A stretch of 46,121 nucleotides of DNA from an uncultured Flavobacteriales bacterium (GTDB lineage: Bacteria > Bacteroidota > Bacteroidia > Flavobacteriales_G > Salibacteraceae): contig CALCCE010000260.1 in assembly GCA_937899835.1 (NCBI GenBank), forward strand, positions 1 through 46,121. The letters are read 5' to 3'. Shown piece by piece: positions 1 to 46,121 of this stretch. A program made the position numbers and the translations under genes. Every line of letters begins with the position of its first letter. The stretch's first letter is position 1. The notes under the pieces were generated by a model. The model did no database searches and was not told the origin of the DNA. It saw only the letters and a program-made list of their open reading frames with translations.

Positions 1-650
1 GCCCCCAATTGCCGAAAGGCTCTAATTGGGGTGTCATAGGGATAGGCGGCCAATTCATTGCTCAGCCCTATGTAGGCGGTGTATTGAGGTACGATCCACC
101 AATTTTCATGACACTTTATTTCCAGGGCCATACGGGCAACTAAGCCACCATACCATTCCAGGCCTTTTGGGGTGTTTTGTGAAAAGCTTTCCTCTATATC
201 GATTCCTGATCCCAGCACCCCACGCAAGCCATTTACCTGCTCGTTTAGCCGGGTACCTAATTGCAATCCTACACTGGTGCGCAATACCTTCCAATAGGTA
301 ATATCTAAAGGATACAGACTCATTTGCAGCACCGAGCGGGTAATTTCCCCTTTTACAAAATTTAGCGTCTGCCCCTCACTACCTCTTAAATCAAACCAGC
401 CCGAATATTGCTCAAATTGCAAAGCAAACCAAGGTTTCCAATTGTTGACTACTTTCAAATCATAAACGGCTAAACCTATGGCAAAACCATCGCGTGCTTC
501 TAATTGATTGGCATGTTTTAAAACTGGCTCTGGTGCAATATAGCGCCTGGTGTTAAAGTGGTTGCGATTGAAACCACCATAGATTTCGAAGGACTGGCCA
601 CTCAACGAAACAGGCAAGAACAGCACCACAAAGAGAAATAAACGAAACAT
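1..650 (-). CDS. outer-membrane beta-barrel-like protein (partial, C-terminus beyond the window)
   Basis: A frame is open on the minus strand from an ATG at 648-650 to the window edge, giving about 216 residues without a stop. It starts with a clear signal peptide (MFRLFLFVVLFLPVSLSGQ) and then alternates aromatic and polar residues (EIYGGFNRNHFN, WKPWFALQFEQYSGWFDLRG, MSLYPLDITYWKVL), as in small Bacteroidota outer-membrane barrels. No enzymatic motif is visible. It lies 76 bp downstream of the histidine kinase on the same strand, so it may be the last gene of that operon. The start was chosen for the signal peptide. The barrel assignment is an inference; the export signal is direct. Confidence 0.7.
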   Translation of the reverse strand, partial: MFRLFLFVVLFLPVSLSGQSFEIYGGFNRNHFNTRRYIAPEPVLKHANQLEARDGFAIGLAVYDLKVVNNWKPWFALQFEQYSGWFDLRGSEGQTLNFVKGEITRSVLQMSLYPLDITYWKVLRTSVGLQLGTRLNEQVNGLRGVLGSGIDIEESFSQNTPKGLEWYGGLVARMALEIKCHENWWIVPQYTAYIGLSNELAAYPYDTPIRAFRQLG

Positions 651-726
651 TTGCCTTAGAAACTGTGAAGATGGGGTTAAACCAAGAAAGTACCTACAAG
701 ATACGCACACTGCTAACCCGGTTGGC

Positions 727-2079
727 TCAGAACTCCAAATAAAAACTGGTTTGTTGTCCTGGTGTAGATGCGGTGCGCAAGGAACCTCCGTGCAGTTTCA
801 GGATGTGCTTGGACAAACTCAAGCCGATACCCGACCCTTGTTCTTTGGTAGAGAAAAAAGGAACAAAGATCTTATCCAGCATTTCAGGAGCGATGCCGGG
901 GCCATTGTCGGCCACTTCCAGCACCCGCCGATTGCTTTCGATGTAACACCGCAGTTGAATACTTGGATGGGTGGTATTTTCCAACGCTTCCAACGAATTG
1001 ATCACCAAATTGATGAGCACCTGCTCAATCAGTCTTGGGTCGGCTACAATCTCTAAACTGCGCACTACAGGAGCCACCTCCAATGCAATGCCTTTTCTAT
1101 TGGCTTCGGGCTGCATCAGGGTGTGCACCCGTTCCAGCAGGTCCACTACCCTCACCTTCTCGGGTTTGGGATGTGGTACCTTGCTGAGCTTCCGATAATC
1201 GTTTACAAAATGGAGCAGGCCGTTGCTCCGCCGATCAATGGTTTTTAAGGCCATGTGCAGGTCTTCTACCCAATCTTCGGGTAGGGCTTCTGCCGAACGC
1301 ACGCTGCCCGATTCGTTTTCCAACATGCCCACCAAGGTTTCGGTGAGGCTGGCAATGGGTGTGACCGAATTCATGATTTCGTGGGTGAGGATGCGAATGA
1401 GTTTGTGCCAGGCTTCTATCTCCTTGAGTTCGATTTCGGAACGGATGTTTTGAAAGGTGTAAAGGGTGTATTGATCTTCGGGCAAGCGAATGGTGGTTAC
1501 ATAAATGTTCAAATAGCGGGACTCCCGGTCGAGGGCTATTTCTACCAGCTTCTGGCCACCGGTTTTGATGTCGTCCACCACGCGGGTAAATTCCGGACTT
1601 TTGGCGGCCAACCGGGTCCAGGTTCCGGGGTTGGGCCGGTTGAGAATTTCCTCAGCCGCTGGGTTCATCAACACAATTTCGTCCTTTCTATTGACGGAGA
1701 TAATGCCCACGTTGAGGTGCTCCACCATCGCTTTCACGTACTGGTATTGGGCCTCTTTTTCAATTTTAGCCATGCGGTAGGCATCGGTAATTTCTCTGAA
1801 ACTGCCGTAGAGTTCTTCGAACGAACTGCCCAGTTGCTGCCCTGAAAAATTGATGGAATAATCAGAGTTGCGGATGGCGTAAAGAAAGCGCGCCAGGTCT
1901 TGGTTGGTTTTGTTGATGAAGCGAAACAGCTCGTACACCTGAAACACCATCAACATGGCCAATATGAGCAAACTAAACCGCCAATTGGTTTGCACCACAA
2001 TCACCGCCAGGGCCATCATGTTGAGTAGCAGCAACAGCAACCGCACGACTACCCGAACCGAAAACCGCTTATAAACCAT
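727..2079 (-). CDS. sensor histidine kinase (NtrY/AtoS-like), partner of the sigma-54 regulator
   Basis: This is a 450-residue membrane histidine kinase. Two hydrophobic segments occupy residues 10-30 and 36-52. A PAS-like region follows (about 110-215, with GIISVNRKDEIVLMNPAAEEIL). The HisKA box is HEIMNSVTPI with phospho-acceptor His233. The ATPase domain has an N box (NLVINSLEAL), a G1 box (DNGPGIAP), an F box (FVPFFSTKEQG) and a G2 box (GSGIGLSLSKHI). A longer frame would start at 2169, but ATG 2079 gives a normal N-terminus. It also overlaps the end of the upstream regulator gene by 11 bp, which suggests translational coupling. The kinase should phosphorylate Asp56 of that regulator. Its signal is unknown; envelope stress or a pump substrate would fit the proposed efflux target. 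Confidence 0.9.
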   Translation of the reverse strand: MVYKRFSVRVVVRLLLLLLNMMALAVIVVQTNWRFSLLILAMLMVFQVYELFRFINKTNQDLARFLYAIRNSDYSINFSGQQLGSSFEELYGSFREITDAYRMAKIEKEAQYQYVKAMVEHLNVGIISVNRKDEIVLMNPAAEEILNRPNPGTWTRLAAKSPEFTRVVDDIKTGGQKLVEIALDRESRYLNIYVTTIRLPEDQYTLYTFQNIRSEIELKEIEAWHKLIRILTHEIMNSVTPIASLTETLVGMLENESGSVRSAEALPEDWVEDLHMALKTIDRRSNGLLHFVNDYRKLSKVPHPKPEKVRVVDLLERVHTLMQPEANRKGIALEVAPVVRSLEIVADPRLIEQVLINLVINSLEALENTTHPSIQLRCYIESNRRVLEVADNGPGIAPEMLDKIFVPFFSTKEQGSGIGLSLSKHILKLHGGSLRTASTPGQQTSFYLEF

Positions 2080-3445
2080 GCTTTTCCATTCTGCGGTACA
2101 AAGCTGCCCGGGTAATGCCCAATTCGCGGGCTGCATGGGAGATGTTGCCCCGGCTACGCTCCAAAGCACGGCTCACCAATTGCCGTTCGTTGGCCTCCAG
2201 GTTGAGTGTATGATCCGATGAAACCGCCGAAGGTTCCAACGCATCGTGTAGAAAAAAGTCATCGCCGGTGAGGGTTTCGCCTTCGGCCAGGATCACTGCA
2301 CGCTCTACCGCGTGCTGCAACTCCCGAATGTTGCCCGGCCATTGATAGCGGACGAGCTTTTGCAAGGTGGCTGCGCCCAGGCGCAACCCTGATTTGTGGT
2401 ATTTTTGACAATAAGTTTCCAGAAAGTGCTGTGTCAATTCAGGAATGTCTTCGGGCCGCTCGCGCAACGGAGGGAGCAATATTTCTACCGTGTTGATGCG
2501 GTAGAGCAAATCTTGTCGAAAACGATTCTCGGCCACCATTTGCCGCAAAGGCATGTTGGTGGCGCAAATCAAACGAATGTCGATGGCTTGACTGCGGTTG
2601 GAACCAATGCGGTTCACCACCCGATTTTGCAATACCGCCAGTAGCTTGGCTTGCAAGGGCACCGAGAGGTTACCAATTTCATCTAAAAACAGGGAACCTT
2701 CCGAAGCCAACTCAAAACGGCCGGCTTTGTCTTCCCGTGCATCTGTGAAAGCTCCTTTCACGTGCCCAAACAGTTCGCTTTCGAACAGGTGCTCGTGAAC
2801 AGCTCCCAGGTCTACGCTAATGAACACTTTATCTTGGCGTAAGGACTGCCGATGTAAGGCACGGGCCACCACCTCTTTGCCGGTGCCATTTTCGCCCAAA
2901 ATCAACACATTGGCATCGGTGCGGGCCACTTTGCGCACGGTTTCCATCACCCGTAAAAAAGCTGGCGATTGACCAATCAACTGGTCGAAGGGTTGATCGA
3001 GGTCTTGGTGGAGGCGTTGTTGCGTACCCCGCAACCTGCGCACCTCCAGGCGCGACCGTCCCAAACGCAAAGCGGCATGCAGGGTAGCCATGAGTTTTTC
3101 ATTTTTCCAGGGTTTCAACACGAAATCACTGGCACCTTGCTTGATGGCTTTTACGGCCAGATCGATTTCTCCGTAGGCCGTCATCATCACCACCATCACA
3201 TCGGGGTCGATCTCTAAAATGCGGTTGAGCCAGTAGAAACCGGCACGCCCATCGTGCTCGCCCTTGGCAAAATTCATGTCGAGCAATACTAAATCGTACC
3301 CTCCTTTGGAGATGAGCTCATGCAGGGCCCTCGGGTCGCTGCGGGTGGTTACTTCTTCAAAATGCTGTTTGAGCAACAGTTTCACCGAAGTCAATACGTC
3401 GGTATCGTCGTCGATGACCAGGATTTTTCCTCGGTAGGCGGCCAT
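2069..3445 (-). CDS. sigma-54-dependent response regulator (NtrC family: REC-AAA+-Fis HTH)
   Basis: The 458-residue protein has a receiver domain (acidic pocket IDDD near residue 11, phospho-acceptor Asp56 in LLDMNF, Lys111 in VLKPW). Next comes an AAA+ sigma-54 activation domain with Walker A GENGTGKE (184-191), the sigma-54 loop and Walker B LFLDEIG (252-258). A Fis-type helix-turn-helix closes it ([19 protein letters not shown]). The sigma-54 contact loop reads GAFTDA (231-236) rather than GAFTGA. An in-frame ATG at 3484 exists, but 3445 gives the normal receiver start and lies downstream of a -24/-12-like element at 3477-3491, so I prefer it. The regulator should bind upstream palindromes and drive sigma-54 promoters. 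The best candidates in this window are its own promoter and the efflux operon at 8920. Confidence 0.93.
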
Positions 3446-3476
3446 AGTAACTTGTTTTTCGGTTGTGCGCCTTTTT

Positions 3477-3491
3477 ACAAGCATCGTGCCC
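3477..3491 (-). promoter_or_regulatory. candidate sigma-54 (-24/-12) promoter of the regulator/kinase operon
   Basis: Read on the minus strand the element is GGGCACGATGCTTGT. It matches TGGCACGnnnnTTGC at 9 of 11 defined positions with the exact spacing. The -24 GG is intact but the -12 GC is GT, so it is a weak match. Transcription would start near 3466, about 20 nt before ATG 3445. A palindromic activator site sits about 110 bp upstream. Confidence 0.45.
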
Positions 3492-3600
3492 GGAAATGGA
3501 ATTCACCGTCCTCTTTTTTCGGCAGTGTCCGATCAGCGTTCGATTTCAATGCATTCCGGCAATTTTCAGATGCAGCAACCAGAAATAAAATTAGCTGCCC

Positions 3601-3616
3601 TGTCCGATTTCGGACA
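3601..3616. promoter_or_regulatory. palindromic activator site TGTCCG-N4-CGGACA (candidate UAS)
   Basis: TGTCCGATTTCGGACA is an inverted repeat with 7-bp arms around a 2-bp centre. It lies about 110 bp upstream of the -24/-12-like element of the sigma-54 regulator gene, a normal distance for an NtrC-family enhancer site. A site of the same geometry, TGTTCA-N4-TGAACA, lies upstream of the efflux operon at 8748-8763. The shared core is TGTyCr-N4-yGrACA. Confidence 0.6.
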
Positions 3617-3812
3617 TTGAATTGGTACGAATGCGAACACCTGTCCTTTCAAACCAAGGTCGAATTATTTTAATAATCTGACAATCAATATATTATAAAT
3701 TATACCCAATTTGTTAAAACCCGTTTATTCACGGATGAGTGGTTGGGAGCAGGCTCCTTCCCCTTCAAGAGTGATTTTATGGAACTGCGCCATTTTTGAA
3801 TCCTATCTGGTG

Positions 3813-5459
3813 ATGGTGCGTTGCTATTTTCTTTTCCTCTTTGCTTGTTTTCTAATGAAGGCCGGAGCACAAACCCTTCCGCTGCTTCCTTTACATGCCT
3901 ATTCACATCCCGATACCGTGGCTAAGTACCATTTGCAGGAGGTGTCCCTTTTTGGTGAAGACACTTTGTTTTACCTCGCTTTCAACGCTGATCACCAATT
4001 GATTCGGCAACGCTCGGGCACTCGGGATTTCCGCTATGTCTACGTGGCGGCCACCAAGACGGAGGAGCAGCATTTCAATGCTTTGGACAGTAGCTATCGT
4101 CGGAGGACTTACTACCCCAACGGAACTTTGCAGTTGGAAGAGGCGGCCAAAAAAGGAGGTGGATTTTACTGTCGTGCCTACCGTGCTAATGCCCAAAGGC
4201 AATGGGAATGGTACCGCAATTGGAAACCGGGTATCCTCCACTACAAGAGCTATTTGCCCGAAGGACAACTGTGCTTCAACCAGGAAATCGACCGCACCAA
4301 CGAAACCCTCACCACGGTGGAGTATCCTTTTTTAGAGCATCACCGGCCAGACATGTTTCATTGTAAAGTTCACCTCTATTCTGGCGATACGCTGGCCTAC
4401 AGCCGCATCAATCACCTGGGTTTTCTTACGGATCAATGGAACCGGACAACAGGAGAATACCTGCGAGCGCGCTATGAGGATGCGACCAATTATCATTGGG
4501 TGAAATACCAACGCGGAGACAGCAACTTTCTAAAGGTAATAGACGGAGAGGTGCAATATGACAAGACCGTTTATGCCAATGGGAGTTTCCGGAAATTTAG
4601 TGTCACTGAGGAAAATGGCATTACTACCGAACGCCGTATCTATGTGAGTGCCACTGGTGTAGATATTGAGCGCCAACTGTCGGTTTACACCACGAAGGAG
4701 CGAAAGATGTTGCGCCTCTATCAGATGAAACCGATCGAATGGAATACCCAGCGCCACGAACTGCAACGCTACGACACCAGCCTCAATCAGTTAGTAGAAA
4801 AATTGGTGCTTGATGCTGATTCGCAGTTGGTGGAACGGCACCGCTACTTCCACCACCGAAACGGTACGCTAATGCGTGAAAAGCATTGGTTCAGCAACCA
4901 ACAAAACCAACGTGTGCGACACCACTATCCAACGCTTTTTCGGAAAAAGAAGCGGTTGCGTGTTGTGGAGTTGCCCTCCCAACGACTGATTTGTGGTGGT
5001 AACATCGATGAGGCTAACCTAAGAGCACTTCCAATCGGCCACATTCATCTTTCACTGGCTTTCGACACCGATACCGCGCAACGCGAACCATGGCAAAATC
5101 TGCCTATGGTTTGCAACAACCATCAACTTTTGCTCGAAGATTGGCTTCACATGCAACAAAAGCACCTCTCCTACCCGCCGATGGCACAGGAGGTAGGCAT
5201 TCGGGGCAAACATTTCGTTCGAATTCACCTGAGCCCTAATGGCCAAATTGACTCTTTGCAACACCTTAGAACGGTGCATCCGATACTGACCCGCGAGGTG
5301 GAAAGGCTGCTTCAAAAAGCCAAAGAGGAGGTCACTTTCATGAATGCTACCACTACCCTCACCCTGGTGGTGAAAGGAATGGCCGGCAACCTTCGGCACC
5401 GCTTTCCCAGTCAGCCGGTAGAATCGTTTGTGTTGCTGTTTGATTTTCGCTTGGATTAA
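3813..5459 (+). CDS. secreted protein of unknown function with a TonB-C-like C-terminal region
   Basis: The start at ATG 3813 gives 548 residues beginning with a signal peptide (MVRCYFLFLFACFLMKAGAQ); the frame is open back to 3711 but that extension is not signal-like. The body has several short turns of the type YYPNGTLQLEE and SYLPEGQLCFNQE that resemble MORN-like antitoxin repeats of Bacteroidota. Near the C-terminus, FVRIHLSPNGQIDSL followed by HPILTREVERLLQKAKE resembles the TonB C-terminal fold. Many Bacteroidota periplasmic proteins carry such a tail without being true TonB. No transmembrane anchor or proline-rich spacer is present, so it is not a canonical TonB. I do not recognise a specific function. 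Confidence 0.75.
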   Translation: MVRCYFLFLFACFLMKAGAQTLPLLPLHAYSHPDTVAKYHLQEVSLFGEDTLFYLAFNADHQLIRQRSGTRDFRYVYVAATKTEEQHFNALDSSYRRRTYYPNGTLQLEEAAKKGGGFYCRAYRANAQRQWEWYRNWKPGILHYKSYLPEGQLCFNQEIDRTNETLTTVEYPFLEHHRPDMFHCKVHLYSGDTLAYSRINHLGFLTDQWNRTTGEYLRARYEDATNYHWVKYQRGDSNFLKVIDGEVQYDKTVYANGSFRKFSVTEENGITTERRIYVSATGVDIERQLSVYTTKERKMLRLYQMKPIEWNTQRHELQRYDTSLNQLVEKLVLDADSQLVERHRYFHHRNGTLMREKHWFSNQQNQRVRHHYPTLFRKKKRLRVVELPSQRLICGGNIDEANLRALPIGHIHLSLAFDTDTAQREPWQNLPMVCNNHQLLLEDWLHMQQKHLSYPPMAQEVGIRGKHFVRIHLSPNGQIDSLQHLRTVHPILTREVERLLQKAKEEVTFMNATTTLTLVVKGMAGNLRHRFPSQPVESFVLLFDFRLD

Positions 5460-5646
5460 GAATTACCGGTGAGGCATCCAACGATGAAACAAACCTTTTG
5501 TAGTAAGAATTTAATTATCTCCACTACCTAACTCGGGAAGTAATTTTTAGGTAAGTAACAGCGTTTTAGGGCAGCTTAAAAATTAGAATAACTTCGTTCA
5601 ATTGATCATTTCATGTATTCATGAACGAAACTCTTCCAAGCCCAAT

Positions 5647-6159
5647 ATGTCTACAAAACTCTCCTTATTTCTAATCGGATGTCTTCTTTACCTTCCCTTC
5701 ATCACCGTAGGGCAACCCACAGAATCCGACAGTATTGCCCTCTCAAAACTGATCACTGATTTTAAAGCCTCCATCACCACCAAAGACAGCGTTCGCTTCG
5801 ATAGTCTATTTTTTGGGGAATCAGTGGCCTTTACCGGAATCATGTCGAAGGCCACCGAGTGGTCCATCAAAAAGGGGTATCCGGAGTTTCAGGGCTTAGC
5901 TGTCTCCAACCACCAGAGCTTCATTCAAGACATTTGCCAATCGCCTAAAAAGGCAGAAGAGGTTTTCAGAAATGTCCAACTCTCCAATGATGGTGCTATT
6001 GGATCAATTTCTTTCGACTACGCATTTTATTCAGATGGCCACATGATTCAGTGGGGCAACGAGAAATGGAATGTGGTGAAAGACGGGGAGCATTGGCGCA
6101 TTACGGACGTGGTCTACTCTATCCATTTTCCCAAAATAGAGCCGTTTCCTTTTGAATAA
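5647..6159 (+). CDS. secreted NTF2-like (SnoaL/DUF4440-type) protein
   Basis: The protein has 170 residues and starts with a signal peptide (MSTKLSLFLIGCLLYLPFITVGQ). It then follows the layout of the NTF2-like fold: an initial helix (IALSKLITDFKASITTKDSVRFDSLF), a middle helix with strands, and the typical ending in which strands FDYAFYSDGHMIQWGNEKWNVVKDGEHWRITDVVYS line the cavity. The GxxxWNVVKxGxxWRITDV ending is characteristic. No catalytic residues can be assigned. ATG 5647 is preferred over the upstream start at 5602 because it places the signal peptide at the N-terminus. Confidence 0.75.
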   Translation: MSTKLSLFLIGCLLYLPFITVGQPTESDSIALSKLITDFKASITTKDSVRFDSLFFGESVAFTGIMSKATEWSIKKGYPEFQGLAVSNHQSFIQDICQSPKKAEEVFRNVQLSNDGAIGSISFDYAFYSDGHMIQWGNEKWNVVKDGEHWRITDVVYSIHFPKIEPFPFE

Positions 6160-6277
6160 AATGATCAACCATCAATCTTTCCCATCACAATGATTAGTAG
6201 GAGGACACTTGTCGTTGGCCGACGAGTACAATCGATAAAACTAAGGCTATGAATTTAGTTGACACCTACGGGTGTAT

Positions 6278-6742
6278 TCATTCTTCAATCACCCGCTTAA
6301 AGATGATTCCCTGCGACCGGTAAACGATCATCGTCACGTTATCCCCTTTGCGGGCAAAATATTCAGCATCACCAGCCGTTTTCCAATCCTTTTTCCTGGT
6401 TGCTGTGATTTCTTGTGTCCACGCAGCATCATAGTTTTGAGGTGTAAAAGAGACCCATCCTCCCATCCATTTATCTACATCTTCGGGGCGTACCTTGATG
6501 GCAAATTTATAGTCCCACGAAGATGGCCCAGGAGTTTCTAATCGGCTATTGGTAAATCCATTGACATTGAACAATTCAAACTCTGCATTTTCAAATGAGC
6601 TATACGTTTGAATCTGTTGCTTCAAGATTTCCACCCGCTCTTCTTTCGTGGAATAATCATCACTGTCCAGCACATTTGAATCACCAATTGAGGTACAACT
6701 ACCGAGAGCAATGATAATTAGCCAAAGGGCGTATCTTTTCAT
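6278..6742 (-). CDS. small lipoprotein of unknown function
   Basis: The start at 6742 gives 154 residues with a lipoprotein signal (MKRYALWLIIIALGSC, lipobox LGSC), so it is probably anchored in a membrane by Cys16. The mature part is mixed alpha/beta with no motif I recognise. It contains WDYKFAIKVRPEDVDKWMGGW and ends in MIVYRSQGIIFKRVIEE. It lies downstream of the azurin gene on the same strand, about 115 bp away, and may be co-transcribed. The function is unknown. Confidence 0.7.
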   Translation of the reverse strand: MKRYALWLIIIALGSCTSIGDSNVLDSDDYSTKEERVEILKQQIQTYSSFENAEFELFNVNGFTNSRLETPGPSSWDYKFAIKVRPEDVDKWMGGWVSFTPQNYDAAWTQEITATRKKDWKTAGDAEYFARKGDNVTMIVYRSQGIIFKRVIEE

Positions 6743-6857
6743 TGAATATGCAGGGGCTAAAGTGCGAATCTCCATGTAGTGATTCAACTTCAGCAATTTT
6801 GAAATTGATTTAACTCAAAAATTCTCTTGAGAAATTACTAACCAATAATCCTGCTGT

Positions 6858-7364
6858 TTACTGCACAATAAATTTGCCCTTCATTAAGCCGTAATGTCCG
6901 GGATAAGAACAGATGAAATCGTAAGTACCTTTTGCGGGAGCTTGAAAGGTGATGGAGGTTGTCTCTCCACCTCCGATCATGTTGGTGGCAGCAATAACCG
7001 GAATTTCCTCCGGCAAATACTCCTTTTCTTTGGCATCGAGGGCTTTCATGGCATAATCGGTGATGCTGGTACCCTGGTGCAACAACACCCAATTGTGGCC
7101 CATCACCTCTTTGCTCATTTTGCCAATGTGTTTCAAAATCACGGTCACTTCTTGCCCTTCGCCAACGGTCATTTCCCGCTTGTCGAATTGCATTTGATCG
7201 TCACTGGAAATGGTCAACTCAATTTTCTTCCCGGTAATTTTGGGCTTGGTTTCTTCAGTAGTTTGTAACGAAGTACCGTTAGCTTCCGCGGAATTTTCCT
7301 GGGCTCCTCCGCCACAATTCACCAATGCAAAGGCGGTCCATACAATTGCGAAATATAATTTCAT
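6858..7364 (-). CDS. azurin-like blue copper lipoprotein
   Basis: This 168-residue protein has a lipoprotein-like signal (MKLYFAIVWTAFALVNC) and a charged linker, then a full azurin/plastocyanin domain. The type 1 copper ligands are all visible: His90 in MGHNWVLL, Cys152 in YDFICSYPGH, His157 and Met161 in YGLMKGKF. It should carry single electrons in the periplasm or at the outer membrane, typically to a cytochrome c peroxidase or terminal oxidase, neither of which is in this window. Its length is normal for Bacteroidota azurins, which carry an extra N-terminal linker. Confidence 0.93.
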   Translation of the reverse strand: MKLYFAIVWTAFALVNCGGGAQENSAEANGTSLQTTEETKPKITGKKIELTISSDDQMQFDKREMTVGEGQEVTVILKHIGKMSKEVMGHNWVLLHQGTSITDYAMKALDAKEKEYLPEEIPVIAATNMIGGGETTSITFQAPAKGTYDFICSYPGHYGLMKGKFIVQ

Positions 7365-7786
7365 CTCTTAAAAGATAATTTAGGTCTGGTTGATGCTTCC
7401 TCTCATAACAAGGAGGAATACCTTGCTTGCAAGGCCTCTTTTTCTTGCTGTTTAACAAATAAAACTACCAGGTGTTTGATTGCCTTTTGCAATACCGACA
7501 ATCTTACATCGGTCTTTTTGCAATGCTACTGAATTGAGGATAACAACACTCACTTTTATGTCAAACTTTGGCAGCTGATTTGGTTTTCAGCCAAAAATAA
7601 ACGCACACAAGATCGCCAACATGGTGGAGGTCCTTGGGTAATTCTGAGGAGTTAGTCTTACTGGAATTACCAGAATTTGAACCGCAAGAGGGCACATTGG
7701 GATCGTTGATTTATAGCCTGACTACGACCACCAGAAATGCATTTCCGATCGTCTTAGATACTATCTTGAGCAATCCATGCCTGTTT
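7365..7786. other. intergenic region (422 bp) between the azurin and hydrolase genes
   Basis: I see no convincing gene. It contains a 14-bp inverted repeat CCTTGC-TT-GCAAGG at 7421-7434, about 60 bp upstream of the azurin start. A second weak inverted repeat, ACCGA-N10-TCGGT, lies between two copies of TTTTGCAAT near 7486-7540. A plus-strand open frame from 7634 runs into the antisense of the hydrolase gene and looks spurious. Confidence 0.5.
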
Positions 7787-8653
7787 TTAGCCGATCCGCT
7801 CCTGGATGAGGGCTGCATATTCATTGGTTCTTTCCAACTCCGGAAAGTGGCCACACTCCTTGAATTCAATCACTTCGCAGTCACCAATGTGCTCTTTCAA
7901 AGAATCCTTATCGGTTTTTCGATGCGAAAAGTCCTGAGCCCCCCACACCAACGTGGTTGGAGTGCCGCTCAAGTTCAACGGTTGATGCTTGTACTTCGTC
8001 AAACCTTGCACCAAAGACGACAAGCAAAAACAGCCCCCATGGCCCATAGCACGGGTAGCGGCTTGAGCAAAATCCTTTTGCGAAGGATCGTTCTTAGGCA
8101 AAGCATACCGATACCAAACCTGCGCAAATTTCCGTGCGTAAATGGCATTCACCAACTGCCCGGCTACCGGCAATTTGAGCACACCTGGTATGGATTTTTC
8201 GGTCCATTTTAGAAGGCCGTGAACGGAAGGAGTCTGGGATAGAAACAAATGCTGAAAACGCTCAGGGTGATCCATGGCCGCTCGAATGGCATAGTAGCCA
8301 TTGGAACAAGAAAAAAGCAACGAGACCTTTGGGAGGTGCAGTGTATCCAACACCTGAAGCAGCAAATTGGCTCCATGGTCAAAAGAATAATTGTAACGCC
8401 CGTTGGGATAAGAAAATCCCAATCCCGGATATTCGAAGCAAACTACCCGGTAATCATTGGTCAACCTTTCGATTAGGGGCATTTGATGCTCAATCACATT
8501 GGGACCGTCGGGCACGTTTACAACAACCGGGCGCTTGCCTCCAGAATCGAATACCCGAAGTTTTCCAAAGTCCGTTTCCAGGTAGTGAAATCCCTCACCG
8601 AATTGCGGAGGCGATTTCCAGGCAAACCTGACGGTATCAATAAAGTTTCCCAT
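7787..8653 (-). CDS. alpha/beta hydrolase
   Basis: The 288-residue protein has the alpha/beta hydrolase order. The first strands and HG-like turn are VVVNVPDGPNVIEHQMPLIERL, the next strand is VCFEYPGLGFSYP, and the nucleophile elbow is FSCSNGYYA with Ser117. The acid is probably the Asp of VWGAQDFSHRKTD and the base the His of CGHFPELERTNEYA. The elbow reads S-C-S-N-G, which still satisfies small-x-nucleophile-x-small. The substrate cannot be read from the sequence. It is transcribed divergently from the efflux operon, with 266 bp between the starts. Confidence 0.88.
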   Translation of the reverse strand: MGNFIDTVRFAWKSPPQFGEGFHYLETDFGKLRVFDSGGKRPVVVNVPDGPNVIEHQMPLIERLTNDYRVVCFEYPGLGFSYPNGRYNYSFDHGANLLLQVLDTLHLPKVSLLFSCSNGYYAIRAAMDHPERFQHLFLSQTPSVHGLLKWTEKSIPGVLKLPVAGQLVNAIYARKFAQVWYRYALPKNDPSQKDFAQAATRAMGHGGCFCLSSLVQGLTKYKHQPLNLSGTPTTLVWGAQDFSHRKTDKDSLKEHIGDCEVIEFKECGHFPELERTNEYAALIQERIG

Positions 8654-8747
8654 TCTACCTTATTTAATGCGATTGGGTACGCTACCAAAATAGGAAAACC
8701 CTTCAAGTTACCGCCGGATAGCTCCCATCCGTTTACCCTGCAGCAGG

Positions 8748-8763
8748 TGTTCAAAAATGAACA
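8748..8763. promoter_or_regulatory. palindromic activator site TGTTCA-N4-TGAACA (candidate UAS of the efflux operon)
   Basis: TGTTCAAAAATGAACA is a perfect inverted repeat with 6-bp arms and a 4-bp centre. It ends 74 bp upstream of the -24 element at 8838, a typical enhancer distance for sigma-54 activators. It has the same size and arm geometry as TGTCCGATTTCGGACA at 3601-3616 upstream of the sigma-54 regulator gene. Confidence 0.65.
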
Positions 8764-8837
8764 ACCACTTGGTGCAAAAGCGAACAGTAAGCGACAAAAA
8801 ACCACTGAAAACAACCTAAAATCCGCAAAAAGGGCTT

Positions 8838-8852
8838 TGGCACAGCCATTGC
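8838..8852 (+). promoter_or_regulatory. sigma-54 (-24/-12) promoter of the efflux operon
   Basis: TGGCAC-AGCCA-TTGC matches the sigma-54 consensus TGGCAC-N5-TTGC at every defined base and with the obligatory spacing. Transcription would start near 8864, about 56 nt before ATG 8920. Sigma-54 promoters need an AAA+ activator, and one is encoded at 2069-3445. Confidence 0.8.
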
Positions 8853-8919
8853 CCAAAGGTGGTCAATCTACAAATGAAGCATTTGCACCTAAAAAAGTGG
8901 TGCACTTTCTCAGGTAATC

Positions 8920-10170
8920 ATGGATCAACCGATAGCACAAAAAAAATGGCGGTGGCGCCCCATAGCGGGTTGGGCCGGAGGAGGCATTGGGGTGTTGACT
9001 TTGATCTATTTGGTGGTATTTCAAGCTTCGGCTTCCAGCTTTAAGGTAGCGCGCGAGCGCTTGACCATCAACAAGGTCATATCGGGAGAGTTTCAAGACG
9101 TTATTCCCATTACCGGCACCGTAAAACCGATCCATAGTTTTTACCTCGATGCGGAAACTGGAGGGCGCGTAGAGCGCATATTGGCCGAGGATGGTGCTTT
9201 TATCAAAGCAGGCCAGGCCCTATTGCAGCTTTCGAACACTGCGCTAACATTGGATTTCATGAACCGTGAGACCCAAATTGTGGAGCAAATCAACAACCTG
9301 CGCAACACCCGGATCAACCTTGAGCAAACCCAACGAGACATCAACGAACAGGTGCTTGACATTGCCTTCGAATTGCGCACCATGGAACGCCAGTTTTCGC
9401 GTGATACGGTGTTGTACGAGCAATCGGTGATTGCTCGTAGTGAATTTGAAGACAGCCACGCCCGTTACCGTTACCTGAAACAGAAATACCGCCTGCTGGT
9501 AAGCGGCAATCAGAAAGATTCCATCTACCGCTTGCAACAACTCGCCCGAATTGACACTTCTTTGGAATTGATGGAACGCAACCTTGCGGCTATTCATAAA
9601 AACCTGGAAAGTTTGATTGTTAAGGCTCCCGTTGCCGGTCAACTCACGGGTTTCAACCATCAGGTTGGTGAAAGCAAAAACAAGGGCGAACACTTGGGTA
9701 GAATTGACGTATTGGATGGTTTTAAAGTGAGCTCTAAAGTGGACGAACACTACCTTTCCCGGGTAGAAGTTGGACAGGTGGGCGACTTTTTATTGAGCAA
9801 CCGTCGGCTGAGGCTGGAGGTTTCCAAAGTGCTCCCCGAAGTGATTAACGGTGAGTTTGAGATTGAACTGGCGTTTTTGGATTCTATTCCCTCAGCCGTA
9901 AGACGGGGACAAAGCTTGCAAATTCGATTGGCCTTAAGTGCTTCTAGCCTGGCATTGATGGTGCCCCGAGGTGGATTTTACAATACCACTGGTGGCAACT
10001 GGGTTTTTGTCGTTACTCCAAAAGGCGAAGCCCTGAAGCGAAAAGTGCGGCTGGGAAGGCAAAACACGGAATTTATAGAAGTATTAGATGGCCTTGAAGT
10101 TGGCGAAGAAATCGTGACTTCCAGCTATTCCAATTATGGCGATGCTGAAAGGTTGGTCATCAAAATTTAA
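8920..10170 (+). CDS. HlyD/MacA-type periplasmic adaptor of an ABC efflux system
   Basis: The 416-residue protein has one N-terminal membrane anchor (about residues 18-38, WAGGGIGVLTLIYLVVF). Half of a lipoyl domain follows (TGTVKPIHSFYLDAETGGRVERILAEDGAFIKAGQALLQL). A long alpha-helical hairpin spans about 105-225. The second lipoyl half is SLIVKAPVAGQLTG, followed by a beta-barrel and a membrane-proximal domain ending EVGEEIVTSS. This is the membrane fusion protein layout of MacA-like adaptors. It lies 8 bp before the ABC ATPase gene and should link the FtsX-type permease to an outer-membrane channel, which is not encoded here. A sigma-54 promoter and an activator palindrome precede it. Confidence 0.92.
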   Translation: MDQPIAQKKWRWRPIAGWAGGGIGVLTLIYLVVFQASASSFKVARERLTINKVISGEFQDVIPITGTVKPIHSFYLDAETGGRVERILAEDGAFIKAGQALLQLSNTALTLDFMNRETQIVEQINNLRNTRINLEQTQRDINEQVLDIAFELRTMERQFSRDTVLYEQSVIARSEFEDSHARYRYLKQKYRLLVSGNQKDSIYRLQQLARIDTSLELMERNLAAIHKNLESLIVKAPVAGQLTGFNHQVGESKNKGEHLGRIDVLDGFKVSSKVDEHYLSRVEVGQVGDFLLSNRRLRLEVSKVLPEVINGEFEIELAFLDSIPSAVRRGQSLQIRLALSASSLALMVPRGGFYNTTGGNWVFVVTPKGEALKRKVRLGRQNTEFIEVLDGLEVGEEIVTSSYSNYGDAERLVIKI

Positions 10171-10178
10171 ACCCTACC

Positions 10179-10871
10179 ATGATTGAAACCAAACAACTTT
10201 TGAAAATCTACCGCACCGATGAGGTAGAAACTACGGCACTCAACCAAATCAATATTCGGATTGAAACTGGCGAATTTGTATCGGTAATGGGCGCTTCGGG
10301 TTGTGGAAAATCCACGCTACTCAACATCTTGGGGCTATTGGACAACCCCAGTTCTGGCGAATATTGGTTCATGGACCAAGACGTTTCCCGGCTCAACGAG
10401 CGCCAACGAGCGGCAGTTCGCAAAAGAAACATCGGTTTTGTGTTTCAAAACTTCAACCTGATTGACGAATTGTCGGTGTATGAAAATGTGGAGTTACCGC
10501 TGGTTTACTTGAAAACAGGGCGCAGAGAACGACAAGTAAAAGTGGAAGAACTCTTGGACAAAATGGGAATTTCTCATCGTAAAAATCATTTTCCACAACA
10601 ACTATCGGGTGGTCAGCAACAACGGGTAGCCATTGCGAGAGCGGTCATTTCTCAACCCAAAATTATTTTGGCCGATGAGCCCACGGGCAACCTGGACAGC
10701 TCCCATGGCAACGAAGTGATGAATTTACTTTCCGATCTCAACGATGCAGGCACAACCATCATCATGGTGACGCACTCTTCGCACGATGCCAGCTACAGCA
10801 ACCGCACCATTCAATTGTTAGACGGAACGGTGGTTTCAGAAAATACCAAACAGCCCTTGAGCGCACTTTAA
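10179..10871 (+). CDS. ABC transporter ATP-binding protein (MacB/LolD type)
   Basis: The 230-residue ATPase has every motif of the class: Walker A GASGCGKST (38-46), Q-loop FVFQNFNLIDELSVYENVELPL, signature LSGGQQQR (142-149), Walker B IILADEP with D-loop GNLD, and the H-loop in MVTHSS (His199). The pattern MIETKQLLKIYRTDEVETTALNQINIRIETGEF, abridged here to its first and last residues in the family sense, is that of the MacB/LolD/FtsE group. It powers the permease encoded after it. It follows the adaptor gene after 8 bp. A 111-bp gap containing a strong inverted repeat separates it from the permease gene. Confidence 0.95.
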   Translation: MIETKQLLKIYRTDEVETTALNQINIRIETGEFVSVMGASGCGKSTLLNILGLLDNPSSGEYWFMDQDVSRLNERQRAAVRKRNIGFVFQNFNLIDELSVYENVELPLVYLKTGRRERQVKVEELLDKMGISHRKNHFPQQLSGGQQQRVAIARAVISQPKIILADEPTGNLDSSHGNEVMNLLSDLNDAGTTIIMVTHSSHDASYSNRTIQLLDGTVVSENTKQPLSAL

Positions 10872-10900
10872 CTGAAACCATCGGTCAAATCAAATGATTT

Positions 10901-10968
10901 AGGGCGGGCTTCCCTTCCCGAGCATCTTTACAGTTAGGCATTCTTACGCTCGAACTTTGGCCCGCCCT
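10901..10968 (+). terminator. inverted repeat between ATPase and permease genes (attenuator-like)
   Basis: AGGGCGGGC (10901-10909) pairs perfectly with GCCCGCCCT (10960-10968), and an inner CGAGC/GCTCG stem (10919-10923 with 10948-10952) closes the loop. A T-rich run (TCTTTT) follows directly. This resembles an intrinsic terminator with a long structured loop, placed inside the efflux operon, and could lower permease expression relative to the adaptor and ATPase. It could instead be an mRNA-stabilising structure. Confidence 0.5.
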
Positions 10969-10982
10969 TCTTTTCCTCCCCT

Positions 10983-13400
10983 ATGCCCATGTTTTTAAAA
11001 ACCCTAAAATTCACCTTCCGTGTGCTCCTGCGGCACCGGTTCTATACCCTACTTAACTTGCTTGGCCTGGCGGTAGGTCTGGCCTGTTCGGTCATTATTG
11101 TGCTCTATCTACAGAATGAGCTGACCTACGATCAGCATTATCCCAACCACGAACGCATCTATCGCATTTCCTCCACGTTTGACATTGAGGGGAAGCAGGA
11201 TGATTTTGCCCTTTCATCGGCGGGCATTGGCCCTTTGTTGGAAATGGAATGGCCCGAGATTGAGGTTTTTACCCGTATCGGACAAGTGGGGCAAGTGTTG
11301 TTTAAACACGAGGAGGTTTCTATTTATGAATCGCAATTCTATTGGACCGATTCTACTTATTTCGATGTTTTCGAACATCCTTTCCTCCATGGAGACCCTG
11401 CCACTTGTCTCAAAGAACCCAACAGTGTAGTGATTACTGCCAGTACAGCCGACCGGTATTTTGGCAACAAACACCCCATTGGCCAAACCATCTCAACCCA
11501 GCAGCGAGATTACCTGATCACAGGAGTAATTGAAGACTTGCCGGAAAACACCCATTTCAAATTCGATGGGCTGATTGCGGTTTCTACGTTCTACGCGGAT
11601 CAGCCTTCGGTCGAACGCTTCGCACAAATGCTGTGGAACATGAGTGTGAGCACCTATTTCAAGATTCCACCAGGCTTAGACACCCAAATTCTCGACCAGC
11701 GGTTCCCGGCCTTTTACGACAAATACATGGCGCGTATGGGCGAGCAATTGAATGGTAGCTACCGTCCGTTCTTCGAGCCTTTGGAGCTCATTCACCTCTA
11801 TTCCACGTTTAAGTGGGATGCACCCCGTGGAAACCTAAGTTACATTTACGCTTTTTCCACCATTGGCATTTTCATTCTTTTACTGGCTTGTATCAACTAC
11901 ATCAACCTGGCGACTGCGCGAAGTGCCAACCGTGCACGTGAAATTGGGCTCCGCAAAGTGATGGGCAGCAAAAAAGAGCAATTGGTGGCCCAGTTTCTGG
12001 GCGAATCGTTGGTGCTCTCGGTATTGGCCCTGTTACTTGGTTTGGCCATCGTAGAAGTGGTTTTGCTGGCCAGCCCTTTCAATGATTTAATCGACAAGCA
12101 ACTTGCATTGGATTTTGGTGCCCAACCATGGTTATTGCCCGCCATCCTGGGCATCACCCTCTTTTTAGGCCTGGGTTCTGGGTTGTATCCCGCTTTTTTC
12201 CTATCCGGAATACTGCCCATCAAAGCTTTGAAAGGAGCTTTTAAAAACAGTCTCCAAGGACTTTGGCTTCGCAAATCTTTAGTAGTGTTTCAGTTTACCA
12301 TTTCTATTGGGGTGATTACTTGTACTTTGCTCATGGGTGAACAGCTGGATTATGTACGGTCTAAAGATCTGGGGTTTAACAAGGAAAACCTCATGCTCAT
12401 CCCCATTCAAGACACACTCATCCGCAATCAAATTCCGCAAATCGTTACTGAATTAGAGCGCAACCCTAACATATTGGCCACAGCTACCGCCAACATGGTA
12501 CCCGGCAGTACCATAGGACGCAATTTATGGACCATAGAGGGTGAAAAAGGCATGGAAAGCCATGTGTTCAACATGATGTCGGTAAGCTACGATTACCTCT
12601 CTACCATGGGCATTCAACTGTTGGAAGGTCGAGATTTCGACCGTTCTCGTTCAACCGATGTCGAACAGGCTTTTATCATCAATAAGGCTGCTGCCCTCAG
12701 CATGGGTTGGGACCAACCGATTGGCAAAGCAATTGCCTGGCAATACGACAACAACGGAGTACCGCAAGTTGAGGGCAAGGTTGTGGGGATGACCGAAAAT
12801 TTCAACACGGCCGACCTGCACCAAAACATCGAACCTTTGGTGATTCTGCTGCAACCCAATACCTCTGGCAGCCTTCATCTGCGACTGAGTGGCACCAACA
12901 TTCCCACTACCCTTGGTTTTATTGAGGAAGTCTGGAACAAGTTTGATCAGGTACGGCCCTTTGAATACTCTTTTCTGGACGAAGACCTTAACGCTCTTTA
13001 CCAAAGTGATGAACAGCAAAGTCGACTGATTACGATCCTGGCCTATATCTGCATCTTTATTTCATGTGTAGGCTTACTGGGGCTCGCTTCCTATTCCATG
13101 GAGCAACGCACCAAAGAAATTGGGGTGCGCAAAGTCTTGGGTGCTTCCACAGGTCAAGTGATTGTACTGATTTCGAAAAACTTGTTGTTGTTGGTATTGG
13201 TTGCTGCAATTGTAGCTTCTCCCCTGGCTTATTGGTACTTTCAATCATGGTTAGAAAATTTTGCCTTTCAAACCAGTACCAATCCCTTGATTTTTATAGG
13301 TGCTACTCTTGCAGCACTGGCGATTGCGCTCTGCACGGTTAGCTTTCACGCGTTTCAGGCCGCTCGTTCCAACCCGGTCGATGCCCTCAAATACGAGTAG
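10983..13400 (+). CDS. FtsX/MacB-family ABC permease
   Basis: The 805-residue protein has the full-length layout of Bacteroidota FtsX-type permeases with two MacB units. It starts with an anchor helix (LLRHRFYTLLNLLGLAVGLACSVIIVLYL) and a periplasmic MacB-PCD domain. An FtsX domain follows with three helices (IGIFILLLACINYINLATARSANRAREIGLRKVMG is its hallmark). Next are a fourth helix near 430, a second periplasmic domain and a second FtsX domain (ILAYICIFISCVGLLGLASYSMEQRTKEIGVRKVLGAS). It ends with NPVDALKYE, the usual C-terminal signature. ATG 10983 and ATG 10989 are equally possible starts. It is the membrane part of the HlyD-ABC efflux system and acts by mechanotransmission on periplasmic substrates. 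Confidence 0.94.
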   Translation: MPMFLKTLKFTFRVLLRHRFYTLLNLLGLAVGLACSVIIVLYLQNELTYDQHYPNHERIYRISSTFDIEGKQDDFALSSAGIGPLLEMEWPEIEVFTRIGQVGQVLFKHEEVSIYESQFYWTDSTYFDVFEHPFLHGDPATCLKEPNSVVITASTADRYFGNKHPIGQTISTQQRDYLITGVIEDLPENTHFKFDGLIAVSTFYADQPSVERFAQMLWNMSVSTYFKIPPGLDTQILDQRFPAFYDKYMARMGEQLNGSYRPFFEPLELIHLYSTFKWDAPRGNLSYIYAFSTIGIFILLLACINYINLATARSANRAREIGLRKVMGSKKEQLVAQFLGESLVLSVLALLLGLAIVEVVLLASPFNDLIDKQLALDFGAQPWLLPAILGITLFLGLGSGLYPAFFLSGILPIKALKGAFKNSLQGLWLRKSLVVFQFTISIGVITCTLLMGEQLDYVRSKDLGFNKENLMLIPIQDTLIRNQIPQIVTELERNPNILATATANMVPGSTIGRNLWTIEGEKGMESHVFNMMSVSYDYLSTMGIQLLEGRDFDRSRSTDVEQAFIINKAAALSMGWDQPIGKAIAWQYDNNGVPQVEGKVVGMTENFNTADLHQNIEPLVILLQPNTSGSLHLRLSGTNIPTTLGFIEEVWNKFDQVRPFEYSFLDEDLNALYQSDEQQSRLITILAYICIFISCVGLLGLASYSMEQRTKEIGVRKVLGASTGQVIVLISKNLLLLVLVAAIVASPLAYWYFQSWLENFAFQTSTNPLIFIGATLAALAIALCTVSFHAFQAARSNPVDALKYE

Positions 13401-13894
13401 GTGTGCCAAATGCAGCCTTTGGTTCATCACATTCGCCTGTGTATAACTAATTGACCTTGGGAGCCCAAAGAGTCGTGATTCAGGCTACATTTGTGGTTAC
13501 CATTTCGCAATACAATTGGTTCTCTGCCTCACCCTTCGCCCACCATTTAGAGACCTTGTTTCGCAAGTAGTTTATTATCAATTAAATAATAGTTAGGGTA
13601 AACCGTACTCAAGGCCAATTCAACTGATCGTGATCCAGGGTAATTTCACCGATCAAAACCGTTAAGCGGACGATTACAACAACCTCAAAATACGATCTGA
13701 TCGTTGAATCCTTCTGAAGTCGCAAAATCGAAAGAAAACCGGCTGATTAAAAGTTCTACTCAACTCACCACGGCCGAAGGCCGTAACGCATCGTAAGGCA
13801 CTATCACCACATGGGCAACTACAGTTACTTACCAACCGGTAAGAAACCAGCTAAAAATTATACATTTGAAACGCTGGTTGCTTTTCAGGCCATA
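13401..13894. other. intergenic region (494 bp) before the PD40/OmpA gene
   Basis: No gene is supported. It holds a tight hairpin, ACGGCC-GAA-GGCCGT, at 13770-13784. A TACATTTG box at 13861-13868 is a plausible -7 element of the next gene. The rest is AT-rich without a terminator after the permease gene that I could recognise. Confidence 0.5.
13861..13868 (+). promoter_or_regulatory. Bacteroidota -7 box TACATTTG
   Basis: TACATTTG matches the TAnnTTTG -7 consensus of Bacteroidota sigma factors exactly. It lies 26 nt upstream of ATG 13895 and downstream of the alternative start at 13811, so it supports 13895. No good TTTG -33 box is visible, so this is moderate evidence. Confidence 0.45.
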
Positions 13895-15988
13895 ATGAAT
13901 CAAATCCAATACAAATTGCTGCTCCATGGGCTGTCGTTTGCGTTAGTAGCTTTATTGCTACCCCATTCGACTTTCGCCCAGGAAATCAACTATGACTTCG
14001 GGACAGCATCTCCTGTATCAGCCATCAACACCTCAGATAATCAGGAGTTGATGCCCCTACTTTCCCCCGATGGTAAAACCCTCTTTTTCGTAAAGCAATT
14101 TATTAAGGGCGGTAAAAACGTTCAGAATATTTGGTCGGCTCCAATGAACAACCAAACCCCTGGTAGTCCAAGTGAAGTTCCCGGACCTATTAACAATGAT
14201 CAGGACAATGCCCTGGCGGGTATTAATATTACCGGAGATAAGTTGTTCTTGCTCAACAGCTACAACCGCAAGTCAACTGAATTCATTGAGGTTTCCTATT
14301 CTAGCTCTACTTCTGAAGGCTGGGCCCGACCAAAATGGTTTGAGACTCCAGAATTGTTCACCTTAGGACAGTTCTATGATTTTTATGTTACTCCCGACGA
14401 GGAAGTGTTACTCATTTCCATGGAAGGCAGTAAAGAAGATAAGAACAAAGGCAAAGAAGACCTCTACGTTTGTTTCAAAACACCTGGTGGCAACTGGTCT
14501 GGGCCCGTGAACCTCGGAGCCACTATCAATACCAAGGGTTTTGAGATGACTCCATTCCTGTCGGAAGACAAAATGACCCTCTACTTTTCAAGTAACGGGC
14601 GTAAAGGAGGAATGGGTGATGCCGACATTTACATGTCAAAGCGACAGGCAGGAAGCTGGGTTCGTTGGTCCGAACCGGTGAATCTTGGTCCGGAAATCAA
14701 TTCCAAGGGGCTTGATGCTTATTTCAAAATTACTCCTGACCAGCAAACCGCGCTCTTTGCCAGTACAAGAGATGGAAGCTTCGATATTTTTTCTACACCA
14801 GTAACGAAAACGGTTATTCCAGCCGCTGTGGCAACTAAGGAACCTGAGGAGGATACAGAAATGCAAAACCGAGCTGGCGTTTTGCGTTTTGGTACGATGG
14901 CCGCCAAATCCGTGGAGTTGAAGCTGATGGATGAGCAACACAATGTATTGCAGACCGTTACTACCGACGAGAATGGCTACTTCGAGTTTGACGAATTTGT
15001 CAACGATAAAAATTACCTCTTGGCCATCAATGAGAACGATACGGATCGGCTGAAACAAAGTGAGCTCTACCTCTCCAACGACATCAACGACCGTCTGGCC
15101 TTCCTCGAGAATCAAGAATTGGGCTTGTTTGCGTTCAAAGCGCTTTCAATCGATAAATACGAAGACTTTGATAAGCTGAAGCAAGAAGCCAACGCAGGAA
15201 AAGTGGTAAGCAATGCCAAAATAGCTGGTGTTTTTCGTCACGGTAGTGTGCCCACTGATTCTGTTGAACTCACCATTGCTGATGAGAGTGGGCAGGTTTT
15301 GCTTACTACAACCACGGATGAAAATGGCGCTTTCGTAATTGAAGATTTTGTTCCTCAAAAAAATTACCTCATTGCTATTGATGACAACAATAGCGGCCTT
15401 GCTGAGGTGTTCGAAGTATTTATGACTGGCAGGGGAGAAAACAGCACGGTAGTAATCAATAAACTGGACAAGTACTTATTTTCCTTCAAGTCGCTTCCTA
15501 ACGAAGATGTTGCTACCAGTAAAAATCTCGATTCTCTGATGCTGGCAACCAAAGCCAACCTGGATAAACTATCCAAGGAACCGCCTTTGGCAATCAATGC
15601 ACAACCTGGGGGAAAGACCAAACCAGCCGTCACTTCGGCAGCAGCCACTGGCGATGCTTCCAATACCATACTGTTTGAAAACACCTCTTATCTCTTTGGA
15701 TCGAACAGCGAGACGTATACGATGCTTAACAGTGTCATTAAGGAGTTAGAAGCCAACCCTCAAGCCACCCTCTCCATTGAGGGACATACGTGTGACAGAG
15801 GCAGTGAATCTACAAACCTTCGTATTTCCGAGCTTAGGGCGCTCAACACAAGAAACTACTTGATTGCACAGGGTATTGCTGCCGATCGTTTAACCATTCG
15901 GTTTTATGGTGAACAACAACCCGCAGTTCCCAATACCTCGGAAGAAGCGCGACAGCAAAACCGCAGGGTCGTTCTCTCGATCAATTAG
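13895..15988 (+). CDS. PD40 beta-propeller / OmpA C-terminal peptidoglycan-associated protein
   Basis: ATG 13895 gives 697 residues beginning with a signal peptide (LLLHGLSFALVALLLPHSTFAQ). Residues about 40-310 form a PD40/WD40-like propeller with repeats such as LMPLLSPDGKTLFFVKQ and MTPFLSEDKMTLYFSSNGRKGGMGDADIY. Two homologous beta-sandwich repeats follow, each with AGVxRxGxxxxxSVEL, TTDENGxFxxxxFV and KNYLxAI. The C-terminus is an OmpA-like domain with LSIEGHTCDRGSESTNLRISELRA and QQNRRVVLS, which binds peptidoglycan. The order resembles PorE of the type IX secretion system but lacks its N-terminal TPRs, so I call it PorE-like at most. It probably tethers the outer membrane to the cell wall. 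Confidence 0.88.
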   Translation: MNQIQYKLLLHGLSFALVALLLPHSTFAQEINYDFGTASPVSAINTSDNQELMPLLSPDGKTLFFVKQFIKGGKNVQNIWSAPMNNQTPGSPSEVPGPINNDQDNALAGINITGDKLFLLNSYNRKSTEFIEVSYSSSTSEGWARPKWFETPELFTLGQFYDFYVTPDEEVLLISMEGSKEDKNKGKEDLYVCFKTPGGNWSGPVNLGATINTKGFEMTPFLSEDKMTLYFSSNGRKGGMGDADIYMSKRQAGSWVRWSEPVNLGPEINSKGLDAYFKITPDQQTALFASTRDGSFDIFSTPVTKTVIPAAVATKEPEEDTEMQNRAGVLRFGTMAAKSVELKLMDEQHNVLQTVTTDENGYFEFDEFVNDKNYLLAINENDTDRLKQSELYLSNDINDRLAFLENQELGLFAFKALSIDKYEDFDKLKQEANAGKVVSNAKIAGVFRHGSVPTDSVELTIADESGQVLLTTTTDENGAFVIEDFVPQKNYLIAIDDNNSGLAEVFEVFMTGRGENSTVVINKLDKYLFSFKSLPNEDVATSKNLDSLMLATKANLDKLSKEPPLAINAQPGGKTKPAVTSAAATGDASNTILFENTSYLFGSNSETYTMLNSVIKELEANPQATLSIEGHTCDRGSESTNLRISELRALNTRNYLIAQGIAADRLTIRFYGEQQPAVPNTSEEARQQNRRVVLSIN

Positions 15989-16021
15989 TCAACAGAAACG
16001 TTTTATAATGTTGGCACAAAA

Positions 16022-16052
16022 AAGCCTCCTCCGTATCCTACTGAGAAGGCTT
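16022..16052 (-). terminator. intrinsic terminator of the GAF/PAS receptor gene
   Basis: On the minus strand AAGCCTTCTC pairs with GAGGAGGCTT (10 bp with one G-U pair) and is followed by TTTTTT. It lies between convergent genes, 24 bp past the stop of the receptor gene, and the A/T flanks may let it act in both directions. Confidence 0.75.
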
Positions 16053-16075
16053 CAATTGCAAAAGCAATTTCAATT

Positions 16076-18598
16076 CTAAGCTTTGGTTCTTGATCCGGTA
16101 GCTTTGGTAACCCACCGTGTAATGTCACGGGAAATAACAGATGCTCCGATAATACGGTCCTCTTTGTCCTTCACCGGTTGATAAGAAACTTCCAATGTCA
16201 AAGTCTTGCCATCTACAGGCCGCTCTTGAGACATTTGAAAGCTCTCTCCCTTGAGTACCCGATCGTAGCGTTTTTTCCATTCAGCATGTTGCTCCTGTGG
16301 CAGCAGATCAAAGATGTTATCACCAATTTTGAGCAGTATGTCTGAAGCCTCAAAGCGTTTGCGTAGTGCTTTATTGGCAACGGTAATCCGATATTCATTG
16401 TCAATGGCAAAGTAGGTGTCGTCAGTGTGATCAATCAAAGAAGACATGATCGACTCCTTGCGTTCCAATTCTTTGGATGAAGCCATTTGATTGGTAACAT
16501 CGTGCCCAATAACTGAACAACCAATTACCTCTCCTTGTGCATTGGTAATCGGATTACACTGGGCTTCCATATAAATGAGACTTCCATTGTCTAATTTCTG
16601 GGACATTACCTCCCGAATGCGCTCCCCATCAAACACACGCTGGTATACTTTACGCCAATATTCTGCACGATCACCTGACATGGTGTCGAATACGTTCATA
16701 CCCACTTTCAATGCACTGTCTGTACCTTCATACTTTTCTCGCAGCTTGCGGTTGATCGCAGTGACAGTATAGTTGCAATCCATAGCAAAGAACGTATCCT
16801 CTGAACTATCGATCAGGGAAGCCAAATCTTCTTGACGCTTGCGTACCTCAAGCTCTTGTTTCCTGGCCTCTGTACGGTCTTTTGACATCACGGAAACACC
16901 AATTACCCGAGAATCATCATCTACAATGGGATAGTGGTTGGTTTCTATGTAATGGGTTCCATCTTCGAGGTTCCGCTCTTCCATGATGCTAAACCGCTCA
17001 CCATTCAAGGCCCGATCATACCGTTCTCTCCATTTGTCGTGTTGATCTTGTGGAATAACCTCAAACACATTCCGCCCTACATCAAGGTTCACTCCTAAAG
17101 CAGCATACTTGCGTTGAAGTGTCTGGTTAACAATGGTGATGTTATAGTTGGAATCGATCGCAAAAATGGTATCGTCGGTGTTGTTGATTAGGGCATTGAG
17201 GTTGCTCTCCTTTTCGCGAAGCTCGTGCTGTGCCCTTCTCATTTCCTCCTGAGTAGCCTGCATCTCCTCCATGTTCTGACGCATCTCCTCTTCCTGAGCT
17301 TGCATCTCTTCGGTCATCTTGCGCGCTTCTTCCAACAACGAATTGGTGCGTTCACCAATACGAGCCGATACAATCGTAGAAGCAATACTCTCCGCTGCAC
17401 GTTTAACAAAGTCGATTTGGTGATTCTTCAATACATCAAATGAAGCCAGTTCGATCATGCCAACAATTTCTTCGTTCGCCATCAAGGGCACGATCAACAA
17501 GCATCCAGGATTAGCCGTTCCTAACCCCGAAGTGATGCGTACATAATTGTCTGGAACATCGGTCATATAAATAATATCCCGCTCCTGGAAGCTGGCTCCA
17601 ATCAACCCTTCGGTCAATTCAATGCGCTTTTCAACAAATTTTCTTCGCTCGTACGCGTAGCAGGCTACCATTTCAAAGAAGCTTTCGCCTCCTTCTTCAC
17701 GAATGAGCATCAGCCCTCCCTGGTTGGCCCCCAGATACTTCACCAGTTTCGTAAGCACCTGGCCAGTCAACTCGTCCAGGTCACCCATGTGCTTTCTAAG
17801 GATATCGCTCACCTCCGCAATACCCACATTCTTATATTTTTCGTTTTCCTCCCGCTGCGAAGCGTCCAAGAGGCCCTCTCGCATGCTCAGCAAAGAACTG
17901 CCCATTTCATCCGCTTGCTCTCCTTCTCCATATTGGGCTTCCAGATTTCCTCTACTGATCTCTTCTGCAAAAGCAATATTGCGGTCCATACTGCTCAATC
18001 TACTGTTGAGTGAAAACACATTTTGTGCTCCCAGGATGCCCATTTGCTCGGTTCGATAGGCCCAAAAGGCAGTTAATCCAAGGATTACTCCAGCCAAACC
18101 AATATGGAAGGCAAACGTCACCGTGTCCATATACTCCAACTGGGTGAAGTATACCGATTGATCGGTGGCATATTGGAGATAAGCAAAAACCGAATGGTGG
18201 GTGGCAATGGCCAAGGTCAATGGAATGTAGAGGCGCCAGTTTCGATAGCTGAAAAGGATGAGTGCTCCAACAAACGCCATGAAATGCATTTCAAACATTC
18301 CGTGCATCTGGTAGATAAACTGGGCCATAAATACCGCAAGAACTACTGCTCCAACATATTGATACAACCCTTTGCTTGGAAGCAATGCACGGACAAGGAA
18401 ATAGGCACCCAACGATAGTCCACCTACGCCGAAGGCAACTGGCCAGGTATCGTAAAAGCCGGCCAGAAATAAGCCAAATACAAATGAAACCCCTAAACCA
18501 ATGCGCATTACTTCATCAGCCTTGCGGGTCAGTTGTTCGTGATAGTGCTTTAAAGTACTATCGTTGGTTTCAATCAAGTTTTGCGGTTGTATTTCCAT
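16076..18598 (-). CDS. membrane GAF and triple-PAS receptor without an output domain
   Basis: ATG 18598 gives 840 residues. Residues about 30-190 hold five or six transmembrane helices with a His-rich motif (HGMFEMHFMAF, then RNWRLYIPL and ATHHSVFAYLQ) that also occurs in some chemoreceptors and cyclases. A HAMP-like helix (SRGNLEAQYG) and a GAF domain (about 270-425) follow. A Glu/Met/Gln-rich coiled coil (EEMQAQEEEMRQNMEEMQ) leads into three similar PAS domains of about 120 residues, each with SLIDxTDDTxFAID and ending GxSVxSxDxT. No kinase, GGDEF or methyl-accepting domain follows. It must signal through a partner or by assembly. The start overlaps the end of the thioredoxin-like gene by 29 bp. 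Confidence 0.85.
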   Translation of the reverse strand: MEIQPQNLIETNDSTLKHYHEQLTRKADEVMRIGLGVSFVFGLFLAGFYDTWPVAFGVGGLSLGAYFLVRALLPSKGLYQYVGAVVLAVFMAQFIYQMHGMFEMHFMAFVGALILFSYRNWRLYIPLTLAIATHHSVFAYLQYATDQSVYFTQLEYMDTVTFAFHIGLAGVILGLTAFWAYRTEQMGILGAQNVFSLNSRLSSMDRNIAFAEEISRGNLEAQYGEGEQADEMGSSLLSMREGLLDASQREENEKYKNVGIAEVSDILRKHMGDLDELTGQVLTKLVKYLGANQGGLMLIREEGGESFFEMVACYAYERRKFVEKRIELTEGLIGASFQERDIIYMTDVPDNYVRITSGLGTANPGCLLIVPLMANEEIVGMIELASFDVLKNHQIDFVKRAAESIASTIVSARIGERTNSLLEEARKMTEEMQAQEEEMRQNMEEMQATQEEMRRAQHELREKESNLNALINNTDDTIFAIDSNYNITIVNQTLQRKYAALGVNLDVGRNVFEVIPQDQHDKWRERYDRALNGERFSIMEERNLEDGTHYIETNHYPIVDDDSRVIGVSVMSKDRTEARKQELEVRKRQEDLASLIDSSEDTFFAMDCNYTVTAINRKLREKYEGTDSALKVGMNVFDTMSGDRAEYWRKVYQRVFDGERIREVMSQKLDNGSLIYMEAQCNPITNAQGEVIGCSVIGHDVTNQMASSKELERKESIMSSLIDHTDDTYFAIDNEYRITVANKALRKRFEASDILLKIGDNIFDLLPQEQHAEWKKRYDRVLKGESFQMSQERPVDGKTLTLEVSYQPVKDKEDRIIGASVISRDITRWVTKATGSRTKA

Positions 18599-19238
18599 GT
18601 AGATTCGGAGATAGGGGAAATGTTTGGGGGCGATTGATCTCACACCCGTAGGCAACAAAAGCTTCCGGGCCGAAATCAGGAATTGTTCGATCGTGGAGCA
18701 GTGCCTCTATAGCAATGCGCGCATAATCGGTGGTAGGATTGGTACAGTAGCGGGTTCGGTTGTAATTGCCTCGGTATGCTAATTTATTAGAAGCATCTAA
18801 AAGTGCAGCCTGAGGAGTAGAGTAAACACCTAATTTCCCGGCGATATCGCCATCGGTATCAATCACAACCGACACTCCTTGCCCCAATCGGGAACTAAGA
18901 TTGGTAACGTAATCAGTAGCGTCTTTTTCTGGCGGTGGTACTACCGCTACGAACGCTATTTCTGTCGCGTATTTTCGGGCAAGAGATTTAAAATGCTTTA
19001 AGTTAAAACGGGAACAAGGGCATTCTGGATTGTAAAAGTGAAAAAGTGTTGGCTTTGAAGCCGTGGTAAGGCTTCTATCCAGTGCTACGTTGCTTCCTAA
19101 TGGAATAGGGGCATATGTCTCGGGCACAGGTGTGGGTTGAACATATCGCAACTCCTGCTCCCAGAAGATTGCGCCAATTCCACTTGCTGCCGTGACCAAA
19201 ATAGTTAGTGCCAGTAAAATTCTACTGCGTACTCCCAT
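18570..19238 (-). CDS. membrane-anchored thioredoxin-like protein (CPC motif)
   Basis: The 222-residue protein has one N-terminal membrane segment (ILLALTILVTAASGIGAIFW) and a thioredoxin fold. The strand TLFHFYNPECPCSRFN carries the Cys-Pro-Cys active-site motif. The strand VSVVIDTDGDIAGKLGVYSTPQAALLDASNKLAYRG follows, including the usual cis-Pro (TPQ). The DUF6436/TlpA-like group is the nearest family I can name. It faces the periplasm and could reduce or sense disulfides. Its C-terminus overlaps the start of the GAF/PAS receptor gene by 29 bp, so the two are probably translationally coupled, and a redox input to the receptor is a reasonable guess but no more. Confidence 0.8.
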   Translation of the reverse strand: MGVRSRILLALTILVTAASGIGAIFWEQELRYVQPTPVPETYAPIPLGSNVALDRSLTTASKPTLFHFYNPECPCSRFNLKHFKSLARKYATEIAFVAVVPPPEKDATDYVTNLSSRLGQGVSVVIDTDGDIAGKLGVYSTPQAALLDASNKLAYRGNYNRTRYCTNPTTDYARIAIEALLHDRTIPDFGPEAFVAYGCEINRPQTFPLSPNLHGNTTAKLD

Positions 19239-19373
19239 GCCCGCCGAAGTTGAAGCTAATTTTCCTTCTACGCAAATCGTTGGGATAAGTTGCTTCTTAG
19301 CCTTTCGGAGTCTTTATAGTTAGTGGCTTTACCTTGGTTTTATACGCTCTGGAGCAACAGTCTTCGATCGGAA

Positions 19374-19793
19374 TCAGGAAGCCCTTCGATGTTCAAAATC
19401 GGACAACGCGCCTCCCACCTGATCGACAATTTGGCGAAAGGATCCCTCGGTTTCCATATAGTTGATTGCTTGTTGGACCGATTTTTTGATCGTGGAGTGA
19501 GACGAGCGGTTTAGGTAGTCGGCAATAAACTGATAAGTGAACCCAAAAGTCATTTTAGCTACATAGCTAAAAATGTGTCGCGCAGAGGCAACTTCCTTGG
19601 TTTGATCTTTGGAGCGAATACGACTGGGAGGAATTCCGGTAAAATGAGAGACAATATAAAGCAGTCGATTAAGCTCAGGACTCGTAATTCCGGGGATCAC
19701 AAAGTAATTCATCGTCCGATGAGCAGGTGGCTTGCGATCAATCCCGGGGATTTCATTCAACATTGTATTTCGTATTTGGGGGCTGTCATTCAC
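19374..19793 (-). CDS. stand-alone DnaA domain IV-like DNA-binding protein
   Basis: The frame starts at GTG 19793, directly after the TAA of the preceding gene, and encodes 139 residues; ATG 19763 is an alternative. Residues 40-112 match the DNA-binding domain IV of DnaA: VSHFTGIPPSRIRS, then KEVASARHIFSYVAK, then FIADYLNRSSHSTIKKSV, equivalent to the DnaA signature around its DHST motif. No AAA+ ATPase is present here or nearby. Such single domains occur in phage and plasmid replication modules and in small chromosomal proteins. It could recognise DnaA-box-like DNA without opening an origin. It is the last gene of a four-gene minus-strand operon. Confidence 0.8.
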   Translation of the reverse strand: MNDSPQIRNTMLNEIPGIDRKPPAHRTMNYFVIPGITSPELNRLLYIVSHFTGIPPSRIRSKDQTKEVASARHIFSYVAKMTFGFTYQFIADYLNRSSHSTIKKSVQQAINYMETEGSFRQIVDQVGGALSDFEHRRAS

Positions 19794-20633
19794 TTAAGAG
19801 CGTCCAAAGCCCGCTGGGCTTAAAGGCTCTCGGTCACGGATCAATTGCTCCAGGTTGGCACAGGTTTGTTTCAACTCGCGTAGGTAAGACTGCAGCGCTA
19901 ACTTTTTTGCAAGAGAGATTACTTGTTTTTTGTTGCACTTCCGTTGAATCAAGAGGTGGTGCAAGCGCTCCTGCTCTATACCTGATGCCTTTCGCCTTTG
20001 ACGTTGCAATCCTTCAAAATAGGCTTCGCGCGCCTCATCAATAAAAGCCAATTTCTGCTCATTGCTGAATGGAATGAGCTTGAGCTTGTCTAAATAATCA
20101 TAGCGCACGTTCCCATAATCCTGAATTTGGTACTCATCGGTGATCACAAAGGTGGCATACTCTGTAATCAACCGTTGCTTGAGTTGATAGCGGGTGGCGG
20201 TTTTTCGCTGGTTGACATCGGCCTCACGCGCCATGCGAACGCTTGCTTCAAAAGCTTCCTGCTCCTTCAAAACCCGGTCGCGATGCCGCTGGTATTTTTT
20301 AAGGCAAGCGTGAAGGGTTTGCGCTTTCAGCTTGCCTTCTTGCCGAACCTGACGGGTTTCGCGAAATGCCAGGTATAGGTCTTCAGGAGAAAAATGGGCA
20401 TACTCCTGCATCACCAGCTTGGAGAGGGTTTCGGAAAGCTCTGAGAGAAAAAGCCGACCGGCAATGCCAGAACGCTTAGCAACATCACGAACTGACTGTA
20501 GCAGTAATTCCTGCAGCTGCGTTGGACTCAAACGAACCAAGGGAATTCCACGCGAGGCCAGCACCACCTCACGGTGGTTGGCCGATGCCTGCTGTGGAAA
20601 TTCGATGTTTGAGATGTAACGGTAGCGGTTCAT
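19794..20633 (-). CDS. hypothetical protein of the phage-like module (279 aa)
   Basis: ATG 20633 follows the stop of the winged-helix gene after 2 bp. The protein is largely alpha-helical and basic, with no signal peptide or membrane segment. It begins with RYRYISNIEFPQQASANHREVV, has LQELLLQSVRDVAKRSG and a long helical stretch LHACLKKYQRHRDRVLKEQEAFEASVRMAREAD in the middle, abridged here to its edges. The second half contains QKLAFIDEAREAYFEGLQRQRRKASGIEQ. Its place between a winged helix and a DnaA-domain protein suggests a role in replication or DNA loading. I do not recognise its family. Confidence 0.65.
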   Translation of the reverse strand: MNRYRYISNIEFPQQASANHREVVLASRGIPLVRLSPTQLQELLLQSVRDVAKRSGIAGRLFLSELSETLSKLVMQEYAHFSPEDLYLAFRETRQVRQEGKLKAQTLHACLKKYQRHRDRVLKEQEAFEASVRMAREADVNQRKTATRYQLKQRLITEYATFVITDEYQIQDYGNVRYDYLDKLKLIPFSNEQKLAFIDEAREAYFEGLQRQRRKASGIEQERLHHLLIQRKCNKKQVISLAKKLALQSYLRELKQTCANLEQLIRDREPLSPAGFGRS

Positions 20634-20635
20634 GG

Positions 20636-20929
20636 TCAATCGTTTTGAACGGTTTCGGTGAGTTTCCAGAGAATGACTCGTCGATTGGTTTCACTCGAAC
20701 GAATGGCTCCGGCACGCTCGAGCAGCCCCAGGTCGCGCAGTTCACTTACGCGACCGGAAACCCGGTGAATTTCCCAGCCCAAACAGCGGGCAATTTGTTT
20801 GTTGTGGCAAACTCCGAGCTCTAAAATGGTATCCAATACCTGGCGCTGACTATTGCCCAGACGCAACCGGCCGTAGGGCCGCAAACCGCGTACAGGCCGT
20901 TGCTTTACGGAAGGGTTCATTGTGATCAT
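20636..20929 (-). CDS. winged helix-turn-helix protein
   Basis: The 97-residue protein has a short basic N-terminus (VKQRPVRGLRPYGRLRLG). A compact winged helix follows: RQVLDTILELGVCHNKQIARCLGWEIHRVSGRVSELRDLG, abridged here, is the helix-turn-helix and SETNRRVILWKL the wing. This is the layout seen in phage excisionase, replication-initiator or MarR-like small regulators. It sits between the Rad52-like gene (62 bp upstream) and the 279-aa gene (2 bp downstream). It may regulate the module or bind its DNA during replication. Confidence 0.72.
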   Translation of the reverse strand: MITMNPSVKQRPVRGLRPYGRLRLGNSQRQVLDTILELGVCHNKQIARCLGWEIHRVSGRVSELRDLGLLERAGAIRSSETNRRVILWKLTETVQND

Positions 20930-20991
20930 GTGGTGGTGGTATGGTGTATATAATATGAATGGTTCGTGCCTTACAAAAGATGGCCTTCACA

Positions 20992-21552
20992 TCAGGCAAC
21001 TTTATCTTCAGGAATAAGCGGTTGATAAGTATCGCTTAATCTACGGTTGAGATCACGCCCAAACTGCTTGCCGATAGAGGCTGCTGCATTGCTTAGACAA
21101 AGGGCCTTGAGCTTTGGAAAAGCTTGCTCAAAAGCATTCCTACGTTTGTAGGCGTCAAATTCAATAGGACTGGTATTGCGCTCTTGCGGCACCTGCACTG
21201 CTGCAGCTCCGGTACGGATCAGTGTGCGACCCGTAATGGGATGCACTACCTCCAATTCAAGACTGCCAAGCAATTCGTTGCCATCGCGGTGATAGCGGAA
21301 GTTGCGCAAGCTCCACTGCCCGAAAAAAACCTCATCCAGTGACATCTCAACAAAGGAAATGGGTAAGTATTGCGACTGATTAGCGTAAGGATTAGTTTGT
21401 ACTTGCTGTGAATCAGGTAGGCGATTGATGAGACGGTTGAACTTTTGCAACTTCATTAAAGTAGAGTGATCGTGATTTTCTACAATGGCTGCTACGGCTT
21501 GTTCCGCATTTTTTCCGCTCGGATCCTGTCCGTGTATCGTATTTTCTTTCAT
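20992..21552 (-). CDS. Rad52-like single-strand annealing protein (candidate)
   Basis: ATG 21552 gives 186 residues. Residues 62-170 follow the Rad52/Sak core. LPISFVEMSLDEVFFGQWSLRNF resembles the first helix and strand, LLGSLELEVVHPITGRTLIRTGAAAV the sheet. The helix FPKLKALCLSNAAASIGKQFGRDLNR resembles the A-K-T-D-A-x-K-R-x-x-x-x-F-G signature. If right, it pairs complementary DNA strands, as in phage recombination. It is the first gene of the minus-strand module, divergent from an S24-type repressor, which is the classical phage arrangement. The assignment rests on motif order only, and a DUF of unknown role is the alternative. Confidence 0.5.
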   Translation of the reverse strand: MKENTIHGQDPSGKNAEQAVAAIVENHDHSTLMKLQKFNRLINRLPDSQQVQTNPYANQSQYLPISFVEMSLDEVFFGQWSLRNFRYHRDGNELLGSLELEVVHPITGRTLIRTGAAAVQVPQERNTSPIEFDAYKRRNAFEQAFPKLKALCLSNAAASIGKQFGRDLNRRLSDTYQPLIPEDKVA

Positions 21553-21709
21553 AGGGTTATGAGGTTGAACAAGCAGTACACTACTGAATGGGGTGACTTT
21601 TTTCAACTTATTTGATTTCATTTGAGCAATTAAATAGTTGATTGAGAGGATAAAGTAGCTAAATCGACTTGCATTCCGTAAAACTTTTATTAATTTCGAG
21701 GTTAACAGA

Positions 21710-21721
21710 TACACAAATGTA
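21710..21721 (-). promoter_or_regulatory. candidate -7 box and operator of the phage-like module
   Basis: The minus strand reads TACATTTG at 21721-21714, a perfect TAnnTTTG -7 box, about 160 nt upstream of ATG 21552. The same bases lie within the inverted repeat TACA-CAAA-TGTA (21710-21721), so a repressor bound here would cover the promoter. The arms are only 4 bp and no -33 box is evident. Confidence 0.35.
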
Positions 21722-21794
21722 AAATATTTTTTACTATTGTCATCCATCATTAACTAATTTTTTCACACTTCTCCCGCCCCAATTTCCTAAGTGT

Positions 21795-22478
21795 ATGAAT
21801 ACCAAGGCCGCCATCGAAGAATTAGCCAAAATCTTTGAAAACAAGTCCATTAGCGTAGAAAAAGTGGCTACCGATATTGGTACTAGCAAACACAACATCT
21901 ACAATGCACTGAAACGAGGAGACATTAAATTGAGCTTGTACAGCGAAATACTCAGCCATCCGGAAGTAAAAAAAATGCTACAACCGGAATTGCCACTGCA
22001 AAACAGTTCGGAAAAAGTGTTTCCGATAGTAGTAGATCCTGAAAATCGTGAGTTAGTGAGTCTTGTTCCAATATATGCGCAAGCGGGGTACATGCGGGGG
22101 TACTCTGACCCTGAGTTTATCAGAAGTTTACCCCTAACCCAAGATACTACCTACGATGACGGTACTTACCGAGATTTTGAGATCAAGGGGGACAGCATGG
22201 AAAATTATTTCTTCGAACGGGATATCATTCGCGCCAAGTACCTGCCTGAAATTTATTGGGAAAAGCGACTTCATGTTGGCCAATTGTTTGTCATCTTACA
22301 CAAAACCGACGGTGTGGTATTCAAGCAACTTGTAGACCACAATCCCAATTCAGGCGACCTTACCTTGCACTCTTTCAACGATTATTACGAAGACTACACC
22401 GTTAATCTAAGAGATGTGCAACAACTCTGGTACTACACAGAATACCGCTCAAGACGCCTCTTCAAGCAAGTGCGTTGA
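21795..22478 (+). CDS. S24/LexA-type repressor (CI-like)
   Basis: The 227-residue protein begins with a helix-turn-helix (VEKVATDIGTSKHNIYNALKRGDIKLS, residues 21-47). It ends with an S24 peptidase domain like LexA and CI. The Ala-Gly bond for self-cleavage is visible (QAGYM, 97-98), as is nucleophile Ser134 in EIKGDSMEN and the general base Lys177 in DGVVFKQLV. All catalytic elements are intact, so RecA-stimulated self-cleavage is expected. It is transcribed away from the Rad52-like/DnaA-IV operon with 242 bp between the starts. Repression of that operon until DNA damage is the obvious model. Confidence 0.88.
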   Translation: MNTKAAIEELAKIFENKSISVEKVATDIGTSKHNIYNALKRGDIKLSLYSEILSHPEVKKMLQPELPLQNSSEKVFPIVVDPENRELVSLVPIYAQAGYMRGYSDPEFIRSLPLTQDTTYDDGTYRDFEIKGDSMENYFFERDIIRAKYLPEIYWEKRLHVGQLFVILHKTDGVVFKQLVDHNPNSGDLTLHSFNDYYEDYTVNLRDVQQLWYYTEYRSRRLFKQVR

Positions 22479-22490
22479 GCAATACTTAGT

Positions 22491-22521
22491 ACCGAAGCAT
22501 TGATCCACCACCAACTTCGGT
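22491..22521 (+). terminator. hairpin after the repressor gene (weak terminator)
   Basis: ACCGAAG (22491-22497) pairs with CTTCGGT (22515-22521) around a 17-nt loop and is followed by TGTTT. It begins 12 bp after the stop of the S24 repressor gene. The T-run is poor. Confidence 0.35.
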
Positions 22522-22534
22522 TGTTTAAAGTCAC

Positions 22535-22682
22535 CGCTACATCTTCACCAAGTAGCGTTAAATGCCCCACCCTAGCCAGGGAGGCATTAGTATTTCAAAT
22601 ACACCTAGTATAAATACGTGTTTTCTATAGCGTTAAAGTACGCTAACACTACTGCGGAAAATTACGATGCTAAGTAGCGCTA
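22535..22682. repeat. cluster of TAGCG motifs
   Basis: TAGCGTTAAA occurs at 22553-22562 and 22628-22637. The second copy is part of the inverted repeat TAGCGT-TAAAGT-ACGCTA (22628-22645). A palindromic TAGCGCTA lies at 22675-22682 and an inverted CGCTA at 22535-22539. Six TAGCG occurrences in about 150 bp is far above chance for a 5-mer. Confidence 0.45.
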
Positions 22683-22787
22683 GTGGCTAAAGCCCACTCG
22701 AACAGACTACTGAAATTTGACTTTTAAATCAAGTGTAAAGACTTGGATTGAGGCAATAGTAATCGTAGTTCGCAGAGTGTGTTGCCG

Positions 22788-22825
22788 TTAAGAAGACGGA
22801 ATAGACGATTAAGAACACGGATTAG
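22788..22825. repeat. direct repeat with 21-bp period
   Basis: TTAAGAAGACGGAATAG (22788-22804) and TTAAGAACACGGATTAG (22809-22825) match at 15 of 17 positions. The 21-bp period is two helical turns, so a protein could bind both copies on the same face. Confidence 0.55.
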
Positions 22826-22852
22826 GGATCAGCTCCTGAGGTAAACAGACGT

Positions 22853-22918
22853 TCACTTGACAATGATGCACAGTCAACACTCTGTCTTTGAGTTGTCCAT
22901 TAAATAAGCGTCAAGTGA
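22853..22918. repeat. inverted repeat TCACTTGAC / GTCAAGTGA
   Basis: Nine-base perfect arms at 22853-22861 and 22910-22918 flank a 48-nt interval. The next flanking bases extend the match imperfectly. No T-run follows, so it is not an ordinary terminator. Confidence 0.45.
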
Positions 22919-23072
22919 CCACTCAGGTGAGTTTTCTAAAGGAACGAGTAGTTCATTACAAAATCATGCCTACAAAATCCAAAATTTTTACCGGAAGAAT
23001 CTATAGACGTTAAAATCGTTGCCTGCCCCGGCAATAAATCCAACCTGAGCCAGCCAAGGGGTGAGTGGTTGG

Positions 23073-23127
23073 CCAACTCCGGCGGGAAATATTCCTGAGG
23101 GGGCTTAAGGAAGCCTGTCGGAGTTGG
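23073..23127 (+). promoter_or_regulatory. structured leader upstream of the NarL-type kinase
   Basis: CCAACTCCG (23073-23081) pairs perfectly with CGGAGTTGG (23119-23127). An inner hairpin GGCTT-AAGG-AAGCC sits inside the loop at about 23102-23115. The structure ends 22 bp before ATG 23150, so if transcribed it forms the 5' leader. It could be an attenuator-like or stabilising leader, or an operator. Confidence 0.4.
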
Positions 23128-23149
23128 TTGGAAAATTTTAGGATAAAAA

Positions 23150-23980
23150 ATGCACCATTCTCTACTATTATGGGCTCCAATTGGCCCAATTACCAACCCT
23201 GCCACCGATCAGTTTTTTTGGTTGTGTATTGGCTTGGGCATTTGCACAAGTATGCTAATGCTAAACATTTATCATGCGTCATTGCAGAAACGAATTGCTG
23301 GTTTACTTCAGCAGGAGCTACTCCACAGACACCAATTGGCCATTCAATTAGCCGTTTTAGAAGGACAGGAAGCGGAACGAAAAAAGCTGGCCGACGATTT
23401 ACACGATCATATCAGCGCCCTGTTTGCCACTTCAAAATTATACTTGGACATGTACCGAAAACAAGTATCCCACCATATCGGAAAGGAGGAAAGTGCTCTC
23501 CAAATGGCTATGGATGTTATCGACGAAACTGCGCAGGAAGTGAGAAACCTGTCTAAGCAACTTTCTTCGGCAGTGCTTGATCGATTGGGACTCATCGAAG
23601 CAACCGAAGACCTTTGCCAACTCCGCCTTGGATATGCTAATGTGAGGTACAAAATATGGCCCTTTAATTACAACAAGCGCCTTGATCGTCGAATGGAACA
23701 AAGTATTTACCGCATGATTTCCGAACTCCTGAGAAACATAAAAAACCATGCTCAGGCCACCAGGGTCAACATTAGATTCTCAAGAAAAGACGGTCAACTG
23801 CAGGTTGCAGTAGAAGACAACGGTGTTGGAATGCCAGCGTCCACCCCATTCTCTTCGAGAAACGGTGGCCTTGCGAGTATTGAGGCCCAAATAGGTTTTC
23901 TCAATGGTCAGATGAAGATTGAAAGCAGGTCCCAAATAGGTACTGTCGTCACCTTAGATATACCGCTTCCTAATGGTTAA
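23150..23980 (+). CDS. NarL-type sensor histidine kinase (HisKA_3)
   Basis: The 276-residue protein has one predicted membrane helix (FFWLCIGLGICTSMLMLNIYH, abridged) and a short coiled segment. The HisKA_3 box is ERKKLADDLHDHISALFA with phospho-acceptor His85. The ATPase domain has SELLRNIKNHAQA, EDNGVGMP and the G2-like NGGLASIEAQI. It lacks a recognisable periplasmic sensor domain, so the signal may be membrane-borne or come from a partner. The gene overlaps the response regulator gene by 8 bp. Compared with typical kinases of this group it is short but complete. Confidence 0.9.
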   Translation: MHHSLLLWAPIGPITNPATDQFFWLCIGLGICTSMLMLNIYHASLQKRIAGLLQQELLHRHQLAIQLAVLEGQEAERKKLADDLHDHISALFATSKLYLDMYRKQVSHHIGKEESALQMAMDVIDETAQEVRNLSKQLSSAVLDRLGLIEATEDLCQLRLGYANVRYKIWPFNYNKRLDRRMEQSIYRMISELLRNIKNHAQATRVNIRFSRKDGQLQVAVEDNGVGMPASTPFSSRNGGLASIEAQIGFLNGQMKIESRSQIGTVVTLDIPLPNG

Positions 23981-24620
23981 TCCATCCCTATCCAAAAATA
24001 TCAGGGTGATCATCGCCGATGATCACCTCTCCTATGTACAAGGTCTCGAATATTTGATCAACAGTGATCCTGATCTCGAAGTTATCGGACTGGCTTACAA
24101 TGGTCGCCAACTGCTTCATCAGCTCAAAGGAACCACTCCTGATGTGGTACTGTTAGACCTTCGTATGCCAGTAATGGACGGTTGGGAAGTAGCAGAACAA
24201 GCCCTGAAAACGCAACCCGGTTTAAAATTTCTGGTACTTTCCTCCGTTGAACCGCGCACCTTTTTACATCAACTATCCGCTATCGGAATCAGTGGGTTTC
24301 TCAATAAAAACTCCGGAGTAGACGAAATTATTGAAGGAATCAAAGCTGTTCACAGCGGGGCAACATTCATTGGTAAAAGTCTACAGGCCAGCTTGGCAGC
24401 AGAGCTTTATGCCCAAAATCCTCAGGAAGACTTGGTCTCTGATCGGGAATGGCAAATCCTGTTGCTGATTACGCGCGAATATACCACGCATGAAATAGCC
24501 CATCAACTCAGCTTGAGTCCTCATACAGTGAGGGCACACCGCAGCAGTTTAAAAAGAAAATTAGGCGTAAAAAATACCGCAGGTCTGGTACGAATTGCCT
24601 TGGAACGTGGTTGGGTGTGA
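23973..24620 (+). CDS. NarL/FixJ-family response regulator
   Basis: The 215-residue protein has a receiver domain (acidic IIADDH at 13-18, phospho-acceptor Asp62 in LLDLRMPVMDG). A LuxR-type helix-turn-helix follows (DREWQILLLITREYTTHEIAHQLSLSPHTVRAHRSSLKRKLGV, of which HTVRAHR is the recognition helix). It is the cognate regulator of the kinase encoded upstream, with an 8-bp overlap, and is followed by a strong terminator. Target genes are unknown. The repeats at 22788-22825 are possible sites. Confidence 0.92.
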   Translation: MVNPSLSKNIRVIIADDHLSYVQGLEYLINSDPDLEVIGLAYNGRQLLHQLKGTTPDVVLLDLRMPVMDGWEVAEQALKTQPGLKFLVLSSVEPRTFLHQLSAIGISGFLNKNSGVDEIIEGIKAVHSGATFIGKSLQASLAAELYAQNPQEDLVSDREWQILLLITREYTTHEIAHQLSLSPHTVRAHRSSLKRKLGVKNTAGLVRIALERGWV

Positions 24621-24627
24621 AATGGTT

Positions 24628-24666
24628 AAGCCCTCTGGGAAACTGTGAAGCTTTCCAGAGGGCTTT
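24628..24666 (+). terminator. intrinsic terminator after the response regulator
   Basis: AAGCCCTCTGGGAAA pairs with TTTCCAGAGGGCTT with a single G bulge around a 9-nt loop. The T-run after the stem is short (TTTA). It starts 7 bp after the stop of the regulator gene and may also serve the convergent TPR gene. Confidence 0.75.
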
Positions 24667-24710
24667 ACTATCGGGTCTCCGCCTACCTTGGATCACCGGT
24701 AGCATGGACG

Positions 24711-25061
24711 TTAACGGGCTTGGGGATCGAAAAAGCGCGTGAGGATTTCAGTCTGTAAGCCAGGATCAAGCTTACAAGCCTTTCGATAGTGGTAGGTAGC
24801 TAATTGGTGCTTGCCCAATTTCTTATACAAAGCTGCGAGACCAGCGTTTGCCGCAGGATAGGCTTCTCTGTAGGCCAATGCCTGACGAAAATGGTATTCT
24901 GATTGAGTTATTTCTACCACCTCGAAATACAGTTGACCTAATTGAAAGTGTACTTCCCATCGTTCTACTGATTTCTGCAACTCCTTTTTCAGGAATCGAA
25001 TTTGTTGGTAGTGAAGATTGGTATCTATGGGTATAGAATCTTCCAGGTCTTGAATCAACAT
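24711..25061 (-). CDS. small TPR protein
   Basis: The 116-residue protein has no signal peptide. It carries two to three TPR-like helical hairpins: VERWEVHFQLGQLYFEVVEITQSEYHFRQALA, abridged, then PAANAGLAALYKKLGKHQLATYHYRKACKLDP. The canonical W/L-G-Y-A-P spacing is present. It is probably a cytoplasmic scaffold. It lies 40 bp downstream of an XRE regulator gene on the same strand and may be co-transcribed with it. Confidence 0.72.
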   Translation of the reverse strand: MLIQDLEDSIPIDTNLHYQQIRFLKKELQKSVERWEVHFQLGQLYFEVVEITQSEYHFRQALAYREAYPAANAGLAALYKKLGKHQLATYHYRKACKLDPGLQTEILTRFFDPQAR

Positions 25062-25101
25062 AACGTAAGAATGCTTTTCTATTCAGACCGGGGCAGGTCT
25101 T

Positions 25102-25329
25102 TTAAGCACCAAAGTCAAAGAGCTCTTTGGGTTCAACCTCCAGAGCCAATGAAAGTGCATAAAGCGTACAGATTGTAGGGTTCAATTGGCCATTCTCAAT
25201 CTTAATAATCTGATTGCGAGAGACATTCGAATCGTAAGATAATTTGTACTGTGACAATCCCTTCTCGATACGAATTTTCTTTACTCGCGCTCCTAATACC
25301 GTCAAAAACTTCTGATGCCGATTTTTCAT
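25102..25329 (-). CDS. XRE-family helix-turn-helix regulator
   Basis: The 75-residue protein is a single XRE/Cro domain: VLGARVKKIRIEKGLSQYKLS, then NVSRNQIIKIENGQLNPTICTLYALSLALEVEPKELF, abridged. The SRNQIIKIENG turn is the classical recognition helix region. A perfect 16-bp palindrome lies 87 bp upstream of its start and is its likely operator, which suggests autoregulation. Its size resembles antitoxin or phage Cro-like regulators, but no toxin gene lies beside it; the downstream neighbour is a TPR protein. Confidence 0.85.
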   Translation of the reverse strand: MKNRHQKFLTVLGARVKKIRIEKGLSQYKLSYDSNVSRNQIIKIENGQLNPTICTLYALSLALEVEPKELFDFGA

Positions 25330-25709
25330 CTCGCAATTGGTCGAAATTCGGGCTTCTACCTAAAAGGGTCAGCCCTATAAAAAGTGCTAATTTGACTCAA
25401 TGCAGCTGGTTATCAATGACATATATGTCATATTTATGACCTACTACCTTGAATTTGAACGCCTAATCAGGTCTCTGAACCGTGTGTAGATCGTGAAACT
25501 GACAATTATTGAAATGGGTGGTTCTCAAGCGTTACTCCTCTCGGTAATTGACAAACTTGCTGGCAAATCGCCTGGCACAACATTCGCTAAAAAAGCGCTG
25601 CCTATCAAGCACTTAGAAGTGTCGAAAACTTCTATTTTGATGTGAAAGCTGCCGTTATCGGAAACTGATGAGGGTAGCTGACTGAATTTTGTGCGAAAGT
25701 GAAAGGCAA
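25330..25709. other. intergenic region (380 bp) upstream of the XRE gene
   Basis: The interval holds the 16-bp palindrome (25416-25431) and otherwise no gene that I can support. A sigma-54-like TGGCAC-AACAT-TCGC at 25573-25587 is discussed among the rejected items. Confidence 0.5.
25416..25431. promoter_or_regulatory. perfect 16-bp palindrome, candidate XRE operator
   Basis: ATGACATATATGTCAT is identical to its reverse complement, and a further TATGAC half-site follows at 25435-25440. It sits 87 bp upstream of the XRE gene. Operators of XRE/Cro proteins typically have this symmetry and size. Confidence 0.6.
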
Positions 25710-25883
25710 ATGGCTAAAAAGCATCCTCAATTAACCTATGGGCGTATTTTGTACTTTTTTGTCGATGTTCAAAACCTCCTCAATAATGCGCTAAACTGCC
25801 CCCAAAAGTCCTTGATCGCCGATCAGTGGTTGACTAAACTTGCAGCAAGAAGCGTCTTTCAAAATCACCTTCTGAAACCGTGA
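25710..25883 (+). CDS. possible small protein upstream of the SRAP-like gene
   Basis: An open frame of 57 residues starts at ATG 25710 and ends 18 bp before the SRAP-like gene. It reads MAKKHPQLTYGRILYFFVDV and onwards with an amphipathic composition. I recognise no domain, and its only support is its position and strand. It may be spurious. Confidence 0.25.
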   Translation: MAKKHPQLTYGRILYFFVDVQNLLNNALNCPQKSLIADQWLTKLAARSVFQNHLLKP

Positions 25884-25901
25884 AACAGCCCCCTCATCAC
25901 G

Positions 25902-26555
25902 ATGCACAGTATTCACCAAAATCTAAAACGCCAGGACCTCGATCAATTAGAGTGTCAGGCAGCGTGGCCGCCGTCTTGCTACTGGAACATTTTCCCAGGC
26001 ACCAGGGCCTATTTACTTATGCAACGTTTTCATCACAACCTCTCTTTTCAGGAGTGGGGACTGGTATCGGATTGGTTTGTGAAAATGAGTGGTTATAAAG
26101 CGGGGCTAAGTATACCTTTTATAAGGAAGGAAAAACTTTCCCTTACCTGCTGGGCAGGTGCACTTACCCATCAACGCTGTATCGTTCCCATCAACGGATT
26201 TTTTTCTACCCGCCAGACCGAAGATGGTGTACGGGTCTATTTTTCACAGAAACCAGACCAAAGTCCATTCTATGCTGCAGGATTGTGCCCCTTTCGGGAA
26301 GATCGTCCGGGTACATATGGGTTTGCCCTCATTACCAACGATCCACCTTTATCAAGTATCCTTAATGGAAGCAAAGTACCAGCTCTGCTTCACCCTACTC
26401 AGGTTGCCCAATGGCTGGACGAAGCTGTTGATCATGCTGAAGCACTTAAGATGCTCATGTGCAATCACCGTGAAGTGCTTGAAAGCTTCGAAGTCAGCCC
26501 TCAGGCCCTGCAACCTCGTCATCAGCACCAATCTTTGTTAGCGCCAATCGGATGA
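25902..26555 (+). CDS. SRAP/HMCES-family protein lacking all catalytic residues
   Basis: The 217-residue protein aligns in order with YedK/HMCES: WNIFPGTRAYLL (for YNVAPGT), FQEWGLVSDW (for WG.aPgW), HQRCIVPINGFFST (for RaicfaDGwfEW), SPFYAAGLCPF, GFALITNDP and SKVPALLHPTQVAQWL. SRAP proteins use Cys2, a conserved Asn (NAR..ET), a Glu (DGFYEW) and a His (near RMPVIL). Here position 2 is His. The NAR motif reads AGLSIP, the Glu is Ser in NGFFST, and the His is gone. In-frame codons upstream reach a stop at 25881, so no MCGR start is hidden. It cannot form the usual abasic-site crosslink but may keep the DNA-binding fold. Confidence 0.72.
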   Translation: MHSIHQNLKRQDLDQLECQAAWPPSCYWNIFPGTRAYLLMQRFHHNLSFQEWGLVSDWFVKMSGYKAGLSIPFIRKEKLSLTCWAGALTHQRCIVPINGFFSTRQTEDGVRVYFSQKPDQSPFYAAGLCPFREDRPGTYGFALITNDPPLSSILNGSKVPALLHPTQVAQWLDEAVDHAEALKMLMCNHREVLESFEVSPQALQPRHQHQSLLAPIG

Positions 26556-26871
26556 TGCTCTGAAACCCTTACCAACAAAAAGTTTCGAAAAAAAACGGAA
26601 AGTAGTAATGGAACTAAAATTGCTGTGTATCTTGCACAAGATTACAGCGATGCTGTATAATGTAACTATTAATCTTGTAGACTGTATTACAACGATTTAA
26701 ACAAAGAAAACAGCGGTTTTGAAAATTGGGTAGCGACCTACAAAATCCGCTTCATTATCAATCTCCGAATACCAATTTTATTTAGGCCCACTTAGCGATA
26801 GATTGAGTCATTCTCTTCCCAAACCTATCCGGGCCCAAAGCGTCTCCATTCTTTTTCTAATACTTTTTCTA
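26556..26871. other. leader/intergenic region (316 bp) before the RRM gene
   Basis: No gene is supported. It includes an inverted repeat TACAGC-GAT-GCTGTA (26643-26657), a possible CTTG-CA-CAAG element at about 26632-26641 and two copies of TTTTTCTAAT just before ATG 26872. A long leader is common for cold-inducible RNA-binding protein genes, but no regulatory RNA can be shown here. Confidence 0.4.
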
Positions 26872-27324
26872 ATGAACATTTTTGTAGCTAGGTTGGCCGC
26901 AGAAACCACCAGCGAAGACCTTAATGACCTTTTCTCTGCTTTTGGTGCTGTTTCTTCCGCCAAGGTAATTATTGATCGGGAAACCGGACACTCCAAGCGT
27001 TACGGCTTTGTAGAGATGGACAACGATGATGAAGGCTATGCCGCCATCGAAAACCTTAACGAATCCAGTGTTGACGGAAGCAATATTGTAGTGAAAAAAG
27101 CGCGCCCACGCACAGAGAACTCCGGTGGCGGTGGTTTTCGTGGCGGTGGTGGCGGTGGCTATCGCGGTGGCGGTGGCGGTGGCGGCTACCGTGATGGTGG
27201 TCGTGACGGCGGTTACCAAAGAGGCAATGACAACCGTAATCGAGGCGGTGGCCGCGACAATCGTCGGGGAGGCTTCTCCGGTGGTGGAAATGATCGCGAC
27301 TACGACAGCCACGATCGCTATTAA
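26872..27324 (+). CDS. glycine-rich RRM RNA-binding protein
   Basis: ATG 26872 gives 150 residues starting NIFVARL, the RNP2 strand of an RNA recognition motif. RNP1 is KRYGFVEM, and the domain ends near residue 80 (IVVKKARPR). The rest is a low-complexity tail rich in GGGGGYR and RD repeats, ending DYDSHDRY. The upstream in-frame extension to 26803 would insert a hydrophobic stretch before RNP2 and is unlikely. Such proteins bind single-stranded RNA and are often cold-induced. A strong intrinsic terminator follows the gene. Confidence 0.92.
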   Translation: MNIFVARLAAETTSEDLNDLFSAFGAVSSAKVIIDRETGHSKRYGFVEMDNDDEGYAAIENLNESSVDGSNIVVKKARPRTENSGGGGFRGGGGGGYRGGGGGGGYRDGGRDGGYQRGNDNRNRGGGRDNRRGGFSGGGNDRDYDSHDRY

Positions 27325-27350
27325 CAGGCATTTTCTCACATGATTTAGAT

Positions 27351-27379
27351 AAAAAAGCGGGCTTGCCCGCTTTTTTTTT
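27351..27379 (+). terminator. intrinsic terminator after the RRM gene
   Basis: AAAAAAGCGGGC-TT-GCCCGC followed by nine T residues is a strong Rho-independent terminator, 26 bp after the stop. The A-run also allows action on the opposite strand. Confidence 0.93.
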
Positions 27380-27517
27380 GATCTCCACACATTGAAAGTC
27401 ATACCGATAAAGCATCTTTGCGACCGAGTTTAATTCTCGAAACCAGAAATCAGTGGAACTGACCCAAAGGAAATTCCGTGTAACCCCAGTTCCAGAAAAA
27501 CACAAAAATCGAATAGG

Positions 27518-28249
27518 ATGGCTGTTTTTATCTTTATTGTAATTCACTGGTACCTTTCCCTTTTTTGCCAAACCTTCTTCCATCATCGCTACTCTGCGCA
27601 CCGGATGTTTACCATGAGCAAAGGCTGGGAACGGTTCTTCTTTTTTCTTTCCTGGCTCACTCAGGGTTCTTCCTACTTAAGCCCTTATGCCTACGGTATT
27701 TTGCACCGCATGCACCACGCCTATGCAGATACCGATAAAGATCCGCACTCTCCTATGTACGATAGCAACCTGTTCACCATGATGTGGCGCACTAAGGTGA
27801 TTTATTCCAGCATTTTCCACGGCACCTATCCAGTTGAGGAGCGATTCAAAAACAACCTTCCCGAATGGTTTACCTTTGAGCGTTTTGCCGAAGGTTGGAT
27901 ATCAAGAGGTTTTTGGATGGTACTATACGTATTCATCTACACGCAAATTGCAACCTCGTGGTGGCAATACATTTTTCTGCCAGCCAACTTTTTGATGGGT
28001 CCCCTGCACGGAGCAGTAATCAACTGGTTTGCCCACAAATACGGTAAGATCACTTTTAAAACCAAAGACACTTCACATAATCTTCTTCCGGTAGACGTAT
28101 TGATGCTCGGTGAAAGCTACCACAACAACCATCACCGCTTTCCTGCCAAGCCCAACTTTGGTTTCAAATGGTTCGAGATCGATCCGGTCTATCCGTTTAT
28201 CAGAATTTTCCACGCCTTGAAAATTATCAAGCTCAAGCGTGTGATGTAG
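27518..28249 (+). CDS. acyl-CoA/acyl-lipid fatty acid desaturase
   Basis: The 243-residue membrane protein has the three histidine boxes of delta-9-type desaturases: HHRYSAH (22-28), HRMHH (63-67) and HNNHH (202-206). Four hydrophobic helices flank them, including FIFIVIHWYLSLF and FWMVLYVFIYTQ. The boxes bind the di-iron centre that introduces a double bond into fatty acyl chains, thereby adjusting membrane fluidity. It is shorter than eukaryotic homologues but normal for bacteria. Its position directly after a cold-shock-like RRM gene hints at shared cold response, which is an inference. Confidence 0.92.
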   Translation: MAVFIFIVIHWYLSLFCQTFFHHRYSAHRMFTMSKGWERFFFFLSWLTQGSSYLSPYAYGILHRMHHAYADTDKDPHSPMYDSNLFTMMWRTKVIYSSIFHGTYPVEERFKNNLPEWFTFERFAEGWISRGFWMVLYVFIYTQIATSWWQYIFLPANFLMGPLHGAVINWFAHKYGKITFKTKDTSHNLLPVDVLMLGESYHNNHHRFPAKPNFGFKWFEIDPVYPFIRIFHALKIIKLKRVM

Positions 28250-28277
28250 CGAAGGACACTTCCAAAGAACTTATGAG

Positions 28278-28314
28278 AACCACGATTAGCTGTCAGCTTT
28301 TCGTGGTTTTTTGT
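28278..28314 (+). terminator. intrinsic terminator after the desaturase gene
   Basis: AACCACGA (28278-28285) pairs with TCGTGGTT (28301-28308), followed by TTTTG. The loop contains the stop codon of the convergent SRPBCC gene, so the two genes share this hairpin region. Confidence 0.75.
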
Positions 28315-28733
28315 TCTACCCGGTTTTTCAAGGCCTGATTAAAAGCTTCAAAACTTTCCTGGGTGGTATTTCCAATCATTCGCAAAATCAGTCCTACGAA
28401 TACCCCGGAAAAGTTTTCGTAGTGGCGCAATCGTACTCCACTCGTTTCTGGAAGGAGTTCAAAACAATGTTCTCCATCAAACAAACCGGGAAACCACAAA
28501 TGTCCCAACCAACGTAACCGTTTGTCAGGCGTCACTTCCAACAATTCGGGTTGAAATTTAGTCGTCTTTCCATTGCCCATTCTCATGGTGACTGCCAAAC
28601 GACTTCCTGCTTCCAACTGCCCTTCGATTTTTACAATGAATGGATTCCAGTAGGGATAATCGGAAAACTGGGTGAGCTCCTGCCAAACTTGCTGCGCAGT
28701 TGCTTGAATTAAGATGTTAGAATCAATTTTCAT
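28293..28733 (-). CDS. SRPBCC (polyketide cyclase/START-like) protein
   Basis: ATG 28733 gives 146 residues with the SRPBCC order: SNILIQATAQQVWQELTQFSDYPYWNPFI at the N-terminus, the strands LAVTMRMGNGKTTKFQPELLEVTPDKRLRWLGHLW, abridged, and a long C-terminal helix (SFEAFNQALKNRVEQKT). The family binds small hydrophobic ligands in a deep cavity. No specific ligand can be assigned. It shares the terminator region with the convergent desaturase gene. Confidence 0.85.
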   Translation of the reverse strand: MKIDSNILIQATAQQVWQELTQFSDYPYWNPFIVKIEGQLEAGSRLAVTMRMGNGKTTKFQPELLEVTPDKRLRWLGHLWFPGLFDGEHCFELLPETSGVRLRHYENFSGVFVGLILRMIGNTTQESFEAFNQALKNRVEQKTTKS

Positions 28734-28833
28734 GGTCAATAAGTTTGGAACAAAAGAAACCCTGTGTAGTGATATTGCGTTGCCAACTCCCGCCTAAGAC
28801 TTATCATTTGGCGCCAAGTTGTAATTTTGTGTT

Positions 28834-29844
28834 ATGGCATTTAATGGTCGTTTTGTTTCTGGCATCATTGAATATGCGGCTCAACGGGGTGCAAATTCCA
28901 AAGTGCTTTTCCGTTTAAGCGGACACTCACGCTCCTCCTTAGAACTGGAAGGTACAACCCTCTCTACAGCGGATTTCAACCGGGTTATGCAGCACTGTAT
29001 TCAAATGGTGAAAGACCCATGTTTCGGGCTTCATGTTGGGGAATCGATGAACCTGTCGGCTGCCGGACTTATCAGTCAGATTGTTCAAACCAGTTCTACC
29101 TTAAAAGTAGCATTGGAACACATGGCCGAATTTGCCAACCTCAGCTGCCAGGAGCTACCGGTCTCGTTGCATTGGCACTCCTCAACGGTAGAATTGAGGA
29201 TGACGCCGTCTGAAACCTGGTGGAGTAAATCCCCTGAAGTGGTAGAGCACACCGCTGCCGGAGTGCTGGCTTTCACCGTGCGCCAGGTACGTACTCTGGC
29301 GCGAAATTCAACTTTCCCACTTCAGATTGGACTCATGTCGCCTTCACCAAAACAGCTTCCGGAATACCGTAAAATTCTTGAGGGGACACTCCAATTTGGC
29401 CAACCCTATTATTCAATTGCATTGGAGCGTCACATTACTAATGCACAGATTTTAACCCAGGATTATCGGTTGTTGCAATTACTGGTGAGACACGCAAAAG
29501 ACAAGTTGGCCGAGATGCAAGGCCCATCACAATTGGGCGATCAGGTAAAACGGACGATGACCGGGTTGATGAAACCCCAATTTCCAAATATCGATCAGGT
29601 GGCAATGCACATGAACTTAAGTGTTCGCTCGATGCAACGTAAACTGAAAGAGGAAGACACCTCTTTCAAGCAACTTAAGAATGAGTTGCGCCAGGATTTT
29701 GCTTTTCGTTACCTAAGTAAGTCCAATCTTTCGATGGCAGAAATCGCCTATATTCTCGATTATGCCTCTCCAAGTGCCTTCAATCGTTCGTTCAAAAGGT
29801 GGACTGGCCAAACTCCGAGCAACTATCGGGGCGTTAATTCCTGA
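28834..29844 (+). CDS. AraC-family regulator with Arabinose_bd-type N-terminal domain
   Basis: The 336-residue protein has the N-terminal domain of the OruR/ArgR-like AraC group (DFNRVMQHCIQMVKDPCFGLHVGESM, abridged, then LISQIVQTSSTLKVALEHMAEFANL). A C-terminal AraC DNA-binding domain follows: first helix-turn-helix IDQVAMHMNLSVRSMQRKLKEEDTSF, second MAEIAYILDYASPSAFNRSFKRWTGQTPSNYR. The ligand and targets are unknown; fatty-acid or amino-acid-type effectors are common for this group. The divergent SRPBCC gene and the downstream DUF6435 gene are candidate targets by position only. Confidence 0.9.
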   Translation: MAFNGRFVSGIIEYAAQRGANSKVLFRLSGHSRSSLELEGTTLSTADFNRVMQHCIQMVKDPCFGLHVGESMNLSAAGLISQIVQTSSTLKVALEHMAEFANLSCQELPVSLHWHSSTVELRMTPSETWWSKSPEVVEHTAAGVLAFTVRQVRTLARNSTFPLQIGLMSPSPKQLPEYRKILEGTLQFGQPYYSIALERHITNAQILTQDYRLLQLLVRHAKDKLAEMQGPSQLGDQVKRTMTGLMKPQFPNIDQVAMHMNLSVRSMQRKLKEEDTSFKQLKNELRQDFAFRYLSKSNLSMAEIAYILDYASPSAFNRSFKRWTGQTPSNYRGVNS

Positions 29845-29895
29845 AATTTTCGGAACAAAAAGCCATTGGATTGGTTCGGTTTAAAAGTTCTGAAG

Positions 29896-30063
29896 ATGTT
29901 TGGATTATTCAAAAAACCGACCGAAACCGAGCGGCTGCAAAAGCAGTACAGAAAATTGATTGAAGAGGCGCATCGTCTTTCCACCATCGACCGAAAAGCC
30001 AGTGACCTCAAAATGGCAGAGGCTGACGAGGTGATGAATCGAATTGAAAGCCTCAGTAAATAG
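29896..30063 (+). CDS. DUF6435 (Lacal_2735-type) small protein
   Basis: ATG 29896 gives 55 residues: it starts MFGLFKKPTETERLQKQYRK and continues with a helix LIEEAHRLSTIDRKASD and a C-terminal helix. This is the full-length pattern of the DUF6435/Lacal_2735 family, which is confined mostly to Bacteroidota. The family is uncharacterised. It lies 51 bp after the AraC gene and 67 bp before the SGNH gene, on the same strand. Confidence 0.8.
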   Translation: MFGLFKKPTETERLQKQYRKLIEEAHRLSTIDRKASDLKMAEADEVMNRIESLSK

Positions 30064-30130
30064 ACTTTGGATCAAGCTAACTCTCCGTGTTCAAGCGAAA
30101 TCCTATCTTGGCACGAACAGTTGCTGATCG

Positions 30131-31390
30131 GTGTTCAAGAAAAAAACTTTTTGGCTTGCCCTTCTATTATCTTTAATAGGGGCCGAAATCCTCTTTCGTT
30201 CTGTTGGTCGGATTGATGAAAATGGCAACTTTCGCTTCGGCACCCGCACGCTAAAGCCTTATCACCTACCGTTGCCGGAGGTCAATCGAAGGTTGAACAC
30301 CTATCAATCGGGCGACAGCACTTCCTTTATTGTTTACCATCGGCAATTGGGTTGGATACCAAGACCTGACTTCGAGTCGGAATCGGGTTGGTACGTTCAC
30401 AACCAGCAAGGCTTTAGGGTAGCCCGATTAGGCCGACAATACGCTGCCAAGGCAGACACTGGAACGATTCGTATTGCGATTGCCGGCGACTCTTATGTGT
30501 ACGGCGATGAACTCCCGTTTAAGGAAAGTTTGGGGGCGCAACTTGAACACCACTTCCGGCAAGATTCATTGCCTGCCGAGGTAATCAATTTTGGAGTTGG
30601 CGGCTATGGCTTGGACCAGGCAATGCTGCGCATTCTGCTCCAAAGCCACCAATACGACCCCAAAGTAGTGGTACTCGGATTGCAACCCGAAAACCTATAT
30701 CGAAACCTCAACCTCTACCGGGCATTTTATACGAAGATGGCCCGCAACCCTTTTTTTAAACCGCGCTTTCATTTAAAGAATAACTCACTACAGTTGGCAA
30801 ACCTCCCCTGCCCTGCCCCTGGAGAAATTACTGCTTTACTGGATAGCTTTCCCAATTGGCCGCTTGCTTCGCTGGAGCACTTCTATCAAGCATCAGATTA
30901 TCAGGCTAAGGTGTACCGCAACAGCCGCTTGTTGGCTTATGCCGAGGATGTATGGAGGGAAAATCGTTTTAACCGTAGAAAAGAAGAAGCGGAATTTATG
31001 GCCCCTGATGGAGAAGCAGCCATGCTTTCGATGGCCCTCATCGATTCCCTGGCCAACTACCTTTATCAACGGGAGGTCTTGTTCATGGTAGTGCACCTCC
31101 CTCGAAAACCCGATTTAAGGGATCGGATGGAAGGACATCCCTTTCCCTATCAATCGCTAATGGATTCCATTAGCCAGTGTCCCTCAATTCTTTGGGTTAA
31201 TCCTGCTCCAGCACTCCAGGAATTTGCTGAAAACGAGTCAATTAATGCACTGTTCGAACCGCGCCAACACTATTCAGGCAAGGCCCAATCAATTGTCGCA
31301 AAACATCTTTACAGGACATTGAAAGACGAAAATCCAGGGTTAAGAGACCGCTATTTCTCATTTTATCTTCCTTCAAAAGAAAGCCTTTGA
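30131..31390 (+). CDS. SGNH/GDSL-like hydrolase with N-terminal membrane anchor
   Basis: The gene starts with GTG 30131 and encodes 419 residues with an N-terminal hydrophobic segment (TFWLALLLSLIGAEILF). The SGNH blocks are visible: block I IAGDSYVYG with the nucleophile Ser, block II NFGVGGYG and block III-like VVVLGLQPEN. Near the C-terminus HYSGKAQ supplies a plausible catalytic His, although the usual D-x-x-H is not clear. Proteins of this type act on acyl esters of sugars or lipids. It could equally be an AlgX-like O-acetyltransferase relative. The substrate is unknown. Confidence 0.72.
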   Translation: MFKKKTFWLALLLSLIGAEILFRSVGRIDENGNFRFGTRTLKPYHLPLPEVNRRLNTYQSGDSTSFIVYHRQLGWIPRPDFESESGWYVHNQQGFRVARLGRQYAAKADTGTIRIAIAGDSYVYGDELPFKESLGAQLEHHFRQDSLPAEVINFGVGGYGLDQAMLRILLQSHQYDPKVVVLGLQPENLYRNLNLYRAFYTKMARNPFFKPRFHLKNNSLQLANLPCPAPGEITALLDSFPNWPLASLEHFYQASDYQAKVYRNSRLLAYAEDVWRENRFNRRKEEAEFMAPDGEAAMLSMALIDSLANYLYQREVLFMVVHLPRKPDLRDRMEGHPFPYQSLMDSISQCPSILWVNPAPALQEFAENESINALFEPRQHYSGKAQSIVAKHLYRTLKDENPGLRDRYFSFYLPSKESL

Positions 31391-31642
31391 ATTAAATGAG
31401 AAGAAAATTAGGATTCCTTTGGTTTGCCGAAAATTTCTATTACTTTTCGTCTTGAATCGAGGCATTCTTCTTTTGGTTACCCGGGCCGTCCCAGTTGCCC
31501 CTTTCTTCCGGAACCGATAGGCCTTCACCACTTTCCTGCCCCAGATAGCTTACTGTACCCAGTTTGCAATTTGCTCTTGTAGCGAAATGCTTGTGAATTA
31601 TGCATCTACATCATCTGTTTACACCCTTAATCAATCTACCTA

Positions 31643-34600
31643 ATGAAAAAAGTGATACTTGGGGCCGGTGCTTTGCTGGCCTTAGGGATTGGCTGGATAG
31701 CCTTCCAGTCTACATCCCAAATAGAACAGGCTACACTACCTAATACATCCTCCTCTAATCCGGGAGGATGGCTTCCCGGCGAAACCAAAACCGATCCGGG
31801 TTGGTTCCAGCAATGGTTTGACCAACGTAAAAATGAACAAGGAGTAATTCCCCGAGGCCTTTATGCCCAATGGGCACAACACGATGCCCAATACAGTGGC
31901 AGCCGCTCCTCTGCTCTTTCCAGTATTCTGGAGGTGGGCCCTTATGAGGTGGGTGGACGTACCCGAGCACTGTTGATCGATGCTTCCAACAGCAATCGCT
32001 ATTTCGCTGGCGGAATATCCGGTGGATTGTGGCGGTCCAACAATGCCGGAGTTTCCTGGACTCCACTCAACGACCAGGCTTCGAACCTGGCAGTAAGTTG
32101 CATTGTGCAAGATCCTTTCAACAGCAATGTGATTTACTACGGAACTGGCGAAGGTTCGGGTAACTCAGCCGGATTTGCAGGAGAAGGAGTATTTAAATCT
32201 ACCGATGGCGGAAACTCTTTTTCTTTGCTCTCCTCTACAAATACTGGCGATTTTGACTATTGCTGGTCGATTGCACACTCGCGTACCCAAGCCAACACCG
32301 TTTTCGTAGGAACCAGTACCCGTGGCCTTTGGCGCAGTACTGATGGTGGCTCCAACTGGACCAAAGTGTTGACTACCACCCGGCGAATCAACGATATGAT
32401 CGCCTTGCCCAACGGTACTATGATGGCCACTTTGAATGGAGATGGCATTTACCAAAGTACCGATAATGGGAACTCCTGGACAGAAATTGCCGGTGGTTTG
32501 CCTACATCCGGCTTTGCCCGTATCGCCATTGACTTTTGTGAAAACAGTCCAAATGATATCTATGCACTGTACGCCGAGAGCAACGATGTGATTAAGGACC
32601 TTTACCGTTCTACCGATGGAGGAGCCACCTGGACAGTGACCGCTGCTAAACCAGCTACCACGCTCAAATTTACCTGGTATTGCTTCTTCTTGGGAGTATC
32701 ACCAACCAACCCCGATCATGTGGTACTTGGAGCTCAATATTCCCGCTATTCGCTGGATGGTGGTGCTTCATGGTCGGTATTGAGCACCGGACATGCCGAT
32801 AACCATACCTATGCTTACGATCCTAATAACACCGATCTCTTTTTGATTGGAAACGATGGTGGGGTTTATCGTAAATCCTGGTCGTCTATTTCCAGTGCAG
32901 AGGTTGACCTCAACGACGGTTACCACGTTACCCAATTTTACTCTGGGGATTATATGCCTACCGGCAACAGCGTTTTGGGTGGAACACAAGACAATGGTAC
33001 ACACAAAGCCATTGGGCTCACCTGGAACAAAGTTTTTGGAGGAGACGGCGGCTACTCGCAAGTAAGTTTACAAGATCCTAACCTGGGATATTGTTCTACT
33101 CAAAATGGTCGTATCCGTAGGGTAACCAACCTTCAGGGAAGTCATTCGGTTACCTCTATTTACACCACCATTACCAATGCAGACAACACTGCTTTCATTG
33201 CACCTTTCGAAATCAACCGGGCCGATGGTGAACAAGTATATTTTTGTTCCTCTACCCGAATTTGGCGTACCACCGATCGTGGTGCCAACTGGACGGCGAT
33301 GACCAATGCGCACGGGACCATCTATGGTGTTGGAGTAACCAGAGACGTCAATCCTACGGTCTATTTCGGCGGCAGCAGTGCCAAAATTTACCGCGTAGAC
33401 AACGCTCAAACCGCGGTTGCCGGAGATGAAGTAGACCTGAGTGCTACGGTTCCTTCAGCAGTGACCAACCATTCTATTTCTGACATCAAACCACACCCAA
33501 CGAACAACACTGTGGCGTATGTCACCTTTTCTTCCATCAGCACCCAACCAAGAGTTTGGCGGGTAGACAACATCCATACTACCTCGCCAACCTGGGTAGC
33601 TATTTCGGGCAATCTACCAACCAACCTTCCTTGCAATAGCATGGAAATTGATCCTACCAACGACCAAAATATTTTTGTGGGAACTGACTATGGATTGTAT
33701 TGCTCCACCGATGGAGGAGCTACTTATGCCAAAGAAACAAGCATTCCCAACACTGCCGTTTTCCAGGTACAATTGCGCGTATCCGACAACAAGTTGTTTG
33801 TATTCACCCACGGTCGTGGCGCGTGGTGTGCCAACGTTGGATCAGGTAGCGGAAGCCCAACCTATGCTTCAGTACCTTACTCTACCAGTTTTGAAGGCGG
33901 CTTTGATGCCTCCTGGACTAGCGGTTCTGATAATACCAATGGAAGGGTACAAATCACTACTGCCAATACGCCTCGTACGGGCTCTGAGCACCTCACAATG
34001 GATGTGGTTACCAGTGGTACTTTTGCCACTAACTATGCCGATTTATACATCAACATGTCCACTACCGCCAATGCCGATTTGCGCTTTTGGTGGAAAGAGT
34101 TTGGAGATGAAACCCACACTCAGGATGGTGTCTTTTTCTCTGACGATGGTGGGGCCAACTTCACCAAGGTAGCCAACCTTCAAGATGGGAATAATACCTA
34201 TGCAGAGCAAGTACTGGACATTGATGCCTTGGCAAGTGCCAACGGTCTAAGCCTCACCAGCACTTTTGTGATTCGCTTGCAACAGTATGACAACTACCCA
34301 CTTACAACGGATGGATTTGCATTTGACGACCTTTCGGTTACCGAAAGTTTCCCCTACGCCACATTGCCCTACACCACCAGTTTTGAGGGTGGGCTCGACC
34401 AGTTTTGGACTACTGCATCGGACAACAGCAATGGCAGAATTCAGGTGACCTCGGCCAACACGCCACGCACTGGTTCGCAACACCTCACCATGGATGTGAC
34501 CACGAGTGGTACTTATGCGACTAACTCAGCTGATTTGCGCCTCAACCTGTCGGGCCAAACCGATGTTGACCTCAGCTTCTGGTGGAAAGAATTTGGTGAT

Positions 34601-35671
34601 GAGACCAATACGGAGGATGGCGTTTTCTTCTCCGATGATGGCGGAGTCAATTTTGTGAAGGTAGCCAACCTGCAAAACGGTAATTCAACTTATGCCGAAC
34701 AAGTGTTGGACGTAGATGCTTTGGCATCGGCAAACGGTCTCAGCCTTAGCAACACGTTTGTCATTCGCCTCCAGCAATACGATAACTATCCTATTCCTAC
34801 TGATGGTTTTGCGTTTGACGACATCGCTGTAACCAGTGGTGCTGTCTACGCTCCGGTTCCCTACTCCACCAGCTTTGAGAGCGGATTTGATCAATATTGG
34901 TCGACCGGTTCTGACAATTCCAATGGGCGGGTGCAAATCACAACCGCCAATACGCCACGCACCGGTACGAATCACTTTACCATGGACGTGATCACCAATG
35001 GCACCTTTGCTACCAACAATGCGGATTTGCGGGTTGACCTTTCCGGCGAGATTGGGGTGAACCTGCGCTTTTGGTGGAAGGAATTTGGTGACGAAACCCA
35101 CACCCAAGATGGGGTATATTTCTCCGACAACGGTGGAGCAACCTTTGTGAAGGTATACGATCTGGCCAATGGCAATTCTACCTATGCAGAGCAACTCTTA
35201 GATGTAGTGGCCTTGGCAAGTGCCAATGGACTGAGCATGACCGGCAACTTTGTCATTCGGTTCCAGCAGTACGACAATTATGCGATCAGCACCGATGGCT
35301 TTGCCATTGATGACGTAAACGTTGAGATTACTGCCAATCCGAATCCTGGTCCGCTGCCCAGTTTGATTGAAACCGAGGAAAGTGGTGTTGCCGATGCGGA
35401 AGCCACCTCAGACAAAGCCTGGACGGTTTCAGCATTTCCTAACCCGGCATCGGATGTCATCACCGTTCAGCTAGATGGCAAGCTTACTGCCACCCAAGCC
35501 ACCTTACGCGTGCTTGACCTTAGCGGACGGGAAGTACTAAGACAAAACAATCTGGTGTTAGCCACTGGATTTAGAAACACCCTGGAGGTAGGTCATTTGC
35601 CTGCAGGCCTGTATTTCGTAGTGTTGGAGAATGAACTCCGCACCGAAGTGCTTCGAGTAATGAAGCAATAA
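31643..35671 (+). CDS. large T9SS-secreted beta-propeller (VPS10/BNR-type) protein with three tandem repeats
   Basis: The 1342-residue protein has a signal peptide (VILGAGALLALGIGWIAFQ). Residues about 90-735 form a sortilin/BNR-type propeller with many S/T-T-D-G-G-x-x-W repeats (RSTDGGSNWTKV, QSTDNGNSWTEI, RSTDGGATWTV). Three 164-residue repeats follow from residue 741, each starting YA.(V/L)PY(S/T)TSFE and containing WWKEFGDET and FVIR(L/F)QQYDNY. The last ~80 residues are a type A T9SS sorting domain (AFPNPASDVITVQ, then LDLSGREVL and LPAGLYFVVL). It should be exported by the type IX system and attached or released outside the cell. Carbohydrate or peptide binding is plausible; no catalytic residues are assignable. 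Confidence 0.9.
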   Translation: MKKVILGAGALLALGIGWIAFQSTSQIEQATLPNTSSSNPGGWLPGETKTDPGWFQQWFDQRKNEQGVIPRGLYAQWAQHDAQYSGSRSSALSSILEVGPYEVGGRTRALLIDASNSNRYFAGGISGGLWRSNNAGVSWTPLNDQASNLAVSCIVQDPFNSNVIYYGTGEGSGNSAGFAGEGVFKSTDGGNSFSLLSSTNTGDFDYCWSIAHSRTQANTVFVGTSTRGLWRSTDGGSNWTKVLTTTRRINDMIALPNGTMMATLNGDGIYQSTDNGNSWTEIAGGLPTSGFARIAIDFCENSPNDIYALYAESNDVIKDLYRSTDGGATWTVTAAKPATTLKFTWYCFFLGVSPTNPDHVVLGAQYSRYSLDGGASWSVLSTGHADNHTYAYDPNNTDLFLIGNDGGVYRKSWSSISSAEVDLNDGYHVTQFYSGDYMPTGNSVLGGTQDNGTHKAIGLTWNKVFGGDGGYSQVSLQDPNLGYCSTQNGRIRRVTNLQGSHSVTSIYTTITNADNTAFIAPFEINRADGEQVYFCSSTRIWRTTDRGANWTAMTNAHGTIYGVGVTRDVNPTVYFGGSSAKIYRVDNAQTAVAGDEVDLSATVPSAVTNHSISDIKPHPTNNTVAYVTFSSISTQPRVWRVDNIHTTSPTWVAISGNLPTNLPCNSMEIDPTNDQNIFVGTDYGLYCSTDGGATYAKETSIPNTAVFQVQLRVSDNKLFVFTHGRGAWCANVGSGSGSPTYASVPYSTSFEGGFDASWTSGSDNTNGRVQITTANTPRTGSEHLTMDVVTSGTFATNYADLYINMSTTANADLRFWWKEFGDETHTQDGVFFSDDGGANFTKVANLQDGNNTYAEQVLDIDALASANGLSLTSTFVIRLQQYDNYPLTTDGFAFDDLSVTESFPYATLPYTTSFEGGLDQFWTTASDNSNGRIQVTSANTPRTGSQHLTMDVTTSGTYATNSADLRLNLSGQTDVDLSFWWKEFGDETNTEDGVFFSDDGGVNFVKVANLQNGNSTYAEQVLDVDALASANGLSLSNTFVIRLQQYDNYPIPTDGFAFDDIAVTSGAVYAPVPYSTSFESGFDQYWSTGSDNSNGRVQITTANTPRTGTNHFTMDVITNGTFATNNADLRVDLSGEIGVNLRFWWKEFGDETHTQDGVYFSDNGGATFVKVYDLANGNSTYAEQLLDVVALASANGLSMTGNFVIRFQQYDNYAISTDGFAIDDVNVEITANPNPGPLPSLIETEESGVADAEATSDKAWTVSAFPNPASDVITVQLDGKLTATQATLRVLDLSGREVLRQNNLVLATGFRNTLEVGHLPAGLYFVVLENELRTEVLRVMKQ
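33863..35338 (+). repeat. three tandem 492-bp coding repeats
   Basis: Repeats start at 33863, 34355 and 34847, so the period is exactly 492 bp (164 codons). They are similar but clearly diverged at the DNA level. They encode jelly-roll-like domains of the T9SS protein. The boundaries were placed on the recurring YA.(V/L)PY(S/T)TSFE motif. Confidence 0.85.
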
Positions 35672-35701
35672 ACCCAATCCATCAAATCTACAATCAAAAG
35701 G

Positions 35702-35731
35702 GGCGGCTTCCATTGGGAGGCCGCCTTTTTT
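35702..35731 (+). terminator. intrinsic terminator after the T9SS protein gene
   Basis: GGCGGC (35702-35707) pairs with GCCGCC (35720-35725), extended by TTCC/GGGA, and is followed by six T residues. It starts 31 bp after the stop. Confidence 0.9.
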
Positions 35732-35753
35732 GATTTGGCCGGGTTTTCGGTAC

Positions 35754-36341
35754 ATGGAAAAGCAGAATTCCCATTACATTTATCCTGTGTCGAAAGCTCG
35801 TTTTTTCATTGCCTTGGTTCCACCAGAAGCACTTTCGGAAGAAATCATGGTTTGGAAGCGGTATTTTGAGCGACAATTCAACAGCCGTGCTGCTTTGCGA
35901 TCGCCTCCCCACCTTACATTACACATGCCTTTTCTTTGGCCAGAAAAACGTGAATCTGAACTACATGCTTCGTTTTCTGCCTTAGCTCAATCGAGCTCCG
36001 ATTTCACCATTCATCTCCAAGGCTTTGGGGCCTTTCCTCCCCGAGTAATCTATGTAGCCGTAGCACCTCAACCTGAATTGTTGGCCTTTCAGGAAAAAGT
36101 AGCCATAGCAGCCCGAAAAGAGCTGCACCTGCTTCATCCCACCCACAAAGGACACGGATTTCACCCGCATATTACGGTGGCGTTTCGCGATTTGAGAAAG
36201 ACTGATTTTGAGACCGCCTGGAAGCAATTAGAAACCACCTCCTTCAAGGCTACCTGGAACATTTCAGATTTGGCAGTGCTCAAACACGATGGGAAACGTT
36301 GGAACATTTGGCAGCAATTTCCTTTATCGGAACAGATGTAA
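35754..36341 (+). CDS. 2'-5' RNA ligase family protein (LigT/ThpR-like)
   Basis: ATG 35754 gives 195 residues. The two HxTx motifs that define the 2H phosphoesterase superfamily are both present, HLTL (53-56) and HITV (139-142), with the usual spacing and fold (RFFIALVPPEALSEEI at the N-terminus, GFGAFPPRVIYVAVAP between the motifs). Such enzymes hydrolyse 2',3'-cyclic phosphates or 2'-5' linkages of RNA; the biological substrate in Bacteroidota is unsettled. It is a single gene just after a strong terminator. Confidence 0.88.
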   Translation: MEKQNSHYIYPVSKARFFIALVPPEALSEEIMVWKRYFERQFNSRAALRSPPHLTLHMPFLWPEKRESELHASFSALAQSSSDFTIHLQGFGAFPPRVIYVAVAPQPELLAFQEKVAIAARKELHLLHPTHKGHGFHPHITVAFRDLRKTDFETAWKQLETTSFKATWNISDLAVLKHDGKRWNIWQQFPLSEQM

Positions 36342-36485
36342 AAAGAGAGGCTTCTCACAGAATCGTCGATAAAAATCTCCGAACAGTCCGATCCTTTTGT
36401 AAAAGCTGGCAAGCCCCGCCATTTTTGACCCATGATTGGGACCACACCAAGCATGCGCCAAATTAGGTTATGGTCGAGCCGGGAG

Positions 36486-37685
36486 ATGTATTTTCCTGGC
36501 TTTTCCATTGTTTGCAGTGTCCTATTTGTATTGTTTGGAATGGGCCTACCCAAAGCAAAGGCCAATTCTACCCCATTGGTCACTTCTCAATACTATCCTG
36601 TTACTCCTAAGCGCTCTGGCCATCAGCCACTTTTGGTGGTAACTACCATTGGTGCTTCCATGGCACCTTTAGAAGCGGCACAACTGACCCAGCACTATGC
36701 GGTGTTGCACCTACAATTGAATGATAGCGCCACCACTGAAGCACTTCGACCGTACATTGGCCACTTTTTCTACACGCATCTACAGCACCATCAGGTTGAT
36801 CTACAGCGGATCCATTTCATTACCACACACCTGGCTCATCGGCACGGCAGGAAACTATATGCGGGATTGGATTTCCCGGTAGCCGCCTGGGCTATGGTGG
36901 GTGGTGATGCACTGGTGGGTGCCAACGACAAAATCCGCTATTTTCCTGATAATGAGCAGCTTTATTCGAAACTGTTTGCCTTTTTTTCACAGTGTTACCT
37001 CTGGCAATCTGACCTCAGTCATTATCGGGATCGCCTGATAGCCAAACGCACGTTTGCCGACCTCAATCACTTCAAAGGCTCTTGGTCGGTGGGTTTGGAT
37101 TATAGTCGCTTTTTTATGTTGGGCGATCGGCAGGAAGAAGACACCCTTTACCAAATGCCAAGAACTGCCGGAATGATGACCCTCAGTGGAAACTACTGGT
37201 TATCCAACAGAATTTACCTTAAAGCAAGCCTCGGCCTGCACATGAGATTACCCGGTGCTGGTGGTTTGGGTGGCGCCATGGGAGGCGGTTTTAGTGGTGG
37301 TTCGGAGATCGATACCAGTTTTTCTTCTTTTGCCTTGGTAGGCCCTGGCTTTGGGATTGGGTTTGTTGGCACCAACACCAGGTTTCGGCCCCTGGTGGAA
37401 GTGGGCATAGAATCTTTGCAGTACACGCTTATCAACATGCACATAAAAGGCGATCTCGACAACGGGTTTGATAGCATTGAGCGTTCCGAAAAACGAGAAC
37501 GGGTTGCACTACCAACACTAAATGCCACCGCAGGGTTTCAATACCGCATCAGCAACCGGCTGGTGCTCGACCAACGCATCAGTTACCGACACAATGGTTT
37601 GTTGGATACCCCCGTGGGAGAATTGCTCAATTACCGGTCTATTACGGCCTCTTTGGGGCTTCGATTTCTAATTGATATCCGTTGA
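36486..37685 (+). CDS. outer-membrane protein co-transcribed with LytS/LytR pair
   Basis: ATG 36486 gives 399 residues with a signal peptide (FPGFSIVCSVLFVLFGMGLPKAKA). The N-terminal third (HQPLLVVTTIGASMAPLEAAQLTQHYAVLHLQL, abridged) is not a barrel and includes a soluble-looking alpha/beta part. The second half shows barrel-like alternating strands (SWSVGLDYSRFFMLG, RIYLKASLGLHMRL, ITASLGLRFLIDIR) with a Gly-rich loop (GGLGGAMGGGFSGGS). The stop and the ATG of the kinase gene are separated by 1 bp, which points to one operon. It may be the signal receiver or the target of the pair. Confidence 0.7.
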   Translation: MYFPGFSIVCSVLFVLFGMGLPKAKANSTPLVTSQYYPVTPKRSGHQPLLVVTTIGASMAPLEAAQLTQHYAVLHLQLNDSATTEALRPYIGHFFYTHLQHHQVDLQRIHFITTHLAHRHGRKLYAGLDFPVAAWAMVGGDALVGANDKIRYFPDNEQLYSKLFAFFSQCYLWQSDLSHYRDRLIAKRTFADLNHFKGSWSVGLDYSRFFMLGDRQEEDTLYQMPRTAGMMTLSGNYWLSNRIYLKASLGLHMRLPGAGGLGGAMGGGFSGGSEIDTSFSSFALVGPGFGIGFVGTNTRFRPLVEVGIESLQYTLINMHIKGDLDNGFDSIERSEKRERVALPTLNATAGFQYRISNRLVLDQRISYRHNGLLDTPVGELLNYRSITASLGLRFLIDIR

Positions 37686-37686
37686 T

Positions 37687-38823
37687 ATGGCCACTACTCC
37701 ATTACCGGATTCGGGTTATCTTAGACGAATGGCTCAATTGCCTCGCTTGCTTTCCTCCCCCAAATCGGGATTTTTCGACTCAAGTATCATTTCTTCCAGC
37801 CGTTTGGAAGTGTTGATCCACCTCCTGCTTTGGTTGTTGCTGTTCTCCTTGCCTCTTGCTTTCTTACCTGATACTTTGCAACAAGTACAAGGGGTATATT
37901 GGATGGTTTACTCCCACCAGGCGTTGTTGTGCACGGCTTTTTACTTCAACTATCTTTTCCTTACTCCAATTTGGCTGGAAAAGAAGAAATTACTGGGGTT
38001 CTTACTTGGGGTTGTTGGCATTGTGGCAATAGTCATTACCGTCAATATGCTGATAAGAGATTGGTTTGATTTAGACCAACAGTATCGTGACTCGTTGAAC
38101 CTTCCTCAAAACTACCAACACCTGCCTGGCATTCGTACCTTTCCTACCCTTTCTACACTGGTGATTCTTGCTATTTCCACCGTTCTTAGGTCCAACAAAA
38201 TGATGCAAAAACAAGCTGGCCTACGCATGAAAGAGCAGGAAGAACGCTTAACCACCGAGTTACGTTTTCTTAAAAGCCAGATCAGTCCACACTATTTGTT
38301 CAATACGCTCAATACGATCTATGCACTTACCGAGACCAATACGCAGGAAGCACGATCGGCGATTCACATGCTGTCGAAGCAAATCCGGTACTTGTTGTAT
38401 GAAACCGACCGGTCGTATACCACGTTAAGTGCCGATTTTCAATTTTTAAATGACTACATAAGGTTGATGCGCTTGCGACTGCCAGATCATGTCACCATCA
38501 ATTTTGATCAAGAAACACCTCCTAAACCTGTGCGTATTCCTCCCATGTTGTTCCTGCATTTTGTAGAAAACTCCTTTAAACATGGCATCAGCAACCGGCA
38601 GGCTAGCGACCTGCAATTCTCGCTTCGCTTTGCGGATGGCCAGGTATTTTTTAAGGCTTCCAACCCGATGCACCAACAGCTTACAGAACCTGGGGGCGTT
38701 GGTTTGAGCAATACCCTTCGAAGGCTCAACCTGCTCTATCCTGAGCACAACTATCAACTACACGTTTCTCCCGGTCCTCATTTTTATACGGTGGACCTCA
38801 GTATTCCGGTCTATGAAGATTGA
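37687..38823 (+). CDS. LytS-like sensor histidine kinase (His_kinase family)
   Basis: ATG 37687 gives 378 residues. Four membrane helices span about residues 41-168 (VLIHLLLWLLLFSLPLAFL, MVYSHQALLCTAFYFNYLFL, FLLGVVGIVAIVITVNMLI, LSTLVILAISTVL). The kinase box is LRFLKSQISPHYLFNTLNTIY with phospho-acceptor His202, the LytS signature. The ATPase domain has IPPMLFLHFVENSFKHGI and GGVGLSNTLRRLNLLY. The gene overlaps the response regulator by 11 bp and follows an outer-membrane protein gene by 1 bp. Confidence 0.92.
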   Translation: MATTPLPDSGYLRRMAQLPRLLSSPKSGFFDSSIISSSRLEVLIHLLLWLLLFSLPLAFLPDTLQQVQGVYWMVYSHQALLCTAFYFNYLFLTPIWLEKKKLLGFLLGVVGIVAIVITVNMLIRDWFDLDQQYRDSLNLPQNYQHLPGIRTFPTLSTLVILAISTVLRSNKMMQKQAGLRMKEQEERLTTELRFLKSQISPHYLFNTLNTIYALTETNTQEARSAIHMLSKQIRYLLYETDRSYTTLSADFQFLNDYIRLMRLRLPDHVTINFDQETPPKPVRIPPMLFLHFVENSFKHGISNRQASDLQFSLRFADGQVFFKASNPMHQQLTEPGGVGLSNTLRRLNLLYPEHNYQLHVSPGPHFYTVDLSIPVYED

Positions 38824-39523
38824 TTGTTTGGCGGTAGACGATGAGAAACCAGCTTTGCAGCTGGTGAAAAGTTACATTGAGCAAGTCGACTTTTTGAACT
38901 TGAGAGGTTGTTTTCACAATCCGGTGGAAGCCATGAATAAGGTTAAAGAATGGAACATACCTCTGCTTTTCTTAGACATCAACATGCCCGACCTCAGCGG
39001 TACGCAATTGGCTCGACTGCTGCCACCTGAATCGAAAGTAATTTTCACTACTGCCTATGAAGAATACGCCTTGGAAGGTTTTAAAGTGTCAGCGTTAGAT
39101 TACTTGGTGAAGCCATTTAGTCTGGAAGAATTCATGGGAGCCGCCCAAAAAGCCTTTGACTATTTTCAACTGTTGCAAGCATCGCATGGCCAACAAGTCG
39201 ACGATTATTTATTTGTAAAGGCCGACTACAAACTCCACAAAGTGTGGTTGCAGGATATTCTGTTTGTAGAAAATCTGAAGGATTACGTCCGCTTTTACCT
39301 GGAAGACGGAACCCGATTGATGAGCCTGGTGGCGCTCAAAACGCTGGAAGAACGATTGCCTAAAGTGCAATTCATGAAAGTACACCGTTCGTACATCGTG
39401 AACCTCACAAAGGTGAGTACCGTGGAGCGCAGCCGGATCGTGTTTGGCAATCACTTCATTCCAATCAGCGACCCCTATCGACCCGCATTTAAGGCTTATC
39501 TCGAACAAAAACGCATCAATTAG
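38813..39523 (+). CDS. LytR/AlgR-family response regulator (LytTR domain)
   Basis: The 236-residue protein has a receiver domain (VDDEKPAL, phospho-acceptor Asp55 in LLFLDINMPD, Lys in DYLVKPFS). A LytTR DNA-binding domain follows (DYLFVKADYKLHKVWLQDILFVENLKDYVRFYL, abridged, and MKVHRSYIVNLTKV, HFIPISDPYR). LytTR proteins bind pairs of 9-10 bp direct repeats about two turns apart. The gene overlaps the kinase gene by 11 bp. It is the last gene of the OMP/kinase/regulator operon. Confidence 0.94.
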   Translation: MKIDCLAVDDEKPALQLVKSYIEQVDFLNLRGCFHNPVEAMNKVKEWNIPLLFLDINMPDLSGTQLARLLPPESKVIFTTAYEEYALEGFKVSALDYLVKPFSLEEFMGAAQKAFDYFQLLQASHGQQVDDYLFVKADYKLHKVWLQDILFVENLKDYVRFYLEDGTRLMSLVALKTLEERLPKVQFMKVHRSYIVNLTKVSTVERSRIVFGNHFIPISDPYRPAFKAYLEQKRIN

Positions 39524-39576
39524 GAGGACAATCAAAGCGTGAAAGCGATCAAAAATTCGCCTTCCAATTACGCCTT

Positions 39577-39604
39577 TTGTTCAAAGTAACAATCCGTATC
39601 TTCG
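39577..39604 (+). promoter_or_regulatory. candidate -33/-7 promoter of the PIG-L cassette
   Basis: TTG (39577-39579) and TATCTTCG (39597-39604) are separated by 17 bp, close to the Bacteroidota TTTG-N19-TAnnTTTG arrangement with one mismatch in the -7 box. A small hairpin CGGGC/GCCCG (39603-39618) sits directly before ATG 39622. Confidence 0.45.
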
Positions 39605-39621
39605 GGCCTCAGCGCCCGATT

Positions 39622-42108
39622 ATGAGAAAAACTGTGTTTTTGATGGGATGGCTACTATTTGCCACCCTGGCCAGCGGCCAACGACCGCACCAGCCTGCTG
39701 CCTCCGAAATTCAATTGAAACTCAACAAGCTGAATGTGCTCGGCAATGTGCTCTACTTAGCCGCGCATCCAGACGATGAGAACACCCGATTTATCGGATA
39801 TTGCGCCAATGAGCGCCTCTTCAATACAGCCTACCTATCGCTTACAAGAGGTGATGGGGGCCAAAACCTCATCGGTCCTGAGATTCGGGAAGGACTCGGA
39901 ATCATCCGAACTCAGGAATTGCTGGCTGCCCGACGGAAAGACGGTGGGCAACAGTTCTTTTCACGGGCCAACGACTTTGGGTATTCTAAAACCAGCACCG
40001 AGACACAACAGATTTGGGATAAGGAAAAAATCCTGGGCGACATGGTTTGGGTGATTCGAAATTTCAGGCCTGATGTGATCGTATGTCGTTTTCCACCCGA
40101 CAGTCGAGGTGGCCATGGGCACCATACCGCTTCTGCTGAGCTGGGACTAATTGCCTTTGAAATGGCTGCTGACCCTGAGGCCTATCCAGCGCAATTGAAA
40201 TACACCGAGGTATGGCAAACGACCCGGATTGTGGTCAATACCGGTCGCTGGTGGAGAAAAAACATTTCAGCCGATGAAGAAGGAGTGGTAGCCGAAGACA
40301 TTGGCAGTTACAATCCGCTGTTGGGTACTTCTTATAATGAATTGGCCGCCAGAAGCCGAAGTCAACACAAAAGCCAAGGCTTTGGGGCTACTGGAAGTCG
40401 GGGCGAATTGATCGAGTATTTCGAGCATTTGAAAGGGAAAGAAGCTCAAAAGTCACTTTTTGAGGGATACTCCAGCGGATGGGATCGGGTGAAGGGCAGT
40501 AAAGACGTTGCCGCCAAAGTGAAGCAGGTGATTGCCCAATACAATCCTGAAAATCCATCGGGATCGATTGATGGTTTGCTGGCTCTCCGTGCGGAACTAC
40601 TCCAACTCAACGATCCATTTTGGAAACTTAAAAAGCTACAAGAAATTGATCAGCTGATTTTAGATTGTGCGGGCATTTACCTTGAAGCCAAAGCAGACGA
40701 CTATGCCGCCACCCCGGGCGATTCGGCCAAAATAAGCTTTGAGTTCATCAACCGAAGCGGGGCTTCCGTAGAACTAAAACAGTTGAGCTCCAATGTGTTG
40801 GGCATCAAAGAAGCGATGATGCTCACCATGGACAAGAATCAGAAGAAAACCCATGAACTGGCGCTCCAATTGCCCAGCGACCTAACGGTAACACAACCTT
40901 ACTGGTTGGCCGAGAAGGGCACATTGGGCACTTACCGGGTAGACAACCAGCTGCTAATTGGCAAACCCGAGAACGATCCTTCGATTGCGTTTCAACTTCA
41001 GTTGATGGTAAACGGCACCACCCTGGACTATGAAATCCCCTTGATTTACAAATGGAACGACCCGGTGAAAGGTGAACTTTATCGTCCCTTTACCATCACG
41101 CCACCCGTATTTGTCAATTTTTCTGAGAGTGCATTTCTGTTTTCTTCCAACACCGCTCGCGAGGTAGAAGTAAAGGTCAAAAGCGGCCAGGCCGATTTTA
41201 GTGGGACCGTTCAACTCAATGTGCCCAGTGGCTGGAAACTAAGCCAATCACAATTTAAGGTACAATTCGAGCGCAAAGGAGAAGAGCAGTTGCTCAAAGT
41301 AAGCCTTCAACCCATCGAGGGAATGCCGGTCACCAACGGGAACCTCACCGCCAGAGTTTTGGACCAACAGGGCGATTTGTGGCAAAATTCCTTACAAACC
41401 ATCGCTTACGATCACATTCCGACCCAAAGTTATTTCCCCAGCGCAGCCACCCAAATTGTATATGTCGACCTGAAGAAAAAGGGCCGGTTGGTGGGTTATT
41501 GGGAAGGGGCCGGAGATGTGATTCCCGAAAGCCTCGAAAATGTAGGTTATCAGGTAGATCGCCTGAGTGAGGGCGACCTTTCACCTGCCAATCTGAAACG
41601 CTACGATGCTATTGTTTTAGGCATACGCGCCCTCAATACCGATGAGCGAATGGATTTTGCTATGCCGGCCTTGTTGGCCTATGCCAAGGCCGGAGGAACC
41701 CTCATCGTTCAATACAATACTTATTTCCGACTTAAAACGCAGAACTATTCTCCTTTCCCAATCAAAATTTCGCGCGACCGGGTGACCGAAGAAGATGCTA
41801 AAGTTACTTTCCTGCAACCCGATCATCCGGTGCTAAACCAACCCAACAAAATCACAGCGGCCGACTTTGATGGCTGGGTACAAGAGCGTGGCCTCTATTT
41901 CCCCAGCGAATGGGACGAAAAGTACGCTGCCCTTTTGAGCTGGCACGATGTAGGTGAAGATGCCAAAGAAGGTAGTTTGTTGGTAGCGCCTTACGGTGAA
42001 GGCTACTACGTGTACACGGGCATTTCATTCTTCCGGCAACTTCCGGCAGGAGTGCCCGGAGCTTACCGCTTGTTGGTCAACCTCATTTCGTTGGGCAATG
42101 AAGAGTAA
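39622..42108 (+). CDS. secreted PIG-L family deacetylase with large C-terminal extension
   Basis: ATG 39622 gives 828 residues with a signal peptide (VFLMGWLLFATLASGQ). The PIG-L/LmbE domain has the metal motif AHPDDE (48-53), the SLTRGDGGQN loop and GHGHHTAS, all intact. A linker (about 280-370) and an immunoglobulin-like region rich in strands follow. The C-terminus (about 610-828, VYVDLKKKGRLVGYWEGAGDVIPESLENVGYQ, abridged, then YDAIVLGIRALNTDERM) resembles a ThuA/glutamine amidotransferase-like fold. It should remove N-acetyl groups from a sugar conjugate in the periplasm. Its stop overlaps the start of a 50-aa membrane protein, which in turn overlaps a sodium symporter gene. Confidence 0.9.
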   Translation: MRKTVFLMGWLLFATLASGQRPHQPAASEIQLKLNKLNVLGNVLYLAAHPDDENTRFIGYCANERLFNTAYLSLTRGDGGQNLIGPEIREGLGIIRTQELLAARRKDGGQQFFSRANDFGYSKTSTETQQIWDKEKILGDMVWVIRNFRPDVIVCRFPPDSRGGHGHHTASAELGLIAFEMAADPEAYPAQLKYTEVWQTTRIVVNTGRWWRKNISADEEGVVAEDIGSYNPLLGTSYNELAARSRSQHKSQGFGATGSRGELIEYFEHLKGKEAQKSLFEGYSSGWDRVKGSKDVAAKVKQVIAQYNPENPSGSIDGLLALRAELLQLNDPFWKLKKLQEIDQLILDCAGIYLEAKADDYAATPGDSAKISFEFINRSGASVELKQLSSNVLGIKEAMMLTMDKNQKKTHELALQLPSDLTVTQPYWLAEKGTLGTYRVDNQLLIGKPENDPSIAFQLQLMVNGTTLDYEIPLIYKWNDPVKGELYRPFTITPPVFVNFSESAFLFSSNTAREVEVKVKSGQADFSGTVQLNVPSGWKLSQSQFKVQFERKGEEQLLKVSLQPIEGMPVTNGNLTARVLDQQGDLWQNSLQTIAYDHIPTQSYFPSAATQIVYVDLKKKGRLVGYWEGAGDVIPESLENVGYQVDRLSEGDLSPANLKRYDAIVLGIRALNTDERMDFAMPALLAYAKAGGTLIVQYNTYFRLKTQNYSPFPIKISRDRVTEEDAKVTFLQPDHPVLNQPNKITAADFDGWVQERGLYFPSEWDEKYAALLSWHDVGEDAKEGSLLVAPYGEGYYVYTGISFFRQLPAGVPGAYRLLVNLISLGNEE

Positions 42109-42250
42109 CGAAACGGCTCCGAAAAACAACGATACCGAACAATCCGGGCCACCACTGTTTGCTACCTGGCAGAGTTGGTATGCCCTCTTGGTGCTGGTTT
42201 TATCGGTATTAGTAGCCCTGTTTTACGTGCTAACCCGCTATTATTCATGA
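42098..42250 (+). CDS. 50-aa single-pass membrane protein linking deacetylase and symporter genes
   Basis: ATG 42098 overlaps the end of the PIG-L gene by 11 bp, and the TGA shares an ATGA with the ATG of the symporter gene. The 50 residues are a polar N-terminus (MKSNETAPKNNDTEQSGPP) and one membrane helix (WYALLVLVLSVLVALFYVL). It is too small for most pipelines. The double overlap strongly suggests it is translated. It probably supports the symporter, but its role is unknown. Confidence 0.75.
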   Translation: MKSNETAPKNNDTEQSGPPLFATWQSWYALLVLVLSVLVALFYVLTRYYS

Positions 42251-44013
42251 GTCCGATTGATTGGATCGTACTGTTAGGAACCCTGGCCTTCATTGCCGCT
42301 TACGGTGTTTGGAAAACACGGGGCAGCCAAAATTTAGAAGGGTATCTGCGTGGAAACAACGATGCTAAGTGGTGGGGAATTGGCATCAGCATCATGGCTA
42401 CACAGGCCAGTGCCATCACCTTTCTATCTACTCCTGGCCAAGCTTATTTTGACGGGATGCGCTTTGTGCAGTTCTATTTCGGCCTGCCCATCGCCATGAT
42501 CATATTGTCCGTCACTTTCATTCCTATCTATTACAAGCTCAAGGTTTTTACCGCCTATGAGTTTTTGGAACAGCGCTTCGACCTGAAAACACGATCGCTG
42601 GCGTCCATCTTGTTTTTGGTGCAACGCGGCCTCGCGGTTGGCATCACCATTTATGCCCCTTCTATCATTCTCTCTACCCTTTTGGGATGGCCACTCGGCC
42701 TCACCAACCTGCTGATCGGAGCACTGGTAATTGTATATACCGTCTCGGGCGGAACTAAGGCGGTGACCCAAACCCAAAAGCAACAAATGGCCGTGATGAT
42801 GGGTGGAATGGTCATTGCCGGAATTTTGGTGATTGCATGGCTACCCGAGAAAATGGGCTTTGGAGATGCCTTGCATGTAGCGGGTAAGATGGGCAAACTC
42901 AACGTGGTCAATTTTGAGTTTGATCTCAACGATCGCTATAATTTCTGGTCAGGAATAACGGCTGCCTTGTTTTTGTTCATGTCTTATTTTGGTACCGACC
43001 AGAGCCAGGTGCAACGCTACCTGAGCGGCCGCTCCATCGCCGAAAGTCGACTCGGGCTCATTATGAACGGCTTACTGAAAGTACCTATGCAATTCGTTAT
43101 CCTGTTCATCGGGGTGATGGTGTTTGTTTTCTTTCAGTTCAACCAACCTCCGGTTTTCTTCAATAAAACGGCCTTAGAAAAAGTGGAGCAATCGGCCAAT
43201 GAAGAAGACAAGGAAGAACTCGAACGACTCAAAAGGCAGTACACCCACGTTTTCGAAGAAAAAAAGTACCACCTGGAAGAATTGATCAAAGCCACCCGGA
43301 CAGAAGATCAATCGGAGGTGGACCGGCTTCGAACCGAAGTAAATACCCTGCAAGAGCGCTCCGAAGAAGTGCGGGAAGAAGTCAAAGGTTTGGTATTGAA
43401 AACCGATCCCAATGCCGAAGACAACGACAAGGATTATGTATTCATGACCTTTGTAATGAATTACCTGCCCACCGGTTTAGTTGGGCTTTTATTTGCTGTA
43501 ATTTTTTCTGCGGCCATGTCTTCTACGGCCTCGGAATTGAACGCCTTGGCCACCACCACTACCATCGACCTTTACCGGAGATCGATCCGCAAAAACGAAA
43601 ACGAGCAACATTATGTCAGTTCCAGTCGCTGGTTCACCTTCTTGTGGGGCATTTTGGCTATTTTGTTCGCCACCTATGCGTCCCTGTTCGAAAACTTGAT
43701 TCAAGCGGTCAACTACCTTGGATCGCTGTTTTACGGAACCATTCTTGGCATCTTCATTGTCGCCTTCTACATCAAACGCATAGGAGCCAATGCGGTATTT
43801 TTTGGAGCTATTTTGGCCGAACTACTGGTAATTGGGCTAGACCAAGCCAATGGGGCGGGCATTGCTCCAGAATGGTTACAAGTAGGTTATTTGTGGTACA
43901 ACGTTATTGGTTGTGGCTTAGTCGTATTCTTCGGATTGCTGTTGCAACCCTTTTTTGACAAACCTCAACAAGCAACCATTCTGGAAAAAAACGAAAAAAG
44001 CCACCCCGATTAG
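42247..44013 (+). CDS. sodium:solute symporter family protein with cytoplasmic coiled-coil insertion
   Basis: ATG 42247 gives 588 residues with the SSS fold: IDWIVLLGTLAFIAAYGVW, then GIGISIMATQASAITFLSTPGQAYFDGMRFVQFYF, abridged, which is the conserved first-core segment. SDQ-like helix GTDQSQVQRYLSGRS also fits. Residues about 300-400 form a highly charged coiled-coil-like insertion (NEEDKEELERLKRQYTHVFEEKK, abridged, and VDRLRTEVNTLQERSEEVREEV) between two membrane helices. The substrate may be the sugar released by the adjacent deacetylase. The ATG overlaps the stop of the 50-aa gene by 4 bp. Confidence 0.9.
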   Translation: MSPIDWIVLLGTLAFIAAYGVWKTRGSQNLEGYLRGNNDAKWWGIGISIMATQASAITFLSTPGQAYFDGMRFVQFYFGLPIAMIILSVTFIPIYYKLKVFTAYEFLEQRFDLKTRSLASILFLVQRGLAVGITIYAPSIILSTLLGWPLGLTNLLIGALVIVYTVSGGTKAVTQTQKQQMAVMMGGMVIAGILVIAWLPEKMGFGDALHVAGKMGKLNVVNFEFDLNDRYNFWSGITAALFLFMSYFGTDQSQVQRYLSGRSIAESRLGLIMNGLLKVPMQFVILFIGVMVFVFFQFNQPPVFFNKTALEKVEQSANEEDKEELERLKRQYTHVFEEKKYHLEELIKATRTEDQSEVDRLRTEVNTLQERSEEVREEVKGLVLKTDPNAEDNDKDYVFMTFVMNYLPTGLVGLLFAVIFSAAMSSTASELNALATTTTIDLYRRSIRKNENEQHYVSSSRWFTFLWGILAILFATYASLFENLIQAVNYLGSLFYGTILGIFIVAFYIKRIGANAVFFGAILAELLVIGLDQANGAGIAPEWLQVGYLWYNVIGCGLVVFFGLLLQPFFDKPQQATILEKNEKSHPD

Positions 44014-44026
44014 CGAAGTGGCTTTT
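43996..44026. terminator. bidirectional terminator between symporter and DUF2911 genes
   Basis: AAAAGCCAC (43996-44004) pairs with GTGGCTTTT (44018-44026). The stop codon of the symporter gene lies inside the loop. T-runs on both sides suit both convergent genes. Confidence 0.75.
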
Positions 44027-44048
44027 AACAGTTTGGTTGTAACTCGAC

Positions 44049-44915
44049 TTATCCTTTCAAGCGAGCAATCAGTTTTTCGTTGCGATCAATGTAGCCGTAG
44101 TCTCCTTCTTCAGAGGCTTTCGCCATCTTCAAAGATTCTTCTGCAGTTTTGATGGCCTCTTTGGTGTTGCCCATATCGGCCAATAATTCTGCTTTGTAGT
44201 GGATGTACCAGAAAGCTTTTGGACGCATCTCAATGGCTTTGTTCATCCATTTGAGGGCCATTTCTTGGTCTTTACCATGCTCTGCATAATAGCGACCACC
44301 GGCCATATAAGTACTGGCTTTGACCTCAGCATCGGCAGGAGCGTCCACCAATTGTTCTTTGATTTGCGCCATTACTTTGGTTTCAGAATCCACTTTGATG
44401 GGAATTGCAACCCTGGTCTTTTCCCATTTCATCACCAGGTGAGCACTGTTATCCGTCAGGTGCGAAAACTCAATGGTAAAGGTTTCAACCGGATCGCCTA
44501 AAGTGGTAGACTTGATTTCAAAACGTGTTACCTCTTCACTTTCTTTGTACTCTCCGGCACCCCATAATTCGGTGTTCTTATTGATCATTATGGTCCACAT
44601 TTCCTTGCCAGGCATGGTAAAGATGGAATAGCTACCGGCAGGCACTTCTTTATTGTTGAAAGAAACCGGCTCATCGAATTTAATCATGGTTGCTTTGTTA
44701 GCGCCAGTACGCCAAATTTTTCCGTAAGGCACTAAATCACCAAAAATGGTGCGGTCTTTCATTCCTGGACGGGAATATACCACAGTGATGTCAGTAAGTC
44801 CTACAGTTTGCGAAATGGTAGCACCAGGGCTGGGCTGTGGCGTTTTAATTTGAGCCACGGCAGCAGTAGCGGCAAACAACAGCACCACGGTAAAGAGTCG
44901 GGTCATCAGTTTCAT
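44049..44915 (-). CDS. secreted DUF2911 and TPR protein
   Basis: ATG 44915 gives 288 residues with a signal peptide (LMTRLFTVVLLFAATAAVAQ). The DUF2911 domain follows: SPGATISQTVGLTDITVVYSRPGMKDRTIFG, abridged, IWRTGANKATMIKFDEPV, YSIFTMPGKEMWTIMINKN, and FSHLTDNSAHLVMKWEKTRVAIPI, abridged. The C-terminus carries two TPR units (ALKWMNKAIEMRPKAFWYIHYKAELLADMGNTKEAIKTAEESLK, abridged). DUF2911 is widespread in Bacteroidota without an assigned function. The start is supported by a -7 box 29 bp upstream. Confidence 0.88.
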   Translation of the reverse strand: MKLMTRLFTVVLLFAATAAVAQIKTPQPSPGATISQTVGLTDITVVYSRPGMKDRTIFGDLVPYGKIWRTGANKATMIKFDEPVSFNNKEVPAGSYSIFTMPGKEMWTIMINKNTELWGAGEYKESEEVTRFEIKSTTLGDPVETFTIEFSHLTDNSAHLVMKWEKTRVAIPIKVDSETKVMAQIKEQLVDAPADAEVKASTYMAGGRYYAEHGKDQEMALKWMNKAIEMRPKAFWYIHYKAELLADMGNTKEAIKTAEESLKMAKASEEGDYGYIDRNEKLIARLKG

Positions 44916-44943
44916 AGCAAGAGCATTGTGTTGGTTTAGGCGG

Positions 44944-44951
44944 CAAAGATA
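44944..44951 (-). promoter_or_regulatory. Bacteroidota -7 box TATCTTTG
   Basis: On the minus strand 44951-44944 reads TATCTTTG, an exact TAnnTTTG match. It lies 29 bp upstream of ATG 44915, giving a leader of about 23 nt. It argues against the alternative start at 44981. The -33 box is not obvious. Confidence 0.5.
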
Positions 44952-45090
44952 GCGCATCATCATTGGCCCACCTGCCTCCATTTGTATCCATTTCCAAGGT
45001 TCCTAATGCACAAACCAAGACCTACACCTGATAAATGGTGAGTAGCAATGAGACAAGAAGGCCCTGAAAAAGTCGTTTCTTTGAGGTCTA

Positions 45091-46068
45091 ATGCTGAAAC
45101 AACTGCATAAGTTAGTGCTCTTGATGGCACTTTGGATACTCGGGTGTCTGCAAGTATTGGGGCAGTATTACACCGCCCCGGACCGTAGTTTTCGTATTGC
45201 ATTTCCGGGCCTGCCGGTAGAAAAAAAACAGCTGGTGGAGACCCCATTGGGTGAAATTCCAATGACGACCTATCTTTTCGAAGCTTCAGAAGACCTGGTC
45301 TACCTCACTGCGCTTTCCGATTTTCCGAAGGATTCGCTGCGAAAATTTAAACCCGACTCGTTGCTCAGAAAAACGATGGTAGGAATTCAAAAAACCTTGG
45401 GAGTAGAAGCGCTGGATCTGGTTGTTCCACTAAAAAAAGACAACTATCCAGGTCTTTCCTTTCGAGGAAAATCCAAAGACCTGTGGGTGGTATACGAGCT
45501 GTATCTGTTGGATAGCAGGCTGTATCAAATTGGAATGCTATCAGGCAATGGCTACCCACTCGACACGAAAATAGAAACCTATTTCCGCTCTTTTGAATTG
45601 CTGGAAGGAGCGTTTATGGATGGACTTTACCGTGCTTCTCCGGATGCTGGTTTTAAAGTTGCTTTCCCGAGAAAGCCAAAAACTTCCGTTCAAACGATCA
45701 ACGCAGAAAAGAATTCCATCACGATTCACCTTTTCATTGCTGAAATGAAGAATCAGGGGATTTATATGGTGTCTTATTCTGATCTTCCAGATGACTCGCT
45801 GAAAAACGAAAATCCCCAAAAGATAATGGGGCGTGCCCAGACGAGCATCCTTCAAAACCTCGGGCTTCCTGAGCCCGGAAGCCAGGGAAAGCGGTTTTTG
45901 GGAGAACATCCGGGAATTCATTTTCTCGCAGCTTCACAACAAATGCGGGTGTCATTTCAACTTTTTTTGGTGAATGGGCGCCTTTACCAGGTAGGTGTAA
46001 TGTCGCCTGTGGGTCTGTTTAACGACCGTATGGCCAATGATTTCTTACGGTCATTCGACTTGGATTGA
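45091..46068 (+). CDS. secreted protein with internal duplication, function unknown
   Basis: The 325-residue protein starts with a signal peptide (LVLLMALWILGCLQVLGQ); an LGC motif could also make it a lipoprotein. The mature part is two homologous halves of about 145 residues. Each contains a strand R.F(R/K)(I/V)AFP, then (L/V)x(A/S)(L/Y)SD(F/L)P.DSL, a helix with (L)Q..LG(V/L) and a closing LYQ(I/V)G.(L/M)S followed by F.RSF(E/D)L. I do not recognise the family. The gene ends 53 bp before the window edge and its downstream neighbour is not visible. Confidence 0.75.
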   Translation: MLKQLHKLVLLMALWILGCLQVLGQYYTAPDRSFRIAFPGLPVEKKQLVETPLGEIPMTTYLFEASEDLVYLTALSDFPKDSLRKFKPDSLLRKTMVGIQKTLGVEALDLVVPLKKDNYPGLSFRGKSKDLWVVYELYLLDSRLYQIGMLSGNGYPLDTKIETYFRSFELLEGAFMDGLYRASPDAGFKVAFPRKPKTSVQTINAEKNSITIHLFIAEMKNQGIYMVSYSDLPDDSLKNENPQKIMGRAQTSILQNLGLPEPGSQGKRFLGEHPGIHFLAASQQMRVSFQLFLVNGRLYQVGVMSPVGLFNDRMANDFLRSFDLD

Positions 46069-46121
46069 TTCAATCTGGATCCATTTTTTTCTATTTCAAT
46101 TTCTACCATTTGATTTCCAGG

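Follow-up and report, generated by a model that had tools for sequence, protein, structure and literature searches.

The window, a complete contig of 46121 b from a 6.9-Mb genome in 307 contigs, raises the question of whether a compact group of phage-type genes at positions 19374-22478 is a leftover of a phage or a unit kept by the bacterial host for its own use. The ORF list shows five intact frames in this region, an S24 peptidase gene on the plus strand opposite four minus-strand genes, with the following features:

21795..22478, plus strand: S24 peptidase repressor, probably CI-like, 227 aa (PF00717, catalytic residues, tree)
21553..21794, no strand: divergent promoter region, with a candidate promoter element and dyad; speculative
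20992..21552, minus strand: single-strand annealing protein (SSAP), assigned to the Rad52 superfamily by predicted fold, 186 aa, ATG start (phrog_15333, AlphaFold2 model, structural matches to RAD52 and Sak)
20636..20929, minus strand: winged-helix (WH) protein, 97 aa (phrog_1123, E 1e-13)
19794..20633, minus strand: U279, probably a divergent phage replication protein, 279 aa, ATG start (weak phrog_26016 and profile matches)
19374..19793, minus strand: DnaA domain IV (DnaA-IV) protein without ATPase domain, 139 aa, GTG start (PF08299, E 5e-12)

The minus-strand genes follow each other in the order SSAP, WH, U279 and DnaA-IV, with gaps of 62, 2 and 0 bp, and the S24 gene faces this operon across 242 bp. 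Coordinates and domain calls thus agree with the layout given in a preliminary description of this DNA, and the intactness that it claimed for all frames is confirmed for each of the five. Its characterization of the module as phage-like and devoid of integrase and structural genes also holds: no integrase, terminase, capsid or lysis gene was recognised among the ORFs read on the 46-kb contig, which therefore does not carry an intact temperate prophage. No relaxase was recognised in the window, and neither a tRNA nor an Rfam family was found. The codon usage of the five frames is host-like, as judged against the genes of the window only. A reading as a defence system was considered and rejected, since PADLOC returned nothing beyond matches to generic winged helices.

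The SSAP gene (21552..20992) is read here from an ATG downstream of the start of the mechanical ORF, and its product belongs to phrog_15333 of the PHROGs collection. Taken alone, this sequence is not recognised as Rad52 by Pfam, and searches of the PDB with sequence profiles yielded no true match, but of 51 relatives 19 are assigned to the Pfam family Rad52_Rad22. An AlphaFold2 model built from the alignment of the 51 relatives has a mean pLDDT of 90.6, and Foldseek ranks human RAD52 first among its matches (E 5.2e-6). In a structural aligner the model superimposes on RAD52 with Z 13.4 and rmsd 2.8 for 129 aligned residues, compared with Z 10.5 for Mgm101, 9.4 for Sak of phage 80a and about 6 for unrelated rows. 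The predicted fold is that of the Rad52-type annealing core, which places the protein in the Rad52 SSAP superfamily, and the earlier naming of a Rad52-like annealing protein is correct at this level.

Single-sequence scans of viral and GTDB contigs gave no SSAP relatives. An alignment-based scan found 80 loci in IMG/VR, the best being 43–48% identical, and ten loci in GTDB contigs, among them two Chryseobacterium genomes (L096, L099) and several Bacteroidota MAGs; the identity in Bacteroidota genomes is 42–46%. Terminase- and portal-like genes in L007 and a terminase-like gene in L013, named by reading the sequences, are located near the SSAP relative, and close relatives are also found in the prophage-like early regions L096, L097 and L099. 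In the class sample of 395 genomes only two other genomes have an SSAP relative, and 72,556 plasmids contain no match.

The usual partner of a phage SSAP is a nuclease, and the gene after the SSAP in the relatives often encodes one (YqaJ in 19 of 54, DUF3799 in 5 and PDDEXK_1 in 3). The tailed-phage contigs from IMG/VR, of the type of L007, L008, L010 and L013, resemble the module in their SSAP but carry terminase or other phage genes and a nuclease gene directly after the SSAP, whereas the window has neither these phage genes nor the partner nuclease gene. Another contig (L089), assigned to a genome of the class, encodes RecT-like, nuclease and replication genes at 6272-9923, and may be a foreign phage or contamination.

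The closest arrangements involving the WH protein are found in the prophage-like early regions of Chryseobacterium daeguense (L096) and C. oranimense (L099), where a WH gene of the phrog_1123 type directly precedes a Rad52-type SSAP, 42% and 41% identical, respectively, to that of the window. The L096 gene is assigned to the same PHROG as the window WH protein, and the L099 counterpart is 41% identical to it over 37 residues. In L096 a divergent S24 gene lies upstream, like the facing S24 gene of the window. The gene order differs, however: in both Chryseobacterium regions the WH gene precedes the SSAP, directly followed by a 299-aa gene, while in the window the SSAP precedes the WH gene, and U279 and DnaA-IV follow.

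At E below 0.01, eleven viral loci encode a DnaA-IV-like protein in the neighbourhood of an SSAP, and Pfam confirms the domain in three of the eleven and in L097, where the gene lies 1 kb upstream of the SSAP. The stand-alone DnaA-IV proteins of L059, L073, L080 and L097 are, like that of the window, PF08299 proteins without the ATPase domain encoded near an SSAP, although their identity to the window protein is about 25% and their neighbours differ. DnaA boxes in the module are limited to one-mismatch sites. In a phage-like region of a genome of the class (L159, 4857-5468), DnaA-IV is fused behind a DUF7768 domain, a further form in which regions of this type encode DnaA-IV.

U279 is the most divergent part of the module. 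Its relatives were found in no other genome of the 395-genome class sample, nor in a single-sequence scan of viral contigs. It matches phrog_26016 weakly (E 3e-4), and its residues 68–124 give a weak, 10-bit match to a profile of phage replication-region proteins seeded on L013 and L090, a group whose role is presumably that of helicase loaders. The structure model, made without an alignment, has a pLDDT of 42 and is not usable. U279 is, with low confidence, probably a divergent phage replication protein and possibly helicase-loader-like.

The S24 domain is recognised by Pfam (PF00717) with 27.8 bits against a cut-off of 23.3. The protein retains the cleavage bond Ala97-Gly98 and the Ser134, Lys177 dyad, with a spacing close to that of lambda CI, and these features together with the divergent early operon that it faces are those of a CI-type repressor. 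In a tree of sampled S24 proteins two groups are formed, and the window protein falls among phage and prophage repressors with support of 100/99, together with L156, L157 (located beside a MuA-like gene), L111 and the repressor of phage Arctus_1. CTAA-N5-TTAG motifs occur in the loci of three members of the other group (L112, L114, L123). Given its long branches and arbitrary root, the tree is moderate evidence that the protein groups with phage repressors, apart from non-canonical LexA.

The module is flanked by ordinary chromosomal genes, which can be followed for ~19 kb and ~24 kb, the window being the entire contig. One flank begins with a thioredoxin-like gene and a GAF/PAS-type sensor; the opposite flank has a histidine kinase and a response regulator. 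Comparison of eight flanking proteins with PHROGs revealed no hallmark phage family, and the matches are those that sensor kinases, response regulators, OmpA-like, SRAP and desaturase-like proteins would normally give. The search for att sites proposed in the preliminary description yielded nothing beyond weak pairs of flanking repeats. The S24 gene is followed by 671 bp (22479-23149) that contain no substantial ORF, are single-copy in the genome and give no PHROG match in six frames that would indicate decayed phage genes; an inverted repeat, CACTTGAC, is present within this stretch at 22854 and 22910. In the best relative of the flanks (G041, 44%), a 4.8-kb contig carries the thioredoxin-like gene and, after it, a related membrane-sensor gene, the gene upstream being a different one; the empty-site comparison with it shows little.

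With a probability of roughly 0.8, the module is a stranded immunity-recombination-replication (early) segment of a temperate tailed phage in a Bacteroidota chromosome. Phage-type families account for four of the five parts, some of which occur pairwise next to each other in phages or prophage-like regions: WH with SSAP in L096 and L099, and DnaA-IV close to the SSAP in L097 and in viral loci, U279 being weakly placed. Relatives of the SSAP and the WH protein occur together with a divergent S24 gene in L096, and the scarcity of SSAP and U279 in the class sample is what an accidental insertion would give. The preliminary description had named a position of the module inside a larger prophage in relatives as a finding against domestication; this is the case for its parts (L007, L013, L096, L097, L099) and not for the module as a whole, and no phage with the exact gene order was found, U279 having no clear phage relative. 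Against a remnant, five intact frames with host-like codon usage are unexpected after long decay, and, with neither att-like repeats nor decayed genes in the 671 bp, the deletion is not seen directly. A recent remnant or a host-adapted phage, however, would equally show intact frames and host-like codon usage.

Family membership suggests a mechanism of the kind usual in temperate phages, a repressor controlling an early operon. In the phage, the divergent early promoter would be kept closed by the S24 repressor until RecA filaments, formed on damaged DNA, induced the repressor to cleave itself at Ala97-Gly98. Phage recombination would then rely on the SSAP to anneal single strands, and WH, U279 and DnaA-IV would assist the initiation of phage DNA replication, the DnaA-IV domain presumably by binding DNA and U279 perhaps in the manner of a helicase loader. 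The rest of the phage was presumably lost by deletion, and with the partner nuclease, integrase and virion genes gone the piece would be able neither to move nor to form particles. Expression of its genes would at best allow annealing or recombination of DNA, infecting phages being one possible partner.

The preliminary description favoured a domesticated, DNA-damage-inducible recombination unit. On this reading the host would have preserved the CI-type repressor and the Rad52/replication operon in order to anneal strands independently of RecA, with S24 self-cleavage as the RecA-triggered switch. Damage induction of this kind is plausible because the S24 catalytic residues are present, and the intact frames, the host-like codon usage and the lack of mobility or virion genes on the contig agree with host use; self-cleavage is as much a feature of prophages, however, and a host-adapted phage would show the same codon usage. 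The same gene order, anticipated in other Bacteroidota, was seen in no other genome searched, including the 395 of the class sample and the 34 of the same family, among which there is no other species of the source genus. U279 relatives occur in none of the 395 genomes and the two SSAP relatives among them are distant, neither protein has a relative in the 34 same-family genomes, and relatives of the parts sit in larger phage regions. Because a second copy of the module was not found, selection is not measurable, and no conservation points to a host function under selection. The phage-type parts, the missing partners and the lack of a second copy therefore favour the phage remnant, intact frames fitting either reading, and a domesticated unit appears unlikely.

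Less likely still is a phage satellite or a small mobile element of non-phage type, equipped with a repressor and replication genes of its own, whose integrase was lost or never present. The compact repressor-plus-replication layout would suit such an element, and DnaA-IV proteins are not restricted to phages, but the SSAP is matchless in the plasmids, the window has no recognised integrase or relaxase and no flanking repeats, and the nearest relatives of the SSAP, WH and S24 proteins are found in phages or prophage-like regions.

In Bacteroidetes, LexA substitutes with boxes CTAA-N5-TTAG or GGA-N5-TCC originate from phage repressors (PMC8565304), and the window S24 was for this reason tested as a LexA candidate. 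The non-canonical LexA proteins described there share with it the HTH and S24 domains, the Ala-Gly bond and the Ser-Lys dyad, but form a separate group in the tree, and the window lacks an exact CTAA-N5-TTAG, diverged boxes being known. The protein does not group with chromosomal SOS repressors. The genome has two further S24 genes, and one of these, an HTH and S24 gene elsewhere in the genome (G000, C21; L168 6124-6909, minus strand), has the CTAA-N5-TTAG motif CTAATTTTATTAG 14 bp before its start codon and another such motif within the coding sequence; it is likely to encode the non-canonical host LexA. That the window S24 is itself this host SOS repressor or a paralogue that took over an old phage operon is highly improbable, even though the S24 domain is homologous, a related protein occurs in 177 of 247 class genomes and a broken prophage with a surviving repressor has been proposed as a route (PMC8565304), given its place among phage repressors, albeit on long branches, the lack of an exact box in the window and the motif just upstream of a different S24 gene.

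The divergent region contains a Bacteroidota-type -7-like element, TACATTTG, on the minus strand at 21721..21714, which overlaps a dyad, GTAAAA-N4-TTTTAC, at 21719-21734. The dyad is a speculative candidate operator. Equally long arms arise in 60% of shuffles of the region, so that the perfect dyad is not beyond chance, and the genome contains four occurrences of its pattern, the same number as for a control, with no SOS gene recognised at the other three sites.

The combination of a Rad52-type SSAP, a WH protein, a 279-aa orphan and DnaA-IV was found nowhere else in the genomes searched. Its novelty is modest, as known parts are newly combined with one orphan gene and a new mechanism is not needed. 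Rad52-like recombinases, like prophage remnants, contribute to the mosaicism of phages (PMC3945230), and intact leftover early modules are raw material for the takeover of phage repressors by hosts, the route proposed for LexA of this phylum (PMC8565304). Should the module after all be kept by the host, it would be a snapshot of that proposed step, the repressor of a broken prophage surviving on the chromosome.

Two further genes of the window lie beyond the module. A SRAP-family gene at 25902-26555 (plus strand; PF02586, E 5.6e-23) matches its profile from position 24, and the usual Met-Cys start is present in no frame just upstream, so that the gene looks N-terminally truncated or broken. 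The gene at 26803-27324 (plus strand) encodes a glycine-rich RRM (RNA-binding) protein, and its listed TTG start is probably too far upstream.
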